Shown: positions 1-58,636 of the stretch, in pieces | Numbering within the stretch: position 1 is the first letter of the stretch | Layout of the letters: each line of letters starts with the position of its first letter | Source: an uncultured Erysipelotrichaceae bacterium | Lineage (GTDB): Bacteria; Bacillota_I; Bacilli_A; Erysipelotrichales; Erysipelotrichaceae | Direction: 5' to 3' | NCBI GenBank assembly: GCA_945877405.1 | Contig: CAMCSA010000011.1 | Coordinates: forward strand, 1 to 58,636 | DNA length: 58,636 bases | Position numbers and translations under genes: made by a program | The notes under the pieces: generated by a model | Seen by the model: the letters and a program-made list of their open reading frames with translations, nothing else | Databases searched by the model: none | Told to the model about the DNA's origin: nothing

Positions 1-160
1 GAAGCTGTCCTTATTAAGTTTCCCACAGTTTTATATTCCCATGAATAATTCAGGTTATATTTGATCATCACAAAATTGTAACCACTGGGAAGGGTGTCGC
101 TTCGGTGATATCCTTTTCGTATGCGTATTTATCATTTGGATACACTGATATTTGAAAACA

Positions 161-211
161 CATTTACATTCATACTTCAGTTTGGCATAATATGAAGCAT
201 GAATGTAAATG
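161..211 (+). promoter_or_regulatory. AbiE promoter wrapped in an inverted repeat
   Basis: A -35 TTTACA (163-168) and a -10 CATAAT (186-191) lie 17 bp apart upstream of the antitoxin gene. They sit inside a large inverted repeat with 19-base arms at 161-179 and 193-211 that match at 18 of 19 positions. AbiEi antitoxins of this family are known to repress their own operon by binding inverted repeats in the promoter. The overlap with both promoter boxes therefore suggests an autorepression operator; that role is inferred. Confidence 0.7.
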
Positions 212-233
212 TTTTTGTGAGGAGGTGTGTACC

Positions 234-830
234 ATGGATCAGATTTGGATGAGAATAAATGAATTGGCCGAGGCAAATAACGGGTTTATCAGGACAGCGC
301 AGGTTGAAGAACTGGGCATCAGCAGGCCCATGCTGCGCAAGTATACCGATGCCGGTAAACTGGAGCAGGTACGCAAAGGACTATATGTGCTCACCGATGG
401 TATTCCGGATGAGTATGCATTGTTGCAGGAGCAGTGCCGGGATGCTGTCTTTTCCTATGGCACAGCACTGTATTTGTGTGGACTCTCAGATCGAACACCG
501 CATGTATATGACATTACAATTCCGAGGGGGAAAAATGTCACCATCTTGAAAAGAGATAATCCTGACTTGAGGTGTCACTATTTACCGAGGGAATTCTATG
601 AGATCGGTATTACACAGACACACTCTCCACAAGGGGCTGAAGTGAGATTGTATGATCGGGAACGCTGTATTTGTGATTTGATCCGTAACAAAGAACAAAT
701 GGATATGCAACTGTACTCTCAGGCAATTAAGGATTATTTCAAGACAAAGCCCAACAATCGGAAACTTCTGAAATACGGAAAGCTGTTTGGAATAGAAGAT
801 AGAATCAGGATCTATATGGAGGTATTGTGA
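234..830 (+). CDS. Type IV toxin-antitoxin system antitoxin, AbiEi family
   Basis: The 198-residue protein has an N-terminal winged-helix segment (roughly residues 1-60, with ...RTAQVEELGISRPMLRKY...) typical of AbiEi transcriptional antitoxins. A C-terminal domain follows. Family members repress the abiE promoter and neutralise the AbiEii nucleotidyltransferase without forming a stable complex. The start at 234 was chosen because GAGGAGGTGTG lies just upstream; a longer frame from 192 would begin inside the operator. The stop overlaps the start of the downstream toxin gene, so the two were translationally coupled. The partner toxin is broken here, leaving the antitoxin as an orphan that may act only as a repressor. 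Confidence 0.85.
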   Translation: MDQIWMRINELAEANNGFIRTAQVEELGISRPMLRKYTDAGKLEQVRKGLYVLTDGIPDEYALLQEQCRDAVFSYGTALYLCGLSDRTPHVYDITIPRGKNVTILKRDNPDLRCHYLPREFYEIGITQTHSPQGAEVRLYDRERCICDLIRNKEQMDMQLYSQAIKDYFKTKPNNRKLLKYGKLFGIEDRIRIYMEVL

Positions 831-1668
831 TGAAAACACCAGAGTAATTAAAAGGAACGATTCGCAGCATGGCAGCAAAGAGGAATCTTCGGGCGCAGGA
901 AGTGCTGCAAATGTTTCTGTTTGAACGGATTTTGGAGCGTTTGGCTAAATCAAAATAAAAAAAGAATTTTATTCTCAAAGGTGGCCTGCTGATATCTTCA
1001 ATGATCGGTATCAGTGAGCGGACTACGATGGATATGGATACTACCGTTCGAGGAATCCAGATGGAAGAAGATGATATTGTTCGATTGTTAAGGAAATCCT
1101 GACGGTGGATGTTGACGACGGTATCCTGTTTGAATATGAGAGCATTGAGCCTATCCGGGAAGAAGATGCTTATAATAACTTTCGGGTACATTTACGCGCA
1201 AAATACGGCAAAATCGACACTCCTATGAAGATAGATGTAACAACCGGTGATGCGATCACTCCAGCGGCAGTACAGTATGACTTTCCGATGCTGTTTGAGG
1301 ATAAAACGGTATCAGTAATGGCCTATACACTGGAGACGGTGTTGGCCGAAAAATACGAAACGATTATTCGTCGGAATATCAGTACCACGCGAGCGAGAGA
1401 TTTTTACGATCTTCACACGCTGTATCGAAGCAGGAAATCAGAGGTTCGCATTGATGTTTTCAGAGCTTCTGTGTTACATACAGCGCAAAAGCGAGAATCC
1501 GTTGAAGATATCAAGGATTGGAAAGACATTCTGAAGGATTTGCGCGAAGAACAGCAGATGTATTTACTGTGGGATAACTATTTATCTGAAAACAGGTATA
1601 TCGGAAACCTGGAATTCCATGTAGTTCTCGATACATTGGAAGATGTGGCAGAGGTGTTGAATTTCTGA
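830..1668 (+). pseudogene. Decayed AbiEii/AbiGii nucleotidyltransferase toxin
   Basis: The frame starts at an ATG overlapping the antitoxin stop and reads MKTPE, then hits TAA at 845-847. It continues recognisably (LKGTIRSMAAKRNLRAQEV) to a second stop near 953-958, then ILKGGLLISSMIGISERT, which resembles the AbiEii nucleotidyltransferase core. Around 1080-1090 the frame changes and continues open as IVKEILTVDVDDGILFEYE to 1668. Two nonsense changes plus one frameshift inactivate the toxin. The C-terminal 187 residues still read well, so decay is recent. AbiEii toxins transfer nucleotides from GTP-dependent chemistry to cellular targets; none should be made here. Confidence 0.85.
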
Positions 1669-1841
1669 ACAGTAAAAGAATGTGAGGAGCAACGTTTATC
1701 ATAGCGACAAGGTTCATAGCCGATTGGTTTTCATAAAAGATACAACCGGCATTTTTATCTTTCATGAGTTAGTGTACACTGATTCAGTTTTATTCTGATT
1801 TGTGGTATATTCTAATGCGTGAAAATAAAGAGGGTGAAACC

Positions 1842-2849
1842 ATGAGTGAACTGATCATCAATCGAGCTATTCTGCATGTCTATGATTTTCTGTCAGGGAA
1901 TGTAGCACCAAGTGAAAATGTATTGAATTTGGAAGATAAATGGATTCAGGGTTACCTGAACAGCCTTGTACGCAGATGTCATTATGATTCCAGAATTCAG
2001 GAAGGATCTTTTCATTCTGACAGTACATACAGCCAACTATATGAATCCTTTGCATCAGGGGATGTATCCTTTGTGGAATATACACAGAAAACAGGTGACT
2101 ATGTTGGGGAATATCTGAAAAATACAGATGCACAGTCTTATGATGTTCTGTTTGTGGATTATCGTATGGATGAAACACCATATATCGGCATGTATCTGCT
2201 GGAAAACCAGAAAGCCTATACCCATTTCTGTGGGGCGGATTCCACCGGTAATATCAATAACACAATTCAGTATCACTCCTGTGTACTGCCATCGGGATCA
2301 AAGAAGATTGCATCCTTTGCCTTATTGAAAACCATATCCTGTACAGTCAGTTTCTGTGATGAAACAAAGTGGACACTTGGAGATGTACAGGTTATGAAAG
2401 ATCTGATTCTTGCCTGTGACAGTAAAAGAAGCCATAAGGAAGTGATGCTGGATGTACAGGAAGTTGTATCTGAAGTTGCTGAAAAGTGTGATGAAAACCC
2501 GACCATCCTTTTATCCAAGTATAAAAACTATGTACAGAATGCATTACAGGAAACAGATGCCATATCGGTTGAAGATCTTGCGGTACATGTATTCAACGAT
2601 ACTGAAAAGATGCAGGATACATTTATTTCCACATCCATGGAACATGAACTGCCGCAACAGTTACCGGTAACAAGCAATACCGTGCGTTCTACCATGAAAA
2701 ATCAGAAGATTCGTACCGATACGGGAATTGAACTGACATTCCCGACTGAATATTTTGAAAACCCTGATTTGATTGAATTCATCAATCATCCTGATGGAAC
2801 CATCTCCATTGAGATCAAAAAGATCGGTAAAATCATTAACAGGAAATAA
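1842..2849 (+). CDS. Nucleoid-associated protein (NdpA/YejK-like, 37-kDa family)
   Basis: The 335-residue protein begins MSELIINRAILHVYDF and ends in a ...GIELTFPTEYFENPD...TISIEIKKIGKI segment typical of the NA37/YejK family (PF04245). These proteins associate with the nucleoid, but their precise role is not settled. The start at 1842 follows GAGGGTGAAACC; an in-frame ATG 14 codons earlier lacks a ribosome site. The TAA stop overlaps the next ATG by one base, so it is coupled to the radical SAM gene. No membrane segments or signal peptide are visible. The family assignment is good; the role is inferred from homologues. Confidence 0.8.
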   Translation: MSELIINRAILHVYDFLSGNVAPSENVLNLEDKWIQGYLNSLVRRCHYDSRIQEGSFHSDSTYSQLYESFASGDVSFVEYTQKTGDYVGEYLKNTDAQSYDVLFVDYRMDETPYIGMYLLENQKAYTHFCGADSTGNINNTIQYHSCVLPSGSKKIASFALLKTISCTVSFCDETKWTLGDVQVMKDLILACDSKRSHKEVMLDVQEVVSEVAEKCDENPTILLSKYKNYVQNALQETDAISVEDLAVHVFNDTEKMQDTFISTSMEHELPQQLPVTSNTVRSTMKNQKIRTDTGIELTFPTEYFENPDLIEFINHPDGTISIEIKKIGKIINRK

Positions 2850-3784
2850 TGGAAAAGAAATACTACAACAGTTTTCCGGATTACTGTAAGAAACAGTATG
2901 GCAGAAAACTGTACAGAGTGGCGTTGGACGCAGGGATGAGCTGTCCCAATCGGGATGGTACGATTGGAACGGGAGGCTGCATCTTCTGTGATGAAGGTGG
3001 CAGTGGGGATTTTGCCATCCGATATGATGGTCAGAAACTGGAACAGAAAGATCTGATCTATAATCATCAAAGCTGTAAGCCAGGGGATTATATTGCCTAT
3101 TTCCAGTCTTTTACCAACACTTATGCACCAGTTGAAAGACTGGAATATCTGTTTGAGCATGCTTTGCATGATCCTTTATTTGGTGGGATTGCCATTGCGA
3201 CCAGACCTGACTGTCTGGATGAAGAAAAGATATCTTTGTTGAAAAGGCTGAAGGAGAAATATCCTGAAAAGTGTTTCTGGGTAGAGCTTGGATTACAGAC
3301 CATTCATCCTTCTTCTTCCATTTTTATCCGAAGAGGTTACCCGTTATCTGTGTTTGATGCATGTGTAAAAAGGCTCAGACAGGCGGGCATTCCATTTCTG
3401 GTGCATCTGATTGTTGGTTTACCAAATGAAACACAGGATATGATGGTTGCTTCTGTAAGACATGTCAGTGAAAGTGGAGCCTGGGGAATCAAACTGCAGC
3501 TGCTGCATTATCTTTCTGACACGGATCTTGGCAGAATGTACCTCGAACAACCAAAGTTATTTCGAGTCATGGAAGAAGAGGAATATATTGATACGGTATG
3601 CAGGTGCATTGCGGTAATGCGTCCTGATATTGTGATTCATCGTCTGACTGGAGATGGAAATGGTGAACATCTGCTTGCACCAGGATGGAGCAGAAACAAA
3701 AAACATGTTCTGAATCAGATCAGGCATGAGCTGAAAATCAGAAACTGGTATCAGGGATGCCAGTATGAGAAAAGAGGTGATTGA
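2849..3784 (+). CDS. TIGR01212-family radical SAM protein (YhcC/YtqA-like)
   Basis: The 311-residue protein carries an N-terminal radical SAM cluster site in the unusual arrangement SCPNRDGT...GGCIFCDEGG. The three cysteines bind a [4Fe-4S] cluster that cleaves S-adenosylmethionine. YFQSFTNTYAP and the GLQTIHP / HLIVGLPNET segments are characteristic of the YhcC/YtqA family. A B. subtilis member is reported to act in tRNA wobble uridine modification (MnmL), which I recall rather than see here; its usual methyltransferase partner is not adjacent. The start overlaps the upstream stop by one base. FeoAB follows directly, which may supply iron for cluster assembly, but that link is only contextual. 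Confidence 0.82.
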   Translation: MEKKYYNSFPDYCKKQYGRKLYRVALDAGMSCPNRDGTIGTGGCIFCDEGGSGDFAIRYDGQKLEQKDLIYNHQSCKPGDYIAYFQSFTNTYAPVERLEYLFEHALHDPLFGGIAIATRPDCLDEEKISLLKRLKEKYPEKCFWVELGLQTIHPSSSIFIRRGYPLSVFDACVKRLRQAGIPFLVHLIVGLPNETQDMMVASVRHVSESGAWGIKLQLLHYLSDTDLGRMYLEQPKLFRVMEEEEYIDTVCRCIAVMRPDIVIHRLTGDGNGEHLLAPGWSRNKKHVLNQIRHELKIRNWYQGCQYEKRGD

Positions 3785-3785
3785 T

Positions 3786-6146
3786 ATGAAAACCATTGAC
3801 AGCCTGAAACCGGGCGAAAGTGCAGAAATCATTGAAGTAAAAGGGACAGGCAGTCTGCGTCATCACCTTCTGGATATGGGATTGACACCAAAGACAGAAG
3901 TCACATTACAGAAAACAGCTCCAATGGGAGATCCCGTACAGATTGAACTGAGAGGATACGAGCTGACACTACGTCTGGATGAAGCAAGGCAGATTACCAT
4001 TACAGAGCCATATCATGGAAAAAAGGAACATGTATCCATTGAGAGGCATACATCCATTGCCCATCCGAAGTTTGGTGAAAAAAGAAAATATACGAAACCG
4101 GACTTTGACTATGGCAGAAAACTGCGATTTGCATTAGTAGGGAATCAGAACTGTGGTAAGACAACATTATTTAATCAGCTGACCGGTTCCAACCAGCATG
4201 TCGGCAATTTCCCAGGAGTTACCGTAGATCAGAAAGACGGACAGATTCGAGGATACGAAAATGCAGTTGTAACCGATCTTCCAGGTATTTATTCCCTTTC
4301 TCCATATTCCACAGAAGAAATTGTCACACGCCGATTTATTCTCGATACAAAGCCGGATGGCATCATCAATATTGTGGATGCGACAAACATGGAACGGAAT
4401 CTGTATCTGACCATGCAGTTAATGGAACTGGATACCCCAATGGTTGTGGCTCTGAATATGATGGATGAAGTCATCCATAATGGTGGTACCGTACTTGTTA
4501 ACCAGCTGGAACAGATTCTTGGTATTCCGGTTGTACCGATCTCAGCATCTCATAATCAGGGCGTGGAAGAACTGATTGATCATGTCATGGCAGTTGCCTG
4601 TGATCATCTGACACCGGGTAAAGTTGATTTCTGTATTGACAGTGATGAAAGTGAAGATCCGGTGGCAGCAGTACATCGCTGTATTCATGCCATTGCCCAT
4701 ATGATTGAAAATGATGCAAAAAAGGTCGGGCTACCGGTCCGCTTTGCAGCAAGCAAGCTTGTGGAGCATGATCCGATGATCGAAAAGGAACTTGCTTTAC
4801 CACAGGAAAAAAAGGAAACCTGTGATCATCTGATTTCCATTCTGGAAAGTGAATCAGGCTTTGACAGTGAAGCGGCACTTGCCAATATGCGTTTTTCCTT
4901 TCTGGAAGATCTTTGTGCCAAAACAGTCATCCGTCCACATGAAAGTGTAGAACACAGAAGAAGTGTGAATCTGGATCGTATTCTGACTGGTAAATATACA
5001 GCCATTCCATGTTTTATCGGTATTATGGGATTTGTTTTCTTCATGACATTCAGTGGAATCGGTGCACTGTTGTCTGATGGGATGACAGTGATTGTGGACA
5101 GTATCATTTCATGGATGGATGCAGGTTTATCTGCCATGGATGTCAATCCGGTTGTGCATTCCCTTGTGATTGATGGGATCGCAAATGGTGTAGGCAGTGT
5201 GTTGAGTTTCCTTCCTGTCATCGTAACTCTGTTTTTCTTCCTCTCCATTCTGGAAGATACAGGTTATATGGCACGTGTTGCCTTTATCATGGACCGACTG
5301 CTGCGTAAGATCGGATTATCGGGAAGAAGTTTTGTACCGATGCTGATTGGCTTTGGCTGTACCGTACCAGCCGTCATGGCAACCCGCACACTATCGAGTG
5401 AAAGAGATCGCAGGATGACAATCCTGATGACACCGTTTATGAGCTGTTCAGCAAAACTGCCGATTTATACATTGATGATTACGGCTTTCTTTCCACGGAA
5501 TCTGCAGCCGCTTGTCATGATCAGCCTGTATCTTGGTGGTATTGCAGTAGGAATTCTGTATGCCTTTTTACTTAAGAAAACAGTATTTCCTGGGGAACCT
5601 GTTCCATTTGTCATGGAATTACCAAACTACAGACTTCCATCTGCCAGAAGCTTATTACGGCTGATCTGGGAAAAGGCGGAAGGCTTTGTGAAAAAAGCAT
5701 TTACGGTCATTTTCCTTGCTTCTTTGATCATCTGGTTCCTACAGTCATTTGATCCGCATCTGAATCTGACATCTGCGGCAGATGACAGCATTCTTGCGAT
5801 GATCGGAAGCTTCTGCGCACCTGTATTTGCACCACTTGGTTTTAATGACTGGAGAGTATCGACAGCCTTGATTACAGGGCTTACCGCAAAGGAAAGTGTT
5901 GTTTCAACACTGATTCTGTTAGCTGGCAGTAAATCTGCATTACAGAATATCTTTACACCGTTTACTGCATTCGTATTCCTTGTCTTTGTTCTGTTATATA
6001 CACCATGTGTAGCGGCGATTGGAACTGTGAAAAAGGAACTTGGCAGTACGACAGGAGCATTTCTTTCCATGGTTATGCAGTGTGTGATTGCCTGGCTTGT
6101 AGCATTTGCAGTACATACACTTGGAATGCTGATTGGACTGATATAA
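3786..6146 (+). CDS. feoB: Ferrous iron transporter, FeoA-FeoB fusion
   Basis: The 786-residue polypeptide joins an SH3-like FeoA domain (about 1-75) to a full FeoB. The GTPase part has G1 GNQNCGKTT (119-127), G3 DLPG and G4 NMMD. The C-terminal part carries two Gate domains with many membrane helices, including FVPMLIGFGCTVPAVMATR and a second GLTAKESVVSTL. It imports Fe(II) across the cytoplasmic membrane, gated by GTP hydrolysis. The start at 3786 follows AAGAGGTGATTGAT; a 7-codon longer start overlaps the previous gene. FeoA and FeoB are usually separate genes, though fusions are known in Firmicutes. No metal regulator site is obvious, since the gene is read through from upstream. Confidence 0.93.
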   Translation: MKTIDSLKPGESAEIIEVKGTGSLRHHLLDMGLTPKTEVTLQKTAPMGDPVQIELRGYELTLRLDEARQITITEPYHGKKEHVSIERHTSIAHPKFGEKRKYTKPDFDYGRKLRFALVGNQNCGKTTLFNQLTGSNQHVGNFPGVTVDQKDGQIRGYENAVVTDLPGIYSLSPYSTEEIVTRRFILDTKPDGIINIVDATNMERNLYLTMQLMELDTPMVVALNMMDEVIHNGGTVLVNQLEQILGIPVVPISASHNQGVEELIDHVMAVACDHLTPGKVDFCIDSDESEDPVAAVHRCIHAIAHMIENDAKKVGLPVRFAASKLVEHDPMIEKELALPQEKKETCDHLISILESESGFDSEAALANMRFSFLEDLCAKTVIRPHESVEHRRSVNLDRILTGKYTAIPCFIGIMGFVFFMTFSGIGALLSDGMTVIVDSIISWMDAGLSAMDVNPVVHSLVIDGIANGVGSVLSFLPVIVTLFFFLSILEDTGYMARVAFIMDRLLRKIGLSGRSFVPMLIGFGCTVPAVMATRTLSSERDRRMTILMTPFMSCSAKLPIYTLMITAFFPRNLQPLVMISLYLGGIAVGILYAFLLKKTVFPGEPVPFVMELPNYRLPSARSLLRLIWEKAEGFVKKAFTVIFLASLIIWFLQSFDPHLNLTSAADDSILAMIGSFCAPVFAPLGFNDWRVSTALITGLTAKESVVSTLILLAGSKSALQNIFTPFTAFVFLVFVLLYTPCVAAIGTVKKELGSTTGAFLSMVMQCVIAWLVAFAVHTLGMLIGLI

Positions 6147-6150
6147 ATTC

Positions 6151-6181
6151 TTGACATGAAGTCAGCTTGAGATTCTATAAT
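6151..6181 (+). promoter_or_regulatory. Sigma-A-type promoter for the aldo/keto reductase
   Basis: Perfect TTGACA (6151-6156) and TATAAT (6176-6181) boxes are separated by 19 bp. They lie directly after the feoB stop and 30 bases before the next ATG, which has its own GGGAGG site. Confidence 0.75.
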
Positions 6182-6210
6182 AATGTCAATGAATATATGG
6201 GAGGAAAACT

Positions 6211-7344
6211 ATGCTTGATCAGGAATTTGTTGCGAAGATGCCAAAGCTTGGATTTGGCCTGATGCGTTTACCAAGAAGTGATAAGGAAAAGGATATCATT
6301 GATACAGAACAGACATCAAAGATGGTGGATCGATTTCTCGATGCAGGGCTGACTTATTTCGACAGTGCCTATGTCTATAACGGCTCGGAAGAAGCTGCTA
6401 AGGTGTGTCTGACATCACGTCATCCACGTGACAGTTATTTCATCACATCCAAAATCAATGTCAATGCCAAAGGTGTTGTGGATGCGCAAGGTGCCAAGGC
6501 TGAACTTGCTGAATCATTACGTAGAGAAGGTGTTGATTATATCGACTTCTATCTGCTGCATGCCTTAAGTAAGAACAATATTAAAAAGTATGATGACTGG
6601 GGTATCTGGGAATTTGTCAAGGAAGCAAAGGAAAAGGGACTCATCCGTCATTATGGATTCTCGTTCCACGATACACCAGAGTTCCTTGATGAACTGCTGA
6701 CAAAACATCCGGATGTGGAATTCGTACAGCTGCAGATCAACTATGCAGACTGGGAAAACCCATCTGTACAGTCCCGTGGCTGTTATGAGGTTGCTTGTAA
6801 GCACAACAAGCCGATTATTGTCATGGAACCGATTAAGGGTGGAACACTTGCCAACCCACCAAAGGCAGTTGCTGAGCTGTTGAAAAAGGCAGATCCGCAA
6901 GCAAGCTATGCTTCATGGGCAATCCGCTTTGTTGCTTCATTGCCAGGAGTCATGACAGTTCTTTCTGGTATGTCCGATATGGCGCAGATGGAAGATAATG
7001 TATCCTACATGTCTGACTTCAAGCCATTGAGTGAAGAAGAGAAGAAAGTCATTGCACAGGCACAGGAAATCCTGAAGAACATTGATCAGATTCCATGTAC
7101 CGGTTGTCGTTATTGTGTTGGTGGATGCCCAAAGAAGATCAATATTCCATCCCTGTTTACAGCGATGAATCTCAATCTCATCTTCGATCAGTTTGAAAAA
7201 GGCAAGCAGAGATATCAGAATGAAACACAGGGTGAACATGGTAAGGCATCTGACTGTATCGGATGTGGCCAGTGTGAAATTCAGTGCCCTCAGCATATTG
7301 AAATCCGTTCCTGGCTGGAAAAGACAGCAGAAACATTTGAGTAA
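6211..7344 (+). CDS. Aldo/keto reductase with two C-terminal 4Fe-4S motifs
   Basis: The 377-residue protein has an N-terminal TIM-barrel aldo/keto reductase domain (GFGLMRLP, FDSAYVYNGSEE, ITSKI, YIDFYLLHAL). It ends in a ferredoxin-like tail with two CxxCxxCxxxCP motifs, CTGCRYCVGGCP and CIGCGQCEIQCP. This architecture is common in anaerobes, where the clusters probably link the enzyme to ferredoxin-type electron carriers; the substrate is unknown. It has its own consensus promoter and a strong ribosome site (GGGAGGAAAACT). A terminator hairpin follows just after the stop, so it is mostly a single-gene transcript. Confidence 0.9.
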   Translation: MLDQEFVAKMPKLGFGLMRLPRSDKEKDIIDTEQTSKMVDRFLDAGLTYFDSAYVYNGSEEAAKVCLTSRHPRDSYFITSKINVNAKGVVDAQGAKAELAESLRREGVDYIDFYLLHALSKNNIKKYDDWGIWEFVKEAKEKGLIRHYGFSFHDTPEFLDELLTKHPDVEFVQLQINYADWENPSVQSRGCYEVACKHNKPIIVMEPIKGGTLANPPKAVAELLKKADPQASYASWAIRFVASLPGVMTVLSGMSDMAQMEDNVSYMSDFKPLSEEEKKVIAQAQEILKNIDQIPCTGCRYCVGGCPKKINIPSLFTAMNLNLIFDQFEKGKQRYQNETQGEHGKASDCIGCGQCEIQCPQHIEIRSWLEKTAETFE

Positions 7345-7353
7345 AACAATCAG

Positions 7354-7383
7354 AGATCCGAAGCAGTTCTTCGGATCTTTTAT
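7354..7383 (+). terminator. Rho-independent terminator after the aldo/keto reductase
   Basis: A perfect 10-bp stem (7354-7363 with 7369-7378) has a 5-base loop and is followed by TTTT. It lies between the aldo/keto reductase and larC, only 16 bases before the larC ATG, so larC may depend on read-through or on a promoter not recognised here. Confidence 0.85.
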
Positions 7384-7398
7384 GAAAAAGGAAGAGTT

Positions 7399-8571
7399 AT
7401 GAAAGTACTGTATATTGAATGTGGCATGGGATGTGCCGGGGATATGCTTCTTGGTGCACTTGTGGATGCAATGGAGAATCCGGATACATTTGTGGATCAG
7501 CTGAATCGGGCTGGTATTCCGCATGTGCATTACAAAAAAGAAATCGTGAAAAAACAGGGCATTACAGGCACAAAGATGCATGTGCTTGTCCATGATCATG
7601 AAGAAGGGGAACATCATCATAGGCACCATCATGGCATGCACCTGCATGAGATTGATGACATCATTGCTGCATTACATGTTCCTGAAAAGGTGAAAGACGA
7701 TGCGATAGCTGTATATCATCTGATCGCAGAAGCAGAAAGCAGAGTACATAACCAGGATGTTGGCCAGCTGCACTTCCATGAAGTGGGGATGCTGGATGGC
7801 ATTGGTGATGTAGTAGGTGTCAGCTATGCATTATATGAGCTTCAGGCAGAAAGAATTCATGTGTCCCCGATAGCAACGGGTAATGGTACTGTACATTGTG
7901 CCCATGGTATTTTGCCTGTACCAGCCCCTGCCACTGCAATCTTACTGGAAGGCATACCATGGTATCATGGAAAGATTCAATCAGAACTGACAACACCAAC
8001 CGGAGCAGCTTTATTGAAATACTTTGGAAATACGTATGGAGAAGATCCAGTCATGACCAGCCATAAAACAGGCTATGGCTTTGGAACAAAAGAGTTTGAT
8101 GTGCTGAACTGTGTACGTGTGTTTGTTGGAGAACAGGAAGAGAATGGACGTATTGTTGAACTGACATGCAACATTGATGATATGAGCCCAGAAGGGGTAG
8201 GACATGCAATGGGCGTGCTGTTTGAAGCAGGTGCTTTGGATGTATATACCATCAATGCCAACATGAAGAAAAACAGACCTGGACTTGTATTTACATGCAT
8301 GTGCCGTGAAGCTGATGCTGAAAAGATGAGAGATCTGATGTTTCTGCATCTGACAACCCTTGGGATCAGGCAGACATCCTGCCTGCGTCACAGCATGCAT
8401 CGTAACATCAGAAATGTACCTACGGAGTATGGTGATGTCAGAATCAAGTATTCCAGTGGATATGGGGTAACAAGAGAAAAAATTGAATATGAGGATCTTG
8501 CCCGTATCAGCAAAGAAACAGGAAAGTCCATAGAACAGATTCGTGAAGAAATCAGAAAGCAGATGAAATAA
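7399..8571 (+). CDS. larC: Nickel-pincer cofactor biosynthesis protein LarC
   Basis: The 390-residue protein begins MKVLYIECGMGCAGDMLLGAL, the LarC N-terminal signature. It has a His-rich stretch (about 61-83, HDHEEGEHHHRHHHG) suited to nickel binding, and a C-terminal domain with LTCNIDDMSPE and IKYSSGYG. LarC is the CTP-dependent cyclometallase that inserts nickel into the pincer cofactor of lactate racemase and related enzymes. In Lactiplantibacillus the protein is made by a programmed frameshift; here the two halves are one continuous frame. No larA, larB or larE lies in the window, so its partners must be elsewhere or absent. GGAAGAGTT precedes the start. Confidence 0.92.
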   Translation: MKVLYIECGMGCAGDMLLGALVDAMENPDTFVDQLNRAGIPHVHYKKEIVKKQGITGTKMHVLVHDHEEGEHHHRHHHGMHLHEIDDIIAALHVPEKVKDDAIAVYHLIAEAESRVHNQDVGQLHFHEVGMLDGIGDVVGVSYALYELQAERIHVSPIATGNGTVHCAHGILPVPAPATAILLEGIPWYHGKIQSELTTPTGAALLKYFGNTYGEDPVMTSHKTGYGFGTKEFDVLNCVRVFVGEQEENGRIVELTCNIDDMSPEGVGHAMGVLFEAGALDVYTINANMKKNRPGLVFTCMCREADAEKMRDLMFLHLTTLGIRQTSCLRHSMHRNIRNVPTEYGDVRIKYSSGYGVTREKIEYEDLARISKETGKSIEQIREEIRKQMK

Positions 8572-8600
8572 AGGAGATGTCATGGTGAACATCTCCTTTT
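8572..8600 (+). terminator. Terminator after larC
   Basis: A perfect 9-bp stem (8572-8580 with 8589-8597) has an 8-base loop and is followed by a T run. It begins immediately after the larC stop. Confidence 0.85.
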
Positions 8601-8717
8601 CAGATGGAAGAAACAGGTAACAGAAGTGTGCCGTCATTGAGAACGGATACCTTGTCGGCAGTGCAGATAATCAATGTCATTAAGTTAAGCAAAAAAAAGC
8701 TTCAATGACGGCTATAT

Positions 8718-8748
8718 AGGCTATACAAGAAATTGCGTAGCCTTTTTT
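8718..8748 (+). terminator. Inward-facing terminator inside the IS4 left end
   Basis: AGGCTA (8718-8723) can pair with TAGCCT (8738-8743), followed by TTTTTT. It lies between the left end and the transposase. Such hairpins block outside transcription from reaching a transposase gene; the role here is inferred. Confidence 0.55.
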
Positions 8749-8881
8749 CTTATGCTGAAAATGTTTCTTCATCATAAGAAAAAGCTCAATATTTTTTGAT
8801 ATTTATGCCAAAAGTACTTGACACGATTGTTTGACCCTTTATTCATAATCCAAAGGGATTTGTAGGAGGAAATTTTACACT

Positions 8882-10201
8882 ATGACTACAAATCCAAATT
8901 ATTACTATGCACCATCCACTATTAAAAACTTACTTCTTACTTCTATTGATTCTGTTGTCTCTAACATTAACTGTTATACCAAATCACCTGACGTTGATTT
9001 CACAAGAGTCAGAAAGATCACTGCAGATACCCTGATTAAGTTCATCTTACTTATGTCAACTGATAAATCAATGAATTCCAATCTATGCGATTACTTTACA
9101 TTAGCCGATGACCTGCCATCTCAATCTGCTATGTGTCAGAGAAGAAATCTTCTATTTCCAGATGCTCTTAGAAGAGTTATGAGACTGTTTACCGATAATA
9201 TGAGCAATCTTAAAACATTCAATGGCTACTATTTACTTGCATGTGATGGTTCTGATATCAATATTCCATACAATCCTGATGATATTGAAACATTCCATCC
9301 TGGAAAAGATGACAGCAGAGGATATAATCAGCTTCACCTGAACGCTCTATATGATGTCTGTAACCATATTTATCAGGATATTCAGATTGATACACACACC
9401 AAGAAAAATGAAACATATGCTTTGGAAGATGTGATTAAAATGCACAATTATCCGGATAATTCGGTAATAATCTGTGACAGAGGCTATGAAAAATACAACT
9501 TATTTGCGCTTTGTATTGAAAGAAATCAAAAGTTTCTGATTCGCGTAAAAGACGTTAACAGTAATGGCATTCTTTCTACAATGAATCTGGAAGATACAGA
9601 ATTTGATATTGATATTACAAAAACTCTGACAAGACTGCAGACGAATGAAGTGAAAGCACATCCTGAAAAGTATGTACGATTAATGACAAACTGTCCTGAT
9701 TTTGAATACTTAAAGATTGAAGATGACTATTATGATCTTCCACTCAGAATAGTTCGATTTAAGATTACAGAAGATACATATGAATGTCTGGCAACCAATC
9801 TCAGCAGAGAAGAATTTCCTTTCGAAGTAATGAAAGAACTGTATCACAAAAGATGGAATATCGAAGAGTCTTTCAAGACTCTCAAATATGCCATCGGTGC
9901 TGATTCATTCAACAGTAAAAAACAGAATTTTATCAGACAGGAAATCTATGCAAAGGTGATTCTGTATAACTTTTCCAGCTTTATCATAAATAACACCGTC
10001 ATAGATCAGCAGGCAGATAAATATAAAATCAATTTCCATGTAGCTATAACAAATATACGTTCTTACTTAAAAAATGAGATAGATGAAACAAATCTGATAG
10101 CGAAGATAAAAAAATTCCTGACCTTGATAAGACCAGGAAGAACTTATGAGCGACGGTTGAAACCAAAACATGCAACACCACTTGCATATAAACACTCATA
10201 A
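8882..10201 (+). CDS. IS4-family DDE transposase
   Basis: The 439-residue protein shows an RNase-H-like DDE core. The first Asp is in LLACDGSDINIPYN, the second in ICDRGYEKYN, and the Glu is in the exact Y-x2-R-x3-E-x6-K signature (YHKRWNIEESFKTLK) that defines IS4-family transposases. Length and layout fit the family. A strong AGGAGGAAATTTTACACT precedes the ATG, and TTGACA at about 8818 could serve as a -35 box. The gene is intact from end to end. It catalyses cut-and-paste transposition of the surrounding element. Confidence 0.93.
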   Translation: MTTNPNYYYAPSTIKNLLLTSIDSVVSNINCYTKSPDVDFTRVRKITADTLIKFILLMSTDKSMNSNLCDYFTLADDLPSQSAMCQRRNLLFPDALRRVMRLFTDNMSNLKTFNGYYLLACDGSDINIPYNPDDIETFHPGKDDSRGYNQLHLNALYDVCNHIYQDIQIDTHTKKNETYALEDVIKMHNYPDNSVIICDRGYEKYNLFALCIERNQKFLIRVKDVNSNGILSTMNLEDTEFDIDITKTLTRLQTNEVKAHPEKYVRLMTNCPDFEYLKIEDDYYDLPLRIVRFKITEDTYECLATNLSREEFPFEVMKELYHKRWNIEESFKTLKYAIGADSFNSKKQNFIRQEIYAKVILYNFSSFIINNTVIDQQADKYKINFHVAITNIRSYLKNEIDETNLIAKIKKFLTLIRPGRTYERRLKPKHATPLAYKHS

Positions 10202-10614
10202 CGTCGAAACCAAATATAAAGTACACCATGTACGAGAAAAATGCCAGTAAAATTTCAAGAAAAGTACAACTGGCTATTTCGTCATGCTTGAGAAATCAAT
10301 TATTTCGGGAATTAAAAAACAAATCTTATGGAAAAGCTGTTAACTTTCGCTAAAGATTTGTTTTCTTGAATTTTCAATTCATTTTCATTGAAACTTAGAT
10401 CACTAACTTAATGACATTGGCAGATAATGGCGTTTTTTTTCAGGTTTGTATTTGTACCAGAAAGTTTTCTAAACCCTTTTGTATCTGAAGCATTGAAGTT
10501 CTGTCCGTTGTTGATTTCGATACAGGAAAGGGTACCGTATTTGATCCAAACAAGATCTGCTTCTGAATATATCTGTAAATCATATCCATCTTCCTGAAAA
10601 ACTGCAATCCAACT

Positions 10615-10832
10615 TCAGAAATTACGAAACAGATCTGATTTCAGGTATTCACTTCTTTGAAACTGACCTTGCTGTTTTCAATGGGAAAAAAATTATTTCC
10701 TGTTAACTTTATGTGAAATATGTGTAAATTCTATACAAAATTACGTGATTTCGATAAAATAAGAGTGTTTCGAGGTAAAAACCGATACCATGCCGTAATG
10801 GCTGAAAAAAGTATTGAGGAGGAAACAATCAT
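10615..10832. other. Unassigned intergenic segment upstream of the phosphate symporter
   Basis: Between the gene remnant and the symporter I see no open frame or RNA fold. A strong ribosome site (GAGGAGGAAACAATCAT) lies at its right edge. AT-rich stretches such as GATAAAATAAG near 10752 could hold a promoter, but no convincing pair of boxes is visible. Confidence 0.4.
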
Positions 10833-12521
10833 ATGGGTTCTATATCATGGGATCTGATTTTGGGTGGATTTGCCCTGTTCATGTTTGGCATCTCTTTTAT
10901 GGGCGATGGTCTGAAGGCCGTTGCAGGTGACAAACTGCGAGACTACATTGACAAGTACACATCAACTACCATCAGTGCAGTACTGATCGGTATTGTCCTG
11001 ACAATCATCATGCAGTCAAGTTCTGCATCGATTGCCATTACGATCGGTCTTGTCAGAGCCGGCCTGATGAATCTGTCACAGGCAGCAGGAATTGTCATGG
11101 GTGCCAACATCGGTACGACAGTTACGTCCTTCCTGATCGGTCTTTCGATTGATGCATATGCGATGTATATTGTCTTTGCCGGTGGTATGCTGATCTGCTT
11201 TTCCAAAAACAGAAAGGTCAACTACTGGGGTAAAGTTTTATTCGGTTTCGGTCTGATGTTCTATGGTCTTTCCGCAATGGGTGATGGACTTGCAGCACTC
11301 AAGGAAATGCCGTTTTTTGAACAGTTTGCGATCAGTATGGCTAACAGACCATGGCTTGCAATGCTTGTCGGTGTTGCTTTAACAGCCATCGTTCAATCTT
11401 CTGCAGCAACCATTGGTGTTGTTCAGAAACTCTATCAGGCAAGTGCAATTACACTTGGTGCATCTTTGCCATTCATGTTTGGTGCCAATATTGGTACAAC
11501 CGTAACAGGTATTCTGGCATCCCTTGGTGGTACACTTGCCGCAAGAAGAACAGCTGCATTACATACTGTGTTCAATATCATCGGAACATTAGTCGGTATG
11601 CTTCTTCTGACACCTTTTACAGCAATCGTATCTACATTATCAACCGCAATGAATCTGAATCCGATGATGCAGATTGCCCTTGCAAATATCATCTTCAAGG
11701 TAATTACAACAGTTCTGTTCCTTCCAATTCTCAGACCGTATACAGAGCTGATCAAGAAGATCATTCCTGGACAGGAAGTCGAGCATATGGATATTGACAT
11801 TGGCGATCTGGATGCCAATGTTGCGGATGTACTGCCATCAGCTGCTATCGCTGCTTCAACGCAGACAATCCTGAAAATGAGTGATGTTGTCCGTCAGGAT
11901 ATCATCATGACAAAGGATTATCTCAATAAGCCAGGTACAGAAGATGATGCAGAAGTACTGCATCAGAATGAAGCACTGATTAATAAAACAGATAAGATCA
12001 TCACAGAATATCTCATCAAGATTCAGCAGAACCATGATGGTATGTCTGTTATGGATATGGAAGATGTCAGACTGAATCTGGAAGTTGTCAAGAATCTGGA
12101 ACGTATGGGAGATCTGGCAATGAATCTGACAGAATTCTTCACAATGGTTGCTGCAGATAAGGGCTCCTTTACAGAAGAAGCAATGAAGGAAATCAATACG
12201 ATGTTTGATCATCTGGTTGATATGATGGATGACAGCACAGAAGTATTTGTTACAAAGAACATGGACAGATATCTGGAACTGGAAGAAAAGGAAACAAAGA
12301 TGGACAAGATGGAAGTCGACGCAAGAAGACATCACTTCAAGCGTATGGCTGGCAATATCTGTGTTTCTCCTGTTGCATCCTCTGTTTATTGTGATGTCAT
12401 CGGTACACTGGAACGTATGGCAGACCATGCATGCAATATCGCCAAGTCTGCAATCTTTGAAACACAGGATGATATCTCTCCGGATGAACTTCTGCCAGAG
12501 GGATTCACACATCATTCGTGA
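10833..12521 (+). CDS. Na/Pi cotransporter family protein with PhoU-like tail
   Basis: The 562-residue protein has two repeated Na/Pi transporter modules (PF02690). Each carries the QSSSA-type signature: IIMQSSSASIAITIG and AIVQSSAATIGVV. GANIGTTVTS and GANIGTTVTG follow. Eight or so membrane helices span about residues 1-310. The C-terminal 230 residues are helical and PhoU-like (ERMGDLAMNLTE, LERMADHACNIA). It is expected to import phosphate with sodium, the PhoU domain acting as an internal regulator. It has a strong ribosome site and is followed by a terminator, so it stands alone. Confidence 0.9.
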   Translation: MGSISWDLILGGFALFMFGISFMGDGLKAVAGDKLRDYIDKYTSTTISAVLIGIVLTIIMQSSSASIAITIGLVRAGLMNLSQAAGIVMGANIGTTVTSFLIGLSIDAYAMYIVFAGGMLICFSKNRKVNYWGKVLFGFGLMFYGLSAMGDGLAALKEMPFFEQFAISMANRPWLAMLVGVALTAIVQSSAATIGVVQKLYQASAITLGASLPFMFGANIGTTVTGILASLGGTLAARRTAALHTVFNIIGTLVGMLLLTPFTAIVSTLSTAMNLNPMMQIALANIIFKVITTVLFLPILRPYTELIKKIIPGQEVEHMDIDIGDLDANVADVLPSAAIAASTQTILKMSDVVRQDIIMTKDYLNKPGTEDDAEVLHQNEALINKTDKIITEYLIKIQQNHDGMSVMDMEDVRLNLEVVKNLERMGDLAMNLTEFFTMVAADKGSFTEEAMKEINTMFDHLVDMMDDSTEVFVTKNMDRYLELEEKETKMDKMEVDARRHHFKRMAGNICVSPVASSVYCDVIGTLERMADHACNIAKSAIFETQDDISPDELLPEGFTHHS

Positions 12522-12537
12522 TGATTGTATGAAAACA

Positions 12538-12567
12538 ACGGGTCATGCTTTGTGCATAGCCCGTTTT
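12538..12567 (+). terminator. Terminator after the Na/Pi transporter
   Basis: AACGGGTCATGC pairs with GCATAGCCCGTT with one wobble and one mismatch, and TTTT follows. It lies 17 bases after the stop. Confidence 0.7.
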
Positions 12568-12596
12568 ATTGTGCCTGAGTGGAGCATGAGGAACTG

Positions 12597-12626
12597 TTGT
12601 GAAGGCTATAGGTTCAGGCATATACT
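12597..12626 (+). promoter_or_regulatory. Promoter placing the start site at the metallophosphoesterase ATG
   Basis: TTGTGA (12597-12602) and TATACT (12621-12626) are 18 bp apart. The -10 box ends only 6 bases before the ATG at 12633 and there is no Shine-Dalgarno sequence. Transcription should therefore begin at or very near the start codon, giving a leaderless mRNA. Confidence 0.55.
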
Positions 12627-12632
12627 GTTATC

Positions 12633-13835
12633 ATGAAACAGAACATATATACGAAAATCATGATCAGTTTATTTTGTATCTTTTCTCTGTCCTGTGCGTC
12701 GCTGCAACCTGTACCATCCTCGGGTTACGTACACGATAATGCAATCCACAAGATCTCAGTCCTTTCGGATACACACCTACAGACTGGGAATCTGAGTGAT
12801 GGGATATCCTATATCAATGCATGGAATCATGAAATCATAGAAGCTGCCTTGGATCAGATTGACACAGATGATACGGATCTTTTGATCCTGTGTGGAGATA
12901 ATACGAATTCTGGGAAAAAGGAAGAACATGAAGAGCTGATCAGCTTATTAAAAGAAATGGATGTGGATGTGATTGTCGTACCTGGCAATCATGATCTTGG
13001 AATGACTGAAACGGATGACTTTAAAAAGATGTATCGCATGTATGGTTATGGTACTGCCTTTTCAAAGGATACTGCATCGTTGAGTTATTGTGCCGTGTAT
13101 GACAATGTGATGATCATTGTACTGGATACCAATCATGATGCAGATGGAAAGACAGGTATACCGGAGTTTACTGATGAAACATTTGACTGGCTGGAGCAGC
13201 AGCTGCAGTATGCACAACAGGAAAATCTGACAGTGATCTGTGCAGGGCACTATCCTTTGATCACAAGACAGTCTGGAGAGTTTGCACAGAAGAAAAGAAT
13301 GACCCGTTTGTTGAATCAGTATGAAGTATCTTTGTATCTATGTGGGCATCTGCATTACCATGCAGTCAATGATAACGGTAACCTCAAAGAGGTTGTTGTA
13401 TCTCAGACAACTTCCTATCCGGTGAGTTACAGCACAATTGAAATGAATGAAGGTGTCATGGAAGCCTCTAGTGTTGCAGTGGATGTGGAAAGCTGGGCAA
13501 AGAACAATGGAAGAAAGGAAACAGAACTGTTGAACTTTGACTCTTACCTGCAGACCCGGTTTGCCAAAAAGTGTGAAGATGTTGTATTGGCTCTTGCGGA
13601 AGGGAAGGAAATATCACAGGCTGATCTGTTACTGGCTCAGGATCTGTTTTATAAAGTCATGAAGTATCGCAGTGATGGAATACTGTACAGACATAAAGAA
13701 GAAATACGTAATCATAACGGATATTCTGCCTTTCAAAAAATCTCGGAAGGTACAATATGGAACGAGTGGATTCCACTTGTGCTTGTGGAGGCAAATCCAA
13801 GCACAGAAGGCTTTTCTATTGATCTGAAACCGTGA
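12633..13835 (+). CDS. Exported metallophosphoesterase
   Basis: The 400-residue protein starts with a signal-like segment (KIMISLFCIFSLSCAS). The cysteine could be a lipoprotein anchor, although the lipobox is not classic. A calcineurin-type core follows with all metal motifs: SDTHLQ, LCGDNTNSG, VPGNHDLGM, CAGHYP and CGHLHYH. These bind two metal ions and hydrolyse phosphomonoesters or diesters outside the membrane; the substrate is unknown. The C-terminal 130 residues have no match I can name. The -10 box lies 6 bases before the ATG without a ribosome site, suggesting leaderless translation. Next to a phosphate importer it may scavenge phosphate, by context only. Confidence 0.82.
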   Translation: MKQNIYTKIMISLFCIFSLSCASLQPVPSSGYVHDNAIHKISVLSDTHLQTGNLSDGISYINAWNHEIIEAALDQIDTDDTDLLILCGDNTNSGKKEEHEELISLLKEMDVDVIVVPGNHDLGMTETDDFKKMYRMYGYGTAFSKDTASLSYCAVYDNVMIIVLDTNHDADGKTGIPEFTDETFDWLEQQLQYAQQENLTVICAGHYPLITRQSGEFAQKKRMTRLLNQYEVSLYLCGHLHYHAVNDNGNLKEVVVSQTTSYPVSYSTIEMNEGVMEASSVAVDVESWAKNNGRKETELLNFDSYLQTRFAKKCEDVVLALAEGKEISQADLLLAQDLFYKVMKYRSDGILYRHKEEIRNHNGYSAFQKISEGTIWNEWIPLVLVEANPSTEGFSIDLKP

Positions 13836-13975
13836 AAACTGTGCATGCCAGAGGTGTGTGTACCAATTAGGAAAATTTACATTTCACAAAGATAAAAGAA
13901 CCGTGAAAATCACATATTTTTTCAGCTGATTTATTAAAATCATTGTATGATATTTACAGGAGATGAAAAACAAAA

Positions 13976-15274
13976 ATGAAAGTCATTAACTATGAAGTAA
14001 AAAATCCGTTAGGAATCCATGCAAGACCTGCAGCTATTCTTGCGCAGGCATGCACAAATTTCAAGGCAGCCGTTACAATCGAATGTAATGGGGAATCTGC
14101 ATCTGGTAATAACGTTCTGCAGATTCTGGCATTACATGCTGCTAAGGGATCCACACTGAAGATCACAATCGATGGTGAAGATGCTGATGCATGTGCTGAT
14201 AAGATTCTGGAAGCACTGAATGAAATCCAGCCAAAAGACAAGGCTACTCAGGTTCTCAAGATCGCATTCTTTGGTACAAAGGAATACGACAGACTGTTCT
14301 TCTCTGAACTGTCCAAGGACAAGGGTGAAGGCACGTACAATGTTGATATCGAATACTTCAACAGCCGTCTGACAATTGAATCTGTTGGTCTGTCTAAGGG
14401 ATTTGATGGTGTATGTATCTTCGTTAACGATGAAGCACCAAGACCTGTTATCGAAAAGCTGGCTGAAAACGGCATCAAGCTGATTCTGCTCCGTTGCGCC
14501 GGTTTCAACAATGTTGATCTGGATGCATGTAAGGAACATGGTATTACAGTTCTGCGTGTACCTGCATATTCTCCATATGCAGTTGCTGAACATGCAATGG
14601 CTATTATCCAGGATGCAAACCGCCGTATCACAAAGGGTGTCAACAAGGTTAAGGACAACAACTTCTCCCTGAACGGTCTGCTCGGTGTTGACCTGCACAA
14701 CAAGGTTGCAGGTATCATGGGTACAGGACGTATTGGTCAAATCATGGCAAAGATCTGCAAGGGCTATGGTATGACAGTACTTGGTTGGGATGCTTATCCG
14801 AACAAGGCTCTGGAAGATCAGGGACTGCTGACATATGTTACAAAGGAAGAACTGCTCAGAAAGTCTGATCTGATTTCTCTGCATGCTCCATTAATCATGG
14901 GTGAAGGCGGAACATACCACCTGATCGATGATAAGGAAATCGAAATGATGAAGAATGGTGTCATGCTTGTCAACACATCCCGTGGTGGACTTGTTAATGT
15001 TGATGCTCTGATCCGAGGTCTGCGTGCTAACAAGTTCCATGCAGTAGCACTGGACGTATATGAAGGTGAAGACAGCAATGTTTACACAGACCATTCCGAT
15101 GATATGATGCAGAATTCCGTAGCAGCAAGACTTGTTACATTCCCTAACCTGATTCTGACATCTCATCAGGCATTCTTCACACGTGAAGCTCTGCAGGCAA
15201 TCGCAGCAGTCACAATGGAAAATGCAAGAAACTTCAATGAAGGACTTCCTTACGGACCAGCTGAAGTAAAGTAA
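13976..15274 (+). CDS. HPr phosphocarrier domain fused to D-lactate dehydrogenase
   Basis: The 432-residue protein is a two-domain fusion. Residues 1-84 align without gaps to HPr: NPLGIHARPAA places the phosphorylatable His at position 15 and Arg at 17. The Ser46 regulatory site is Asn46 (SGNNVLQILAL). After a short linker, residues 93-432 match LdhA-type D-lactate dehydrogenase: CIFVNDEAPRPV, LRCAGFNNVDLDA, NAD-binding GTGRIG (249-254) and Asp272. Catalytic Arg336, Glu363 and His397 are all present. HPr carries phosphate from PEP via Enzyme I; D-LDH reduces pyruvate. The join suggests PTS phosphorylation could control fermentation. AGGAG lies 13 bases before the ATG. A terminator follows, so it is monocistronic. 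Confidence 0.92.
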   Translation: MKVINYEVKNPLGIHARPAAILAQACTNFKAAVTIECNGESASGNNVLQILALHAAKGSTLKITIDGEDADACADKILEALNEIQPKDKATQVLKIAFFGTKEYDRLFFSELSKDKGEGTYNVDIEYFNSRLTIESVGLSKGFDGVCIFVNDEAPRPVIEKLAENGIKLILLRCAGFNNVDLDACKEHGITVLRVPAYSPYAVAEHAMAIIQDANRRITKGVNKVKDNNFSLNGLLGVDLHNKVAGIMGTGRIGQIMAKICKGYGMTVLGWDAYPNKALEDQGLLTYVTKEELLRKSDLISLHAPLIMGEGGTYHLIDDKEIEMMKNGVMLVNTSRGGLVNVDALIRGLRANKFHAVALDVYEGEDSNVYTDHSDDMMQNSVAARLVTFPNLILTSHQAFFTREALQAIAAVTMENARNFNEGLPYGPAEVK

Positions 15275-15306
15275 TGATTCATTCACAGAAAACAATAGGT
15301 TAACGC

Positions 15307-15336
15307 AAAAGGCACCGGTAGATCCGATGCCTTTTT
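15307..15336 (+). terminator. Terminator after the HPr-LDH fusion
   Basis: AAAGGCA-C-CGG pairs with CCG-A-TGCCTTT around the loop TAGAT, then a T run. One internal mismatch. Confidence 0.75.
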
Positions 15337-15489
15337 CAGGATTTAAAGAAGGATGTTTAGCACATTCTTCAAGCTGATCTATAAACAGACGAAAATTGCA
15401 ATATTTTACAGTTTTCATCTGTATGAACAGTCCACTGGTATATGTAACTGTCAGGTTGATCTTATTTGATCACTCAATACCACTCATCT

Positions 15490-16779
15490 TTAAAGGCTGA
15501 AAGGATCAAGCAGGAAATCATAAATGCTCATGGTAAGAATGCCATAGTCATCATAGAACGGTTTTACAATATCCTTTGTGATGATGATCTTACGGAATGA
15601 ATCATCAATCTTTCTGAATGGTCTGATTTCCTGTTCGCGTTTTGTTTCATCTGGCAGTGAGAAGGCAGACTGGATGTAGTAACGTAAAGATCCGAGGTTG
15701 CATACAAAATCCACTTCGAGCTGCTTACGGATTACTTTGCCAGTTGAATCTTTTTCAACTATCGGAATAACACCTACATCAACACTGTAACCGCGCATGC
15801 GCAACTCATTGTAGATGACATTTTCCATGACATGTGGCTGCTCAAACTGACGGAAATTGATTCTCGCGTTACGCAGTCCGTTATCGGAAAAATAGTACTT
15901 TTTAGGTGTTTCAATATAAGCCTTTCCTTTCAGATCATAACGTTGTGCTGATTCTATGAGGAAAGAGTCCTCAAAATAGCTCAGGTAAAGGCTTATCGTG
16001 TGTGATGTAATTCTGGATTTCTTGACAGAATGGAATGTATTCTTCAACTTTTCCGGATTGGTCAAAGAACCGATGGAGGAAGAAACAATGTTCAGCAGAT
16101 CCTCCAGTTCAGCAGTATTCCGGATCTTATGTCTTCTTGTGATATCACTGATATATATTTCCTGAAAAAGATTCTGTAAAGTTGTGGTCTTGTCATGATC
16201 ATCTTCCTGAAGAACAACCAAAGGAATACCACCGTAAAGCATATACTCAGATAATCCTTCATATTGATCTCCTTTATATACACTCATAAATTCTGCAAAG
16301 CTTAATGGATACATATGTACTTCATCACCACGACCTGCAAACTCTGTCGCAATATCTTTTGACAGAAGATATGCATTACTTCCTGTTACGAATACGTCCA
16401 TGTTTTCTTTACGCAGATATCCATTCATAACAGCTTCGAAGCAATCCAACATCTGTATTTCATCCAGCAGAAGATAATACATCTTTTCATCCGTTACTTT
16501 AGAATGAATATAATTCATGAATTTTTCCGGATCAGCTCCACGCTTTTCCTTTTTCATCTGAATCATGTTTTCACCAATCAAAGCAAGATCATCAGCAGAA
16601 TCGAAAGCAAAGCGGATGATATGATCTTCTTCTACACCACTTTCCAGCAGATGATGATAAAACAGTACATTAAGCAGGTAGCTTTTGCCGCAACGGCGGA
16701 TTCCGGTAATAACCTTAATCAGTCCATTGTTCTGTTTTCTGATCAGTTGATTCAGATAACCATCTCTTTTGATTTCCAT
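15490..16779 (-). CDS. AAA ATPase with DUF4143-type C-terminal domain
   Basis: The 429-residue protein begins with an AAA_14 ATPase domain: Walker A GIRRCGKS (about 27-34), Walker B LLLDEIQ and sensor VFVTGSNAYLLS. It ends with a DUF4143 region whose EVDFVCN...YYIQSAF resembles a PD-(D/E)XK nuclease core. The cellular role of this large bacterial family is unknown. The gene stands alone on the minus strand, with GAGGCGAGAAAATGG at the start and a 23-bp palindrome about 95 bases upstream. A remnant that looks like the C-terminus of a relative lies under the IS4 element about 5 kb away. Confidence 0.85.
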   Translation of the reverse strand: MEIKRDGYLNQLIRKQNNGLIKVITGIRRCGKSYLLNVLFYHHLLESGVEEDHIIRFAFDSADDLALIGENMIQMKKEKRGADPEKFMNYIHSKVTDEKMYYLLLDEIQMLDCFEAVMNGYLRKENMDVFVTGSNAYLLSKDIATEFAGRGDEVHMYPLSFAEFMSVYKGDQYEGLSEYMLYGGIPLVVLQEDDHDKTTTLQNLFQEIYISDITRRHKIRNTAELEDLLNIVSSSIGSLTNPEKLKNTFHSVKKSRITSHTISLYLSYFEDSFLIESAQRYDLKGKAYIETPKKYYFSDNGLRNARINFRQFEQPHVMENVIYNELRMRGYSVDVGVIPIVEKDSTGKVIRKQLEVDFVCNLGSLRYYIQSAFSLPDETKREQEIRPFRKIDDSFRKIIITKDIVKPFYDDYGILTMSIYDFLLDPFSL

Positions 16780-16872
16780 TTTCTCGCCTCCTTGCAGAAG
16801 ATTTATGCAATGAATTACATTTTTCTTTTCTATTCTACTTCAATTATATCGAAAAAGAGTGAAAATGACATG

Positions 16873-16895
16873 TATTACAGATGATTTCTGTAATA
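16873..16895. promoter_or_regulatory. 23-bp palindrome upstream of the AAA/DUF4143 gene
   Basis: TATTACAGA (16873-16881) and TCTGTAATA (16887-16895) are perfect 9-base arms around a 5-base centre. It lies upstream of the ATPase start and just downstream of the phosphodiesterase terminator. No T run follows, so it looks more like an operator than a terminator. Confidence 0.45.
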
Positions 16896-16928
16896 TGTTG
16901 CATTTTTCTTCTGTTGGCAATGTATATA

Positions 16929-16960
16929 AAAAGCAATGCTGTCCAATTAACATTGCTTTT
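16929..16960 (-). terminator. Terminator of the small phosphodiesterase
   Basis: On the minus strand AAAGCAATG pairs with CATTGCTTT, followed by further T residues. It lies 12 bases after the stop of the minus-strand gene. Confidence 0.75.
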
Positions 16961-16971
16961 GGATTGTTTCA

Positions 16972-17514
16972 TCAGAAGCTGATCTCCATGATGATCTGAT
17001 GTGATGCATCATATACAGCAAATCCACGTTCATCAAGAATTCCATAGCTGCATGGATACCCGCCTTTTGGTAAAGAAGCACTTCCTGGATTACAGAAGAT
17101 CATGCCATCTTCTATCTCTGCTGTTGGGATATGTGTATGGCCTGAAAGAAATACATCACCATCATTCAATGCAGGAAGATGATCTGGGGCATACACATGT
17201 CCATGGGACATGAATACCCTTCTTTGATTCAGGAATATTGTATTGGAATCACTCATACAAGGAAACTCCAGTACCATCTGATCGACTTCAGCTTCACAGT
17301 TTCCTCGTACTGCTGTGATGTGATCTTTGACACCATTCATGATTTCAATGACTTTCTTTGGTGCATAATCTGCAGGTACATCGTTACGTGGCCCATGGTA
17401 GAGGACATCCCCAAGGCACAGGATCCAGTTACAGTGATGATGGGAATATGCATCCAACATGAGCTGTACACCATGGAATGCACCATGGATATCTGATATG
17501 ACAAGGTATTTCAT
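16972..17514 (-). CDS. YfcE/MJ0936-family metallophosphodiesterase
   Basis: The 180-residue protein has a compact calcineurin-type fold: ISDIHGAF, LCLGDVLYHGP, AVRGNCEAE, MSHGHVY and LSGHTHIPT. The GNC in place of GNH is standard for the YfcE branch, which hydrolyses phosphodiesters with Mn(II) in vitro. The cellular substrate is unknown. The start at 17514 was chosen because AGGAGAAAACAGA lies directly upstream; a frame six codons longer would include that ribosome site. It is divergent from the CoA operon and ends with its own terminator. Confidence 0.88.
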   Translation of the reverse strand: MKYLVISDIHGAFHGVQLMLDAYSHHHCNWILCLGDVLYHGPRNDVPADYAPKKVIEIMNGVKDHITAVRGNCEAEVDQMVLEFPCMSDSNTIFLNQRRVFMSHGHVYAPDHLPALNDGDVFLSGHTHIPTAEIEDGMIFCNPGSASLPKGGYPCSYGILDERGFAVYDASHQIIMEISF

Positions 17515-17672
17515 TTCTGTTTTCTCCTGCATCCATTATATGCGAATGCATCAAAAAAAGTTATAATATTTCTGGACGAACCGTGATCGAAAGACATGGA
17601 TTCAATCAGTCCACTAACAAATCAATCTGTTATGATTCACCGCATCTTTCATGAGCGGCAGGAGGTAAAAAC

Positions 17673-18293
17673 ATGAACAGAACAAAATCCAAGACCCAGA
17701 GACTGACTCTGGCGGCCTTTTTTGTGGCCATCGAAATGGTACTTACCATGACGCAATTGGGATATCTTCCACTTGGGCCGATTTCCATTACAACGATGCA
17801 TCTGCCTGTCATACTGGCAGGGATCGTACTTGGTCCAACGTATGGGGCAGGTATTGGCCTGGTCTTTGGACTGACCAGTGTGTACAACGCAACATTCAGA
17901 CCAGGGCTCATCAGCTTCTGTTTCTCACCGTTTATTTCGGTTGGAAATGTCAGTGGAAATTTTGCAAGTCTATTGATCGCAATCGGACCACGTGTATTCC
18001 TTGGCTGGTTTTCTGCAATACTGTATCGCTGGATGCACAATAAAACAGGAAACACTGCTTTATCGGCGTGTGTGAGTGCTGGTGTGAATACATTACTGCA
18101 TACCCTTGGTGTCATGGGACTGATCGTCCTGTTTTTCGGCAAAGCTTATTCTGCAGCAGTTCAAATTCCGGTAGGATCGATTATTGCTGTGGTGATCGGC
18201 TCCAATGGTGTGTGGGAAATACTGCTGGCAATCATCGTGATCGGTGCTCTTGCCAGAGCTTTGAAACCGTATCTGGTTGAGTACGGAGGTTAA
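17673..18293 (+). CDS. ECF transporter S component, probably pantothenate (PanT-like)
   Basis: The 206-residue protein is almost entirely membrane helices. It begins with a basic cytoplasmic stretch and RLTLAAFFVAIEMVLTMTQLG, typical of ECF substrate-binding S components (PF12822). Such proteins deliver a vitamin to a shared energising module encoded elsewhere. It lies one base before coaBC and shares a transcript with coaBC and coaX, the second and first steps of CoA synthesis from pantothenate. Pantothenate is therefore the likely substrate. GGCAGGAGGTAAAAAC gives a strong start. The leader from about 17570 to 17660 could fold (GGAC 17574 with GTCC 17611), but I recognise no riboswitch. Confidence 0.85.
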   Translation: MNRTKSKTQRLTLAAFFVAIEMVLTMTQLGYLPLGPISITTMHLPVILAGIVLGPTYGAGIGLVFGLTSVYNATFRPGLISFCFSPFISVGNVSGNFASLLIAIGPRVFLGWFSAILYRWMHNKTGNTALSACVSAGVNTLLHTLGVMGLIVLFFGKAYSAAVQIPVGSIIAVVIGSNGVWEILLAIIVIGALARALKPYLVEYGG

Positions 18294-18294
18294 A

Positions 18295-19485
18295 ATGAGT
18301 GAAAACAAATGTGTTGTCATCGGGGTGACCGGTGGTATTGCGGCATACAAGGTATGTAATGTCGTATCCAGTCTGCATAAGCAGGGATATGAAGTGCATG
18401 TCATCATGACAGAGGGTGCACAGAAGTTTGTCACACCCCTGACATTTCAGACATTAAGCGGACAGAAAGTCATTACTGACATGTTTACTGTTGACTATAC
18501 GCCAGACGTACATCATGTATCTCTGGCACATAAGGCTGACTGTTTTGTTATTGCTCCAGCAACAGCAGATATCATTGCCAAGGTGGCACATGGTATTGCG
18601 GATGATATGCTGACAACAACATTCCTTGCTGCAGATTGTCCAAAGCTGATTGTACCGGCGATGAATATGGGTATGATGAATAATCCGATTACGCAGGACA
18701 ATCTGAAAACATGCCAGAAGTATGGTATGCATGTACTTGCCAGTGCTGTCGGTTATCAGGCATGTGGTGATTATGGCAGTGGAAGACTGCCCGAACCACC
18801 TGAAATTGAAGATGCCATCAAAGAAGTTCTGGAAACGGACCATTTCCTGAAAGGAAAGAAAGTACTGATTACAGCAGGACCGACAAGGGAAGCCATTGAT
18901 CCGGTACGTTATATTACCAATCATTCTACTGGTAAGATGGGCTATGCCCTGGCGGAAGCTGCACGCAACTATGGAGCAGAAGTGACTCTTGTCAGTGGAA
19001 AGGTGGAATTACCTGAAGTAAGAGGTGTGAACATGGTACACATTACTTCTGCTGCGGATATGGCGGAAGCCGTTATTCCTCACCAGGAAGAATATGATGT
19101 GATGATTCTTGCGGCTGCTGTAGCTGATTATACACCAGTGGAAACTGCAGAAGAAAAGATACATAAAGCAGATGGAGATACTTCTTTTGTATGTACAAGG
19201 ACAACAGATATTCTGAAAACACTTGGTGAAAATAAAAAAGAGGGGCAGATACTGATCGGTTTTTCCATGGAAACAGAAAACATGATTGAACGTACACGTA
19301 CAAAACTGGAAAAGAAAAACTGTGACTATATCTGTGCAAACAATCTGAAAGAAAAAGGTGCTGGCTTTGGTACTGATACAAATCATATTGTCATTCTTTC
19401 CAGAGATGGCATGCATGATCTGCCTCTTGCCAGCAAGTACATCACAGCATGCAGTATTCTGAAATACTGTCTGAAGGGAGAATAA
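18295..19485 (+). CDS. coaBC: Bifunctional phosphopantothenoylcysteine decarboxylase/synthetase
   Basis: The 396-residue protein has an N-terminal flavoprotein decarboxylase (CoaC). It shows GGIAAYK, HVSLAHKAD, the PAMNMGM motif and the ACGDYGSGRLPEP active-site flap. A C-terminal CoaB synthetase follows (ITAGPTREAIDPVRYITN, and the NNLKEKGAGFGTDTN cofactor loop). Together they convert 4'-phosphopantothenate and cysteine to 4'-phosphopantetheine, using CTP. The ATG at 18295 follows TACGGAGGTTAAA; an in-frame TTG six codons earlier is less likely. It sits one base after the S component gene and is followed by coaX, making a compact pantothenate-to-CoA operon. Confidence 0.95.
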   Translation: MSENKCVVIGVTGGIAAYKVCNVVSSLHKQGYEVHVIMTEGAQKFVTPLTFQTLSGQKVITDMFTVDYTPDVHHVSLAHKADCFVIAPATADIIAKVAHGIADDMLTTTFLAADCPKLIVPAMNMGMMNNPITQDNLKTCQKYGMHVLASAVGYQACGDYGSGRLPEPPEIEDAIKEVLETDHFLKGKKVLITAGPTREAIDPVRYITNHSTGKMGYALAEAARNYGAEVTLVSGKVELPEVRGVNMVHITSAADMAEAVIPHQEEYDVMILAAAVADYTPVETAEEKIHKADGDTSFVCTRTTDILKTLGENKKEGQILIGFSMETENMIERTRTKLEKKNCDYICANNLKEKGAGFGTDTNHIVILSRDGMHDLPLASKYITACSILKYCLKGE

Positions 19486-19486
19486 C

Positions 19487-20272
19487 ATGGCTTATTTAAT
19501 GACAATTGATGTTGGAAATACAAATATCTCACTTGGTCTGATGATGGGGGAAAAGGTCGTCGGTTCCTTCCGTCTGACTACAAAAACACCACGTACATCA
19601 GATGAATTCGGTATTGTGATCAAGGATCTGCTGAATGCAACAGATGTCAGCGTGGATGAAGTAGAAGATGTCATTATTTCTTCAGTCGTACCGAAGCTGA
19701 TGTATTCTCTCAACAGTGCAATCATCAAATACATGCACAAAACACCGATTATCGTTGGCCCAGGCATTAAAACAGGCATCTCCATCCGTACAGATAATCC
19801 AAAAGAAGTCGGAGCTGACCGTATTGTGGATATTGCCTATGCCTACCATACATATCATAGAGACTGCATTATCGTTGATTTTGGAACAGCTACAACATTC
19901 GATTATGTTTCCAAAGATGGTGTATTTGCCTACACGGTCATTGCTCCAGGACTTGGAATTTCAGCTTCTGCTCTGACTTCTCAGACCGCAAAGCTTCCGG
20001 AAATCGAGATTGTCAAGCCAAAGTCCATCCTGGCACGTAATACGGTAATGGGTATGCAGGCGGGTGTTGTGTATGGTTATATTGGAACAGTAGAGTATAT
20101 CCTGCGTCAGATGAAAAAGGAACTGTATCTGAATGAGTGCTATACGGTCGCAACCGGTGGATTGGGCAGAGTCATTACCTCCTCTACCAATGAAATCAAT
20201 GCTTATGATCCGGATGTTGCCTTTAAAGGAATGCGGATTCTGTACGATCTGAATAAGGGGGAAAAGGGATGA
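19487..20272 (+). CDS. coaX: Type III pantothenate kinase
   Basis: The 261-residue protein shows the ASKHA-kinase motifs of CoaX: DVGNTNISLGL at the N-terminus, GADRIVDIAYAY, IIVDFGTATTFD and VATGGLG. It phosphorylates pantothenate with ATP, the first step of CoA synthesis, and unlike type I enzymes it is not inhibited by CoA. It begins one base after the coaBC stop with GAAGGGAGAATAAC upstream, and its own stop overlaps the start of the dipeptidase. Confidence 0.95.
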   Translation: MAYLMTIDVGNTNISLGLMMGEKVVGSFRLTTKTPRTSDEFGIVIKDLLNATDVSVDEVEDVIISSVVPKLMYSLNSAIIKYMHKTPIIVGPGIKTGISIRTDNPKEVGADRIVDIAYAYHTYHRDCIIVDFGTATTFDYVSKDGVFAYTVIAPGLGISASALTSQTAKLPEIEIVKPKSILARNTVMGMQAGVVYGYIGTVEYILRQMKKELYLNECYTVATGGLGRVITSSTNEINAYDPDVAFKGMRILYDLNKGEKG

Positions 20273-21186
20273 AAATCTTTGATCTGCATGCGGATCTTGC
20301 ATGCGCAATTGAACAGCACAAAAGTGAAACAACAGTATTGAGAAACCATTGGGCTAAGGATTTTGAACAAGGGCAGATCGGCTATACTGCTGCTGCATCT
20401 TTCTTTGCCGGGGATGAATCATGGGAAGAAATGGTGAATACCGTCAATATGGTTGAAAAGGATCTTTCTGATGGTGGTTATCAGAAGATTATGAATGTGG
20501 AAGATCTGGATCGCAGTTATGATGAAACATGTTTTCTGATGACCATAGAAGGCATGTGCGGTATTCATGACAACGCTGAAGAAAAGATCACATGGCTGTA
20601 CGAAAAGGGAAACAGAATCGGTTCATTATGCTGGAATGATCAGAATGATCTGGCAACCGGAAACAGCGGCGATCCATCTCGTGGGTTGACGGATATGGGT
20701 AAGGCAGCTGTCAGAAAGATGAATGAACTCCATTTTATCATTGATGTTTCTCACGCCAATGAAAAGACATTCTGGGATATTCTGGAAACATCATCACAAC
20801 CGATCATTGCAACCCATTCCAATGCCAAGCACAAGTGCTTTGTGGAAAGAAATCTCACTGATCAGCAGATCCGTGCCCTTGCATCCAAGGGTGGTATTAT
20901 CGGCCTGAATGCATGCAATCACTTCATTGATGAGGATGAAGCAAAGCAGGATGCACGTCATCTTGCAGGACATGCAAGATACATCGCAGATCTTGTCGGT
21001 GTAAAGCATGTGGCGTGCGGGTTTGATTTCGGTGCCTATTATGGAGCAGATGCAGATCATGATATCTATGGTCCGAGTCAGGCACAGAACTTCGTGGAAG
21101 GACTGAAAGAAGAAGGCTTCACGCAGCAGGAAATTGAAGATATCTGTTATCGCAATGTCATCTGTTTCCTGAAAGAACATATGTAA
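20269..21186 (+). CDS. Membrane dipeptidase family protein (peptidase M19)
   Basis: The 305-residue protein has the M19 zinc ligands in order: LHADLA at the N-terminus, the bridging Glu in MTIEGMCGI, His in IDVSHANEKTFW and His in IATHSNAKH, then GFDF near the end. M19 enzymes are metal-dependent dipeptidases of the amidohydrolase fold; no signal peptide is present, so it acts in the cytoplasm. The start overlaps the coaX stop (ATGA), so it belongs to the CoA operon. It could release cysteine or beta-alanine-containing peptides for CoA synthesis, but that is speculation. Confidence 0.85.
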   Translation: MKIFDLHADLACAIEQHKSETTVLRNHWAKDFEQGQIGYTAAASFFAGDESWEEMVNTVNMVEKDLSDGGYQKIMNVEDLDRSYDETCFLMTIEGMCGIHDNAEEKITWLYEKGNRIGSLCWNDQNDLATGNSGDPSRGLTDMGKAAVRKMNELHFIIDVSHANEKTFWDILETSSQPIIATHSNAKHKCFVERNLTDQQIRALASKGGIIGLNACNHFIDEDEAKQDARHLAGHARYIADLVGVKHVACGFDFGAYYGADADHDIYGPSQAQNFVEGLKEEGFTQQEIEDICYRNVICFLKEHM

Positions 21187-21191
21187 AACAA

Positions 21192-21216
21192 AACAGGCGG
21201 AACGATTCCGCCTGTT
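21192..21216. terminator. Bidirectional terminator between convergent genes
   Basis: A perfect 10-bp stem (AACAGGCGGA with TCCGCCTGTT) has a 5-base loop. It lies between the dipeptidase stop and the minus-strand nucleotidyltransferase stop and can serve both, although the T runs are short. Confidence 0.7.
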
Positions 21217-21228
21217 GGCTGTTTCTGA

Positions 21229-22137
21229 TTATTTCCACATGACATCCGGATATTCGCCGGATGCTTTCTTTTCGGCAATTCTTGCGACAACCTCAGGCTT
21301 GTCTTCCTGATATGTGACGCCAAACCACTTATCAGTAGAACTGAGCATGCGCACATTGCATTTTCCCTGTGATACAAGTGTGCCGATGGCTGTCGGGATG
21401 ACATGTTCACATTTCATCGGATTTGCTTCCAGACTTTCAGAAAGGAAACTGCTGAATACAGGTTCCATCTGATCGAAAATCTTTGGTGTAAAGCCCCAGA
21501 AGTTCATAGAAACAAGTGCATTATCATCCATCTGCTTCCACTGTCCGTCCTCTTCATAAATGGCATGACCATCCTTGAGAGCGATTTTCTGGATTTCACG
21601 GATGCTTGTCAGATTACCATCTTTTTCTTCGCAGAGGCCTCTTGTCACAGTTCCGTTTTCCGTTAATGTGTTGAGGCATCTGAATCCGACCATTGCATAG
21701 TGATCATCACTGATTTCATTGACCAGGTAGTCATAGACAACCTGATATGCGTTCTTTCCATAGAAGTCATCTGCGTTGATGATCGCAAACGGCTCATTGA
21801 CGATACCTTTGCAGGCAAGCAGTGCATGGGTTGTTCCCCAAGGCTTGACTCTGCCTTCCGGTACTGTAAATCCTTCAGGGAGGCTGTTCATATCCTGGAA
21901 TGCAAATTCCACTTCCATTCCATTTGCAGCAACACGATCCGTCAGAGCATTTCTGAAGATCTGCTCGTGTTCGCGGCGGATAATCAGAACAACCTTTCTG
22001 AAACCTGCGCGCCATGCATCATAGATGGAGAATTCAATGATCGGTTCTCCATGTGAGCCGACTCCGTCAATCTGTTTCATTCCTCCATAGCGGCTTCCCA
22101 TTCCTGCCGCAAGAATGACTAATGTTGGTTTTGTCAT
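21229..22137 (-). CDS. Sugar nucleotidyltransferase family protein
   Basis: The 302-residue protein has an N-terminal NTP-transferase fold: ILAAGMGSRYGGMKQ (nucleotide loop), PIIEFSIYDA, and the metal-binding NADDFYGKNAY. It joins a nucleotide to a sugar or polyol phosphate, but the C-terminal part does not match GalU or GlmU closely, so the substrate is open. It is transcribed alone on the minus strand, divergent from maf, with GAAAGGACTCATCAAAC upstream of the ATG. Confidence 0.82.
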   Translation of the reverse strand: MTKPTLVILAAGMGSRYGGMKQIDGVGSHGEPIIEFSIYDAWRAGFRKVVLIIRREHEQIFRNALTDRVAANGMEVEFAFQDMNSLPEGFTVPEGRVKPWGTTHALLACKGIVNEPFAIINADDFYGKNAYQVVYDYLVNEISDDHYAMVGFRCLNTLTENGTVTRGLCEEKDGNLTSIREIQKIALKDGHAIYEEDGQWKQMDDNALVSMNFWGFTPKIFDQMEPVFSSFLSESLEANPMKCEHVIPTAIGTLVSQGKCNVRMLSSTDKWFGVTYQEDKPEVVARIAEKKASGEYPDVMWK

Positions 22138-22139
22138 GT

Positions 22140-22168
22140 TTGATGAGTCCTTTCATATACGGTATCAT
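22140..22168 (+). promoter_or_regulatory. Promoter of maf
   Basis: TTGATG (22140-22145) and TATCAT (22163-22168) are 17 bp apart, about 30 bases before the maf ATG. A Shine-Dalgarno AGGAAAGGAAG lies in between. Confidence 0.6.
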
Positions 22169-22198
22169 TATAACATCGGTTAACAGGAAAGGAAGAAG

Positions 22199-22768
22199 AT
22201 GAAGAAATTAAAGAAGTTTATTCTTGCCAGCAGAAGTCCAAGAAGAAAGGAACTGCTGAGCAGGTGCGGGATCGTTTTTGAATGCATCCCTGCTGATATT
22301 GATGAGACGCTGGATACATCTTTGTCATTACAGAAGGCTGTGGAAGATCTTTCCTTCCGTAAGGCCTCTGCAATTCTTGATGTGTATCCGGATGCCATTG
22401 TGATCGGTTCAGATACGATTGTAACACTGGATGGAGAAATACTTGGTAAACCAAAGGATCGCAATGATGCCATCAGAATGCTTGCAGAGCTGTCTGGAAA
22501 ACAGCATGAAGTCATTACCGGTTTGTGTATTCTCAGTAATCACAGATGTTACCGCAACAGTTCTGTTGCCAAAGTCACATTTGCACAGTTATCTCAAAAA
22601 GAGATTGAGGAATATGTGGCAAGTGGCGAATGTGATGACAAGGCAGGTGCCTATGCCATTCAGGGTCTGGGCGGCAAGTTCATCACGCATATTGATGGAG
22701 ATTATTATTCGATCATGGGGTTACCACTCAATATGGTATATGAAGAGCTGAAGAATGCATCCCTGTAG
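22199..22768 (+). CDS. maf: Maf-family nucleotide pyrophosphatase
   Basis: The 189-residue protein carries the Maf signature: LASRSPRRKELL, IGSDTIVTLDG with the catalytic Asp, KPKDRNDA and GAYAIQGLGGKFI. Maf enzymes hydrolyse non-canonical or modified nucleoside triphosphates, and the family has been linked to septum formation. The length is normal for the family. The TAG stop abuts the end of the tnpB element, so the element inserted exactly at the gene end without visibly altering the protein. Confidence 0.93.
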   Translation: MKKLKKFILASRSPRRKELLSRCGIVFECIPADIDETLDTSLSLQKAVEDLSFRKASAILDVYPDAIVIGSDTIVTLDGEILGKPKDRNDAIRMLAELSGKQHEVITGLCILSNHRCYRNSSVAKVTFAQLSQKEIEEYVASGECDDKAGAYAIQGLGGKFITHIDGDYYSIMGLPLNMVYEELKNASL

Positions 22769-22943
22769 TCAACTACCCGGCAATGAATTGCCAGGCTTGA
22801 AGAGAATGATCTAAGGATCATTCGCATCAACTTACCCGGATACAGCGATTCCTACAGTAACGATGCTACTGTATTTCTCTGCCAGTTAAGGGGCTGTTAT
22901 CATAGCGAGTTGCCAGCTATGAGACAGGATTTACTGTCATACT
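22769..22943 (-). ncRNA. Candidate omega RNA (reRNA) at the tnpB 3' end
   Basis: Immediately after the tnpB stop the minus strand holds a series of hairpins up to the maf stop. They are GACAG/CTGTC (22926-22939), CATAGC/GCTATG (about 22899-22920), TACAGTA/TACTGTA (22853-22873), GAATGATC/GATCATTC with a 4-base loop (22804-22823) and GGCAAT/ATTGCC (22779-22793). TnpB nucleases use an RNA from exactly this position, ending at the element's right end, with the guide read from flanking DNA. Here the guide would be antisense to the end of maf. RNA production is inferred. Confidence 0.6.
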
Positions 22944-24242
22944 CTAGTTAAGAGATATCGGTATACCGGATTCTTTCAGATAAAGAAGTCCGGTATTTTT
23001 GATGTTTATTGCCGCATTCAGATCTCGTATGTGATGTGTTCCACACTCAGGACATGTCCATTCTTCAACACCCAATGCAATATGGTCATCACCTGTGCAT
23101 ACATAACCACAGGAAGAACATGTCTGTGTGGTATTCTTTGGATTAACAAGAATACAGATTCTGCCATGCTTTGTGGCACACCATTCCAGCTGAGTCAGGA
23201 ACATACGCCATCCACTGTCAGCTATGGCTTTTGCGACTCTGTGGTTTTTCATCAGATTTCTGACTTTCAGATCTTCCGCAAACAGGAAATCGTGGTTTTT
23301 AACTTCTCTGTCAGCTGTTCTTCTGATAAAGTCTTTTCTCTGGTTTGCCACATGTTTGTGTATTTCAGCCAGCTTCTGACGCTGTTTCTGGTAGTTCTTT
23401 GACTCTCTCATCTTTCTGTTATCTTTCTTTGCACATTCTTGCATCCTGGATAACTTCCTTTGTGCTTTCTTCAGCTTCTTCTCAGATTTCTTCAGATACT
23501 TTGGCGTATCAATTACAGTTCCATCAGAGTCTGTAAGGAAGTTGTTCAGATTCATATCCATGCCAACAGCTTTTCCTGTTTTAGGATAAGGTATGTGGAA
23601 TGGTGTGTCAGATGCAAGTGCTATGGAAAGGAAACAATTCCCACATTCATCAATCGTAACCCGTACAGTTCCAATTCTTGTAAAATCCGTTCGATCCAGT
23701 AAAGAAGCAACTGTTTTCTTCGAACCCTTGATTCTGATCCTTCCAAGAATCGGAAGATGTATATGGTTATGATCCAGAAAACGCACAGCACCTTCGTATA
23801 ATCCGATTGTGTCTGGATTGTTTAAAACATCAGACGGATAATTACAGTTAGTGCCATAGGAGAAGCTGTTGCTTCTTCTTTTAAAAGCAGGAAAGCCTGT
23901 AGAAGGCACTTTTTTGAACTGACTCCATGCTTTCTGGTAATCCTGTTTTGCATTGGCAATCGAAAAACAGTCAATATCCGGATCGTTCAGAAATGGAATG
24001 GCATTTCTCATATCTGTAGTTGTGCCATAAGCACTCTTCAGATATAAAAGACGATCACGATCTGTTGGGGAGTATTGTGCTGTTTTAGAAAGTTCATACA
24101 TTTCCCGATTAACACCAACCAGTCTGTTATACACAAAACGGTTAACTCCTGCATTTTTACGGATGATCTGTTTCTGTCTGTCAGATGGGAATGCTCGGAC
24201 ACATAGACCTATGTGATATGTGAGTTGCTTCATTGTTTTCAT
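22944..24242 (-). CDS. tnpB: TnpB RNA-guided nuclease of an IS200/IS605 element
   Basis: The 432-residue protein has a helix-turn-helix N-terminal region and a RuvC-like nuclease with all three acidic residues: Asp229 (VGMDMNLNNF), Glu323 (FLFAEDLKVRN) and Asp407 (HHIRDLNAAINI). A zinc ribbon lies between the last two, at Cys375/378 and Cys397/400 (CSSCGY...CPECG). TnpB uses omega RNA to cut DNA next to a target-adjacent motif and so helps keep the element. No frameshift or missing key residue is seen, so the nuclease should be active. The start has no clear ribosome site. Confidence 0.93.
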   Translation of the reverse strand: MKTMKQLTYHIGLCVRAFPSDRQKQIIRKNAGVNRFVYNRLVGVNREMYELSKTAQYSPTDRDRLLYLKSAYGTTTDMRNAIPFLNDPDIDCFSIANAKQDYQKAWSQFKKVPSTGFPAFKRRSNSFSYGTNCNYPSDVLNNPDTIGLYEGAVRFLDHNHIHLPILGRIRIKGSKKTVASLLDRTDFTRIGTVRVTIDECGNCFLSIALASDTPFHIPYPKTGKAVGMDMNLNNFLTDSDGTVIDTPKYLKKSEKKLKKAQRKLSRMQECAKKDNRKMRESKNYQKQRQKLAEIHKHVANQRKDFIRRTADREVKNHDFLFAEDLKVRNLMKNHRVAKAIADSGWRMFLTQLEWCATKHGRICILVNPKNTTQTCSSCGYVCTGDDHIALGVEEWTCPECGTHHIRDLNAAINIKNTGLLYLKESGIPISLN

Positions 24243-24351
24243 ACTTATATTTTATAAGATATACAAGCTCGAAAACAGTGTCAGATATGCACATAAAAAT
24301 GCATATATCATGCAGGAACCGTAAGCAATATGAGCAAAGAAACTGTAAAAC

Positions 24352-24430
24352 AATACATACGCAATCAATACACAGGAAAGGAACAGTGCCAATTCCTCCC
24401 ACAGATGAATCAGCAGGATTCCTTGGCACA
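24352..24430 (-). repeat. 79-bp repeat, copy 1 (left end of the tnpB element)
   Basis: This segment recurs in opposite orientation at 58558-58636 with three mismatches. GTGCCAA...TTGGCAC within it can form a hairpin with 7-base arms. It lies 110-190 bases upstream of tnpB and stops just short of the tRNA-Thr promoter. A 61-codon hydrophobic reading frame on the minus strand (24252-24437) starts in it, and the three mismatches between copies would be two silent and one His/Asp. I treat that frame as unproven because it lacks a ribosome site. Confidence 0.75.
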
Positions 24431-24436
24431 TTTTCA

Positions 24437-24464
24437 TTGAAATCTGTCTGATTTTTGGTATGAT
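24437..24464 (+). promoter_or_regulatory. Promoter of tRNA-Thr
   Basis: TTGAAA (24437-24442) and TATGAT (24459-24464) are 16 bp apart; the tRNA starts 9 bases after the -10 box. The -35 box begins 7 bases beyond the end of the tnpB-element repeat. Confidence 0.75.
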
Positions 24465-24472
24465 ATAGGAGC

Positions 24473-24543
24473 GCCGATTTAGTATAGTGGTAATACAGAT
24501 CCATGGTAAGGATCAGCGGGCAGTTCAATTCTGCCAATCGGCA
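24473..24543 (+). tRNA. tRNA-Thr (anticodon GGT)
   Basis: A 71-base cloverleaf: acceptor GCCGATT/AATCGGC, D stem GTAT/ATAC, anticodon stem GATCC/GGATC around loop ATGGTAA, a 4-base variable loop, T stem GGCAG/CTGCC around TTCAATT, and discriminator A. CCA is not encoded. All stems are perfect. It has its own promoter and terminator, so it is a single-gene transcript. Confidence 0.95.
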
Positions 24544-24547
24544 CTGT

Positions 24548-24578
24548 AAGTTCCACAGCGGTGTGGGACTTTTTTTAA
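24548..24578 (+). terminator. Terminator after tRNA-Thr
   Basis: AAGTTCCACA pairs with TGTGGGACTT (one G-T pair) around GCGG, then a T run. It precedes the MATE ribosome site. Confidence 0.85.
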
Positions 24579-24593
24579 CAGAAGGAGGGGAAG

Positions 24594-25997
24594 ATGAATC
24601 AGAAAGGAATTCATAAATATATCGGAAACAGGCAGTTCTATCGGGCAGTGCTGATCGTAGCCATTCCACTCATTGTTCAACAGCTGATCACAAGTTTTGT
24701 CAACATGCTGGATAATATCATGGTCGGTCAGACAGGAACACTGCAGATGAGTGCGGTTTCTGTTGCCAACCAGCTTTGTATGATCTTCAATCTTGCTGTG
24801 TTCGGATCGATTTCCGGAGCTGGAATCTTTGGAGCCCAGTTTGCTGGGAAAAAGGACTGGGAAGGAAGCAGATATACTTTGCGCTTCAAGCTTGTAACAG
24901 AGCTTCTGTTTTCTGTGGGTGGTATGCTTGTTTTTCTGATGTTTGGCAACAGCCTCATCAGCATGTTCATGACTTCTGAAAGCAACTCTGCTGCAGATAT
25001 TGCGGCAACGATGCATTATGCTTCCACTTATATCCGCATCATGACCATCGGATTTGTACCATTTGCCTTATCACAGTGCATTGGTTCTGCAATCAGGGAA
25101 ACAGGGAATACAAGACTTCCGATGATTGCCAGTATCTTTGCGGTTGCGGTTAATTTTGTCGGTAACTGGCTGCTGATCTTCGGTCATTTCGGACTTCCGG
25201 CTTTAGGATGTGCTGGTGCAGCTGTGGCAACAGTCATTTCCCGTTTTGCAGAACTGGTTATGATTCTGTGTTTTGCTGTATACAATCAGAATGATTTTCC
25301 GTTTTTCCATGGCGTATTTACCGGACTATGCATACCGTGGGATCTTGCCCGTCAGATCATTGTCAGAGGCTTCCCGCTTGTCGTCAATGAAGTGCTCTGG
25401 TCAACTGGCATTGCGGCGATCATACAGTGTTATTCCACAAGAGGTATTGAGGCTCTTGCGGCATATAACATATCCAATACAATCAATAACCTGTTCTTTG
25501 TATTCTCCATCGCACTTGGTGACTGTATTTCCATCATGGTCGGTCAGAAACTTGGGGCAGGACAGCTGGAAGAGGCTGTTGATACGGATCGGAAGCTGAT
25601 TACATTTACCTTCATGTTAAGTGTGTGCCTTGGTACTGCTCTATCCATCAGTGCACCGATCTTTCCACAGTTCTACAATACAAGTGATGCCATCCGGGCA
25701 ACCGCGACGACATTGCTTCGCATTGCCGGTATGTGTCTGCCGATTCAGGCAATCTACAATGCATGCTATTTCACGATGCGCTGTGGAGGAAAAACCATCA
25801 TCACATTCCTGTTTGATTCTGTCGGTACAGTTGCTGTATCGTTTCCGATCGCATGGATGTTATCCAGGTGGACCGACTGGTCGCTTGTATCCATCTTTCT
25901 GACAGTCACTCTTGTGGACCTGTACAAAGTCATACTCGGGCTGTTTCTTGTACATAAGCGGATGTGGGTTAATAATCTGACAGAAAGTAAAGCATAG
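24594..25997 (+). CDS. MATE family multidrug/organic cation exporter
   Basis: The 467-residue protein has about 12 membrane helices in two halves. It shows the MATE signature (IPLIVQQLITSFVNMLDNIMVGQ, then AVSVANQLCMIFNL and SGAGIFGAQFAGKKD). MATE proteins export drugs or metabolites in exchange for Na or H ions. GAAGGAGGGGAAG precedes the ATG. A small redox protein follows after 57 bases. The substrate cannot be read from sequence. Confidence 0.92.
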   Translation: MNQKGIHKYIGNRQFYRAVLIVAIPLIVQQLITSFVNMLDNIMVGQTGTLQMSAVSVANQLCMIFNLAVFGSISGAGIFGAQFAGKKDWEGSRYTLRFKLVTELLFSVGGMLVFLMFGNSLISMFMTSESNSAADIAATMHYASTYIRIMTIGFVPFALSQCIGSAIRETGNTRLPMIASIFAVAVNFVGNWLLIFGHFGLPALGCAGAAVATVISRFAELVMILCFAVYNQNDFPFFHGVFTGLCIPWDLARQIIVRGFPLVVNEVLWSTGIAAIIQCYSTRGIEALAAYNISNTINNLFFVFSIALGDCISIMVGQKLGAGQLEEAVDTDRKLITFTFMLSVCLGTALSISAPIFPQFYNTSDAIRATATTLLRIAGMCLPIQAIYNACYFTMRCGGKTIITFLFDSVGTVAVSFPIAWMLSRWTDWSLVSIFLTVTLVDLYKVILGLFLVHKRMWVNNLTESKA

Positions 25998-26054
25998 TAC
26001 ATTACATGAATCCGGATCTGGTGTAATATTTTTGCGAAGAAAAGAGGAAAGAAT

Positions 26055-26369
26055 ATGTTGAAGTTTTATGGAAGCCATCTGTGTAAGGACTGTGTCAATC
26101 TGAAAAACAACTGTGAAAAGTACGGAATTGAATATGAGTATTCTGATATTTCCACCGATCTGCCTGCATTAAAGGAATTTCTGAAGCTCAGGGATGAAAA
26201 TCCTGTATTTGATGAAGCAAGGAAAGCCGGTGGTATCGGTATTCCAGCCATTGTCTGTCAGGATGGAACAGTGACTCTTGATTGGATGAAAGTGATCGCA
26301 GAAACAGGCAATGAGCCATTTGAAGAAGTGAAAAGCAGCTGTTCCTTAACTGATCGCAGAGGCTGCTGA
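26055..26369 (+). CDS. Glutaredoxin-like small redox protein
   Basis: The 104-residue protein starts LKFYGSHLCKDCVNLKNNC, with a CxxC (Cys10-x-x-Cys13) at the end of the first beta strand. IGIPAIVCQDG gives the cis-proline of a thioredoxin fold. It probably reduces disulfides or shuttles thiols, but the partner is unknown. GAGGAAAGAAT precedes the start. The C-terminus has two extra cysteines. A terminator follows. Confidence 0.8.
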   Translation: MLKFYGSHLCKDCVNLKNNCEKYGIEYEYSDISTDLPALKEFLKLRDENPVFDEARKAGGIGIPAIVCQDGTVTLDWMKVIAETGNEPFEEVKSSCSLTDRRGC

Positions 26370-26383
26370 AGTGTGAAAAATGG

Positions 26384-26415
26384 ATGAAGACAGATTCGCT
26401 CCGTCTTCATTTTTT
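26384..26415 (+). terminator. Terminator before cdaA
   Basis: ATGAAGAC (26384-26391) pairs with GTCTTCAT (26403-26410), followed by TTTTTT. Confidence 0.85.
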
Positions 26416-26435
26416 ATATGGTGGCGGTTGTGCTA

Positions 26436-26444
26436 TGGTATAAT
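26436..26444 (+). promoter_or_regulatory. Extended -10 promoter of cdaA-cdaR-glmM
   Basis: TGGTATAAT gives a perfect -10 box with the TGn extension. No good -35 is seen at the right distance, which is usual for extended -10 promoters. It lies 33 bases before the TTG start. Confidence 0.6.
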
Positions 26445-26477
26445 AGTTTTGATTTTTGAGGAAAGGAGAGATCCTGC

Positions 26478-27839
26478 TTGTCTGATTATACATTAAATCT
26501 TTCGATACTGACGCTGCGTACCGTTCTGCAGGCAGCGGCAGATATCTTTATCATATGGCTGATCCTGTACTATGTACTGCGGATTGTCCGTAATAACTCG
26601 AGAACGATACAGATCTTCAAGGGCATCATGATGTTTGTCCTGTTTGATGTGTGTGCCGGGTTCCTCGGTTTAAAAACCGTGAAGTATTTTGCGGATATTT
26701 TTCTTAACTGGGGAATTCTTGCGATCTTCATCATCTTCCAGCCGGAATTCCGTACACTGCTGGAAAAGATCGGTAAGACAAATTTCTTTGCCAGTCTGCA
26801 TGCACTGAGTGGAAACGAAAAGGAAAACATTGTCGATCAGATTGTCAGTGCAACAATGCTGCTGAGCTCTGATCAGACTGGTGCTCTGATTTCCATTGAA
26901 CGTTCCAATTCACTGGATGATTTCATCGAAACAGGCATCAGGCTGAACTCGGAAGTTACAGCAGAACTGTTGACATCCATCTTTGTCACCTCCACGCCAT
27001 TACATGATGGTGCGGTGATTATTCAGGGGGATAAGATCGCGTGTGCAAGTGCCTACTTCCCATCCACAAATCAGGAAGTGCCATCCCGTTATGGGGCACG
27101 TCATAGAGCTGCAATCGGTATTTCCGAGATCACAGACTGCGTGACAATTGTCGTTTCCGAGGAAACCGGAAATGTATCAGTGGCAGCTGCTGGAAAACTG
27201 ATCTCTGTTGACCGTAAGGGATTAAAGGATTATCTGATGCATGAGATCTGTGGTGAAACGATTGAAGTCAGATCCCATATCAGCACAAACAATACAATAT
27301 CTTCTTCCAAGAAGTCAGCGATGATTGAAAAGCTGGCTTTACGCCGTCAGAAGCCGACAGAGACAGAAGAACCGGCTGAAGAAACCATAACAGAAGAAAA
27401 GCCTGCAAAAATGCATGTGGAATCTGTTGTTGTGGCAACTTCGCCTCGTGACATAGAAACACAGCAGAAAAATGTGGAAGAAATCCATAAGGCAGCGGAT
27501 GCGGAAGCGATGGCACAGGAAATCAAACTTCCTCATAAAAAGAAGCGTCCGGCTCCAAGCTATCCTGACCAGTCTCAACGCAGGCAGAAAAACAGGCAGC
27601 AGCGCATGACAAGCCAGCAGGTGGCAGAAGCACGGCAGGCAACTGCGGCTGCTTTATCCCATGAAGTCAGGGAAGAAAAACCGACAGTTGTCATGAAGGA
27701 AGAACATGAACAGTTTGATACAACAAAACTGGATATCTCAAAGATTGTAGGATTCAACGATGAACTGGACCGTCAGTTCAGAATGGTCGATGATCTGTCG
27801 AAGAAATCCTCTGAGAAAGAAGGAGGTGAAGACAGATGA
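26478..27839 (+). CDS. cdaA: Diadenylate cyclase CdaA with a long charged C-terminal tail
   Basis: The 453-residue protein has three N-terminal membrane helices and a DAC domain with the catalytic DGA (177-179) and RHR (208-210). It makes c-di-AMP from two ATP at the membrane. The start is a TTG at 26478 placed 8 bases after AAAGGAGAG. CdaA proteins are usually about 270-280 residues; this one carries about 180 more residues, rich in Lys, Glu, Gln and Pro, with no recognised domain. Its stop overlaps the cdaR start (ATGA), and glmM follows, the conserved order cdaA-cdaR-glmM. Confidence 0.94.
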   Translation: MSDYTLNLSILTLRTVLQAAADIFIIWLILYYVLRIVRNNSRTIQIFKGIMMFVLFDVCAGFLGLKTVKYFADIFLNWGILAIFIIFQPEFRTLLEKIGKTNFFASLHALSGNEKENIVDQIVSATMLLSSDQTGALISIERSNSLDDFIETGIRLNSEVTAELLTSIFVTSTPLHDGAVIIQGDKIACASAYFPSTNQEVPSRYGARHRAAIGISEITDCVTIVVSEETGNVSVAAAGKLISVDRKGLKDYLMHEICGETIEVRSHISTNNTISSSKKSAMIEKLALRRQKPTETEEPAEETITEEKPAKMHVESVVVATSPRDIETQQKNVEEIHKAADAEAMAQEIKLPHKKKRPAPSYPDQSQRRQKNRQQRMTSQQVAEARQATAAALSHEVREEKPTVVMKEEHEQFDTTKLDISKIVGFNDELDRQFRMVDDLSKKSSEKEGGEDR

Positions 27840-29266
27840 ATAAACCGGAAAAGAATAAGGAAGTGAAGGAAAAGAAAAACAGAACTTCCGCTTCCAAGAC
27901 AGAGCAGGCAAATAAGATCGGCAGACAGTCCAAAAAGATGTCCGAGTCGTATGAGAAGATGGAGCTGATGCTTGCCAAAGTGATCAAAATCTTCTCCACA
28001 TTCCTGGATAAGGTTCTTTTCAATAACAGACATTCCAAGCTGGTTGCTCTGGTACTGGCACTGTTAATGTATGTTGGCGTCAACTACAGTTCTGTTCAGT
28101 CCATCTATACAAGTACATTGCGTTCCAGCAGATCTCTTTCCGATGTGGCTGTCACAGTCAATGTCAACAGTGATACATTTGAAGTATCCGGTGTACCGAC
28201 TGCTGCCAATATCACCATTACAGGTGATGCTACAACAGTCACAACGGCAGCCAACTCCAAAGACGGTAAGGTCATTGTGGATCTGGAAGGATTGACCGAA
28301 GGAACACATGAAGTCAGACTGACAACAGAAGGCTATGGCTCCAATGTCAATGTGGTCGTAGATCCTTCTACAGTTGTTGTTACATTAAGCCGTAAGGTGA
28401 CAAAGCAGTTTGATATTTCTTATGATTTCATCAATCTGTCGCAGATGGAAGATATCTATTCTCCTGGAACTCCTGTATTTGACTATACAAAGGTCAATGT
28501 CAGAGCTTCCTCAAAGACACTGGATTCCATTGCCTTTGTCAAGGCACTGATCGATGTATCCGGTCAGACATCTGATTTTGAACAGAACGCAAAGCTTGTT
28601 GCGTATGATTCCAACGGTAATCCTGTCAATGCGGATATCATTCCGAATGAAGTGCATGTTGTAGTGCCTGTGACAAATCCAAGCAAGTCCGTTCCTATCA
28701 ATGTTCAGGTCAGTGGTGAAGTTCCGGATGGAAAGTCAATCAGTTCGATTACACTGGATCAGCAGACTGTCACGATCTATGGTGCAGAAAACATTCTGGC
28801 GGATATTGACAATATCACTGTTACACTGGATGCTTCCACACTGACAAAGGATGCAACGGTATTAAGACCGATTTCATTGCCATCCGGTGTCTCCAGTGCC
28901 AATGTCTCTCAGATCACAATGAATGTAACCCTTGGCAATTCAACCACAAAGACAGTTGACAATGTCCCGATTCATGTCAAAAACAATGTCAACCATTATA
29001 AAGCTTCTCAGCCTGACAATATTACAACCGTATCTGTTGAAGTGACGGGTACGGAAGAAAACATTGCTGAGGTAAGTGCAGATATGATCAATGTCTATAT
29101 TGATATGAAGGATGCGACTCCTGGTCTGCAGACTTTCGAACTGAAGGTAGAACAGCCGACAAATGGTCTTGTCAGCTATAAGCTGAAAGACAGCACATAT
29201 TCACTGAATGTACTTGGTGAAACAGATGATTCCGCAACAGAAGGAGGAACGATCAACAATGAGTAG
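27836..29266 (+). CDS. cdaR: CdaA regulator CdaR (YbbR domains)
   Basis: The 476-residue protein has a charged cytoplasmic N-terminus, one membrane helix (about residues 69-85, LVALVLALLMYVGVN) and an extracellular part. That part is built of YbbR repeats, about four by eye, such as VTVNVNSD..EVSG and VPINVQVSGEVPDG. CdaR binds CdaA through the membrane and modulates c-di-AMP synthesis. The N-terminal tail of about 65 mostly Lys/Glu residues is longer than I would expect and may touch the extended CdaA tail. The stop overlaps the glmM start by 8 bases. Confidence 0.9.
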   Translation: MNKPEKNKEVKEKKNRTSASKTEQANKIGRQSKKMSESYEKMELMLAKVIKIFSTFLDKVLFNNRHSKLVALVLALLMYVGVNYSSVQSIYTSTLRSSRSLSDVAVTVNVNSDTFEVSGVPTAANITITGDATTVTTAANSKDGKVIVDLEGLTEGTHEVRLTTEGYGSNVNVVVDPSTVVVTLSRKVTKQFDISYDFINLSQMEDIYSPGTPVFDYTKVNVRASSKTLDSIAFVKALIDVSGQTSDFEQNAKLVAYDSNGNPVNADIIPNEVHVVVPVTNPSKSVPINVQVSGEVPDGKSISSITLDQQTVTIYGAENILADIDNITVTLDASTLTKDATVLRPISLPSGVSSANVSQITMNVTLGNSTTKTVDNVPIHVKNNVNHYKASQPDNITTVSVEVTGTEENIAEVSADMINVYIDMKDATPGLQTFELKVEQPTNGLVSYKLKDSTYSLNVLGETDDSATEGGTINNE

Positions 29267-30602
29267 ATATTTTGGAACGGATGGAATTCGTGGTAAGGCC
29301 AACATCGGCCTGAGGGCAGACACAGCATTCAAGGTCGGCAGATACCTTGGCTATTACTACAGCAGAGAAGGTAAGAAGAATATTGTCATCGGTAAGGATA
29401 CAAGACTTTCTTCTGACATGCTGGAAAGTGCATTGGCAGCAGGTATTGCTTCTTCTGGCTGCGATGCCTATCTTGTCGGTTATTGTCCGACACCATGTGT
29501 ATGCCATCTGACAGTCAAAGAAGATTTTGCGTGTGGTGCAATGATTTCCGCAAGTCATAATCCATATTATGATAACGGTATTAAAGTATTCTCCAAGGAA
29601 GGTATCAAACTGCAGGGAGAAGTGGAAGAGCTGATTGAAGATTATCTGGATGGAAAGATCGACATTCCTTTTGCGACAGATGATGCGATCGGAAGAGTCG
29701 TTTCCTACTCACAGGGTCTTGAAAACTATCTGGACTGGATTGTTGCGGAATATCCGCTCGATCTTTCCGGTATGAAGATCGCAATGGACTGCGCAAACGG
29801 ATCTTCTTCCTTTACAGCAGAAAGAGCGCTGAAAAGACTTGGCGCAGAAGTTACTGTATTCAATGCACAGCCGGATGGAGTGAACATCAACAATCACTGC
29901 GGTTCCACACATCCACAGGATTTTATCGCTTTCATGAAGGAACATGAAGGAGAATATGATCTTGGCCTGACTTTTGATGGTGATGCGGACAGACAGATCC
30001 CGATCGCACCGGATGGAAGACAGGTGGATGGTGACTACATGCTGTATATTCTTGGTAAGTATTACAGAGATGCAGGTGTACTGGAAGGTAACACGGTTGT
30101 TACAACTGTCATGGCAAACCTCGGCTTATGGAAGGCTATGGAAAGAGAAGGCATCAATGTTGAAAAGACGGATGTCGGAGATAAATATGTCTATGACATG
30201 ATGTGCAGAAAAGGATATATTGTCGGAGGGGAACAGTCCGGTCATATTATCCTCAAACGTCATGCTACAACCGGGGATGGCCTGATGACGGCGCTTTCCA
30301 TTCTGAAAGTCATGAAGGTATCCGGTAAGAGTGTGGCAGAGCTGATGGAAGGACTTAAGATCTATCCACAGCTGCTTGTCAATGTACATGTAACAGACAA
30401 GACAAAGGTCATGGATGATCCACAGGTACAGGAAGCAATTGCAGATGTGGATGTACAGCTGCATGGTAACGGCAGAGTTCTTGTCCGTCCAAGCGGTACA
30501 GAACCTCTGTTACGTGTCATGGCAGAAGCTGAGACAGATGAAATCTGTCATGAAGTCTGCCATCGTATCGCAGATCTTATTGAAGAAAAATACGGTGCAT
30601 GA
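29259..30602 (+). CDS. glmM: Phosphoglucosamine mutase
   Basis: The 447-residue protein shows the phosphohexomutase motifs: YFGTDGIRG, the phosphoserine loop MISASHNPYYDNG, metal-binding TFDGDADRQ, GGEQSGH, and the phosphate site VRPSGTEP. It interconverts glucosamine-6-phosphate and glucosamine-1-phosphate for cell-wall precursor synthesis. The start at 29259 follows AGGAGGAACGATCAAC; an upstream in-frame start would lie deep in cdaR. GlmM is known to bind and inhibit CdaA in related bacteria, which explains the conserved operon. Confidence 0.96.
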   Translation: MSRYFGTDGIRGKANIGLRADTAFKVGRYLGYYYSREGKKNIVIGKDTRLSSDMLESALAAGIASSGCDAYLVGYCPTPCVCHLTVKEDFACGAMISASHNPYYDNGIKVFSKEGIKLQGEVEELIEDYLDGKIDIPFATDDAIGRVVSYSQGLENYLDWIVAEYPLDLSGMKIAMDCANGSSSFTAERALKRLGAEVTVFNAQPDGVNINNHCGSTHPQDFIAFMKEHEGEYDLGLTFDGDADRQIPIAPDGRQVDGDYMLYILGKYYRDAGVLEGNTVVTTVMANLGLWKAMEREGINVEKTDVGDKYVYDMMCRKGYIVGGEQSGHIILKRHATTGDGLMTALSILKVMKVSGKSVAELMEGLKIYPQLLVNVHVTDKTKVMDDPQVQEAIADVDVQLHGNGRVLVRPSGTEPLLRVMAEAETDEICHEVCHRIADLIEEKYGA

Positions 30603-30608
30603 TGATGT

Positions 30609-30639
30609 GGACAGTTTCGTTTTTGAAACTGTCCCTTTT
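30609..30639 (+). terminator. Terminator after glmM
   Basis: A perfect 10-bp stem GGACAGTTTC/GAAACTGTCC around GTTTTT is followed by CTTTT, 6 bases after the stop. Confidence 0.88.
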
Positions 30640-30718
30640 CATATCTGATGTGATAAAATATGTTCGGGAAAAGACCTGAATGGGTAATACAACAGATAAT
30701 CAAAAAGAAGGTGATCAT

Positions 30719-31378
30719 ATGAAAAGAGTAATTGCGATCGTAGAAGATGAGAAAGATCTGAATGAACTTGTCAAACGGTATCTGGAAAAGGAAGGGTATG
30801 AAGTCCGCTCCTATCTGACATTTGATGAGGCTTCTGCACATACAACAGATGATGATGTGCATATGTGGATTCTTGATATCATGCTTGGTGATAAGAGTGG
30901 CTTTGATCTGATTGAAGAAATCCGCATGCATGATGGAGAAGTGCCTGTCATCTTCATGTCCGCAAGAGATAAGGAATTTGATCGTATCATCGGTCTTGAA
31001 AAAGGATCGGATGACTACATTACAAAACCGTTTTCACCAAAGGAACTTGTGCTGCGTGTCAATAATCTGATGAGACGGGTCTATCGTGATGAGGATAAGT
31101 ATCTGTCTGTTGATGGATATGATATTGATGAAAATCAGAGAACCGTAGTAGAAGGCAATACACAGATTGAACTTACAACAAAGGAATTTGATCTTCTGAT
31201 GATGTTTGTCAACAATCGTGGTAAGGCATTCCCACGTGAAAAGATTCTTGAGCAGGTATGGGAAGAAAACTATTTCGGATCAGACCGTGTTGTTGATGAT
31301 ACACTGCGCAGACTTAGAAAGAAGATGCCGAATCTGAGTATCAAGACAATCTATGGATTCGGATACAAACTTGGATGA
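30719..31378 (+). CDS. OmpR/PhoB-family response regulator
   Basis: The 219-residue protein has a receiver domain with VEDEKDL, phospho-acceptor Asp in MWILDIMLGD, and the conserved KPF (ITKPFSPKEL). A winged-helix DNA-binding domain follows (EFDLLMMFVNNRGKAFPREKIL..VDDTLRRLRKK). It is activated by the sensor kinase encoded next, which it overlaps by 4 bases (ATGA). The start at 30719 has GAAGGTGATCAT upstream; 13 extra in-frame codons before it lack such a site. Targets are unknown. Confidence 0.93.
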   Translation: MKRVIAIVEDEKDLNELVKRYLEKEGYEVRSYLTFDEASAHTTDDDVHMWILDIMLGDKSGFDLIEEIRMHDGEVPVIFMSARDKEFDRIIGLEKGSDDYITKPFSPKELVLRVNNLMRRVYRDEDKYLSVDGYDIDENQRTVVEGNTQIELTTKEFDLLMMFVNNRGKAFPREKILEQVWEENYFGSDRVVDDTLRRLRKKMPNLSIKTIYGFGYKLG

Positions 31379-32802
31379 AACGCATCAGGCTATGGCTGCA
31401 TGAACTGTCATTGACACAGCAGCTGCTTGGTATCGTATTCCTGTTTGTTTCCATCTTTGCCGGATTTGTATTCTTCTTTCTTAATCCGGCTATTGATCAG
31501 TTTTCCATGACGGAAATGTATGAGCTGCTTCATAATTCCCAGAATACGATGATTGTGTACATGAATGATAATCCGGATCATCAGCTGGAGATTGAGACGT
31601 CAGATACGTCCATCAAAGTATATCTGTATGATCCGTCTGTAGATGTCATGGTACATCTGGTTGGTGAACCGATTAATGAAGATCTCAAACAGGATATCCG
31701 CAGAAATGCGGTACGGAAACTGGAAGGAACGCAGGACTATTCGATGCAGACAACGGATATGGATGATGAAGGTGTTACCCGCAATGTCACATCTTTGTAT
31801 TCCATGACACTGTTAAAGGATGGCAGATATCTGATCTCTATCCTGTCGGATGCCTATCGGGAAAGATTCCAGAGATCTTTGATCAATGGCATTGTTTTGA
31901 TGAATGGGTGTATGATCGGAATTCTGTTTGCAATTCTGGTTGTCTGGGTAGGCTCTTTGATCTTTTCGTTGAATCAGATCCAAAGCTACATAACAAAAGT
32001 CAGAAATGATGAACCGGCACAGCTGAATGTCAAACGAAATGATGAAATCGGTGAAGTGGCGGTTGCCTTAACCGAAATGGAAACTGAACTGTCACGTCAG
32101 AACAGGGAAAAGGAAGAGATGATTCAGAATATTTCCCATGATCTGAAAACACCGATTGCGACAATCAAATCATACAGCGAAGCAATCAAGGACGGTATTT
32201 ATCCATACGATACACTGGAAAAATCTGTTGATGTCATCATCGAACATGCCGGCAGACTGGAAAAGAAGGTACGCAGTCTGATTCTGCTGAATAAGATGGG
32301 TTATCTGCAGGATACTGCCCCTGAAGGAAACTGTCTTGATATGAATGAGGTGATCGAAAAGGCGATTCTTTCACTCAAGGTAGTCAAACCTGAAATTGAA
32401 CTGATCTCGAAGGCGGATCCGGATATCTGTTTCCATGGGGAAGAGGAACCTTGGCGTATTACGGTGGAAAACCTGATTGACAATGCATTACGTTATGCCA
32501 AGTCACATATCATTGTTGAACTGCATGAAAATGAATTATGTGTCATCAATGATGGAAGCCATATTGAAGAAGAACGGATGGAAACACTGTTCCACCCATA
32601 TGAAAAAGGCACGGATGGTCAGTTCGGTTTAGGATTATCCATTGTATATCGCGTCTGTACAACCTATGGATATCGTGTGCAGGCAGAAAACCTGAAAGAT
32701 GGGGTGTGCTTTCGAATCTGGAAGGAACATCGTGGTAAAGAACCAAGACGCAAAGAAAAAAACAGCCGTCGTATGAACAGAAATGAAGGAACTGCTGCCT
32801 GA
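31375..32802 (+). CDS. Sensor histidine kinase
   Basis: The 475-residue protein has two membrane helices (about 18-40 and 174-198) around an extracellular sensor loop. A HAMP linker, a HisKA motif with the phospho-His in NISHDLKTPIATIKSYSE, and an ATPase domain (NLIDNALRYA, then FGLGLSIVYRV) follow. The G1 box (DNG type) is short and reads INDGSH. It phosphorylates the response regulator upstream. The signal cannot be inferred. A terminator overlaps the 3' end. Confidence 0.93.
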   Translation: MKRIRLWLHELSLTQQLLGIVFLFVSIFAGFVFFFLNPAIDQFSMTEMYELLHNSQNTMIVYMNDNPDHQLEIETSDTSIKVYLYDPSVDVMVHLVGEPINEDLKQDIRRNAVRKLEGTQDYSMQTTDMDDEGVTRNVTSLYSMTLLKDGRYLISILSDAYRERFQRSLINGIVLMNGCMIGILFAILVVWVGSLIFSLNQIQSYITKVRNDEPAQLNVKRNDEIGEVAVALTEMETELSRQNREKEEMIQNISHDLKTPIATIKSYSEAIKDGIYPYDTLEKSVDVIIEHAGRLEKKVRSLILLNKMGYLQDTAPEGNCLDMNEVIEKAILSLKVVKPEIELISKADPDICFHGEEEPWRITVENLIDNALRYAKSHIIVELHENELCVINDGSHIEEERMETLFHPYEKGTDGQFGLGLSIVYRVCTTYGYRVQAENLKDGVCFRIWKEHRGKEPRRKEKNSRRMNRNEGTAA

Positions 32803-32822
32803 TGATCAGCGGCTCCTTTTTA
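32787..32822 (+). terminator. Terminator overlapping the kinase 3' end
   Basis: AGGAACTGCTG (32787-32797) pairs with CAGCGGCTCCT (32807-32817) with two imperfect positions, followed by a T run. The kinase stop lies in the loop. Confidence 0.65.
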
Positions 32823-32838
32823 AAAAAAGGAGAAGAAC

Positions 32839-33522
32839 ATGAAGGAAGACAGAATAATGGAAACACAATCATTACATCTGACGGGCGTATCCAACGGCAG
32901 AACACTGGCAGGATATCGTACACAGGATGGAAGAACTATCCGTCCACATAAACTGTTGCGTACAGGCATGCTTGCCAAAGCAACGCCGCAGGATGTGGAT
33001 CTCCTTGTCAATCAGGAACATCTTGGCATGATCATTGATCTTCGAACGGAAACGGAAGCCAGGGCGGTATTCAGGGGAAGCCCTGATTTTGCAGGAAAGG
33101 CGGATACATTGATCTGTGAACTGATGCAGCATCCGACTGTAACAGATCAGAGATGGAAACACCGTATTATTGCCGGTTATTCACTGGCTGGACTGTTTGG
33201 TTTGTATGCCTGTACGAAAACAGATCTGTTTGATGGGTGCGTAAGCTGTTCAGGTTCTTTGTGGTATCCGTGATTTGTACAGTATCTGAAAGAGAGTCAT
33301 GTATATGCTCGTGTGATTTATCTTTCCTTTGGGACAAAAGAAAAAGACAGCAGAAATCCTGTTCTGTCAAAGATAAAGGAACGTACAGAACAGGTCGTGG
33401 ACTTTCTGAAACAAGATCATATTTGCACCTTGGAAATGAATCCAGGCGGTCATTTCCATGATCCGGATGGAAGATTGCAGAAAGGCATTACATGGATGAT
33501 GGCTCATCTCCCTGTCAGATGA
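32839..33522 (+). pseudogene. Chimeric remnant: tyrosine phosphatase front, esterase back
   Basis: Residues 1 to about 85 (TGVSNGRTLAGYRTQDG, LLRTGMLAKAT, MIIDLRTETEARA) match the start of a Tyr_phosphatase3-type protein, but the catalytic CX5R loop is missing. The frame then changes identity to the middle of a putative esterase (HRIIAGYSLAGLFGLYA, CSGSLWYP). It hits TGA at 33271-33273 and continues open in the same frame to 33522 (FVQYLKES, MNPGGHFHDPDGR). The join near 33105-33130 looks like a deletion that fused two genes, and the nonsense codon came in addition. Neither part should be functional. It still has a good ribosome site (AAAGGAGAAGAAC). Confidence 0.75.
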
Positions 33523-33567
33523 AGACGGGGATTTTGTATGGAAAACAGGCATGTTTTCGCCATTTGG

Positions 33568-33595
33568 TTCAAATCTGCATGCATTTTGTTATAGA
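33568..33595 (+). promoter_or_regulatory. Promoter close to the alpha/beta hydrolase start
   Basis: TTCAAA (33568-33573) and TATAGA (33590-33595) are 16 bp apart, 10 bases before the ATG. No Shine-Dalgarno sequence lies between. A leaderless or nearly leaderless transcript is expected. Confidence 0.45.
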
Positions 33596-33605
33596 ATAGT
33601 TTCGT

Positions 33606-34373
33606 ATGAATAAAACAGTTGAGATTAATGGTGTAACAACCGCATATATGGAAGAGGGGGCTGGAATCCCTGTTGTACTGATGCATGGCTGGGGACAGAA
33701 CAAAGAGATGATGATTCATATCTTTGATCACCTCAAGGACAGATTCCGTGTCATCTCTTTGGATTTTCCGGGTTTTGGTGAATCGGGATTACCACCTGAG
33801 GCATGGGGTGTCATTGAATATGAAAAGTTCTTTGAACAGTTCCTTGAAACAGTCGGAGCTGATCGTGTCATTCTGATTGGTCATTCTTTCGGATGTCGTG
33901 TGGCGATCCGGTTTGCTGCAAGACATCCACAGCGTGTCATTAGAATGATACTGACTGGTGCTGCAGGAATCCGGCCAAAGCATGATCTGAAGTGGCATAT
34001 CGCAACGAAGACTTACAAGCTTGGCAAGTTTGTATTGAAGATCACCGGTCAGAAGGGAAGACTGCAGGAGCTACAGAAGAACGCCGGTTCTGAGGATTAC
34101 AGAAATGCAGTAGGCATTATGAAGCCGACTTTTGTAAAGGTGGTCAATGATGATATTGCTCCAATATTATCTTCCATTGTCTGTCCGGTACTGCTTGTAT
34201 GGGGAGATCTTGATACTGCAGCACCATTATGGATGGGACAGCAGATGGAAAAGGAAATGAAGGATGCAGGTCTTGCGATCTTTGAAGGAGATGACCATTG
34301 GGCATACTGGCATCAGGCAGATCGGTTTAATTCAGTCATTGACGTGTTTGTAAAGGAGGATGAACAGGCATGA
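33606..34373 (+). CDS. Alpha/beta hydrolase
   Basis: The 255-residue protein has the alpha/beta hydrolase core: VVLMHGWGQNKE (oxyanion loop), LDFPGFGESG, and the nucleophile elbow LIGHSFGCRVAIRFA. WGDLDTAAP follows near the acid and GDDHWAYW probably supplies the catalytic His. The substrate is unknown. The stop overlaps the start of the membrane MurF-like ligase (ATGA), so the two are translated together. That suggests a role in cell-wall or lipid-linked precursor metabolism. No ribosome site precedes the ATG. Confidence 0.85.
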   Translation: MNKTVEINGVTTAYMEEGAGIPVVLMHGWGQNKEMMIHIFDHLKDRFRVISLDFPGFGESGLPPEAWGVIEYEKFFEQFLETVGADRVILIGHSFGCRVAIRFAARHPQRVIRMILTGAAGIRPKHDLKWHIATKTYKLGKFVLKITGQKGRLQELQKNAGSEDYRNAVGIMKPTFVKVVNDDIAPILSSIVCPVLLVWGDLDTAAPLWMGQQMEKEMKDAGLAIFEGDDHWAYWHQADRFNSVIDVFVKEDEQA

Positions 34374-35935
34374 AGTGGGTTGTCATGATTGCGATGGCTT
34401 TTGCTATGGTTGTGCCGACAAAAAGGGCATTATTCATTTTCCAGCAGAACAGATACGAAACCGGTCGTTATAGTACATGGCTGAAAGAAAACCTTGGCCG
34501 ACTTGCCAGGGAAGATGTGTTTTATATCACATGTTCCATTGTTCTTGGGATTGCAGGATATCTGTTGCCAGGATTACCGGTACAGATTGTCACTGCAGTC
34601 ATGCTTGTATTTACGGCATTGATGTCATGGTTTATTGAAAAGCATACGCATTATATCAAACCGCTTGTCTGTACTGCACGTGTGAAAAGACAGATCGGTT
34701 TCATGGCAGCATTGGAAATGTTATGTGCGCTTTTCATTTTCCTGTATGACCTGGATTATCTGGCATATGCAGCAGGATGGTTTCTGCCATGGCTGCTGAT
34801 CTGGCCGATGGATGGCATGACTGCACCGATTGAAGCGGGTGTGCGTGCCCATTATCTCAATGATGCCAGAAGAATCCTTGCATCTGATCCGTCTCTGATT
34901 CGGATCGGTATTACCGGATCCTTTGGAAAAACCACAACAAAGAATATCATGCAGGCAATGGTATCTCAGCAGTACAACTCTTTGATGACACCAGCCAGTT
35001 ATAACACACCAATGGGTATTACACGTACGATCCGTGAAATGCTCAAACCGATTCATCAGGTATTTGTGTGCGAGATGGGTGCGGATCATGTTGGTGATAT
35101 CCGTGAACTGATGGATTTTGTTCATCCATCCATTGGTGTTGTGACTTCCATCGGTCCTCAGCATCTGAATACATTCGGATCGCAGGAAAACATCACAAAG
35201 GAAAAGATGAATGTGATTGAAATGCTGCCACCGGATGGATTTGGCGTCATGAATTATGATAATCCGTTCATCCGTGGGTGGCATGTGAAAAACAGAGTTG
35301 CTGCAGCAACCTATGGTATCCATTATGAAAAGGTGGATTATCGTGCTGTCGATATTACCTATACCCCAACCGGATCCTCCTTTACAGTTGTCCATGGTAA
35401 AGAAAAGATCAGGCTGGAAACAAAGCTTTTAGGCGAACTGAACATTCTGAATATTCTTTCTGCTGTGGCTGTGGCAAGACATCTTGGTATTTCATGGCAG
35501 ACAATCACAAGAGCTGTGTCCACAATGCAGCAGGTGGAACATCGCCTTGAACTGAAGAAAATCAACGGTTACCGTTTCATTGATGATGCCTTCAATGCCA
35601 ATCCGACTGGTTCTGCCATGGCTTTGGAAGTACTGTCCATGATGCCTAGTAAAAGATATATTGTTACGCCAGGCATGATTGATCTGGGTGAAAAACAGGA
35701 AGAAGTCAATCATCATTTTGGTACATTGATGAAAGGAAGGGTGGATGAAGTTATTCTTGTTGGAAGAATTCAGACTTCACCAATCTATGCAGGTTTACAG
35801 GAAAGCGGATTTGACATGGAACATGTCACAGTTGTTGATAAGGTAGCGGAAGCGTTTGAACTTGTTTATTCCACTGCTTCACGACAGGATATAATCCTGC
35901 TGGAAAATGACCTGCCGGATGCATTCAACCACTGA
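34370..35935 (+). CDS. Membrane-anchored MurF-like ligase
   Basis: The 521-residue protein carries a Mur ligase central domain: ATP loop GSFGKTTTKN (183-192), SYNTPMGITRTIREM, EMGADHVGDI, GPQHLNTFGS. The C-terminal domain reads EHRLELKKINGYRFIDDAFNANP-like, as in MurF. The usual N-terminal UDP-sugar binding domain is absent. In its place are about 165 residues with four or five membrane helices (about 1-16, 50-88, 110-148). It should join an amino acid or dipeptide to a carboxyl acceptor at the membrane; whether it is the cell's only MurF is unknown. It is coupled to the upstream hydrolase and ends at a terminator. Confidence 0.85.
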   Translation: MKWVVMIAMAFAMVVPTKRALFIFQQNRYETGRYSTWLKENLGRLAREDVFYITCSIVLGIAGYLLPGLPVQIVTAVMLVFTALMSWFIEKHTHYIKPLVCTARVKRQIGFMAALEMLCALFIFLYDLDYLAYAAGWFLPWLLIWPMDGMTAPIEAGVRAHYLNDARRILASDPSLIRIGITGSFGKTTTKNIMQAMVSQQYNSLMTPASYNTPMGITRTIREMLKPIHQVFVCEMGADHVGDIRELMDFVHPSIGVVTSIGPQHLNTFGSQENITKEKMNVIEMLPPDGFGVMNYDNPFIRGWHVKNRVAAATYGIHYEKVDYRAVDITYTPTGSSFTVVHGKEKIRLETKLLGELNILNILSAVAVARHLGISWQTITRAVSTMQQVEHRLELKKINGYRFIDDAFNANPTGSAMALEVLSMMPSKRYIVTPGMIDLGEKQEEVNHHFGTLMKGRVDEVILVGRIQTSPIYAGLQESGFDMEHVTVVDKVAEAFELVYSTASRQDIILLENDLPDAFNH

Positions 35936-35960
35936 CACGATCGTACGGTCGTGTTTTTTT
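35935..35960 (+). terminator. Terminator after the MurF-like gene
   Basis: ACACGA pairs with TCGTGT around TCGTACGG, then TTTTTTT, starting at the stop codon. Confidence 0.8.
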
Positions 35961-35965
35961 GTATG

Positions 35966-35994
35966 AAAAAACCCTGTCTTTTTTCTGACAGGGC
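35966..35994 (-). terminator. Terminator of the ABC-F/MFS operon
   Basis: On the minus strand GCCCTGTC-AGAAAAAA-GACAGGG is followed by TTTTTTC. It lies 9 bases after the MFS stop. Confidence 0.85.
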
Positions 35995-36002
35995 TCAATT
36001 GC

Positions 36003-37244
36003 TTATGCTTTCAGAGCTTTGCGGAAGAAGAAGATTCCGCAGATGAACAGAATGCTTAATGTACCTACTGCAATGTTAATGGAGTTGGTCATTGATACGG
36101 CAACACCAACCAGTGTTGTTCCCATAAATGCTGCACCTTTACCACAGATATCATAAATACCGAAGTATTCACCAGAGGCATTGGCCGGGATGATCTGTGC
36201 ATAATAGGAACGGGAAAGAGCCTGAATCGCTCCCTGGAACATACCTACAATAAACGCCATGATGGCAAACTGCCACAGTGAACTCATGAACAGAGCATAG
36301 ATCGCAACCGTAAAGTATCCGAAGATACATACCATAATTAATGAAGTGGAACTGTATTTCTTTGACAGTTTTCCAAAAAGTGTTGCAAATGCGAAGGCTA
36401 CAACCTGTGTCAGAAGCAGGACAATAAGAAGGCCCACCTGATTCAATCCAAGGGCTGTACCGATTGCGACTGCTTCATCGATGATGGTGTATACACCATC
36501 AATGTAGAAGAAGAAAGCAATCAGGAAATAGAATACTTTCTTTTCGTTATGGTACATGTTTTTCAGTGTAGTAAACAGACGTGAGAAACTGGATGAAATC
36601 ATACCGGAAGTATTCTCGACATAATATTTCTGTTTGTAGTTTTTCAGTAATGGAATTGTGACAACAAACCACCAGAGAGCGATGATGATAAATGCTGCTG
36701 CGATGGAAAGCTTTTCCGGAATCACACCAAGGAAAGAAGGATTTCCAAGAACGAACAGGACAAGAGCAACAACAAACGGGACGCATGATCCAAGATATCC
36801 AAGAGCATATCCCTGAGAGGATACGATATCCATTCTTTCCGGGGTAGTAACATCAACAAGCATCGAGTCATAGAAGACAAGAGATGCCTGATAAGCTACC
36901 TTGGCAACAACGAATGTCACAAGATACAAAGTCCAGTTTGGAACGACTCCCATTATCAGACAGCCGGCAACACCGATGAATAATGCTACCATGAATAACG
37001 GCTTCTTGAAGTTTTTATTGTCTGCGATCGAGCCGAAGACAGGACCGATGACAGCAACCAGAACCGTTGCGATACTTGTTGCATAACTCCAGTATGCCAG
37101 ATACTGGCTGTCGGAAAGACCGGCGGAAGTTGCCAATGTGTTGAACCAGATCGGAATGATGGTTGACACAAGGAGGGTAAATGCTGAATTACCTACATCA
37201 TAACAGATCCAGCTTTTTTCAAGTTTGTCAAAGCCTTTGAACAT
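36003..37244 (-). CDS. UMF1/Atg22-like MFS transporter
   Basis: The 413-residue protein begins MFKGFDKLEKSWICYDVGN, with YDVGNSAFTLLVSTIIP matching the UMF1 family related to fungal Atg22. It has about 12 membrane helices. The start at 37244 was chosen because it matches the family N-terminus and follows CAGAGGTTAACATT. An open frame extends 56 codons further but into the ABC-F gene. It probably exports small molecules such as amino acids; the substrate is unknown. It follows the ABC-F gene by 61 bases on the same strand. Confidence 0.87.
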   Translation of the reverse strand: MFKGFDKLEKSWICYDVGNSAFTLLVSTIIPIWFNTLATSAGLSDSQYLAYWSYATSIATVLVAVIGPVFGSIADNKNFKKPLFMVALFIGVAGCLIMGVVPNWTLYLVTFVVAKVAYQASLVFYDSMLVDVTTPERMDIVSSQGYALGYLGSCVPFVVALVLFVLGNPSFLGVIPEKLSIAAAFIIIALWWFVVTIPLLKNYKQKYYVENTSGMISSSFSRLFTTLKNMYHNEKKVFYFLIAFFFYIDGVYTIIDEAVAIGTALGLNQVGLLIVLLLTQVVAFAFATLFGKLSKKYSSTSLIMVCIFGYFTVAIYALFMSSLWQFAIMAFIVGMFQGAIQALSRSYYAQIIPANASGEYFGIYDICGKGAAFMGTTLVGVAVSMTNSINIAVGTLSILFICGIFFFRKALKA

Positions 37245-37305
37245 AATGTTAACCTCTGTACATCTATTATGAAGGAAAGAGGGGAAAACTTCTATACAAG
37301 GAAAG

Positions 37306-38817
37306 TCAAAAATACGTAAATAATACTGATGTCTGATCTTCAAGGACCAATGTCTTTGTTGCAACAGCATCAGCAAAAGCCTGATCATGTTCAACAAACA
37401 ATATGGTTGCATTACAGTTTTCGATCAGTTCCTGCAGCTGCATACGGACAAAGATATCGATATAGTTCAATGGTTCATCCCAGATATATAGATGTGCTCT
37501 GGATGCAAGACTTCCGGCAAGTGCAGTCAGTTTTTTCTGCCCATAGGAATACTGGGAAATGTCCATTTCAAACAGATTTCTTTCAAAACCGAGCTTTCTC
37601 AGCAAAGCAAGAAACAGCGTGCAGTTGATATCATGCTGATCAGCATATTCATACGGGGATCCGGAAAGGGAAGAGGTGTCCTGCGGCACATAGGATATAA
37701 TCAGATTTCTGCCGCACTTCAATGTACCGGTAAAAGGAATGTCGCTTCCGATCAGTGACTTCAGAAATGAACTTTTTCCACAGCCGTTAGGACCGGCAAC
37801 AGCGATTCTATCACCTGGATGAATGGACAGGGAAACCGGTTGAAACAATGGTCTATCATAACAGATCGTAAAGTGATCGAAAACAATCATCGGATCGGAG
37901 TGAAATGCAAGTGGGTGCAGCTTCAGCTGTTCGGTTGTCTCCACATTCTGCAACAGACTCTTCTTTTCCTGGATTGCTTTTTCTGCATGTTTCTGAATCT
38001 GGATGGATCGCTTCATCATTTTTGCGGCTTTATGTCCGATTCTTCCTTTATCCGGTTTCAATCCTGCGATTCTTGTGCCGTTTTTTGTTTTTTCCACAGA
38101 TGCTGACCACTGAGCTGCCTGAAGGGAAGATGCATGCAGGCGCTCGATATCTTTGAGCAGCTGCCGGTTTTGTGAAAGTTGTGATTGTGTTTCGATGGTG
38201 TACTGCTGATACCATGAGGAAAAGGATCCAGCAGTAATCGAAATATCGGTTCGATTGAGTGAAATCGTGTGGTCGGTGCATTGATCCAGAAAAGCACGGT
38301 CATGGGATACAATCATATAACCTGTTTTCTGTTTTCTCAGATATGCACTCAAGATTTTTCTTCCGGATGCATCCAGATGATTTGTCGGCTCATCGATCAG
38401 AAGATAATCGTGGTGTGTCAGAAACAGACCGGCAAGCATGACCTTGGTCTGTTCGCCATAAGAAAGTTTATCAAAGGGCTGATACAGCACATCCTCTTTG
38501 ACCTGCAGCAGTGAAAGTTCTTTTTCAAACTGCCAGAACTGTGCCTGTGGTGCAATTTCTTCCAGTATGGAATACGTCAGGAAAGAAGGATTGCTGATGG
38601 AAAATGGATAAGCGGAAACAGAAATGTGCGGTTCAATGCTGCCGCTGTATGTATATTTTCCCTGCAGCAGGGCTAATAACGTGGTCTTTCCTTTTCCGTT
38701 TCTTCCAATCAGTCCTGTTTTCCAGTCTGTATCAAAGGAAAAGGATATCTGATCAAAGACAGGCGCATTACCTGTCGGGTATGTGAATGATACATTATGC
38801 AAAGAAATAAGTGACAT
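37306..38817 (-). CDS. Lsa-like ABC-F ribosomal protection protein
   Basis: The 503-residue protein has two ATPase cassettes and no membrane part. Cassette 1 has GLIGRNGKGKTT, LSYGEQTK and LLIDEPTNHLD. Cassette 2 has VAGPNGCGKSS, YSYGQKKL and IWDEPLNYIDI. The linker WSASVEKTKNGT..GLKPDKGRIGHKAAKMMKRS is close to Lsa-type factors, which displace lincosamides, pleuromutilins and streptogramin A from the ribosome. Length is normal for Lsa. It is preceded by a leader with a three-residue ORF, typical of antibiotic-induced ABC-F genes. Which drugs it acts on cannot be told. Confidence 0.9.
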   Translation of the reverse strand: MSLISLHNVSFTYPTGNAPVFDQISFSFDTDWKTGLIGRNGKGKTTLLALLQGKYTYSGSIEPHISVSAYPFSISNPSFLTYSILEEIAPQAQFWQFEKELSLLQVKEDVLYQPFDKLSYGEQTKVMLAGLFLTHHDYLLIDEPTNHLDASGRKILSAYLRKQKTGYMIVSHDRAFLDQCTDHTISLNRTDISITAGSFSSWYQQYTIETQSQLSQNRQLLKDIERLHASSLQAAQWSASVEKTKNGTRIAGLKPDKGRIGHKAAKMMKRSIQIQKHAEKAIQEKKSLLQNVETTEQLKLHPLAFHSDPMIVFDHFTICYDRPLFQPVSLSIHPGDRIAVAGPNGCGKSSFLKSLIGSDIPFTGTLKCGRNLIISYVPQDTSSLSGSPYEYADQHDINCTLFLALLRKLGFERNLFEMDISQYSYGQKKLTALAGSLASRAHLYIWDEPLNYIDIFVRMQLQELIENCNATILFVEHDQAFADAVATKTLVLEDQTSVLFTYF

Positions 38818-38978
38818 GGTTTACCTCCTGTAAAAACAACAGGAAAATACCCTGCACGCGTATGGATGAATATGTAAAAAGATGAGTACTTTCCTGCATG
38901 CATGCACAGTAAAAACAGTACCAGTGCATCATAATTGTTGCGTGCCGGATCAGTTTCTCATCTTCTCACCACCTTTCA
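38818..38978 (-). promoter_or_regulatory. Regulatory leader with a three-residue ORF (MRN)
   Basis: The 160-base leader of the ABC-F gene holds a good ribosome site (AAAGGTGGTGAGAAG) followed by ATGAGAAACTGA at 38961-38950, a three-codon ORF. Downstream, ATGCAC/GTGCAT (38902-38907 with 38924-38929) and GTACT/AGTAC (38886-38890 with about 38917-38921) are overlapping pairings, the second followed by CTTTTT. The stem TCCTGT/ACAGGA (38826-38831 with 38839-38844) covers the Shine-Dalgarno site. This fits ribosome-stalling attenuation induced by antibiotic. Folding was judged by eye. Confidence 0.65.
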
Positions 38979-38984
38979 ACAGTT

Positions 38985-39012
38985 ATTATAGCGTCATACT
39001 TCCTGATTGCAA
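38985..39012 (-). promoter_or_regulatory. Promoter of the ABC-F leader
   Basis: On the minus strand TTGCAA (39012-39007) and TATAAT (38990-38985) are 16 bp apart. This sets the transcript start near 38978, just before the leader ORF. Confidence 0.75.
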
Positions 39013-39087
39013 ACAGCTGATGTAATGCTTACAATAGAGATAACAGAACAGACGTAAAAAAAGTATCATTGAATCGAGGTTTGTCAT

Positions 39088-40776
39088 ATGAAAAACATAC
39101 TTGTATGGGCACATCGTGGTGCCAGTGGAATCATGCCGGAAAACACACTCCCTGCATTTGAAAAGGCAGTTGAACTTGGGGCAGATGGTGTAGAACTGGA
39201 TATTCAGATGACGGCAGATGGTGAGATCGTTGTCATTCATGATGAAATGGTAGATCGCACATCCGATGGAAAAGGGTGGGTCAAGGATTATACACTGGAA
39301 GATCTGAGAAAACTGGATGTCAGCTATGGGCATAAGGAGCTTGGTCATGTATGCATCCCGACAATGCGGGAAGTATTTGAACTGCTGAAACCGACAGATC
39401 TGACCATCAATATCGAACTGAAAACAGGTATTCTGGATTATCCAGGAATAGAAGAAAAGATTCTGATATTAACAAGGGAATACGGGTTTGAGGATCGTGT
39501 TATCTATTCTTCCTTCAATCATTATTCCATTTTGAAAATACAGAAACTGGAACCGACCGCAAAAACGGCATTCCTGTATGCGGATGGACCGATTGATATG
39601 CCGGAATATGGAAAGGAGCACCATGTGCATGCACTGCATCCTGCCATGTATAACATCCGTATGCCTGAATTTATGAAAAAGTGCGAAGAATATGGAATTG
39701 ATGTCAATGTATGGACGGTAAACAGCGAGGAATATACAAAACTGTGTATTCAGGCTGGTGTCAATGCGATTATTACAAACTATCCGGATCTTGTCCGTCG
39801 AGTGATTCAGTCTGTCAAGGAAAGTCCTTTCCGGAAGCTTATGGAAGAACAGATTCATCCATGGATGAAAGAGCATGTATCGGATGGCTATTTCCACAGT
39901 AAAGATGGATTGAATATCCATTACCATAAAGCAGTTCATCCTGAAGAAAAGGCATCTGTTGTCATGGTACATGGCTTCTGTGAATTTTTCGGGAAATATC
40001 ATGAGGTGGCTTACCGTTTCTATGAAGCTGGGTATTCTGTGTTCTTCATCGAACTTCGAGGGCATGGTAAGAGTGAAAGAACATTTGAATCTTCCGATCA
40101 GAAGATCTATGTATCTGATTTCAGAGAATATGAAGATGATCTGGATTCCTTTATTCATCAGATTGTGAAGAAAGAAGCCAGCAGTGGCAGATACTTCCTG
40201 TATTCTCATTCCATGGGTGGTGCGGTATCCGCATTGTATCTTGAGGATTATCCGAAGGTTTTCCGTTGTGCTGTATTATCTTCGCCGATGTTAAGAATCA
40301 ATTACGGTAAGATTCCACAGACTGCCGTAGATGTTCTTTCGGTGTATTCAAAAGTCAGAAACATGGCATTTGAATATGCACCAGGTCAGGGAACGTTTAA
40401 TCCGAATGCCTCTTTGGAATCCTCCTCTGCCATGGATCAGGATAGATATGAGTATCAGATGAATCAGAGAATTGCGGATAAGGACTACCAGACATCCGGT
40501 GGTACATATGGATGGGCAACAGCGGCACAGAAGGCATGTGATCGTATTATGGATCATGCCCGAAATATCACTACGCCGATTCTGTTATGTCAGGCAGGAC
40601 AAGACAGACTTGTGCGACTGGAAGGGCAGGATGCTTTTGATCGGGTATGCGATAAAGTCACGCTGATCCCTTTCCCTGAAAGTAGACATGAAATATACAA
40701 TGCAACCGATGAGATACGGGAACAGTATTTTAAAGCTGTCATATCCTATTTTGATGCTTATGCAGGAAAGAAGTGA
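39088..40776 (+). CDS. Glycerophosphodiesterase fused to a lysophospholipase
   Basis: The 562-residue protein has a GDPD domain (about 1-245) with WAHRGASGIMPENT (His9, Arg10), GVELDIQ (Glu36, Asp38) and IHDEMVDRT (His51). An alpha/beta hydrolase of the lysophospholipase/monoglyceride lipase type follows (about 265-560): VHGFCEFFGKY, ELRGHGKS, nucleophile Ser375 in YSHSMGGAVS, Asp506 and His534 (SRHEIYN). No signal peptide is seen. Together the halves would remove acyl chains and then cut the glycerophosphodiester, recycling phospholipid in two steps. Each domain is common alone; the fusion is unusual. A GAGG lies 11 bases before the start, and a VOC protein follows after 9 bases. Confidence 0.92.
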   Translation: MKNILVWAHRGASGIMPENTLPAFEKAVELGADGVELDIQMTADGEIVVIHDEMVDRTSDGKGWVKDYTLEDLRKLDVSYGHKELGHVCIPTMREVFELLKPTDLTINIELKTGILDYPGIEEKILILTREYGFEDRVIYSSFNHYSILKIQKLEPTAKTAFLYADGPIDMPEYGKEHHVHALHPAMYNIRMPEFMKKCEEYGIDVNVWTVNSEEYTKLCIQAGVNAIITNYPDLVRRVIQSVKESPFRKLMEEQIHPWMKEHVSDGYFHSKDGLNIHYHKAVHPEEKASVVMVHGFCEFFGKYHEVAYRFYEAGYSVFFIELRGHGKSERTFESSDQKIYVSDFREYEDDLDSFIHQIVKKEASSGRYFLYSHSMGGAVSALYLEDYPKVFRCAVLSSPMLRINYGKIPQTAVDVLSVYSKVRNMAFEYAPGQGTFNPNASLESSSAMDQDRYEYQMNQRIADKDYQTSGGTYGWATAAQKACDRIMDHARNITTPILLCQAGQDRLVRLEGQDAFDRVCDKVTLIPFPESRHEIYNATDEIREQYFKAVISYFDAYAGKK

Positions 40777-40785
40777 GGTGAAATC

Positions 40786-41262
40786 ATGTATAACGCAATC
40801 ATGCATATTTCTTTTTACACGGATCATTTTGATGAAATGATGCACTTTTATGTAGACCAGATGGGATGCAGGGTAAAATCTGTTGTCCGATGGAAAAGTT
40901 ACAAAGGAAGAGAAGATAAGCCTGTATTTGCAAAGCTTGCTGAAACGGATCCGGAAGGTATCTTTTATGTCTATTTTGAAATAGCCCCAGGGCAGTTTAT
41001 TGAGCTGTTCCCTGCTTCTAGAGACCAGAAACCGCACAGGCAATGGAATGAGGATGTCGGTTATTCTCACTTTGCTTTGACGGTGGATGATATCTTTGCT
41101 GCATCTGCAAAACTGCAGGAAAATGGTATTACACCGGATACACAGATTTCCAAAGGGCCATCCGGTACTTACCAGCAATGGTTCCATGATCCCGATGGCA
41201 ATAAGTTTGAACTGATGCAGTTTACAGAACAGTCCTGGCAGGTAATCGGACATATTGATTAA
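40786..41262 (+). CDS. VOC-family (glyoxalase-like) protein
   Basis: The 158-residue protein shows two beta-alpha-beta-beta-beta modules of the vicinal oxygen chelate fold: HISFYTDHFDEMMHFYVDQMG at the start and YSHFALTVDDIF, HDPDGNKFELMQF at the end. His, Glu and a second His/Glu are placed for metal binding. Members include glyoxalase I, fosfomycin-resistance proteins and dioxygenases; the reaction cannot be fixed from sequence. GTGAGGTGAAATC precedes the ATG, 9 bases after the lipase fusion, so it is in the same operon. Confidence 0.85.
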   Translation: MYNAIMHISFYTDHFDEMMHFYVDQMGCRVKSVVRWKSYKGREDKPVFAKLAETDPEGIFYVYFEIAPGQFIELFPASRDQKPHRQWNEDVGYSHFALTVDDIFAASAKLQENGITPDTQISKGPSGTYQQWFHDPDGNKFELMQFTEQSWQVIGHID

Positions 41263-41270
41263 TACAAAAA

Positions 41271-41294
41271 AGGCGGGTCAGACAGATCCGCCTT
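41271..41294 (+). terminator. Terminator after the VOC gene
   Basis: AGGCGGGT pairs with ATCCGCCT (one mismatch) around CAGACAG, followed by TT. It faces the terminator of the convergent tRNA operon. Confidence 0.65.
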
Positions 41295-41309
41295 TCAATA
41301 AGATAAAAG

Positions 41310-41331
41310 AAAAACTCACTTTTCAGTGAGC
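41310..41331 (-). terminator. Terminator of the Ser-Asp-Gly tRNA operon
   Basis: On the minus strand GCTCACT-GAAA-AGTGAGT with a tetraloop is followed by TTTTT. Confidence 0.88.
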
Positions 41332-41338
41332 TTTACAA

Positions 41339-41412
41339 TGGAGCGAGTGAGCGGAATCGAACCGCCGTATCCACCTTGGCAAGGTGGTGTTCTACCGTTG
41401 AACTACACTCGC
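41339..41412 (-). tRNA. tRNA-Gly (anticodon GCC), copy 1
   Basis: Acceptor GCGAGTG/CACTCGC, anticodon loop TTGCCAA giving GCC, T loop TTCGATT, discriminator T, and CCA encoded at 41341-41339. It is the last gene of the tRNA-Ser, tRNA-Asp, tRNA-Gly transcript. Confidence 0.96.
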
Positions 41413-41417
41413 AATAA

Positions 41418-41494
41418 TGGCGGTTCTGACGAGATTCGAACTCGCGATCTTCTCCGTGACAGGGAGACGAGATAAACCACTACTCCACAGAACC
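41418..41494 (-). tRNA. tRNA-Asp (anticodon GTC), copy 1
   Basis: Acceptor GGTTCTG/CAGAACC, anticodon loop CTGTCAC giving GTC, T loop TTCGAAT, discriminator G, CCA encoded. It lies 5 bases upstream of tRNA-Gly on the minus strand. Confidence 0.96.
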
Positions 41495-41499
41495 ATAAA

Positions 41500-41590
41500 T
41501 GGCGAGGAAAGAGGGATTTGAACCCTCGCGCCGGTTTCCCGACCTATGCCCTTAGCAGGGGCACCTCTTCGGCCTCTTGAGTATTTCCTC
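41500..41590 (-). tRNA. tRNA-Ser (anticodon GCT)
   Basis: A 91-base class II tRNA: acceptor GAGGAAA/TTTCCTC, anticodon loop CTGCTAA giving GCT, a long variable arm as expected for serine, discriminator G, and CCA encoded. It leads the three-tRNA operon. Confidence 0.95.
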
Positions 41591-41635
41591 AACAGTCTGC
41601 CAAACGCATTTTTATTTCGCTGTTAGCACTTGGAT

Positions 41636-41664
41636 AATATACCATGGCTTTTTCCTCTTGGCAA
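41636..41664 (-). promoter_or_regulatory. Promoter of the Ser-Asp-Gly tRNA operon
   Basis: On the minus strand TTGCCA (41664-41659) and TATATT (41641-41636) are 17 bp apart. The boxes sit in CCATGGTATATTAT, which also occurs at the second tRNA promoter. Confidence 0.7.
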
Positions 41665-41813
41665 GAGGGAAAAATACGAAATCATTTTGGACACTTGATG
41701 ACAACATTGTTTTTAGGCTGTTTATTCATCATTTTTCCGATCTTCAGATTTTCTTCTCTGATCTTCTTTTTCGCCATGACTTGACATAATCATGGAATGA
41801 TGGAGAAATATAG

Positions 41814-41835
41814 AAAAACTCACTTTTCAGTGAGC
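41814..41835 (-). terminator. Terminator of the Asp-Gly tRNA operon
   Basis: The same tetraloop hairpin and T run as the copy 504 bp to the left. Confidence 0.88.
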
Positions 41836-41842
41836 TTTACAA

Positions 41843-41916
41843 TGGAGCGAGTGAGCGGAATCGAACCGCCGTATCCACCTTGGCAAGGTGGTGTTCTACC
41901 GTTGAACTACACTCGC
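41843..41916 (-). tRNA. tRNA-Gly (anticodon GCC), copy 2
   Basis: Identical to the first tRNA-Gly, including the encoded CCA. Confidence 0.96.
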
Positions 41917-41921
41917 AATAA

Positions 41922-41998
41922 TGGCGGTTCTGACGAGATTCGAACTCGCGATCTTCTCCGTGACAGGGAGACGAGATAAACCACTACTCCACAGAACC
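41922..41998 (-). tRNA. tRNA-Asp (anticodon GTC), copy 2
   Basis: Identical to the first tRNA-Asp, including the encoded CCA. It is the first gene of a two-tRNA transcript. Confidence 0.96.
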
Positions 41999-42032
41999 GT
42001 TTGTTTTTGCTTTTCTTTTCAGCGCTCAAATA

Positions 42033-42061
42033 ATATACCATGGCATATGAACTTTGACAAG
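42033..42061 (-). promoter_or_regulatory. Promoter of the Asp-Gly tRNA operon
   Basis: On the minus strand TTGTCA (42061-42056) and TATATT (42038-42033) are 17 bp apart. CCATGGTATATTAT around the -10 box is shared with the other tRNA promoter, but the -35 region differs. Confidence 0.72.
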
Positions 42062-42100
42062 TACTTTTTCGAAAAAAATGATACGAAAATGTTATTAGGG

Positions 42101-44029
42101 TTACTATTCACAGCCAATTTGAAAACTGACAAAACCTGTCAATAGGAGTTATCCACAAAATGCACTTTTTTTGAAGATATTGAACCTTCATTGAAGTGCA
42201 TTTTTAAGCTCATACTGACGGATGTTATTGCCGACTCAATTATTTTCACCGATGGTCAAGAACCCACTTTAGATTGCGTATATTGGATGTCAGGGATGAT
42301 TCCTGCTGCGTAACTGACGCTTTTTTCGTTTTTATTTCTTGAAAAGTTATCCACATTTTCGACGAAATTATGCATGTTATAATCCTTCTTGTAATTGGAG
42401 ATGTGGATACTATGGCTGATTCTTTCTATGAACTGTATTGTGAAGAAGTAAGAAAAAATGAAATTCTTGTAAAAGAAAACACGAACCTGAAAATTCAGGT
42501 CAGATCTCTTACTTCCCGTGTCAGATATCTTGAAGAAAATGAAGATAAGATCATTGAAAGAAAAGTAGAAGCCAAAGTTAAAGCTGAAGTAGATAAGGTA
42601 ACAGAAGCTTTTGAAGATAAGGTCATATCGTTGGAAAAGACAGTGGATCATCTGCGCTCTGTTCTGAATAACGACTCAACAAATTCCGGTATTCCCACAT
42701 CCAAAACAGCCATCAGTAAAGCAAAACATATTCCGAATTCAAGAGAGAAATCAGGAAAGGCTGTTGGAGGACAGAAGAACCATCCAAAACACAAACTCGA
42801 AAGATTTCATGATGGTGAAGTAACGGATTATGTCGATCATAAGACTGATACATGTCCTGTATGTCATACACAAATGGTAATCAATGGCGAAGGTACGATA
42901 AAAGATGAATATGATTTCAGAATTGTTGTGAAGAAAATAAGGCATCGATTTTATGAAACGGTATGTCCGGTATGTCATCATATGGAAAGAGTCAGTATTC
43001 CAGCCCATTTAAAAGAAGAAAATCAATATGGATATGGTGTTCAGAATCTGGCACTAACGCTGGTGAATGAAGGGTTTGTATCCGTGCACAGAACAAAGGA
43101 AATCATCATAGGACTTACAGGTGGTGAAATTGATCTGAGTGAAGGATATATTTCAAAGCTGCAGAAAAGACTGTCTGATACCCTTGTTCCCTTTATCACG
43201 GATCTGAAGAAACATATACTTAACCTGAATATCCTGCATTGGGATGATACGGTCATATTCATCAATAAGAAGAATGCATGTCTGCGATTCTACGGAAATG
43301 AAGAACTTGCCTTTTACACAGCACATGAGCAGAAGAATAAAGAAGGCGTTGATGAGGACAATATTCTGCCATTACTGCGATCAGATCAGATGGTTGTGCA
43401 TGATCACAACAAGGTCAATTACAACAGTGATTATGAATTCCAGAATGTGGAGTGCTGTGTTCATCTGCTGAGAGACCTGAAAAAGGTGGTAGACAATCTG
43501 GACCATGAATGGCCAAAGAATTTGATTGAGTTACTGCTGAGGGAAAACCATAACAGGAATATCGGAAACTATGTAGATGCAGGATACATCAGTCTGATAT
43601 ATGACCAGTATGTGACGGAAGGATATTATGAAAATCTGAATGACAGGAACAGGTATTATGGAGATACGGAGGAAACGCTACTGAAAAGGTTGGAGAAATA
43701 TAAAGAAAACTATCTGATGTGGACTTTGAATGAAGAGATACCGTTTTCCAACAATGTCAGTGAAAGATCATTGAGAAGCAGTAAAACAAAAATGAAAGTA
43801 TCAGGCCAGTTTATTAATCTCAAGAATGCAGAGTATTACGCAAATATCAGAAGTTATCTTGAGACAGGACATAGACATGGAGTGAACAGTTCTGAACTGA
43901 TTGAACGTGCATTGAAAGGGGATCCGATCCTGGTAGAAGAAATGAAAGAACACGATAAATCCGAAGAGTAAAACACTTCAGAGACATCGTGTTTTTCGTA
44001 ATGGTTTCTAATTGGCTGTGAATAGTAAC
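42101..44029 (+). mobile_element. IS66-type element, complete, 1929 bp
   Basis: Perfect 20-base terminal inverted repeats (42101-42120 and 44010-44029) extend to about 25 bases with one mismatch. The flanks are TTATTAGG (42093-42100) and TTATCAGG (44030-44037), an 8-bp target duplication with one difference, the length typical of IS66. It carries one large transposase and no tnpA/tnpB accessory genes. About 290 bases at the left are non-coding, and nothing else is recognised there. The mismatch suggests an older insertion than the IS4 element. Confidence 0.9.
42412..43971 (+). CDS. IS66-family transposase (TnpC-like)
   Basis: The 519-residue protein has an N-terminal coiled coil (about 5-95, Lys/Glu rich). 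A zinc-finger pair follows (TCPVCHTQM...VCPVCHHMERV). The DDE core is next: first Asp in LHWDDTVIFINKK, second in QMVVHDHNKVNY / ECCVHLLRDL, and NNVSERSLRSSKTKMKVSGQF supplying the Glu. These are hallmarks of IS66 transposases. The start at 42412 follows GGAG at 42397 by 11 bases; an in-frame GTG three codons earlier is possible. The gene is intact. Confidence 0.9.
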   Translation: MADSFYELYCEEVRKNEILVKENTNLKIQVRSLTSRVRYLEENEDKIIERKVEAKVKAEVDKVTEAFEDKVISLEKTVDHLRSVLNNDSTNSGIPTSKTAISKAKHIPNSREKSGKAVGGQKNHPKHKLERFHDGEVTDYVDHKTDTCPVCHTQMVINGEGTIKDEYDFRIVVKKIRHRFYETVCPVCHHMERVSIPAHLKEENQYGYGVQNLALTLVNEGFVSVHRTKEIIIGLTGGEIDLSEGYISKLQKRLSDTLVPFITDLKKHILNLNILHWDDTVIFINKKNACLRFYGNEELAFYTAHEQKNKEGVDEDNILPLLRSDQMVVHDHNKVNYNSDYEFQNVECCVHLLRDLKKVVDNLDHEWPKNLIELLLRENHNRNIGNYVDAGYISLIYDQYVTEGYYENLNDRNRYYGDTEETLLKRLEKYKENYLMWTLNEEIPFSNNVSERSLRSSKTKMKVSGQFINLKNAEYYANIRSYLETGHRHGVNSSELIERALKGDPILVEEMKEHDKSEE

Positions 44030-44056
44030 TTATCAGGGAATCTGCCTGTTATCTGC

Positions 44057-44062
44057 TATAAT
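44057..44062 (+). promoter_or_regulatory. -10 box six bases before the methyltransferase-fold gene
   Basis: A perfect TATAAT ends 6 bases before the ATG at 44069, with no ribosome site between. The -35 position (about 44034-44039) falls at the IS66 junction and is not a consensus box. Transcription would begin at the ATG itself. Confidence 0.5.
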
Positions 44063-44068
44063 GGCACC

Positions 44069-44785
44069 ATGCAGAAAAAAGTAATCTACACTGAAAATAC
44101 ACCATATGGGCTGATCGAAGTGGAAGACATGATGATCTATGGAGATATGATCCGTCTTCTGATGGTTGATGGGAATCCGGAATCTGCCATGTATCTGGAG
44201 GAAGAAAGAAAATATGATCTTCTGTTTCCATACATGCAGAGATTTTCCTATGCTTTTGTATGCAATCCGAAAATCCGCAATACTCTTCTGATCGGTGGTG
44301 GTGCCTTTTCATATCCGAAATATTATCTGGAACATTATCGTCGCAGTAAAATAACTGTCATTGAACTGTCACAGACAATAATTGATCTGTCCAGAAAGTA
44401 CTTTCGTCTGGATGAGCTGGACGTTGAGCAGAAGTCCAACCTGAAGATTGTATGTGAAGATGCATTTTCATGGCTGGATGAAACAGATGAAAAGTTTGAC
44501 TGGATCATCAACGATGCCTTTATCGCAGATGTGATGCAGGGAAGAGATGAATCAATTCTTGCTAAGGCTGTTTCTCATCTGAACCCGGGTGGAATCTACA
44601 TGGAAAATCATGTATCAGCCCTTCGTGGTTTTGGGGCAAAAAGTCTGTTCCGCAGAGAAAAGCAGATGAGAGAATATTTTGATTCCATAACAAAAATCAT
44701 CTGTGATGAGGATGTATCCTCATTTTCCCGGCAGAACTTTGTTCTGACAGGGATACGAAAGGAGGATGCAGATGTCAAAGACTGA
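44069..44785 (+). CDS. Spermidine synthase-like methyltransferase-fold protein
   Basis: The 238-residue protein has a Rossmann core with LLIGGGAFSYPKYYLEHY (76-90), acidic Glu99 in VIELSQTIIDLSRKYF, EDAFSWLDE and DWIINDAF. These match the spermidine synthase-like branch of S-adenosylmethionine-dependent enzymes. True polyamine synthases have a longer N-terminal sheet and a conserved Asp pair, so the reaction here is open. It overlaps the next gene by 14 bases and leads a three-gene coupled operon. The chosen ATG lies directly after a TATAAT. A longer frame from 44012 would start inside the IS66 end. Confidence 0.8.
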   Translation: MQKKVIYTENTPYGLIEVEDMMIYGDMIRLLMVDGNPESAMYLEEERKYDLLFPYMQRFSYAFVCNPKIRNTLLIGGGAFSYPKYYLEHYRRSKITVIELSQTIIDLSRKYFRLDELDVEQKSNLKIVCEDAFSWLDETDEKFDWIINDAFIADVMQGRDESILAKAVSHLNPGGIYMENHVSALRGFGAKSLFRREKQMREYFDSITKIICDEDVSSFSRQNFVLTGIRKEDADVKD

Positions 44786-45545
44786 AGAAACAAAGCTGCT
44801 GGAGGATGCACTGCATCAACGACAGATCGAAAAAAGAGAATATGGATGTGAAGAAGTGACGATCGGATTCAAAGCAGGTGGAAAAGGAGACGAAATTGTC
44901 GACTATATGACAATGGATGCTTCAGACCAGTTCCGCTGTTATGAGATTAAAGTGACATTATCTGATCTGAAATCAGACAATGCTCTGTCATTTTACGGGG
45001 ATTACAATTATCTTGTTGTTTCTGACAGTCTTTATCTGCGCAACCCTGTGTGGGAAAACCATATTCCTCCTTATGCCGGTATACTATGCGGGAAAGATCT
45101 GCGTGTCATCCGTCAGGCAAAACTGAAACGGATTGATGAACAGACGAGACAGATGCTGAAAAGTTCTCTGTTGCGTTCTGTCTGCTGGAAATATGAAAAT
45201 CACCGTAATGCGCAGATCCTGAATGATACGCGTGCTCTAAAACGGCAGATGGAACAGATGAAACAGGAATATCAGAATAGAATTGAAGAACTGGATCAGA
45301 TGGAATGGACGTGCCATGATTTTGAATACTATTATGGAGCCAATCATCAGATTACTGATTTTCATCTGGAAAAGGAAGCCATGGTACAAAGAAAGCAGTA
45401 TGCTTTGCGGAAAGAAGGCAGAATGAGCTGGACGAGTGAAAATGGTGAGCTGGAATGCCCGGTCTGTGGTACTCATCAGAATCAGGAAACACCATACTGT
45501 CCATACTGTGGAACGGATCTGAGAAAAATGAAAGAACATGAGTGA
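44772..45545 (+). CDS. MmcB-like PD-(D/E)XK protein with C-terminal zinc ribbon
   Basis: The 257-residue protein has a nuclease-like core: EIVDYMTMD (Asp44), then CYEIKVTLSDLKSDN with Glu58-x-Lys60, and FYGDYNYLVVSD. This is the layout of MmcB/PD-(D/E)XK restriction-type folds. A helical middle (about 120-190) follows, then a zinc ribbon with Cys229/232 and Cys243/246 (CPVCG...CPYCG). It may bind or cut nucleic acid; no substrate is known. The start at 44772 has AAAGGAGG six bases upstream; the ATG at 44766 is too close to it. It overlaps the next gene by 8 bases. Confidence 0.75.
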   Translation: MSKTEETKLLEDALHQRQIEKREYGCEEVTIGFKAGGKGDEIVDYMTMDASDQFRCYEIKVTLSDLKSDNALSFYGDYNYLVVSDSLYLRNPVWENHIPPYAGILCGKDLRVIRQAKLKRIDEQTRQMLKSSLLRSVCWKYENHRNAQILNDTRALKRQMEQMKQEYQNRIEELDQMEWTCHDFEYYYGANHQITDFHLEKEAMVQRKQYALRKEGRMSWTSENGELECPVCGTHQNQETPYCPYCGTDLRKMKEHE

Positions 45546-48057
45546 AATGAAGAATGTAAAACATATCTGTACAGGATTGCTTGCCCATGTTGATGCGGGC
45601 AAGACCACCTGTGTAGAAGCAATGCTGCTGAACAGCGGCACAATCCGCAAGGCTGGACGGGTCGATCATGGCGATACGATCCTTGACTATGATGAACAGG
45701 AAAGAAGTCATGGCATTACGATTTATGCCAAAGAAGCCCACATGAAATGGATGGATGCAGAGATTGATCTGATTGATACACCAGGCCATGTGGATTTTTC
45801 TGCGGAAATGGAAAGAAGTCTGTCTGTATTGGATGTGGCAGTATTGCTGATCAATGGACAGGATGGAGTACAGGCTCATACGCATACGATCTGGAAATGC
45901 CTTTCCCATTACAATGTACCATGTATCGTATTTGTCAATAAAATGGATATCTCATTTCATACACAGCAGGAACTGCTGGAAGATCTGCATACGCATTGCT
46001 CGGATATGTGTGTGCAGTGGGATGAAAACAGAGACGATACACTTGCGTTAGCAAATGATGAAATACTGGAGGCAGTATCGCAGACAGGAGTCATACCAGA
46101 ACAGCTGCTGCAGCAGGCATTCATGAAACGGCAGTTTTTCCCGGTTCTTTTCGGTAGTGCCTTAAAGAATCAGGGCGTAGATACCCTGATGAATCTGATG
46201 TGTCAGCTTGTTCCACAAAGAGAATATCCGGAAACATTTGGGGCAAAGGTATTCCGTGTTTCATTGGATCCACAGGGCAATCGATTGACGCACATGAGAA
46301 TTACAGGTGGCATTCTACGTGCCAGGGATCGATTCAATGAAGAGGACAAGGCAGATCAGATCAGACGATACAATGGCGTCAAATATGATCTTCTGATGGA
46401 AGCTGGTGGCGGAGAAGTCGTATGTGTTAAAGGGATATCTTCCATGGAACCAGGGGCTGGACTTGGATTTGAAAAGGACAGCAGTTCATCCTTACTCAAT
46501 GCCAGCATGACCTATCAGCTGGAACTGCCTGAAGGGGCAAGCCCGCTTGTTCTGGCTGATACGTGTGCAACACTTGCCAGTGAAGATCCACGTCTTGAAA
46601 TCAGCACGGATGAAAGAACAGGAAGAATATCTGTCTGTATCATGGGTAAAATGCAGATGGAGGTACTGCAGAAAAAGATCTATGAATCTTCTGGTATTAT
46701 GGTAGGTTTTTCAACAGGAAAAATCGTCTATCAGGAAACGATCAGAGGACCGGTTGATGGTGCAGGCCATTTTGAACCGTTACGCCATTATGCAGAAGTG
46801 CATGTCAGGCTTGAACCATTACCATCCGGCAGTGGAATACAGGTCGTTAACGGAATCGGAACAGATTCTCTGTCCGCCGCATGGCAACGTTCCATTCTTT
46901 CTGCCTTAAGCAGGAAAAGGCATCGTGGTGTACTGACTGGTTCATTCCTTACCGATGTCAGAATCATTCTGACAGCTGGCAAAGGACATATCAAACATAC
47001 AATGGGTGGTGACTTCAGACAGGCTGCCGGCAGGGCTGTGCGCCAGGCATTGATGAAAGCGGAATCCATTCTGCTGGAACCATATGAATCCTTTGAACTG
47101 ACTGTACCATCAGAAAGCCTTTCACGAGCACTGTTTGATCTTGAAAACAGGGAGTGCAGTGTTGAAGTGAAAGAAAATGAAAACGGCACCATGTGTATTC
47201 AAGGAGAAGGACCTGTCAGAACATTACAGAACTACAATGGTGAAGTGACGGTCTATACAAAGGGAAAAGGCATCTTCTTAAGTGAAACAGCCGGATTCAG
47301 ACCATGCAAAGAAGCGGATCGGATCATTGCGGAAATCGGATATGATCCGGAAATGGATCTGCATCATCCTGCGGATTCTGTCTTCTGTGCAAATGGCAAC
47401 GGCTACAATGTCAGATGGGATGAAGCAGATGAGCATATGCACATCCAATTGAAAAATGGTGAGGTGCCTTCTTCTGCGATGCGCTCGACACGGTATAAGG
47501 TATCTGAGGGAGATCTTGGATACATCATGGAAATGACAGCAGGCAGAAATCGCAATCCGGATAAAGAAGCAGAAGAAAGAATCCGGAAGGAAAAAGAGAA
47601 GAAACGGGAAGAAATGGCTGAGATGTCACGCGTCAGAGCTTCTGTGAATCTGCCTGATATGATGGTTGTGGATGGATACAATATGGTCTATGCCTGGGAT
47701 GAACTCAAGTCTTTGGCTCAGGAAGATCTGTATCTTGCGCGTGAAAAACTGATTACGGCCTTATATAACTGGCAGGCATATTATGGTCATCCGATTACCG
47801 TTGTCTTTGATGGATATCGTGTTGCCAATAACACGGGAACTACCCTGAAAAAACAGGATCTGACGATTGTCTACACAAAAACCGGGGAAACTGCAGATAC
47901 ATGGATTGAAAGGTTTTCCTACCAGAATCAGAACAGATACCGAATCACTTACGTATCATCTGATGCCCTGATTCAGAATGCCGTACTTTCCAGAAATGGT
48001 TTACGCATGAGTGCCAATGCGTTATATCAGAAACTGAAAGAATTTTCCATTTTATGA
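45538..48057 (+). CDS. Tet(M)-like ribosomal GTPase fused to a Rae1/YacP NYN ribonuclease
   Basis: The 839-residue protein has an EF-G/Tet(M)-type translational GTPase (about 1-665): LAHVDAGKTT (15-24), RSHGITIYA, DTPGHVDF with His84, NKMD (134-137), and a domain IV with HTMGGDFRQAAGRAV. A very charged helix (about 669-703) links it to an NYN domain (704-839). That domain closely follows B. subtilis Rae1: VVDGYNMVYAW (Asp712), VVFDGY (Asp758), TKTGETAD (Glu784, Asp787) and SSDALIQNAV (Asp809). Rae1 cuts mRNA in the ribosomal A site; Tet(M) clears that site. The start overlaps the upstream stop (ATGAGTGA). Resistance function is unproven. Confidence 0.9.
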   Translation: MSEMKNVKHICTGLLAHVDAGKTTCVEAMLLNSGTIRKAGRVDHGDTILDYDEQERSHGITIYAKEAHMKWMDAEIDLIDTPGHVDFSAEMERSLSVLDVAVLLINGQDGVQAHTHTIWKCLSHYNVPCIVFVNKMDISFHTQQELLEDLHTHCSDMCVQWDENRDDTLALANDEILEAVSQTGVIPEQLLQQAFMKRQFFPVLFGSALKNQGVDTLMNLMCQLVPQREYPETFGAKVFRVSLDPQGNRLTHMRITGGILRARDRFNEEDKADQIRRYNGVKYDLLMEAGGGEVVCVKGISSMEPGAGLGFEKDSSSSLLNASMTYQLELPEGASPLVLADTCATLASEDPRLEISTDERTGRISVCIMGKMQMEVLQKKIYESSGIMVGFSTGKIVYQETIRGPVDGAGHFEPLRHYAEVHVRLEPLPSGSGIQVVNGIGTDSLSAAWQRSILSALSRKRHRGVLTGSFLTDVRIILTAGKGHIKHTMGGDFRQAAGRAVRQALMKAESILLEPYESFELTVPSESLSRALFDLENRECSVEVKENENGTMCIQGEGPVRTLQNYNGEVTVYTKGKGIFLSETAGFRPCKEADRIIAEIGYDPEMDLHHPADSVFCANGNGYNVRWDEADEHMHIQLKNGEVPSSAMRSTRYKVSEGDLGYIMEMTAGRNRNPDKEAEERIRKEKEKKREEMAEMSRVRASVNLPDMMVVDGYNMVYAWDELKSLAQEDLYLAREKLITALYNWQAYYGHPITVVFDGYRVANNTGTTLKKQDLTIVYTKTGETADTWIERFSYQNQNRYRITYVSSDALIQNAVLSRNGLRMSANALYQKLKEFSIL

Positions 48058-48102
48058 ACTCCGGGTTGTGTATAATAGAATTAGAAAAGAGGTGGTAAAA
48101 CA

Positions 48103-48357
48103 ATGTTATTGAAATGTACAAGAGAAAATGAAACAACGTACTATCTGCCATCGCAGATCCGCAAACTGGCAGTTTCACCTGTCTATGGCAAAGATGATGC
48201 ATATGATGTATGCCTTTATGTCAACAACAACGTCATGGAACTGATCGGTGTTTATCCGACAAAAAAAGAAGCAGAAAGGGTTGTGCTGAAACTGTATGAT
48301 CTGATTCTGCATGAAGATACAGTCGGAATTGTAGATCTTTCGGAGGTAAAAGGATGA
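48103..48357 (+). CDS. Small protein of unknown function
   Basis: The 84-residue protein (MLLKCTRENETTYYLPSQI...) has a mixed alpha/beta look with no motif I recognise and no membrane segment. AAGAGGTGGTAAAACA gives a strong start, and a TATAAT lies 26 bases upstream. The stop overlaps the next ATG (ATGA), so it is coupled to a membrane protein gene, which supports it being real. Function unknown. Confidence 0.75.
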   Translation: MLLKCTRENETTYYLPSQIRKLAVSPVYGKDDAYDVCLYVNNNVMELIGVYPTKKEAERVVLKLYDLILHEDTVGIVDLSEVKG

Positions 48358-48962
48358 TCAGTGGACTCCTGATCGTACTTGCTGCTATTGGTGCTGCAGG
48401 TATCATCGTCTGTTTCCATGGTCAGAAGATGCTGGCACTGGCATTTGCCATTCTTTCCTTTGTGTGCACCTATCAGTTTCTTTCTGCCACATGGGGAACA
48501 AGTCCGACTGGGATTGTCGCTGCTCTTGCAGTATCAGTAGTAGCTGTACTTCTGGTTCAGTTTGCACAGTCGATCGCATTCTTTCTGATCGGATTATTAT
48601 GTGGGCTTCTGATCGGTTCTATCGTGATCGGATTTCTGCCACCTATGGAAACATATATCCACTGGATTATCATTATTGCCTGCGGGCTGATTCTCGGTTT
48701 TCTTGGTAAGCATTATCAGAAGGGAATCATACGTATTCTTACCGGTATCTGTGGCGGATACCTGCTTGCAGCATTTACTATGCTGCTGATCATTCATATT
48801 GAAAATCTTGGTATATTCAATATGGGAAATCTGTTTGATACAGCATCCAACCTTGTCACTTACATGTCAAATGATCTGATGAACCTTCAGCCTCTTACAG
48901 GACTTGTACTGACGGTCATCTATGCGGTTTGCGGTGTTCTGTATCAGAATAAACATCATTGA
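48354..48962 (+). CDS. Multi-spanning membrane protein, DUF4203/TMEM198-like
   Basis: The 202-residue protein has about six or seven hydrophobic helices with many Gly residues (ISGLLIVLAAIGAAG, FLIGLLCGLLIGSIVIG, GGYLLAAFTMLLII). The pattern resembles DUF4203/TMEM198-type proteins of unknown function. No catalytic residues are visible. It is coupled to the small protein before it and an esterase begins 14 bases after its stop, so the three probably share a transcript. Confidence 0.7.
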   Translation: MISGLLIVLAAIGAAGIIVCFHGQKMLALAFAILSFVCTYQFLSATWGTSPTGIVAALAVSVVAVLLVQFAQSIAFFLIGLLCGLLIGSIVIGFLPPMETYIHWIIIIACGLILGFLGKHYQKGIIRILTGICGGYLLAAFTMLLIIHIENLGIFNMGNLFDTASNLVTYMSNDLMNLQPLTGLVLTVIYAVCGVLYQNKHH

Positions 48963-48976
48963 AAAGGAGATTATTT

Positions 48977-49849
48977 ATGGCTTTATTCCATCTTGAAATT
49001 GAATCAGAATATCTTGGTGCAAATACCGATGTGCATGTCATCATGCCGGATAAACCACGTACGGTTTCTTCAAAAGACTTCTACACGGCAGAAAAGAAAT
49101 ACAGAGTTCTATGGCTTCTGCATGGAACGTTCGGTGGCTATTCCGACTGGATCCGCAAGTCCAATATTGAACTGTATGCATGTGAAAAGGATCTGATTGT
49201 TGTCATGCCTGGTATCGGCAATGCCGACTACTCTAACTGGGATAACTTCACACTCGGATATGATGCTGAAAAATACATCGTGGATGAACTGATGCCTATG
49301 ATCTATGGATGGTTCCCTGCATCTTCCGCAAGGGAAGATAACTTCATTGCAGGTCTTTCCATGGGTGGTAAGGGAACACTGCAGTTTGCTCTCATGTATC
49401 CGCATCTGTTTGCTAAGGCAGCTGTATTAAGCTTCATGCCAACTGATATGGAAGCAGAAAGAGAATCATTCAAGCAGCTGTATGACATGAATCCATCCGA
49501 AGTATATCAGAACCAGGATGTCATGCATTCTACGCAGCGTCAGTACAATGTCATGCATAAATACAACAGCTTTGAAGAGTATATGGATTCCTCCTATAAC
49601 CTGTGGAAGAAACTGGCAGAAGCAGACAAAGAAGAACTTCCGGATCTGTTCTTCTCCGTTGGAACAGAAGATCCTCTGATTTCGCAAAAAGTGGTGGAAG
49701 ATTTCCAGGCATATCTGAAACAGCTTGGCATTGAAGCAATATTTGAAACAGGCCCAGGCAGCCATGAGTGGAGAGTCTGGGAAAGAGATATCCAGAAAGC
49801 ATTTACGTTCTTTAATCTCGATCACGATACAAAAGGAAATGCGTTCTAA
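48977..49849 (+). CDS. Esterase of the EstA/feruloyl-esterase type (PF00756)
   Basis: The 290-residue protein shows RVLWLLHGTFGGYSDW, the nucleophile elbow FIAGLSMGGKGTLQFA, an acid near SVGTEDPLI, and the catalytic His in GPGSHEWRVWE. These are marks of the putative-esterase family, which includes tributyrin esterase and acetyl-xylan or feruloyl esterases. No signal peptide is present, so it is cytoplasmic. AAAAGGAGATTATTT precedes the chosen ATG; a start six codons earlier would be TTG/ATG overlapping the membrane protein. Its 3' end overlaps the next gene by 11 bases. Confidence 0.88.
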   Translation: MALFHLEIESEYLGANTDVHVIMPDKPRTVSSKDFYTAEKKYRVLWLLHGTFGGYSDWIRKSNIELYACEKDLIVVMPGIGNADYSNWDNFTLGYDAEKYIVDELMPMIYGWFPASSAREDNFIAGLSMGGKGTLQFALMYPHLFAKAAVLSFMPTDMEAERESFKQLYDMNPSEVYQNQDVMHSTQRQYNVMHKYNSFEEYMDSSYNLWKKLAEADKEELPDLFFSVGTEDPLISQKVVEDFQAYLKQLGIEAIFETGPGSHEWRVWERDIQKAFTFFNLDHDTKGNAF

Positions 49850-50600
49850 AAGAGATCCGTTGAGTGATCTGAAATTCTATTCTGGGGATATCAGGAATGA
49901 GGATCCGATAGATCCTCTTTTTTCGGATTCGAAAGCCTACGTTACATTGAATGCACTTCTGTTTGATGGAATTGAAACAGAAAAAGCAAGAGTCCAAGAA
50001 GGAAGAAGGCTGAATCCTGCATTCATCATAAGGTATGGCGATACGCTTTCGCTGATACATGGAATTCTTTCCTGTATGAAGCCGATTGAACGGGAAACAG
50101 TTGTTTATCGTGTGGAAAGGCTTGTGGATTATCAGAAGTTTGTTCAGGCAGGGATGATGACTTCCTTTATTTCATGCAGTGACAGGGAATTCCTGGACAG
50201 TTATACGGATAAGGCAGATCTTGTATTCATGGAAGTACATGTAAAACCTGGTGTTTTATGCGTTCATCTGGAAGATGAACTGGAAGATTATCTCAAACAG
50301 GATGAACATGAACTGCTGATCAGTCCATACTGTCCGATCCGGGTAAAACAGACTTCTGTGCCAGAGCAGTACAGTGCTGTAAGGGACCGTAATGGTAATC
50401 CGGTCTGCATCTATACATCCGTGGATGTATATCCTGCCTTTCTGCATGAAACATATGCACCCGTCTGCTTTGATCAGAATCTGATTGATCGCTGTTGTAA
50501 AGCCATTGATTTACTTAACAGTCAGGAAACAGTGGATGATCAGGATCTGCAGACATATCTTTCCTTTAAGAAAATGATTCACAATACAGTGAAAAAATGA
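49839..50600 (+). CDS. ADP-ribosyltransferase-fold protein (R-S-ExE motifs)
   Basis: The 253-residue protein has the three signatures of R-S-E mono-ADP-ribosyltransferases in order. These are Arg91 in VVYRVERL, a TSFISCS strand (108-114) in place of the STS motif, and DEHELLISP with Glu156-x-Glu158 in place of ExE. VHVKPGVLCVHLEDE lies between the last two, as in PF03496 folds. Arginine-specific transferases use ExE. There is no signal peptide, toxin delivery domain or immunity gene next to it. The ATG at 49839 overlaps the esterase stop by 11 bases, suggesting coupling; GGA lies very close. Sequence motifs only; activity unproven. Confidence 0.65.
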   Translation: MRSKRDPLSDLKFYSGDIRNEDPIDPLFSDSKAYVTLNALLFDGIETEKARVQEGRRLNPAFIIRYGDTLSLIHGILSCMKPIERETVVYRVERLVDYQKFVQAGMMTSFISCSDREFLDSYTDKADLVFMEVHVKPGVLCVHLEDELEDYLKQDEHELLISPYCPIRVKQTSVPEQYSAVRDRNGNPVCIYTSVDVYPAFLHETYAPVCFDQNLIDRCCKAIDLLNSQETVDDQDLQTYLSFKKMIHNTVKK

Positions 50601-50632
50601 CATGACGGTTATGTGAAATCGTCATGTTTTTC
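50600..50632 (+). terminator. Terminator after the ADP-ribosyltransferase-like gene
   Basis: ACATGACG (50600-50607) pairs with CGTCATGT (50620-50627), then TTTT, starting at the stop codon. Confidence 0.85.
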
Positions 50633-50640
50633 TGTTAATT

Positions 50641-50677
50641 TCACATGATGAAACCACTTACATAAACACTCATGTGA
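50641..50677 (+). promoter_or_regulatory. Inverted repeat upstream of the ABC exporter
   Basis: TCACATGA (50641-50648) and TCATGTGA (50670-50677) are perfect 8-base arms separated by 21 bases. They lie just upstream of GATAAT (50675-50680), a possible -10 box, so a repressor or activator could bind here. No -35 box is convincing. Confidence 0.45.
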
Positions 50678-50701
50678 TAATTAGACAAAAGGAGGGACCT
50701 T

Positions 50702-51985
50702 ATGATTATTCATGATGCGTTTATGTCACTCAAAAATGACATGATACATTCATTTTTTTATTGGCTGACATTTGTCATCTCATCCATGTTCATCTTTCTG
50801 TTCCTTGTTGTATCAATGTCGGATGCTGTGGGTGTGACATTTGTGCAGGCAAAAGGGGATGTGGCGACAAATCTTGCTGTATTCAGCTCTGTGCTGTGTA
50901 TGGTGGAAATCGTATTCGCAAATGACTTCTATGTCAAAAGCAAATCACGTGAGCTAGCAGTAAGGCTTGTCTGTGGTGCAACCTATGTACAGCTTGCCCA
51001 GTATCTGCTGAGCCAGACGGTATTTCTTGTTGCGGTTGCCATTCCTGCTGGTATTCTTGCCGGTACCATATGCATCCCATTAATCGGTCTGCTGATGAGC
51101 AACATTACCGGAACGGCAATGTCCATTAATATCACAGGGGAAGCTCTGATCTGGACGATCTGTATTCTTGGATTTGTTGTGTTCTGGACGCTGATTCTGA
51201 ATCTGTCTTTTGCCTATCGTAACAGTGCAGCTCAGCTGCTCAATTCCCAGACGATCAAGACCGGTTCTTCCAATCCGTTTCTGACTGCTTTCCTGGAAGA
51301 TCTGAATAAAGGAAAACAGGGCACCATCAGCCGTATGATTGCCTTAGGGATGTTCCTTGTTCCGATTGGGCTGTTCTATTATTCCCCATCAGCTTCCATG
51401 ATCTTTGCGGCAGTTTCTCTTGTCGGATTGAATGACCTCATAAAAAACCTGGCAATGCCATATCTGAACAGGCATATTGAAAAGCATATTACAGATTCGG
51501 AAAAAACAGGATATCTTGGTTTTGTCCGTCATGACCTGAAGATACTCAAGACTAATCTCTTGCTGTTGATTGTCACCAGCGTACTTCTGATTACGATTCT
51601 TGTCAGCACAACTACAGCGACGGATGCTGTACTTGTACTGATTACTTATGTTGCAATGAGCACATTGCTTTCCATGGCAATTCTGTTCCGTTATTCATCT
51701 GACCTGTCTTTCAGAAAAAAGTATTACAGAACACTTTCACATATCGGATACATGCAGGACAGTGAAAAACGGATGATCACAAAGGAAGTACTCACATTCT
51801 ATGGTGTTGTGATTGCGCTGATTCTGTTTTATGTTATCAATCTTTCTGCATCATTGATCATAGGTGGTAATCTTTCTGTTACAAGTACGGTGGTTCTTTT
51901 GATCAGTGCGGTCATACCGGAACTGATCTGTATGATCATCAACCGCAGTTTCTATATGGATGTCATTTTCAACAGTAAAAAATAA
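50702..51985 (+). CDS. ABC exporter permease 1 (FtsX/BceB-like)
   Basis: The 427-residue protein has about 10 hydrophobic helices and begins MIIHDAFMSLKNDMIHSFFYWLTFVISSMFIF. The N-terminal half has FYVKSKSRELAVRLVCGAT, similar to FtsX-family permeases. Unlike BceB it lacks the large extracellular domain. It is paralogous to the permease two genes on (compare SRELAVRLVCGATYVQL with AKDLAVRLICGATYTYL). AAAGGAGGGACCTT precedes the start. With the ATPase between them they should form a heteromeric exporter of unknown substrate. Confidence 0.82.
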   Translation: MIIHDAFMSLKNDMIHSFFYWLTFVISSMFIFLFLVVSMSDAVGVTFVQAKGDVATNLAVFSSVLCMVEIVFANDFYVKSKSRELAVRLVCGATYVQLAQYLLSQTVFLVAVAIPAGILAGTICIPLIGLLMSNITGTAMSINITGEALIWTICILGFVVFWTLILNLSFAYRNSAAQLLNSQTIKTGSSNPFLTAFLEDLNKGKQGTISRMIALGMFLVPIGLFYYSPSASMIFAAVSLVGLNDLIKNLAMPYLNRHIEKHITDSEKTGYLGFVRHDLKILKTNLLLLIVTSVLLITILVSTTTATDAVLVLITYVAMSTLLSMAILFRYSSDLSFRKKYYRTLSHIGYMQDSEKRMITKEVLTFYGVVIALILFYVINLSASLIIGGNLSVTSTVVLLISAVIPELICMIINRSFYMDVIFNSKK

Positions 51986-51998
51986 GGAGGATACGGAA

Positions 51999-52775
51999 AT
52001 GGAAGAAAAGAAAGTCGTGCTGGAAGCACGCAATATGAAGAAAATCTACAACTATCAGACACCAAACGAATTTGAAGCACTGCACAATATCAACTTCAAA
52101 GTATACGAAGGGGAATTTGTCGGTATCATGGGACCATCGGGTTCCGGTAAGTCCACATTCATCAACAACATTTCTACGATCGATGAATGTACAGGCGGTA
52201 ATGTATTCATCAACGGCAAGAATGTCCGTGCCATGACAGCCAATGAAATCGGTCATTTCCGATATGAAAATCTTGGCTTCATCTTCCAGGATTTCAATCT
52301 TCTCGATACACATACAATGTATGAAAACATTGCCATGCCACTGGCGTTAGCTCATGTTTCAAAGGATAAGATCGAGGCGCGCGTCAATGAGCTGGCGAAG
52401 GAAATGAAGATTGATATGCTGTTGAAGAAATATCCGAATGAATGTTCCGGTGGTCAAAGACAGCGTGCATCCATCTGCCGTGCTCTTGTCAATAATCCGC
52501 GTATCATCGTAGCGGATGAACCGACAGGTAATCTGGACTCCGTCAACTCTTCTGAACTGTTGAAGATTCTGCAGGAACTCAACAGAAACAATGGTGTCAC
52601 CATTGTCATGGTAACCCATGATGCCCTGATTGCATCCTATTCCAGCAGACTCATCTATATCAAGGATGGTAATATCGAATCTGAACTTGTGAAGGGAGAA
52701 AGCAGTCAGGATGAATATTTCAAGAAGATCGTTGAACTGAATTCACGTGAATCCATGGAGATACTGACAAAATGA
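51999..52775 (+). CDS. ABC transporter ATP-binding protein
   Basis: The 258-residue protein has a single cassette with Walker A GPSGSGKST, Q-loop FIFQDFNLLD, signature CSGGQRQRA, Walker B IIVADEPTGNLD and an H-loop MVTHDA. This is the LolD/MacB/BceA type that powers FtsX-like permeases. The start at 51999 follows AAGGAGGATACGGAA, 13 bases after permease 1. Its stop overlaps permease 2 (ATGA). Confidence 0.93.
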   Translation: MEEKKVVLEARNMKKIYNYQTPNEFEALHNINFKVYEGEFVGIMGPSGSGKSTFINNISTIDECTGGNVFINGKNVRAMTANEIGHFRYENLGFIFQDFNLLDTHTMYENIAMPLALAHVSKDKIEARVNELAKEMKIDMLLKKYPNECSGGQRQRASICRALVNNPRIIVADEPTGNLDSVNSSELLKILQELNRNNGVTIVMVTHDALIASYSSRLIYIKDGNIESELVKGESSQDEYFKKIVELNSRESMEILTK

Positions 52776-54010
52776 TCCTGAAAGAGGCTTTGCGTTCCGT
52801 ACGTAATGATCTGTTCCGTGCCTTCTTTTTCTGGCTCACGTTTCTTCTAACAACGGTTTTCATCTTCCTGTTCTTTAATCTTTCCTATGAGATCGGAGAA
52901 GAAGGAGTCATGACGATTGTGACGGTATTCATGGTCATTGTCTGTACGGTGGATATATTCTTTGTCAATCATTTCTATATGACAAGTCGTGCCAAAGATC
53001 TTGCGGTACGACTGATCTGTGGTGCAACCTATACATATCTGTCATTCTATCTGCTGATTCAGGTTATCTTCCTGTTACTGCTTGCTTTACCTGCAGGGAT
53101 AGGAATCGGATGTGCTTTGATGCCTGTGATCAACAGCCTGCTTGGAACTTCGATCATGATCACAACAGATGCAATGATCCGTATTGCAGTTGTGATTGGT
53201 CTGATCATCTTCTGGATTCTGCTGTTCAATATGAGCTTTACATATAAAAGTGCAGCCAGCATGATGTTCAATATGCAAAGTGAGATGGTATCCGGGAAAT
53301 CCAATGTTCTGACACTTCGAGGTGGAAAGAAAGCTGAAAAGCTGAAAAGACTTGTTCTGTTCCCGTTATATCTTGTTCCGCTGCTTCTGTTAGTGGATCC
53401 TTTGAAACCATCTGTCATCTGCACTGGTTTCTGTATTGTTATCTTCTCCGTGCTGGTTGATGGCGCGTGGGTTCCGTATCTGAACGATCAGATGGACCGC
53501 TATATTACGGATCCGTATCAGAATATTCATATCGGGTTCCATCGTATGAATGTACGATATATGAAAAAGAATATTCTTCTTGTCAATGGATCCACACTGT
53601 TTGTATATGCACTTTTGGATCAGGCGAAAGGATCACATGTGTTCTCAGTTACCATTCTGCTTTCCTGCTGTATGGTGTCCTTCCTGATGTGGTTTGCCTA
53701 CCTGTTTCAGTACACAAACGAACAGGTTAGAAGAGGGGCAAAACTTGGTACATTACTGCATATCGGTTATACAAAGGAGCAGCTGAATAAAATACTCCGT
53801 AAGGAAGTGTTCAGCATCTATGGTACAACACTGCTGTTTTTCGCAATCGTCTTTGTGCCTGTAACAGCATCTCATCTAAGCAGAGCAGCCATCACATTGC
53901 CACAGCTTGCACTTGTTGGTGGATGTTACCTGATTCCACTTACCATCTGCATGGTTGTATCCTTGCGGTTTTATAATCGCGTTGTGGATCATATCAAAAC
54001 GGTTCGATAA
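52772..54010 (+). CDS. ABC exporter permease 2 (FtsX/BceB-like)
   Basis: The 412-residue protein starts MILKEALRSVRNDLFRAFFFWLTFLLTTVFIFLF and has about 10 membrane helices. It is a diverged copy of permease 1, with matching AVRLICGATYTYLSFYLL and GYTKEQLNKILRKEV. The two flank the ATPase and overlap it, so they are probably made in equal amounts. No two-component genes that usually regulate BceAB are adjacent. A terminator follows. Confidence 0.82.
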   Translation: MILKEALRSVRNDLFRAFFFWLTFLLTTVFIFLFFNLSYEIGEEGVMTIVTVFMVIVCTVDIFFVNHFYMTSRAKDLAVRLICGATYTYLSFYLLIQVIFLLLLALPAGIGIGCALMPVINSLLGTSIMITTDAMIRIAVVIGLIIFWILLFNMSFTYKSAASMMFNMQSEMVSGKSNVLTLRGGKKAEKLKRLVLFPLYLVPLLLLVDPLKPSVICTGFCIVIFSVLVDGAWVPYLNDQMDRYITDPYQNIHIGFHRMNVRYMKKNILLVNGSTLFVYALLDQAKGSHVFSVTILLSCCMVSFLMWFAYLFQYTNEQVRRGAKLGTLLHIGYTKEQLNKILRKEVFSIYGTTLLFFAIVFVPVTASHLSRAAITLPQLALVGGCYLIPLTICMVVSLRFYNRVVDHIKTVR

Positions 54011-54014
54011 CAAA

Positions 54015-54043
54015 AAGAAGTCTGGTATGTCCAGGCTTCTTTT
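54015..54043 (+). terminator. Terminator after the ABC exporter
   Basis: AAGAAGTCTGG pairs with CCAGGCTTCTT (one wobble) around TATGT, then TTT. It may also serve the convergent minus-strand gene. Confidence 0.7.
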
Positions 54044-54047
54044 ACAT

Positions 54048-55250
54048 TTACTGCAACTTTCTGTGATAAATACGTGCGGCTTTGAAAACAGATCGTATTC
54101 TATTATAAATCAGCTGATACTGCAGTTCAATCCGATGGTTGTCCATGCCGGTCGATTCCCTGTATTCTACCAGCTGATTTCCATATTCCAATGGAATCTG
54201 CTTTAACACTGAAAAATCGTAGTCATCAAAACGGATATATGGCAGCAGGGATTCAAAACTGAGAGAAGATGCATTGAAAAGATTACATGTTGCATGATGA
54301 TCATGGTTTTCCATGTCTGTATCAGGTATCAGGGAACCAAGGGTATGGCTGAAACTGTATGCTGGTACTGGATCAAGCCACTGTCCATTGCGGGCATCGA
54401 TTTCAACTGCCATATCAGTCAGTTTTCGATCCGGTTTTAGCAACAGGTAATCCAGCAGAAGCATGTCGCTGATTTTCTTTTTTGCATCCTTGATGCCATG
54501 TTCTTCAAGTGAGTGGATATAGGCATCAATGGAAAGCTGATATGGCCGGGAAGAAACAGATGACAGGACTGATTGTACAGTAACGGCATCTGTATGTTCC
54601 TTTGTAAAACATGGGCTGACACTGATCAGCTGTCCTTCAACGATTTCAAGTTCGTATCTGCATGCATGCAGATCAAGTAATCCGGCAATTCTTCCAGCAA
54701 GCCAGTGGTGGATCGGATCCATCTGGTAAGGATCATCATTGCCTTTATCCAGAAGGAACTGTCCGTTTTCTTTCACCCATGCTTTTTTCTGATTCCCGGA
54801 AAGCATGATGGATGGACTGATGGCTGTGGAGGCTGGTTGTGATTCACCGGTAAACCTTGCCTTCTTGAAGCCAGAAAGGTCATAGTCATGGTGATATGGG
54901 CTGACTGCCATCCAGTTGACATGCTGTCCGTTTTCCACAAACCAGTATGTATCACATAAGGAGATACCATAGGCTTTCATCAGCAGATCATTTCTGTTGG
55001 AAACAGAAAGAGCAGACAGCGTTTCCTGCAGACCATATGCAGTTTCAGGTATCATTCGTTCTTTCATCCATCGGTTGAATAAAGTGATCTGAATTTTTCC
55101 GCCTTTTTGAATACCGATCGGCAGATGCATCGGATTGTATGTTTCTATGATGGAAGTGACTTCATGGGATGAACTGTCATATGCAAAAAGGATAACGGGA
55201 GTTTTTCTGTGCATCAGAACAAATTCTTTTTTCTTACGGAACAGCTTCAT
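54048..55250 (-). CDS. HipA-like kinase-domain protein
   Basis: The 400-residue protein begins MKLFRKKKEFVLMHRKTPVI. The N-terminal part (LPIGIQKGGKIQITLFNRWMKERMIPETAYGLQETLSAL, quoted in pieces by motif: FNRWMKERMIP, LMKAYGISLCDTYW) resembles HipA-like proteins of Firmicutes often annotated as excisionase or HipA-domain proteins. The C-terminal half has WVKENGQFLLDKG and DYLLLKPDRKLTD, where a Lys and Asp could serve as kinase residues. The catalytic loop is not canonical, so activity is uncertain. No HipB-like antitoxin is adjacent. The start at 55250 is favoured because a TATAGT ends 7 bases upstream; the open frame extends 39 codons further. Confidence 0.6.
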   Translation of the reverse strand: MKLFRKKKEFVLMHRKTPVILFAYDSSSHEVTSIIETYNPMHLPIGIQKGGKIQITLFNRWMKERMIPETAYGLQETLSALSVSNRNDLLMKAYGISLCDTYWFVENGQHVNWMAVSPYHHDYDLSGFKKARFTGESQPASTAISPSIMLSGNQKKAWVKENGQFLLDKGNDDPYQMDPIHHWLAGRIAGLLDLHACRYELEIVEGQLISVSPCFTKEHTDAVTVQSVLSSVSSRPYQLSIDAYIHSLEEHGIKDAKKKISDMLLLDYLLLKPDRKLTDMAVEIDARNGQWLDPVPAYSFSHTLGSLIPDTDMENHDHHATCNLFNASSLSFESLLPYIRFDDYDFSVLKQIPLEYGNQLVEYRESTGMDNHRIELQYQLIYNRIRSVFKAARIYHRKLQ

Positions 55251-55257
55251 GTTCATA

Positions 55258-55263
55258 ACTATA
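55258..55263 (-). promoter_or_regulatory. -10 box directly before the HipA-like start
   Basis: On the minus strand TATAGT ends 7 bases before the ATG at 55250. The -35 region 17 bp further (TGTTCA) is weak. No ribosome site is present, so a leaderless mRNA is possible. Confidence 0.4.
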
Positions 55264-55463
55264 ACAGAAAAGCAGTCAGTTGAACAGTTGCCGACGTATT
55301 CACCAGCCATGCTGCATATCAACTCGATCATATCGATCTTTTCTGGTATTCGTCTGAATATGTACATACGGATGGGTTACATAGTGCATGTACCTGCTAC
55401 GGATGGAAGGTCGGATGACTGAAGATATCAGGTTCGGGGGAGCATTTTGCAATCATCATCAAT

Positions 55464-55489
55464 GAAAAACACCGGCATGATACCGGTGT
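55464..55489 (-). terminator. Terminator of glnN
   Basis: On the minus strand ACACCGG pairs with CCGGTGT around TATCATG, followed by TTTTC. It lies 7 bases after the glnN stop. Confidence 0.85.
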
Positions 55490-55495
55490 CTGTAA

Positions 55496-57589
55496 TCAGT
55501 CAAGGTTGAAGATCATATCTTCATACAATGGCAGTTTGTAGAATGATCTGGATGCGATTTCTTCATAGCGGTCAATCAGAGCTCTCAGCTCTTCCATTGC
55601 CGGAAGAACGGAATAATAGATCTTCTTACCACATTCATAGTCATTGCCACAGCTGTTTGCATCCTTCCATAACTGTGTCATGCGGTCTACATAGGCATAG
55701 GATTTATCAATCAGTTCAGAAAGCTGATTCATTCTCTTTGTGATGAAGGCAGGGCATGCACTGCCGGATGCAACTGCAGTTTCGCTGTAGAATTTCAGTT
55801 CAGCAGTCATGGCTGGCAGAACATCCTTACGTGTCATTTCGATTAATGTCTTGACTTCAATATCCATGACACGGTCATACTGTTCTTCCATGATTCTGCG
55901 GTTGGCTTCCAGTTCCACTTCAGAATAGATGCCTAAAGATGTAAACAGGTGAATGACTTTCGGATCCTTGAGGACCTGTGTTGCCTCAATGTAGGAGGTG
56001 ACATTCGGTAAGCCTCTTCTCTGTGCTTCCTTGACCCATTCATCCGAGTAACCATCGCCAGAGAACAGTACTCTTTTATGATCGTGAATCATCTGCCGGC
56101 AGATATGTAATGCCTTTTCTCTGACATCCTGCAGATACTTGATGCCTTCCAGCTGTTTTGCGATACCGTTGAGTGATTCTGCCATGATGGCATTGAGAAC
56201 AGTATTGGAGAAAGAGGCAGACATGCTGGAACCAAGCATTCTGAACTCAAACTTGTTACCAGTAAAAGCAAGAGGGGATGTTCTGTTGCGGTCTGCATTA
56301 TCATGTGGGATATAGGCAAGATTTGTTAATGGGGTGAAATCGACTGGGGAGTCATCCTTGCGGATGGATGGATGATCCTGATACAAGGAGAACAGGATAT
56401 CTTCAATATAGCTTCCCAGATAAATGGAAATGATCGCTGGAGGTGCTTCATGGGCGCCAAGTCTGTGATCGTTACCCGCAGAGGATGCGGAAAGTCTCAA
56501 TAACAGTGCATAATTGTCAACTGCTTCAATAAATGCACACATGAATGTCAGGAATCGGATGTTTTCAGCAGGCTTTTTACCCGGGTCAAACAGATTCTGA
56601 CCATCATCTGTAATGATGGAATAGTTATTATGTTTACCGGATCCGTTGATGCCGTAGAATGGCTTTTCATGCAACAGGCATGCAAAACCATGACGTTCTG
56701 CAGTCTTACGCAGAATATCCATTGTCAGCTGGTTCTGGTCAACAGCCATATTGCCTGTTGTAAAAATCGGTGCAAGCTCAAACTGAGCAGGAGCTGCTTC
56801 GTTATGTTCTGTTTTGGCAAAGATACCAAGCTTCCATAACTGCTCATTGACATCCTTCATGAATGCCTTGACTCTTGTTGGAATGGCACCGAAATAATGA
56901 TCACTTAATTCCTGGCCTTTTGTGGCGGATGTACCGAAAAGAGTTCTTCCACAAAGACGCAGGTCAAGTCTTTGATCAAAGTACTTCTTGTCAACAAGGA
57001 AATATTCCTGTTCCAGACCTACTGAGATATTACAGGAGCGGACATCCTTATCACCAAGCAGGTTGACAACTCTTGTGGCAGCCTTTGATAAAGCGTCCAA
57101 AGATTTCAGCAATGGTTCTTTTCTGTCCAGTGCTTCGCCATTGTAGGAAACGAAAATCGTTGGAATACAGAGTACTTCTTCACGGATGAATACAGGGGAA
57201 GTCACATCCCAGTATGTATAGCCACGAGCTTCAAATGTTGCACGTAAGCCGCCGGATGGGAAACTGGATGCATCCGGTTCACCCTTGATCAGCATCTTAC
57301 CTGAGAATCTGGAGATTGGATCTCCCTGGCTGTCCGGTTCGATAAAGGCATCATGCTTTTCTGCTGTGCCACCGGTTAATGGCTGGAACCAGTGGGTAAA
57401 ATGCGTTGCACCGTTTTCCATCGCCCATCTTTTCATTGCATGTGCAATTGCATCTGCTGTTGTACGTTCCAGTGATTCTTCGTTGGCTACTGTTTTCTTC
57501 CATGCTTCATATACCGGCTTTGGAAGTCTTTCCTTCATTTCCTTTTCACCAAATACCAGTATACCGAAATCTTCAAATGGTTTTTCCAT
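55496..57589 (-). CDS. glnN: Glutamine synthetase type III
   Basis: The 697-residue protein has the GS III layout: an N-terminal domain with FEDFGILVFGEKEMKERL, THWFQPLTGGTAEKHD and FSGKMLIKGEPDASSFP. The catalytic part has GLEQEYFLVD, KTEHNEAAPAQFELAP, NGSGKHNNYSI and RLGAHEAPPAI. GS III makes glutamine from glutamate and ammonia using ATP and is common in gut anaerobes. The start at 57589 follows GGGAGAAAACAGAAAT; the frame stays open 39 codons upstream but matches nothing. A short inverted repeat about 45 bases upstream may be regulatory. Confidence 0.95.
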   Translation of the reverse strand: MEKPFEDFGILVFGEKEMKERLPKPVYEAWKKTVANEESLERTTADAIAHAMKRWAMENGATHFTHWFQPLTGGTAEKHDAFIEPDSQGDPISRFSGKMLIKGEPDASSFPSGGLRATFEARGYTYWDVTSPVFIREEVLCIPTIFVSYNGEALDRKEPLLKSLDALSKAATRVVNLLGDKDVRSCNISVGLEQEYFLVDKKYFDQRLDLRLCGRTLFGTSATKGQELSDHYFGAIPTRVKAFMKDVNEQLWKLGIFAKTEHNEAAPAQFELAPIFTTGNMAVDQNQLTMDILRKTAERHGFACLLHEKPFYGINGSGKHNNYSIITDDGQNLFDPGKKPAENIRFLTFMCAFIEAVDNYALLLRLSASSAGNDHRLGAHEAPPAIISIYLGSYIEDILFSLYQDHPSIRKDDSPVDFTPLTNLAYIPHDNADRNRTSPLAFTGNKFEFRMLGSSMSASFSNTVLNAIMAESLNGIAKQLEGIKYLQDVREKALHICRQMIHDHKRVLFSGDGYSDEWVKEAQRRGLPNVTSYIEATQVLKDPKVIHLFTSLGIYSEVELEANRRIMEEQYDRVMDIEVKTLIEMTRKDVLPAMTAELKFYSETAVASGSACPAFITKRMNQLSELIDKSYAYVDRMTQLWKDANSCGNDYECGKKIYYSVLPAMEELRALIDRYEEIASRSFYKLPLYEDMIFNLD

Positions 57590-57631
57590 ATTTCTGTTTT
57601 CTCCCTCGCAACAGATATTCTGTACTTTTTC

Positions 57632-57650
57632 TTTGATTCGGTCAATCAAA
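57632..57650 (-). promoter_or_regulatory. Inverted repeat upstream of glnN
   Basis: TTTGATT (57632-57638) and AATCAAA (57644-57650) are 7-base arms around 5 bases. On the minus strand TTGACC overlaps the arms and could be a -35 box. A nitrogen-responsive regulator could bind, but the match to known sites is not established. Confidence 0.4.
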
Positions 57651-57754
57651 AACGGAATATTTTTGAAAAAGAGAAATAAAAACAGAAAAATCATGTTGAA
57701 AAGCATCTGATATCAGAAATTTTGAATTCTTTTTCTGTAAAGAAAAACAGAAAA

Positions 57755-58441
57755 TCAAGGTATCAGCCAGGAGCAGGAATGATCACGGAAAGTCAGGTTT
57801 TCGGCAATTGTCATATTGCGGACTTCATTCTTCCTGGAAATACTTACAACGACATCATATTCCACATATGTCGGCAATGGTTTTGTATCAAATCGTGCCC
57901 GACATATGCCGTTTTCGCATTTGGCTGTAACGGTCTGGTTATGGGAAGGTGAATCCATTGTGACTGTATATGTGATATTCTCATTTCCAACATTTGGGAC
58001 AAATGAGCATTCCAGTTCTTCCTGGTAACAGACAAAATCAACACCTGAAACAGTAATATTCTCTGGCAGGACAGGGGAGCTCTGCGTAGAAGTAAATATC
58101 GTACCAATCAGAATTCCAATGATGACAAGTGCGGAAAGAAACAGTGCTTTCCAGATATTGGCAGATCTGCGGTTACGGATGGCAAGCTGTTCATTCATCT
58201 GGGCAAGCACTTCCACAATGGATGTCATATCGGATGGTTCTGTCATTTTTTCATCTGACAGAAGTTCAGATACCGGAACATCCAGTGCTTCACCAATGTG
58301 GCACAGCATATCCGCATCCGGTACTGCAATTCCTTTTTCCCACTTGGATACGGTTTGTCTGACAACATTCAGTTTGAGTGCCAGCGCTTCCTGGGTCAAT
58401 CCTTTTTCCTTTCGGATTCTGGCAAGATTATCGTGTAACAT
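57755..58441 (-). CDS. Membrane-anchored XRE-family regulator
   Basis: The 228-residue protein has an N-terminal Xre/Cro helix-turn-helix (about 4-58, NLARIRKEKGLTQEALALKLNV..QTVSKWEKG). A membrane helix (about 94-115, ALFLSALVIIGILIGTIF) follows, then an extracellular beta-rich domain with two cysteines. Such one-membrane-helix regulators may sense an outside or membrane signal. The start at 58441 follows AAAAAGGAGTTCACGCAT; 35 more in-frame codons upstream lack a site. It lies 165 bases before glnN on the same strand and could share its transcript. Confidence 0.85.
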   Translation of the reverse strand: MLHDNLARIRKEKGLTQEALALKLNVVRQTVSKWEKGIAVPDADMLCHIGEALDVPVSELLSDEKMTEPSDMTSIVEVLAQMNEQLAIRNRRSANIWKALFLSALVIIGILIGTIFTSTQSSPVLPENITVSGVDFVCYQEELECSFVPNVGNENITYTVTMDSPSHNQTVTAKCENGICRARFDTKPLPTYVEYDVVVSISRKNEVRNMTIAENLTFRDHSCSWLIP

Positions 58442-58471
58442 ATGCGTGAACTCCTTTTTGTTTACACCATT

Positions 58472-58500
58472 ATTGTAAGTACCAACAGCATTGCATACAA
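58472..58500 (-). promoter_or_regulatory. Promoter of the XRE gene
   Basis: On the minus strand TTGTAT (58500-58495) and TACAAT (58477-58472) are 17 bp apart, about 30 bases before the ATG with a good ribosome site between. Confidence 0.65.
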
Positions 58501-58557
58501 GCAACCAGCAGGCGCATTGCGCACATGTGTGCGGTATGTTTTCCATCCAATGAAGGT

Positions 58558-58636
58558 TGTGCCAAGGGATCCTGCTGATTGATCTGTGGGAGGAATTGGC
58601 ACTATTCCTTTCCTGTGTATTGATTGCGTATGTATT
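58558..58636 (+). repeat. 79-bp repeat, copy 2, running to the window edge
   Basis: It is the reverse complement of 24352-24430 with three mismatches and continues beyond the window. In copy 1 this sequence is the left end of the tnpB element, so another tnpB-type element probably begins here and extends to the right on the plus strand. Confidence 0.7.

What the first reader, a model, noticed from the sequence alone, without database searches (positions are those of the whole stretch)
13976..15274. HPr fused to D-lactate dehydrogenase, with Ser46 lost
The HPr domain aligns without gaps and keeps His15 and Arg17, so it should accept phosphate from Enzyme I. It has Asn at position 46, where HPr kinase acts on Ser. 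It could therefore report PTS flux but escape HprK control, the reverse of Crh, which keeps Ser46 and lacks His15. The partner keeps NAD-binding and catalytic residues of LdhA. PEP/pyruvate balance sensed at His15 could switch lactate formation. I know of no described HPr-LDH enzyme, but cannot search.
Basis: partly seen in the sequence, partly recalled or inferred. Interest (0 to 1): 0.88.

Follow-up and report, generated by a model that had tools for sequence, protein, structure and literature searches.

The report
HPr phosphocarrier fused to D-lactate dehydrogenase
A lactate-making enzyme in gut and rumen bacteria carries, as part of the same protein, the small relay protein of the sugar-uptake system, and it tends to stand in for the usual lactate dehydrogenase, so sugar uptake may switch lactate production directly.

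Summary
The ORF at 13976-15274 encodes an HPr domain (1-84), a short linker and a complete D-lactate dehydrogenase (94-432). It is no artefact: 42 of 196 genomes of the order carry it full length, one of them a single-contig genome, and it also occurs in Lachnospiraceae, Selenomonadaceae and other Bacillota. Across 70 distinct fusions His15 and Arg17 are invariant, and position 46 is Asn 60, Asp 9, Ser 1. The housekeeping HPr of 20 of 20 sampled carrier genomes keeps Ser46. The fusion looks to have arisen once (100% support) and then spread between lineages. I read it as the main fermentative LDH, with activity or placement set by the phosphorylation state of its HPr domain. Phosphorylation and its effect are inferred. 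Ten searches of an open full-text library found no description.

The parts
13976..15274 (+). HPr-D-LDH fusion gene, 432 aa
   Evidence: orthologues in 42 of 196 genomes of the order
13976..14227 (+). HPr domain, residues 1-84; His15 at 14018-14020, Arg17 at 14024-14026, Asn46 at 14111-14113
   Evidence: PF00381 at 5-82, 76.9 bits; sequence read; conservation
14228..14254 (+). linker, residues 85-93, variable
   Evidence: low model confidence around residues 81-90, highest pooled dN/dS of the three parts, 0.209
14255..15271 (+). D-lactate dehydrogenase part, residues 94-432, with catalytic R336, E365, H397 and NAD motif GTGRIG 249-254
   Evidence: PF00389 and PF02826; best solved relatives D-LDHs of E. 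coli, Fusobacterium, Salmonella, Pseudomonas
13958..13962 (+). AGGAG, likely ribosome binding site, 13 bases before the ATG
   Evidence: read
15307..15336 (+). hairpin followed by a U-run, likely transcription terminator
   Evidence: RNA fold of 15295-15345: -15.3 kcal/mol, z -2.93; the consensus terminator scan did not list it

Best explanation
The gene encodes the main fermentative lactate dehydrogenase of this bacterium: a D-LDH whose N-terminal HPr domain is phosphorylated on His15 by enzyme I and dephosphorylated by PTS permeases, outside HprK control. When sugar flows in quickly, PEP is drawn down, pyruvate rises and HPr domains lose phosphate. In that state the LDH would be more active and would clear pyruvate and NADH. 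It would thus do for D-LDH what fructose-1,6-bisphosphate does for the L-LDH of many Firmicutes (recalled), the enzyme it tends to replace. Shown here: the fused architecture, its single origin and spread, conservation of the phosphorylation residues, loss of Ser46, replacement of L-LDH, and the codon bias of a highly expressed gene. Inferred: lactate as product, phosphorylation by enzyme I, an effect on LDH, and its direction.
For: His15 and Arg17 70 of 70, Pro18 68 of 70, enzyme-I-facing residues less variable than the rest. Enzyme I in 40 of 42 carriers, HPr kinase in 42 of 42, a separate full HPr with Ser46 in 20 of 20 sampled carriers. No L-LDH family protein and no second close D-LDH in the window's genome. 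L-LDH family strong match in 6 of 42 carriers against 16 of 19 non-carriers, p 2.4e-7; any match 13 of 42 against 16 of 19, p 2.0e-4. Independent pairs on an HprK tree: 7 pairs on supported branches, opposite in 6.2 on average, same way in 0, p about 0.03. Highest codon adaptation of 42 window genes, 0.567 against a median of 0.286; ptsH 0.541. HPr part under purifying selection, pooled dN/dS 0.151. Precedent: HPr binds PykF and PfkB directly in E. coli (PMC8167557, passages).
Against: No biochemistry. The HPr part evolves faster than the LDH part (dN/dS 0.151 against 0.084) and has weaker codon bias (0.404 against 0.62). 13 of 42 carriers keep some L-LDH/malate dehydrogenase family protein, and so do 10 of 27 named carriers. 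NCBIfam's D-LDH models are not met (best 201 bits against a cut-off of 540). No PTS genes recur next to it. No clear CRE or Rex site upstream.
Confidence: 0.5

Rival explanations
1. Docking: the HPr domain tethers the LDH to enzyme I or PTS permeases, so that pyruvate released by enzyme I is reduced on the spot; His15 matters for binding and phosphorylation does not change catalysis.
For: The enzyme-I-facing surface is conserved and the linker looks flexible (pLDDT dip; variable).
Against: Docking alone would not need His15 and Arg17 in 70 of 70.
Confidence: 0.22
2. Extra phosphocarrier: the HPr domain simply passes phosphate to permeases, and the LDH is a passenger.
For: Phosphotransfer residues intact.
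Against: 20 of 20 sampled carriers already hold a full HPr; the fusion is kept with LDH in every lineage seen and tracks the absence of L-LDH.
Confidence: 0.1
3. Scaffold or relic: the HPr domain only stabilises or assembles the LDH and is no longer phosphorylated.
For: HPr part evolves faster than the LDH part (dN/dS 0.151 against 0.084) and has weaker codon bias; fusion-specific inserts 115-119 and 308-310 in the LDH part suggest adaptation to the partner.
Against: Active-site residues invariant in 70 of 70 while other positions vary. In the 8 Tyr15 HPrs seen here, which lack the phosphorylatable histidine, Arg17 is kept in only 1.
Confidence: 0.1
4. The enzyme acts on another 2-ketoacid, for instance a branched-chain or aromatic one, so the fusion concerns amino acid metabolism and not fermentation.
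For: NCBIfam D-LDH models are not met; the superfamily has many substrates; Eubacterium pyruvativorans, which carries it, lives on amino acids (recalled).
Against: Nearest solved proteins are fermentative D-LDHs at 42-46% identity; it stands in for L-LDH; codon bias like glycolytic genes.
Confidence: 0.08

Closest known systems
LdhA-type fermentative D-lactate dehydrogenase (E. coli 3wx0/5z1z, Fusobacterium nucleatum 5z21)
   Same: All of residues 94-432: fold, catalytic residues, NAD motif; 42-46% identity
   Different: An HPr domain in front, inserts at 115-119 and 308-310, 20 positions kept in the fusions and absent in six lone D-LDHs
HPr (ptsH) of Firmicutes
   Same: PF00381 fold, His15, Arg17, Pro18, conserved enzyme-I-facing surface
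   Different: Fused to an enzyme; Ser46 replaced by Asn or Asp in 69 of 70; the KSIMGVMSL stretch replaced by NNVLQILAL
Crh of Bacillus (recalled) and the Tyr15/Ser46 HPr paralogues of this order
   Same: An HPr paralogue that keeps one of the two phosphorylation sites
   Different: Keeps the other site: His15 kept, Ser46 lost; Crh-like proteins have Tyr15 and Ser46 in 8 of 20 sampled further HPrs
E. coli HPr acting on PykF, PfkB, NagB and Adk (Rodionova et al. 2017 as cited in PMC8167557, passages)
   Same: HPr touches a metabolic enzyme directly and regulates it
   Different: There separate proteins; here one polypeptide, and an LDH
PTS modules fused to non-PTS proteins: the IIA domain of LacS, PRD regulators, the HPr domain of DhaM (all recalled)
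   Same: PTS phosphorylation built into another protein to control it
   Different: Those are transporters, regulators or multi-domain phosphotransferases; here a fermentation enzyme

Membership tests
HPr family (PF00381, TIGR01003) | Match over the curated cut-off | tested here: met
   PF00381 76.9 bits, cut-off 23; TIGR01003 71 bits, cut-off 47.9
HPr family (PF00381, TIGR01003) | His15 with Arg17 in the active site | tested here: met
   70 of 70 distinct fusions
HPr family (PF00381, TIGR01003) | Ser46, the HPr kinase site of Firmicutes HPr | tested here: not met
   Asn46 in the window; Ser in 1 of 70. A defining trait of housekeeping Firmicutes HPr, not of the wider family
HPr family (PF00381, TIGR01003) | Phosphorylation by enzyme I | not testable with these tools
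   Needs purified proteins
[quoted passage not shown]
   102.4 and 147.4 bits against 24.6 and 25.1; R336 47 of 47, E365 45 of 47, H397 46 of 46 rows without gaps
D-lactate dehydrogenase named models of NCBIfam (vanH, PRK12480, PRK08605) | Score over the curated cut-off | tested here: not met
   201, 189.4 and 174.5 bits against 540, 579 and 356
D-lactate dehydrogenase (EC 1.1.1.28) | Reduction of pyruvate to D-lactate with NADH | not testable with these tools
   Inferred from nearest solved relatives and from replacement of L-LDH
Crh | Ser46 kept, His15 lost | tested here: not met
   His15 70 of 70, Ser46 1 of 70

The most novel reading that the evidence does not exclude
A once-evolved, horizontally spread enzyme in which PTS phosphorylation replaces fructose-1,6-bisphosphate as the flux signal for lactate formation: gut and rumen bacteria have swapped their L-LDH for an HPr-fused D-LDH that reads the PEP/pyruvate ratio through His15 and is insulated from HPr kinase.
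Probability: 0.4. Interest if true: 0.88.

Novelty: new variant of a known kind. Interest (0 to 1): 0.76.

Why it matters
Lactate yield in gut and rumen communities matters for acidosis, cross-feeding to butyrate and propionate, and methane. If the fused HPr gates the enzyme, sugar uptake controls lactate output post-translationally in one step, and a direct link between PTS state and a fermentation enzyme becomes testable with purified proteins. It would also extend direct HPr-enzyme regulation, known between separate proteins, to a hard-wired form. The rumen lactate producer Kandleria vitulina carries it. Whether the highly transcribed D-LDH gene of Sharpea azabuensis reported in low-methane sheep (PMC5069950, passages) is this fusion was not checked.

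Tried and rejected
Assembly artefact or chance juxtaposition: rejected, since 42 of 196 genomes of the order carry the whole architecture, among them a one-contig genome. Operon with PTS genes: rejected; among 47 loci compared with their flanks (46 fetched plus the window) no neighbour family recurs widely. Two FAD-oxidoreductase-like families (named from their sequence by eye) recur in 8 and 7 loci, nearly all close relatives. CRE or Rex control: no case; 3 of 47 upstream regions each against 0.4 and 0.55 in shuffles, and none in the window. Ser46 loss as a universal rule: rejected, 1 of 70 keeps Ser. HPr fold of the model against PDB: the list was filled by the dehydrogenase part, so the HPr part rests on sequence and on the model's confidence.

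Choices that bear on counts. The 19 non-carriers are 16 of the 17 same-genus non-carriers listed (G176 left out, 80% complete) and 3 same-family ones; unlisted non-carriers were not used, nor were six genomes with a lone D-LDH and no fusion (G141, G195, G104, G157, G160, G180). The E <= 1e-34 line for a strong L-LDH match was drawn after seeing the scores; without it the contrast is 13 of 42 against 16 of 19 (p 2.0e-4) and, in the genus, 3 of 16 against 13 of 16 (p 0.001). PF02866 also covers malate dehydrogenases. The independent-pairs test used 40 of the 61 genomes, the strong line only, and one marker gene. The 62 pairs are not independent and include genomes held twice. The 42 genes were picked by hand from the ORF list. 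In one search, 47 loci plus the window were used; L083, cut at a contig end, was dropped and L109 is partial. In one search one row (L010) lacked its first two residues. One search read several minus-strand loci on the wrong strand and was superseded.

Passages only were read of PMC5069950, PMC8167557, PMC8954171 and PMC5031443. That Eggerthia catenaformis and Kandleria vitulina make D(-)-lactate is recalled; no call confirmed it.

Full report
The frame at 13976-15274 is real and complete. It encodes 432 residues with three Pfam domains far over their cut-offs: PTS-HPr at 5-82, 2-Hacid_dh at 111-423 and 2-Hacid_dh_C at 209-399. An AGGAG precedes the ATG and a stable hairpin with a U-run follows the stop, so it looks like a one-gene unit. 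Its neighbours are a metallophosphoesterase upstream and an AAA/DUF4143 protein on the other strand downstream.

It is a conserved protein, not an accident of assembly. In 196 genomes of the order 48 have a match at E <= 1e-80; 42 of them are full-length fusions (E <= 8.3e-185, 65% identity or more) and six have only a lone D-LDH matching from about residue 90. Carriers lie in two families and include a one-contig genome. In samples of the class (395 genomes) and phylum (392 genomes), the same 11 genomes carried the full fusion, all in the window's order.

The LDH parts of 37 fusions and the window form one side of a branch against 20 lone D-LDHs with 100% support, and within it Lachnospiraceae, Selenomonadaceae and Erysipelotrichales are mixed; the window's nearest rows are from rumen Lachnospiraceae. 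The HPr parts also group together (support 92, few columns). One fusion event followed by transfer between lineages is the simplest reading.

The HPr half keeps what phosphotransfer needs. Among 70 distinct fusions His15 and Arg17 are invariant and Pro18 is kept in 68; position 46 is Asn 60, Asp 9, Ser 1. Residues on the face that meets enzyme I (list recalled) vary less than the others (0.76 against 1.66 bits, permutation p 0.0001; p 0.0016 after leaving out residues 13-18). The part is under purifying selection, though weaker than the LDH part (pooled dN/dS 0.151 and 0.084). Carriers hold enzyme I (40 of 42) and HPr kinase (42 of 42). The housekeeping HPr of 20 of 20 sampled carriers has His15, Arg17 and Ser46, while 20 further HPrs from the order (19 from carriers, one from a non-carrier) show Tyr15 in 8 and Lys or Asn at 46 in 9. 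So these genomes divide HPr functions among several proteins, and the fusion is the branch that keeps the enzyme I site and drops the kinase site.

The LDH half is complete: R336, E365 and H397 match the catalytic residues by spacing; over the aligned rows without gaps R336 is 47 of 47, H397 46 of 46, E365 45 of 47. The best solved relatives are D-LDHs of E. coli, Salmonella, Fusobacterium and Pseudomonas. It carries inserts at 115-119 and 308-310 that six lone D-LDHs lack; 6 of 46 fusions lack the second.

The strongest clue to function is what the genome lacks. In the window's own genome (95.6% complete) there is no protein of the L-LDH/malate dehydrogenase family, and the only other relatives of the LDH half are a phosphoglycerate dehydrogenase beside serC and a weak 318-aa dehydrogenase. 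Across 61 genomes, a strong L-LDH family match occurs in 6 of 42 carriers and 16 of 19 non-carriers (p 2.4e-7); counting any match, 13 of 42 against 16 of 19 (p 2.0e-4); within the genus 0 of 16 against 13 of 16, or 3 of 16 against 13 of 16. On an HprK tree of 40 genomes, seven independent pairs differ in the fusion on supported branches, and L-LDH goes the other way in 6.2 on average and the same way in none (p about 0.03). Of 27 named carriers mostly outside the order, 10 have an L-LDH family match and 17 do not; Eggerthia catenaformis has none, Kandleria vitulina has one. The gene has the highest codon adaptation of 42 window genes, 0.567 against a median of 0.286 and 0.541 for ptsH, judged by tuf and gap. 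Together these point to the main fermentative LDH, highly expressed, in place of L-LDH.

From this I commit to regulation through His15. Enzyme I and PTS permeases would set the phosphorylation of the fused HPr by the PEP/pyruvate ratio and sugar inflow, and the dephosphorylated state, which prevails in fast sugar uptake, would favour lactate formation. HPr kinase should not touch it, so the signal is PTS flux alone. HPr is known to bind and regulate pyruvate kinase and phosphofructokinase in E. coli (PMC8167557 citing Rodionova et al. 2017, passages read). Docking to enzyme I is the chief rival. An extra phosphocarrier or a relic is less likely, because the genomes already hold a full HPr and because the active-site residues never vary.

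Against this reading: nothing biochemical is shown; some carriers keep L-LDH; the NCBIfam D-LDH models do not claim the protein; no PTS neighbours and no clear CRE or Rex site support it. Ten searches of an open-licence library did not show a described HPr-LDH fusion, but most subscription papers are outside it, and domain databases may well list the architecture. PTS modules attached to other proteins are a known kind; an HPr fused to a fermentation enzyme is a new variant of it as far as I could find.

Noticed in passing
window 45538-48057 (+): An 839-aa protein joins an EF-G-like GTPase (GTP_EFTU, EFG_IV, EFG_C; the make-up of Tet(M)-type ribosomal protection proteins, recalled) to a C-terminal YacP-like NYN nuclease domain at 709-835. 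A second fusion in the same window.
   Followed up: no
window 41339-41998 (-): Repeated tRNA cluster: Gly(gcc)-Asp(gtc)-Ser(gct) and again Gly(gcc)-Asp(gtc).
   Followed up: no
window 8882-10201 (+): DDE transposase (PF01609) 3.8 kb upstream of the fusion; may bear on how the gene moved.
   Followed up: no
   Followed up: partly
L009, L010, L064, L066-L069, L076, L080: Nine of 70 fusions have Asp at position 46, the residue used in the laboratory to mimic phosphoserine (recalled), instead of Asn.
   Followed up: no

Follow-up and report, generated by a model that had tools for sequence, protein, structure and literature searches.

In Bacillus subtilis, the ribonuclease Rae1 (YacP) cuts mRNA in the A site of the ribosome (PMC12320835, PMC6613710), and a loss-of-function change, R166P, lies in its C-terminal part (PMC6613710). 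In Tet(M), it is Pro509, at the tip of domain IV, that overlaps tetracycline in structure (PMC7456112). The two protein types have been seen joined: as stated in the excerpted text of Atkinson 2015 (PMC4342817), a YacP-like NYN domain is found on the Tet proteins from ten species of Clostridiales, for which a novel resistance mechanism was suggested. The architecture has thus been known since 2015; as far as the searched literature and that excerpt go, the new elements are the replacement of rae1, the single origin with its tip motif, and the persistence of the NYN domain after loss of the GTPase, the excerpt containing no mention of rae1 loss, a single origin, the tip motif or a reductive series. 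No experimental work on the fusion was found in the literature searched.

The window analysed here, a stretch of 58,636 nucleotides from an uncultured Erysipelotrichaceae bacterium (contig CAMCSA010000011.1), contains such a fusion as one open reading frame of 839 amino acids, with the following features:

45538..48057, + strand: whole fusion gene, EF-G/Tet-like translational GTPase plus Rae1/YacP NYN RNase, 839 aa
45559..46215, + strand: G domain, residues 8-226, with AHVDAGKTT, DTPGH (His84), NKMD and SAL all present
46243..46704, + strand: domains II and III, residues 236-389, weak in Pfam, with the EF-G fold in the model
46717..47064, + strand: domain IV, residues 394-509, on average the most conserved domain of the family
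46978..47019, + strand: domain IV tip loop GKGHIKHTMGGDFR, residues 481-494, with K486 at the position of Tet(M) Pro509
47071..47313, + strand: domain V, residues 512-592
47314..47454, + strand: C-terminal extension of the GTPase, about residues 593-639, GYDPExD..SVFCxHGAG..VxWDE
47455..47637, + strand: tether, residues 640-675 disordered (low pLDDT), then a charged helix, 676-700
47662..48042, + strand: Rae1/YacP NYN RNase domain, residues 709-835, with D712, N715, D758, D787 and D809

The pairing of GTPase and NYN domain that the initial annotation had read from this frame was recovered by Pfam, with GTP_EFTU at residues 8-226 (2e-50), EFG_IV at 394-509 (2e-16), EFG_C at 512-592 (6e-15) and NYN_YacP (PF05991) at 709-835 (1e-35, 123.7 bits against a gathering cut-off of 24.6); EFG_III (25.2 versus 27) and EF-G_D2 (17.5 versus 27) were below threshold. 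An AlphaFold2 model, built on an alignment of relatives and with a mean pLDDT of 85, spans the entire EF-G fold and reaches a Z of about 39 to ribosome-bound EF-G structures, so that the description of the GTPase as complete is fair despite the sub-threshold Pfam domains. The high rmsd of the ribosome-bound EF-G matches probably reflects domain rearrangement, and the archaeal EF-2 structure 6U43 fits the GTPase model at 3.3 A over 558 residues. The charged helix had been proposed to act as a flexible tether, which agrees with the disordered stretch that precedes it in the model; in the alignment, the tether is variable and gapped among relatives. The C-terminal extension of the GTPase is common to the fusion and to its NYN-less relatives. 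Translation may start at M4 (45547), close to the starts of the relatives, instead of at 45538. The fusion is real and conserved, and it looks functional.

The closest solved structure of the C-terminal part is Rae1 (5MQ8; phmmer E 4e-16), and the NYN part alone superimposes on it with a Z of 17.0 and an rmsd of 2.4 A over 123 residues, the next fold having a Z of 8.9. Residues D712, N715, D758, D787 and D809 are invariant in 53/53 fusions and do not vary among 43 fused, 20 standalone and 6 reduced proteins. Among the acidic residues of Rae1 that had been listed as retained, Asp712, Asp758, Asp787 and Asp809 therefore stand; Glu784 was ruled out as a catalytic residue because its position is not conserved, being Q in 70% of the fusions and mostly E or Q across the NYN forms. 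The NYN domain of the window stops near position 130 of the 166 in the PF05991 profile, about 35 C-terminal positions being absent, and several fusions from Clostridia extend to profile position 165. The window domain would thus be a Rae1-type domain rather than a full-length Rae1 protein, and, since the C-terminal part is missing, its substrate contacts may differ from those of Rae1.

On sequence grounds, the GTPase half is a member of the translational GTPase superfamily, in the EF-G/EF2 branch: the P-loop, DTPGH, NKMD and SA are invariant or nearly so in the relatives, and the catalytic His is kept. The closest solved structure to the first 588 residues is Tet(M) (3J9Y, E 2e-75), and the best NCBIfam match is tet_protect. 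The scores to the tetracycline-protection models (NF012153 and NF033148) are nonetheless below both curated cut-offs, at 383 bits versus 775 and 278 versus 1100; a true Tet protein (L185) obtains 823 with the general ribosomal protection model and 1286 with that of Tet(M)/Tet(W). The EF-G model TIGR00484 is not reached either (255 bits versus 659.4), and besides the fusion the genome encodes an EF-G proper as well as other EF-G-like proteins. In a tree of the GTPase part, the family members group in a single clade (SH-aLRT 100) that excludes Tet(M) and Tet(O), a separation that rests on three reference rows (L229, L230, L185); two Streptomyces rows that were first grouped with Tet are EF-G paralogues by NCBIfam. 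The domain IV tip reads GKGHIKHTMGGDFR in the fusion versus GLYYSPVSTPADFR in Tet(M), KHTxGGDFR being the family signature common to fusions and NYN-less relatives, and the place of Pro509 is taken by lysine (Lys486) in 43/44 fused and 22/22 NYN-less proteins. No domain of the family is better conserved than domain IV, so the tip of this domain is strongly constrained for a role different from the known Tet contact. The loss of Pro509 alone is no proof of missing tetracycline activity; clade, score and distribution add to the case. Together, the low Tet scores, the separate clade, the exchange of Pro509 for Lys and the order-wide distribution described below contradict the label of a Tet(M)-type factor given in the initial annotation, and favour its other suggestion that the protein is something other than plain resistance.

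The fused NYN is the only YacP domain of the window genome, and this situation is common. In the order, 104/148 genomes have exactly one YacP domain, which in 96/104 lies in a frame of 600 or more codons. Of 293 Clostridia genomes sampled, 193 contain a YacP domain, and 188/193 contain exactly one. Among the matches listed for 148 Clostridia genomes, 84 were fused, 61 standalone, and 1 genome had both, against 17.5 expected if the two forms were independent, an exclusion test that ignores shared ancestry. A second YacP domain is present in four of the fusion genomes from Clostridia (one is the genome listed as both, three have an unlisted second match); that in one genome (G486) looks like a duplicate contig.

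The standalone copies sit in the operon cysS-mrnC-(thyX)-rlmB-rae1-sigH, annotated so in C. difficile, and genomes with a standalone rae1 retain the gene at this position. In 14/14 informative fusion genomes, including that of the window (contig C14), rlmB is followed by sigH and rae1 is absent; a fifteenth stretch (G486) was left out of the count because the operon is not shown there. The sequences thus show that the separate rae1 has been lost from the rlmB-sigH operon and that its domain now lies within the GTPase gene, with the catalytic residues kept. NYN-less GTPases of the family in Neobacillus, Paenibacillus and Intestinibacter each occur with one standalone Rae1, and those in Clostridia mostly do so, 3 genomes being without any Rae1; one Clostridia genome (G606: L202, L208) has two NYN-less paralogues besides its standalone Rae1. 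In another genome (G697: L218, L194), which has an NYN-less family GTPase, a free NYN domain lies outside the rlmB operon and falls within the fused NYN clade, and it would be either a product of fission or a relic of the pre-fusion state. Matches to an NYN gene on C. difficile plasmids were considered as a mobile Rae1 and rejected, since the stretch is the cysS-rlmB-NYN-sigH-tuf-nusG operon, which these records carry under a plasmid label; one such record (L274, NZ_CP149721.1), carrying the ribosomal operon cysS-rlmB-NYN-sigH-nusG, is probably a piece of chromosome.

The survey of homologues proposed in the initial annotation revealed that the fusion is conserved as one gene, with few splits: matches at E < 1e-100 are present in 98/148 genomes of the order, mostly full length and at about 31-60% identity, and Clostridia, too, contain the fusion widely (Lachnospiraceae, Oscillospiraceae, Ruminococcus, Mogibacterium). 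Recurrence in about two thirds of the 148 order genomes and across Clostridia excludes a chance or assembly join. This distribution gives no support to a mobile resistance gene. Two unannotated faecal records named 'Bacteriophage sp.' (MT835563.1, MT835514.1) contain full-length fusions of 41% and 38% identity, which would be prophage cargo or bacterial DNA in these records.

Two changes are needed to place the fused and NYN-less states on the GTPase tree, most simply one gain of the fusion and one loss in a Bifidobacterium/Collinsella branch nested among the fusions. The NYN tree places the fused domains together in a single clade (99) that is separate from nearly all standalone Rae1, the exceptions being a fast-evolving Mogibacterium row outside the clade and the free NYN of G697 inside it. 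Most simply, then, the fusion arose a single time, within a GTPase family separate from Tet(M)/Tet(O). The nested NYN-less GTPases of Bifidobacterium and Collinsella (L128, L129, L134) suggest a transfer into Actinomycetota with loss of the nuclease; a YacP domain is absent in Bifidobacterium, and a distant one is present in Collinsella.

Reduced forms exist within a single genus of the same bacterial family. Next to species with full fusions, two species encode proteins of about 600 aa without domains IV-V that keep the NYN domain, and two further species encode the linker and NYN alone (201-205 aa); no family GTPase was found in a search of the latter two species. In one genome (G045), the halves lie next to each other as two genes that overlap by 4 bases, and the tip is degenerate. 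The nuclease thus persists where the GTPase has been lost, an argument for the nuclease as the selected output and for the GTPase as a delivery part dispensable in some reduced genomes, and against drug ejection as the function.

The surroundings of the gene are not conserved. Just upstream (44012-45545, + strand) lie two frames, one with a spermidine-synthase-like methyltransferase fold and one encoding a protein with a C-terminal zinc ribbon, the latter overlapping the fusion gene by 8 bases, an arrangement not conserved in relatives. Neighbours vary among the relatives compared, which yielded no conserved operon partner and no conserved neighbour that could be an antitoxin, and a PADLOC search for defence systems returned no family for the fusion; a toxin-antitoxin or defence reading was rejected on these grounds. 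An ABC-F ATPase encoded at 37306-38817 (- strand), about 7 kb from the fusion, matches the 'ribosomal protection-like ABC-F family protein' model (420 versus a cut-off of 380) and is below the Lsa family cut-off (624 versus 750); it would be another ribosome-acting factor near the fusion. An IS66-type transposase-like frame of 533 aa (42370-43971, + strand; 151 bits versus 180) lies about 1.6 kb upstream of the fusion gene.

Our main reading, to which we assign a probability of roughly 0.6, is that the fusion is the Rae1 of its lineage, a ribosome-associated endonuclease for mRNA that sits at the C-terminal end of a dedicated translational GTPase and is delivered by it to ribosomes. The pair would probably work as one ribosome-guided mRNA cutter and not in drug resistance. 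The EF-G-like body and the KHT tip would bind ribosomes that are stalled or slow and whose A site is empty, and this binding would bring the tethered NYN domain to the A site. The initial annotation had both parts entering the same site, which poses a problem, as domain IV and the Rae1 domain cannot occupy one A site together; the cycle must therefore be sequential. Upon GTP hydrolysis, domain IV would withdraw, and the NYN domain would then swing in and cut the A-site mRNA, the cut leading to mRNA decay and, through truncation of the message, to rescue of the ribosome. The roughly 36 disordered residues and the 25-residue helix look long enough in the model for such a swap. We infer GTP-coupled A-site cleavage from these features. 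The more specific proposal, that the GTPase samples stalled ribosomes and, upon hydrolysis, hands the A site to its own Rae1 domain, with the KHT family as a general partner of Rae1, is tentative and falls clearly short of even odds. It should be noted that the NYN domain is retained in some species that have lost domains IV-V or the GTPase altogether, so the GTPase is not always needed, that the window NYN is without the Rae1 C-terminal part, and that a second YacP domain occurs in four fusion genomes of Clostridia, all of which count against the main reading.

The two halves might be merely linked, the NYN domain doing the job of Rae1 alone and the GTPase being a separate EF-G-like accessory factor, so that fusion would only co-express them. 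The NYN-only and split forms (G144, G134, G045), the free NYN-less GTPases beside standalone Rae1 and the poorly conserved linker would all be expected from this; the retention of one fusion across many genera at about 31-60% identity with few splits, and of catalytic residues in both halves, makes it rather unlikely. The 2015 proposal, that a tetracycline ribosomal protection protein gained an RNase, with the GTPase ejecting the drug and the RNase assisting, can draw on tet_protect as the best match at 383 bits, on the RefSeq name of one relative ('TetM/TetW/TetO/TetS family tetracycline resistance ribosomal protection protein') and on the placement of the fusions with Tet in the excerpted text of Atkinson 2015 (PMC4342817). 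That score is half of the curated cut-off of 775, however, the family is a clade of its own, SPV(S) with Pro509 is replaced by KHT at the tip with K486 in 43/44 fusions, the gene occurs in the majority of genomes across an entire order and not sporadically as acquired resistance would, and two species have deleted domains IV-V and kept the NYN domain, so that we regard this explanation as quite improbable.

Alternatively, the NYN domain might mature rRNA or tRNA, with the GTPase bringing it to ribosomal particles in assembly or recycling. EF-G paralogues can act in recycling, which counts for this idea, as does a proposed role of NYN domains in rRNA and tRNA maturation (Anantharaman and Aravind 2006, cited via the excerpted PMC4342817). 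Sequence, structure and ancestral operon nevertheless identify the present NYN domain as Rae1/YacP, a nuclease that acts on mRNA in the A site (PMC12320835, PMC6613710), which leaves maturation a very remote prospect.

If GTP-driven cleavage in the A site is correct, the fusion would belong to an undescribed type of rescue and mRNA-surveillance factor. The KHT GTPase family as a whole, which also occurs NYN-less and then usually beside a free Rae1 in Bacillota, would in that case partner Rae1 generally. The replacement of free Rae1 by the fusion names a little studied translational GTPase family as a candidate for the recruitment of Rae1 to particular ribosomes. Related gut genes are labelled as tetracycline resistance although they are without the defining tip residue and fall well short of the curated cut-offs. 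Among the 'Tet' calls made in Clostridia and relatives, some may thus be housekeeping genes of mRNA surveillance, which bears on resistance surveys.

Among known systems, the RelE-type A-site mRNA nucleases have a fold different from NYN, and the fusion may similarly cut mRNA in the A site. With EF-G and EF-G2 it shares the G domain, the fold and a tip histidine (His484, aligned with the EF-G tip His); its GTPase is shorter and below the EF-G cut-offs. Tet(M)/Tet(O) (PDB 3J9Y) have the same EF-G-like five-domain plan and about 31% identity over the GTPase part, and differ in the tip (SPVSTPADFR versus KHTxGGDFR), whereas the fusion is below their curated cut-offs, forms a separate clade and has the added C-terminal extension and NYN domain. 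The NYN-Tet fusions of Atkinson 2015 (PMC4342817) very probably belong to the same protein family, to judge from the excerpted text, in which they are read as a resistance variant. Rae1/YacP of Bacillus subtilis (PDB 5MQ8, 5MQ9; PF05991) is the same domain by sequence and fold, with the same invariant D/N/D/D/D residues, and the fused form is found where the operon's standalone rae1 is gone. Rae1, however, is a free protein of 170 aa, whereas here it is the C-terminal domain of a GTPase, encoded outside the rlmB-sigH operon and, in the window copy, without the Rae1 C-terminal part, and its activity is putative.
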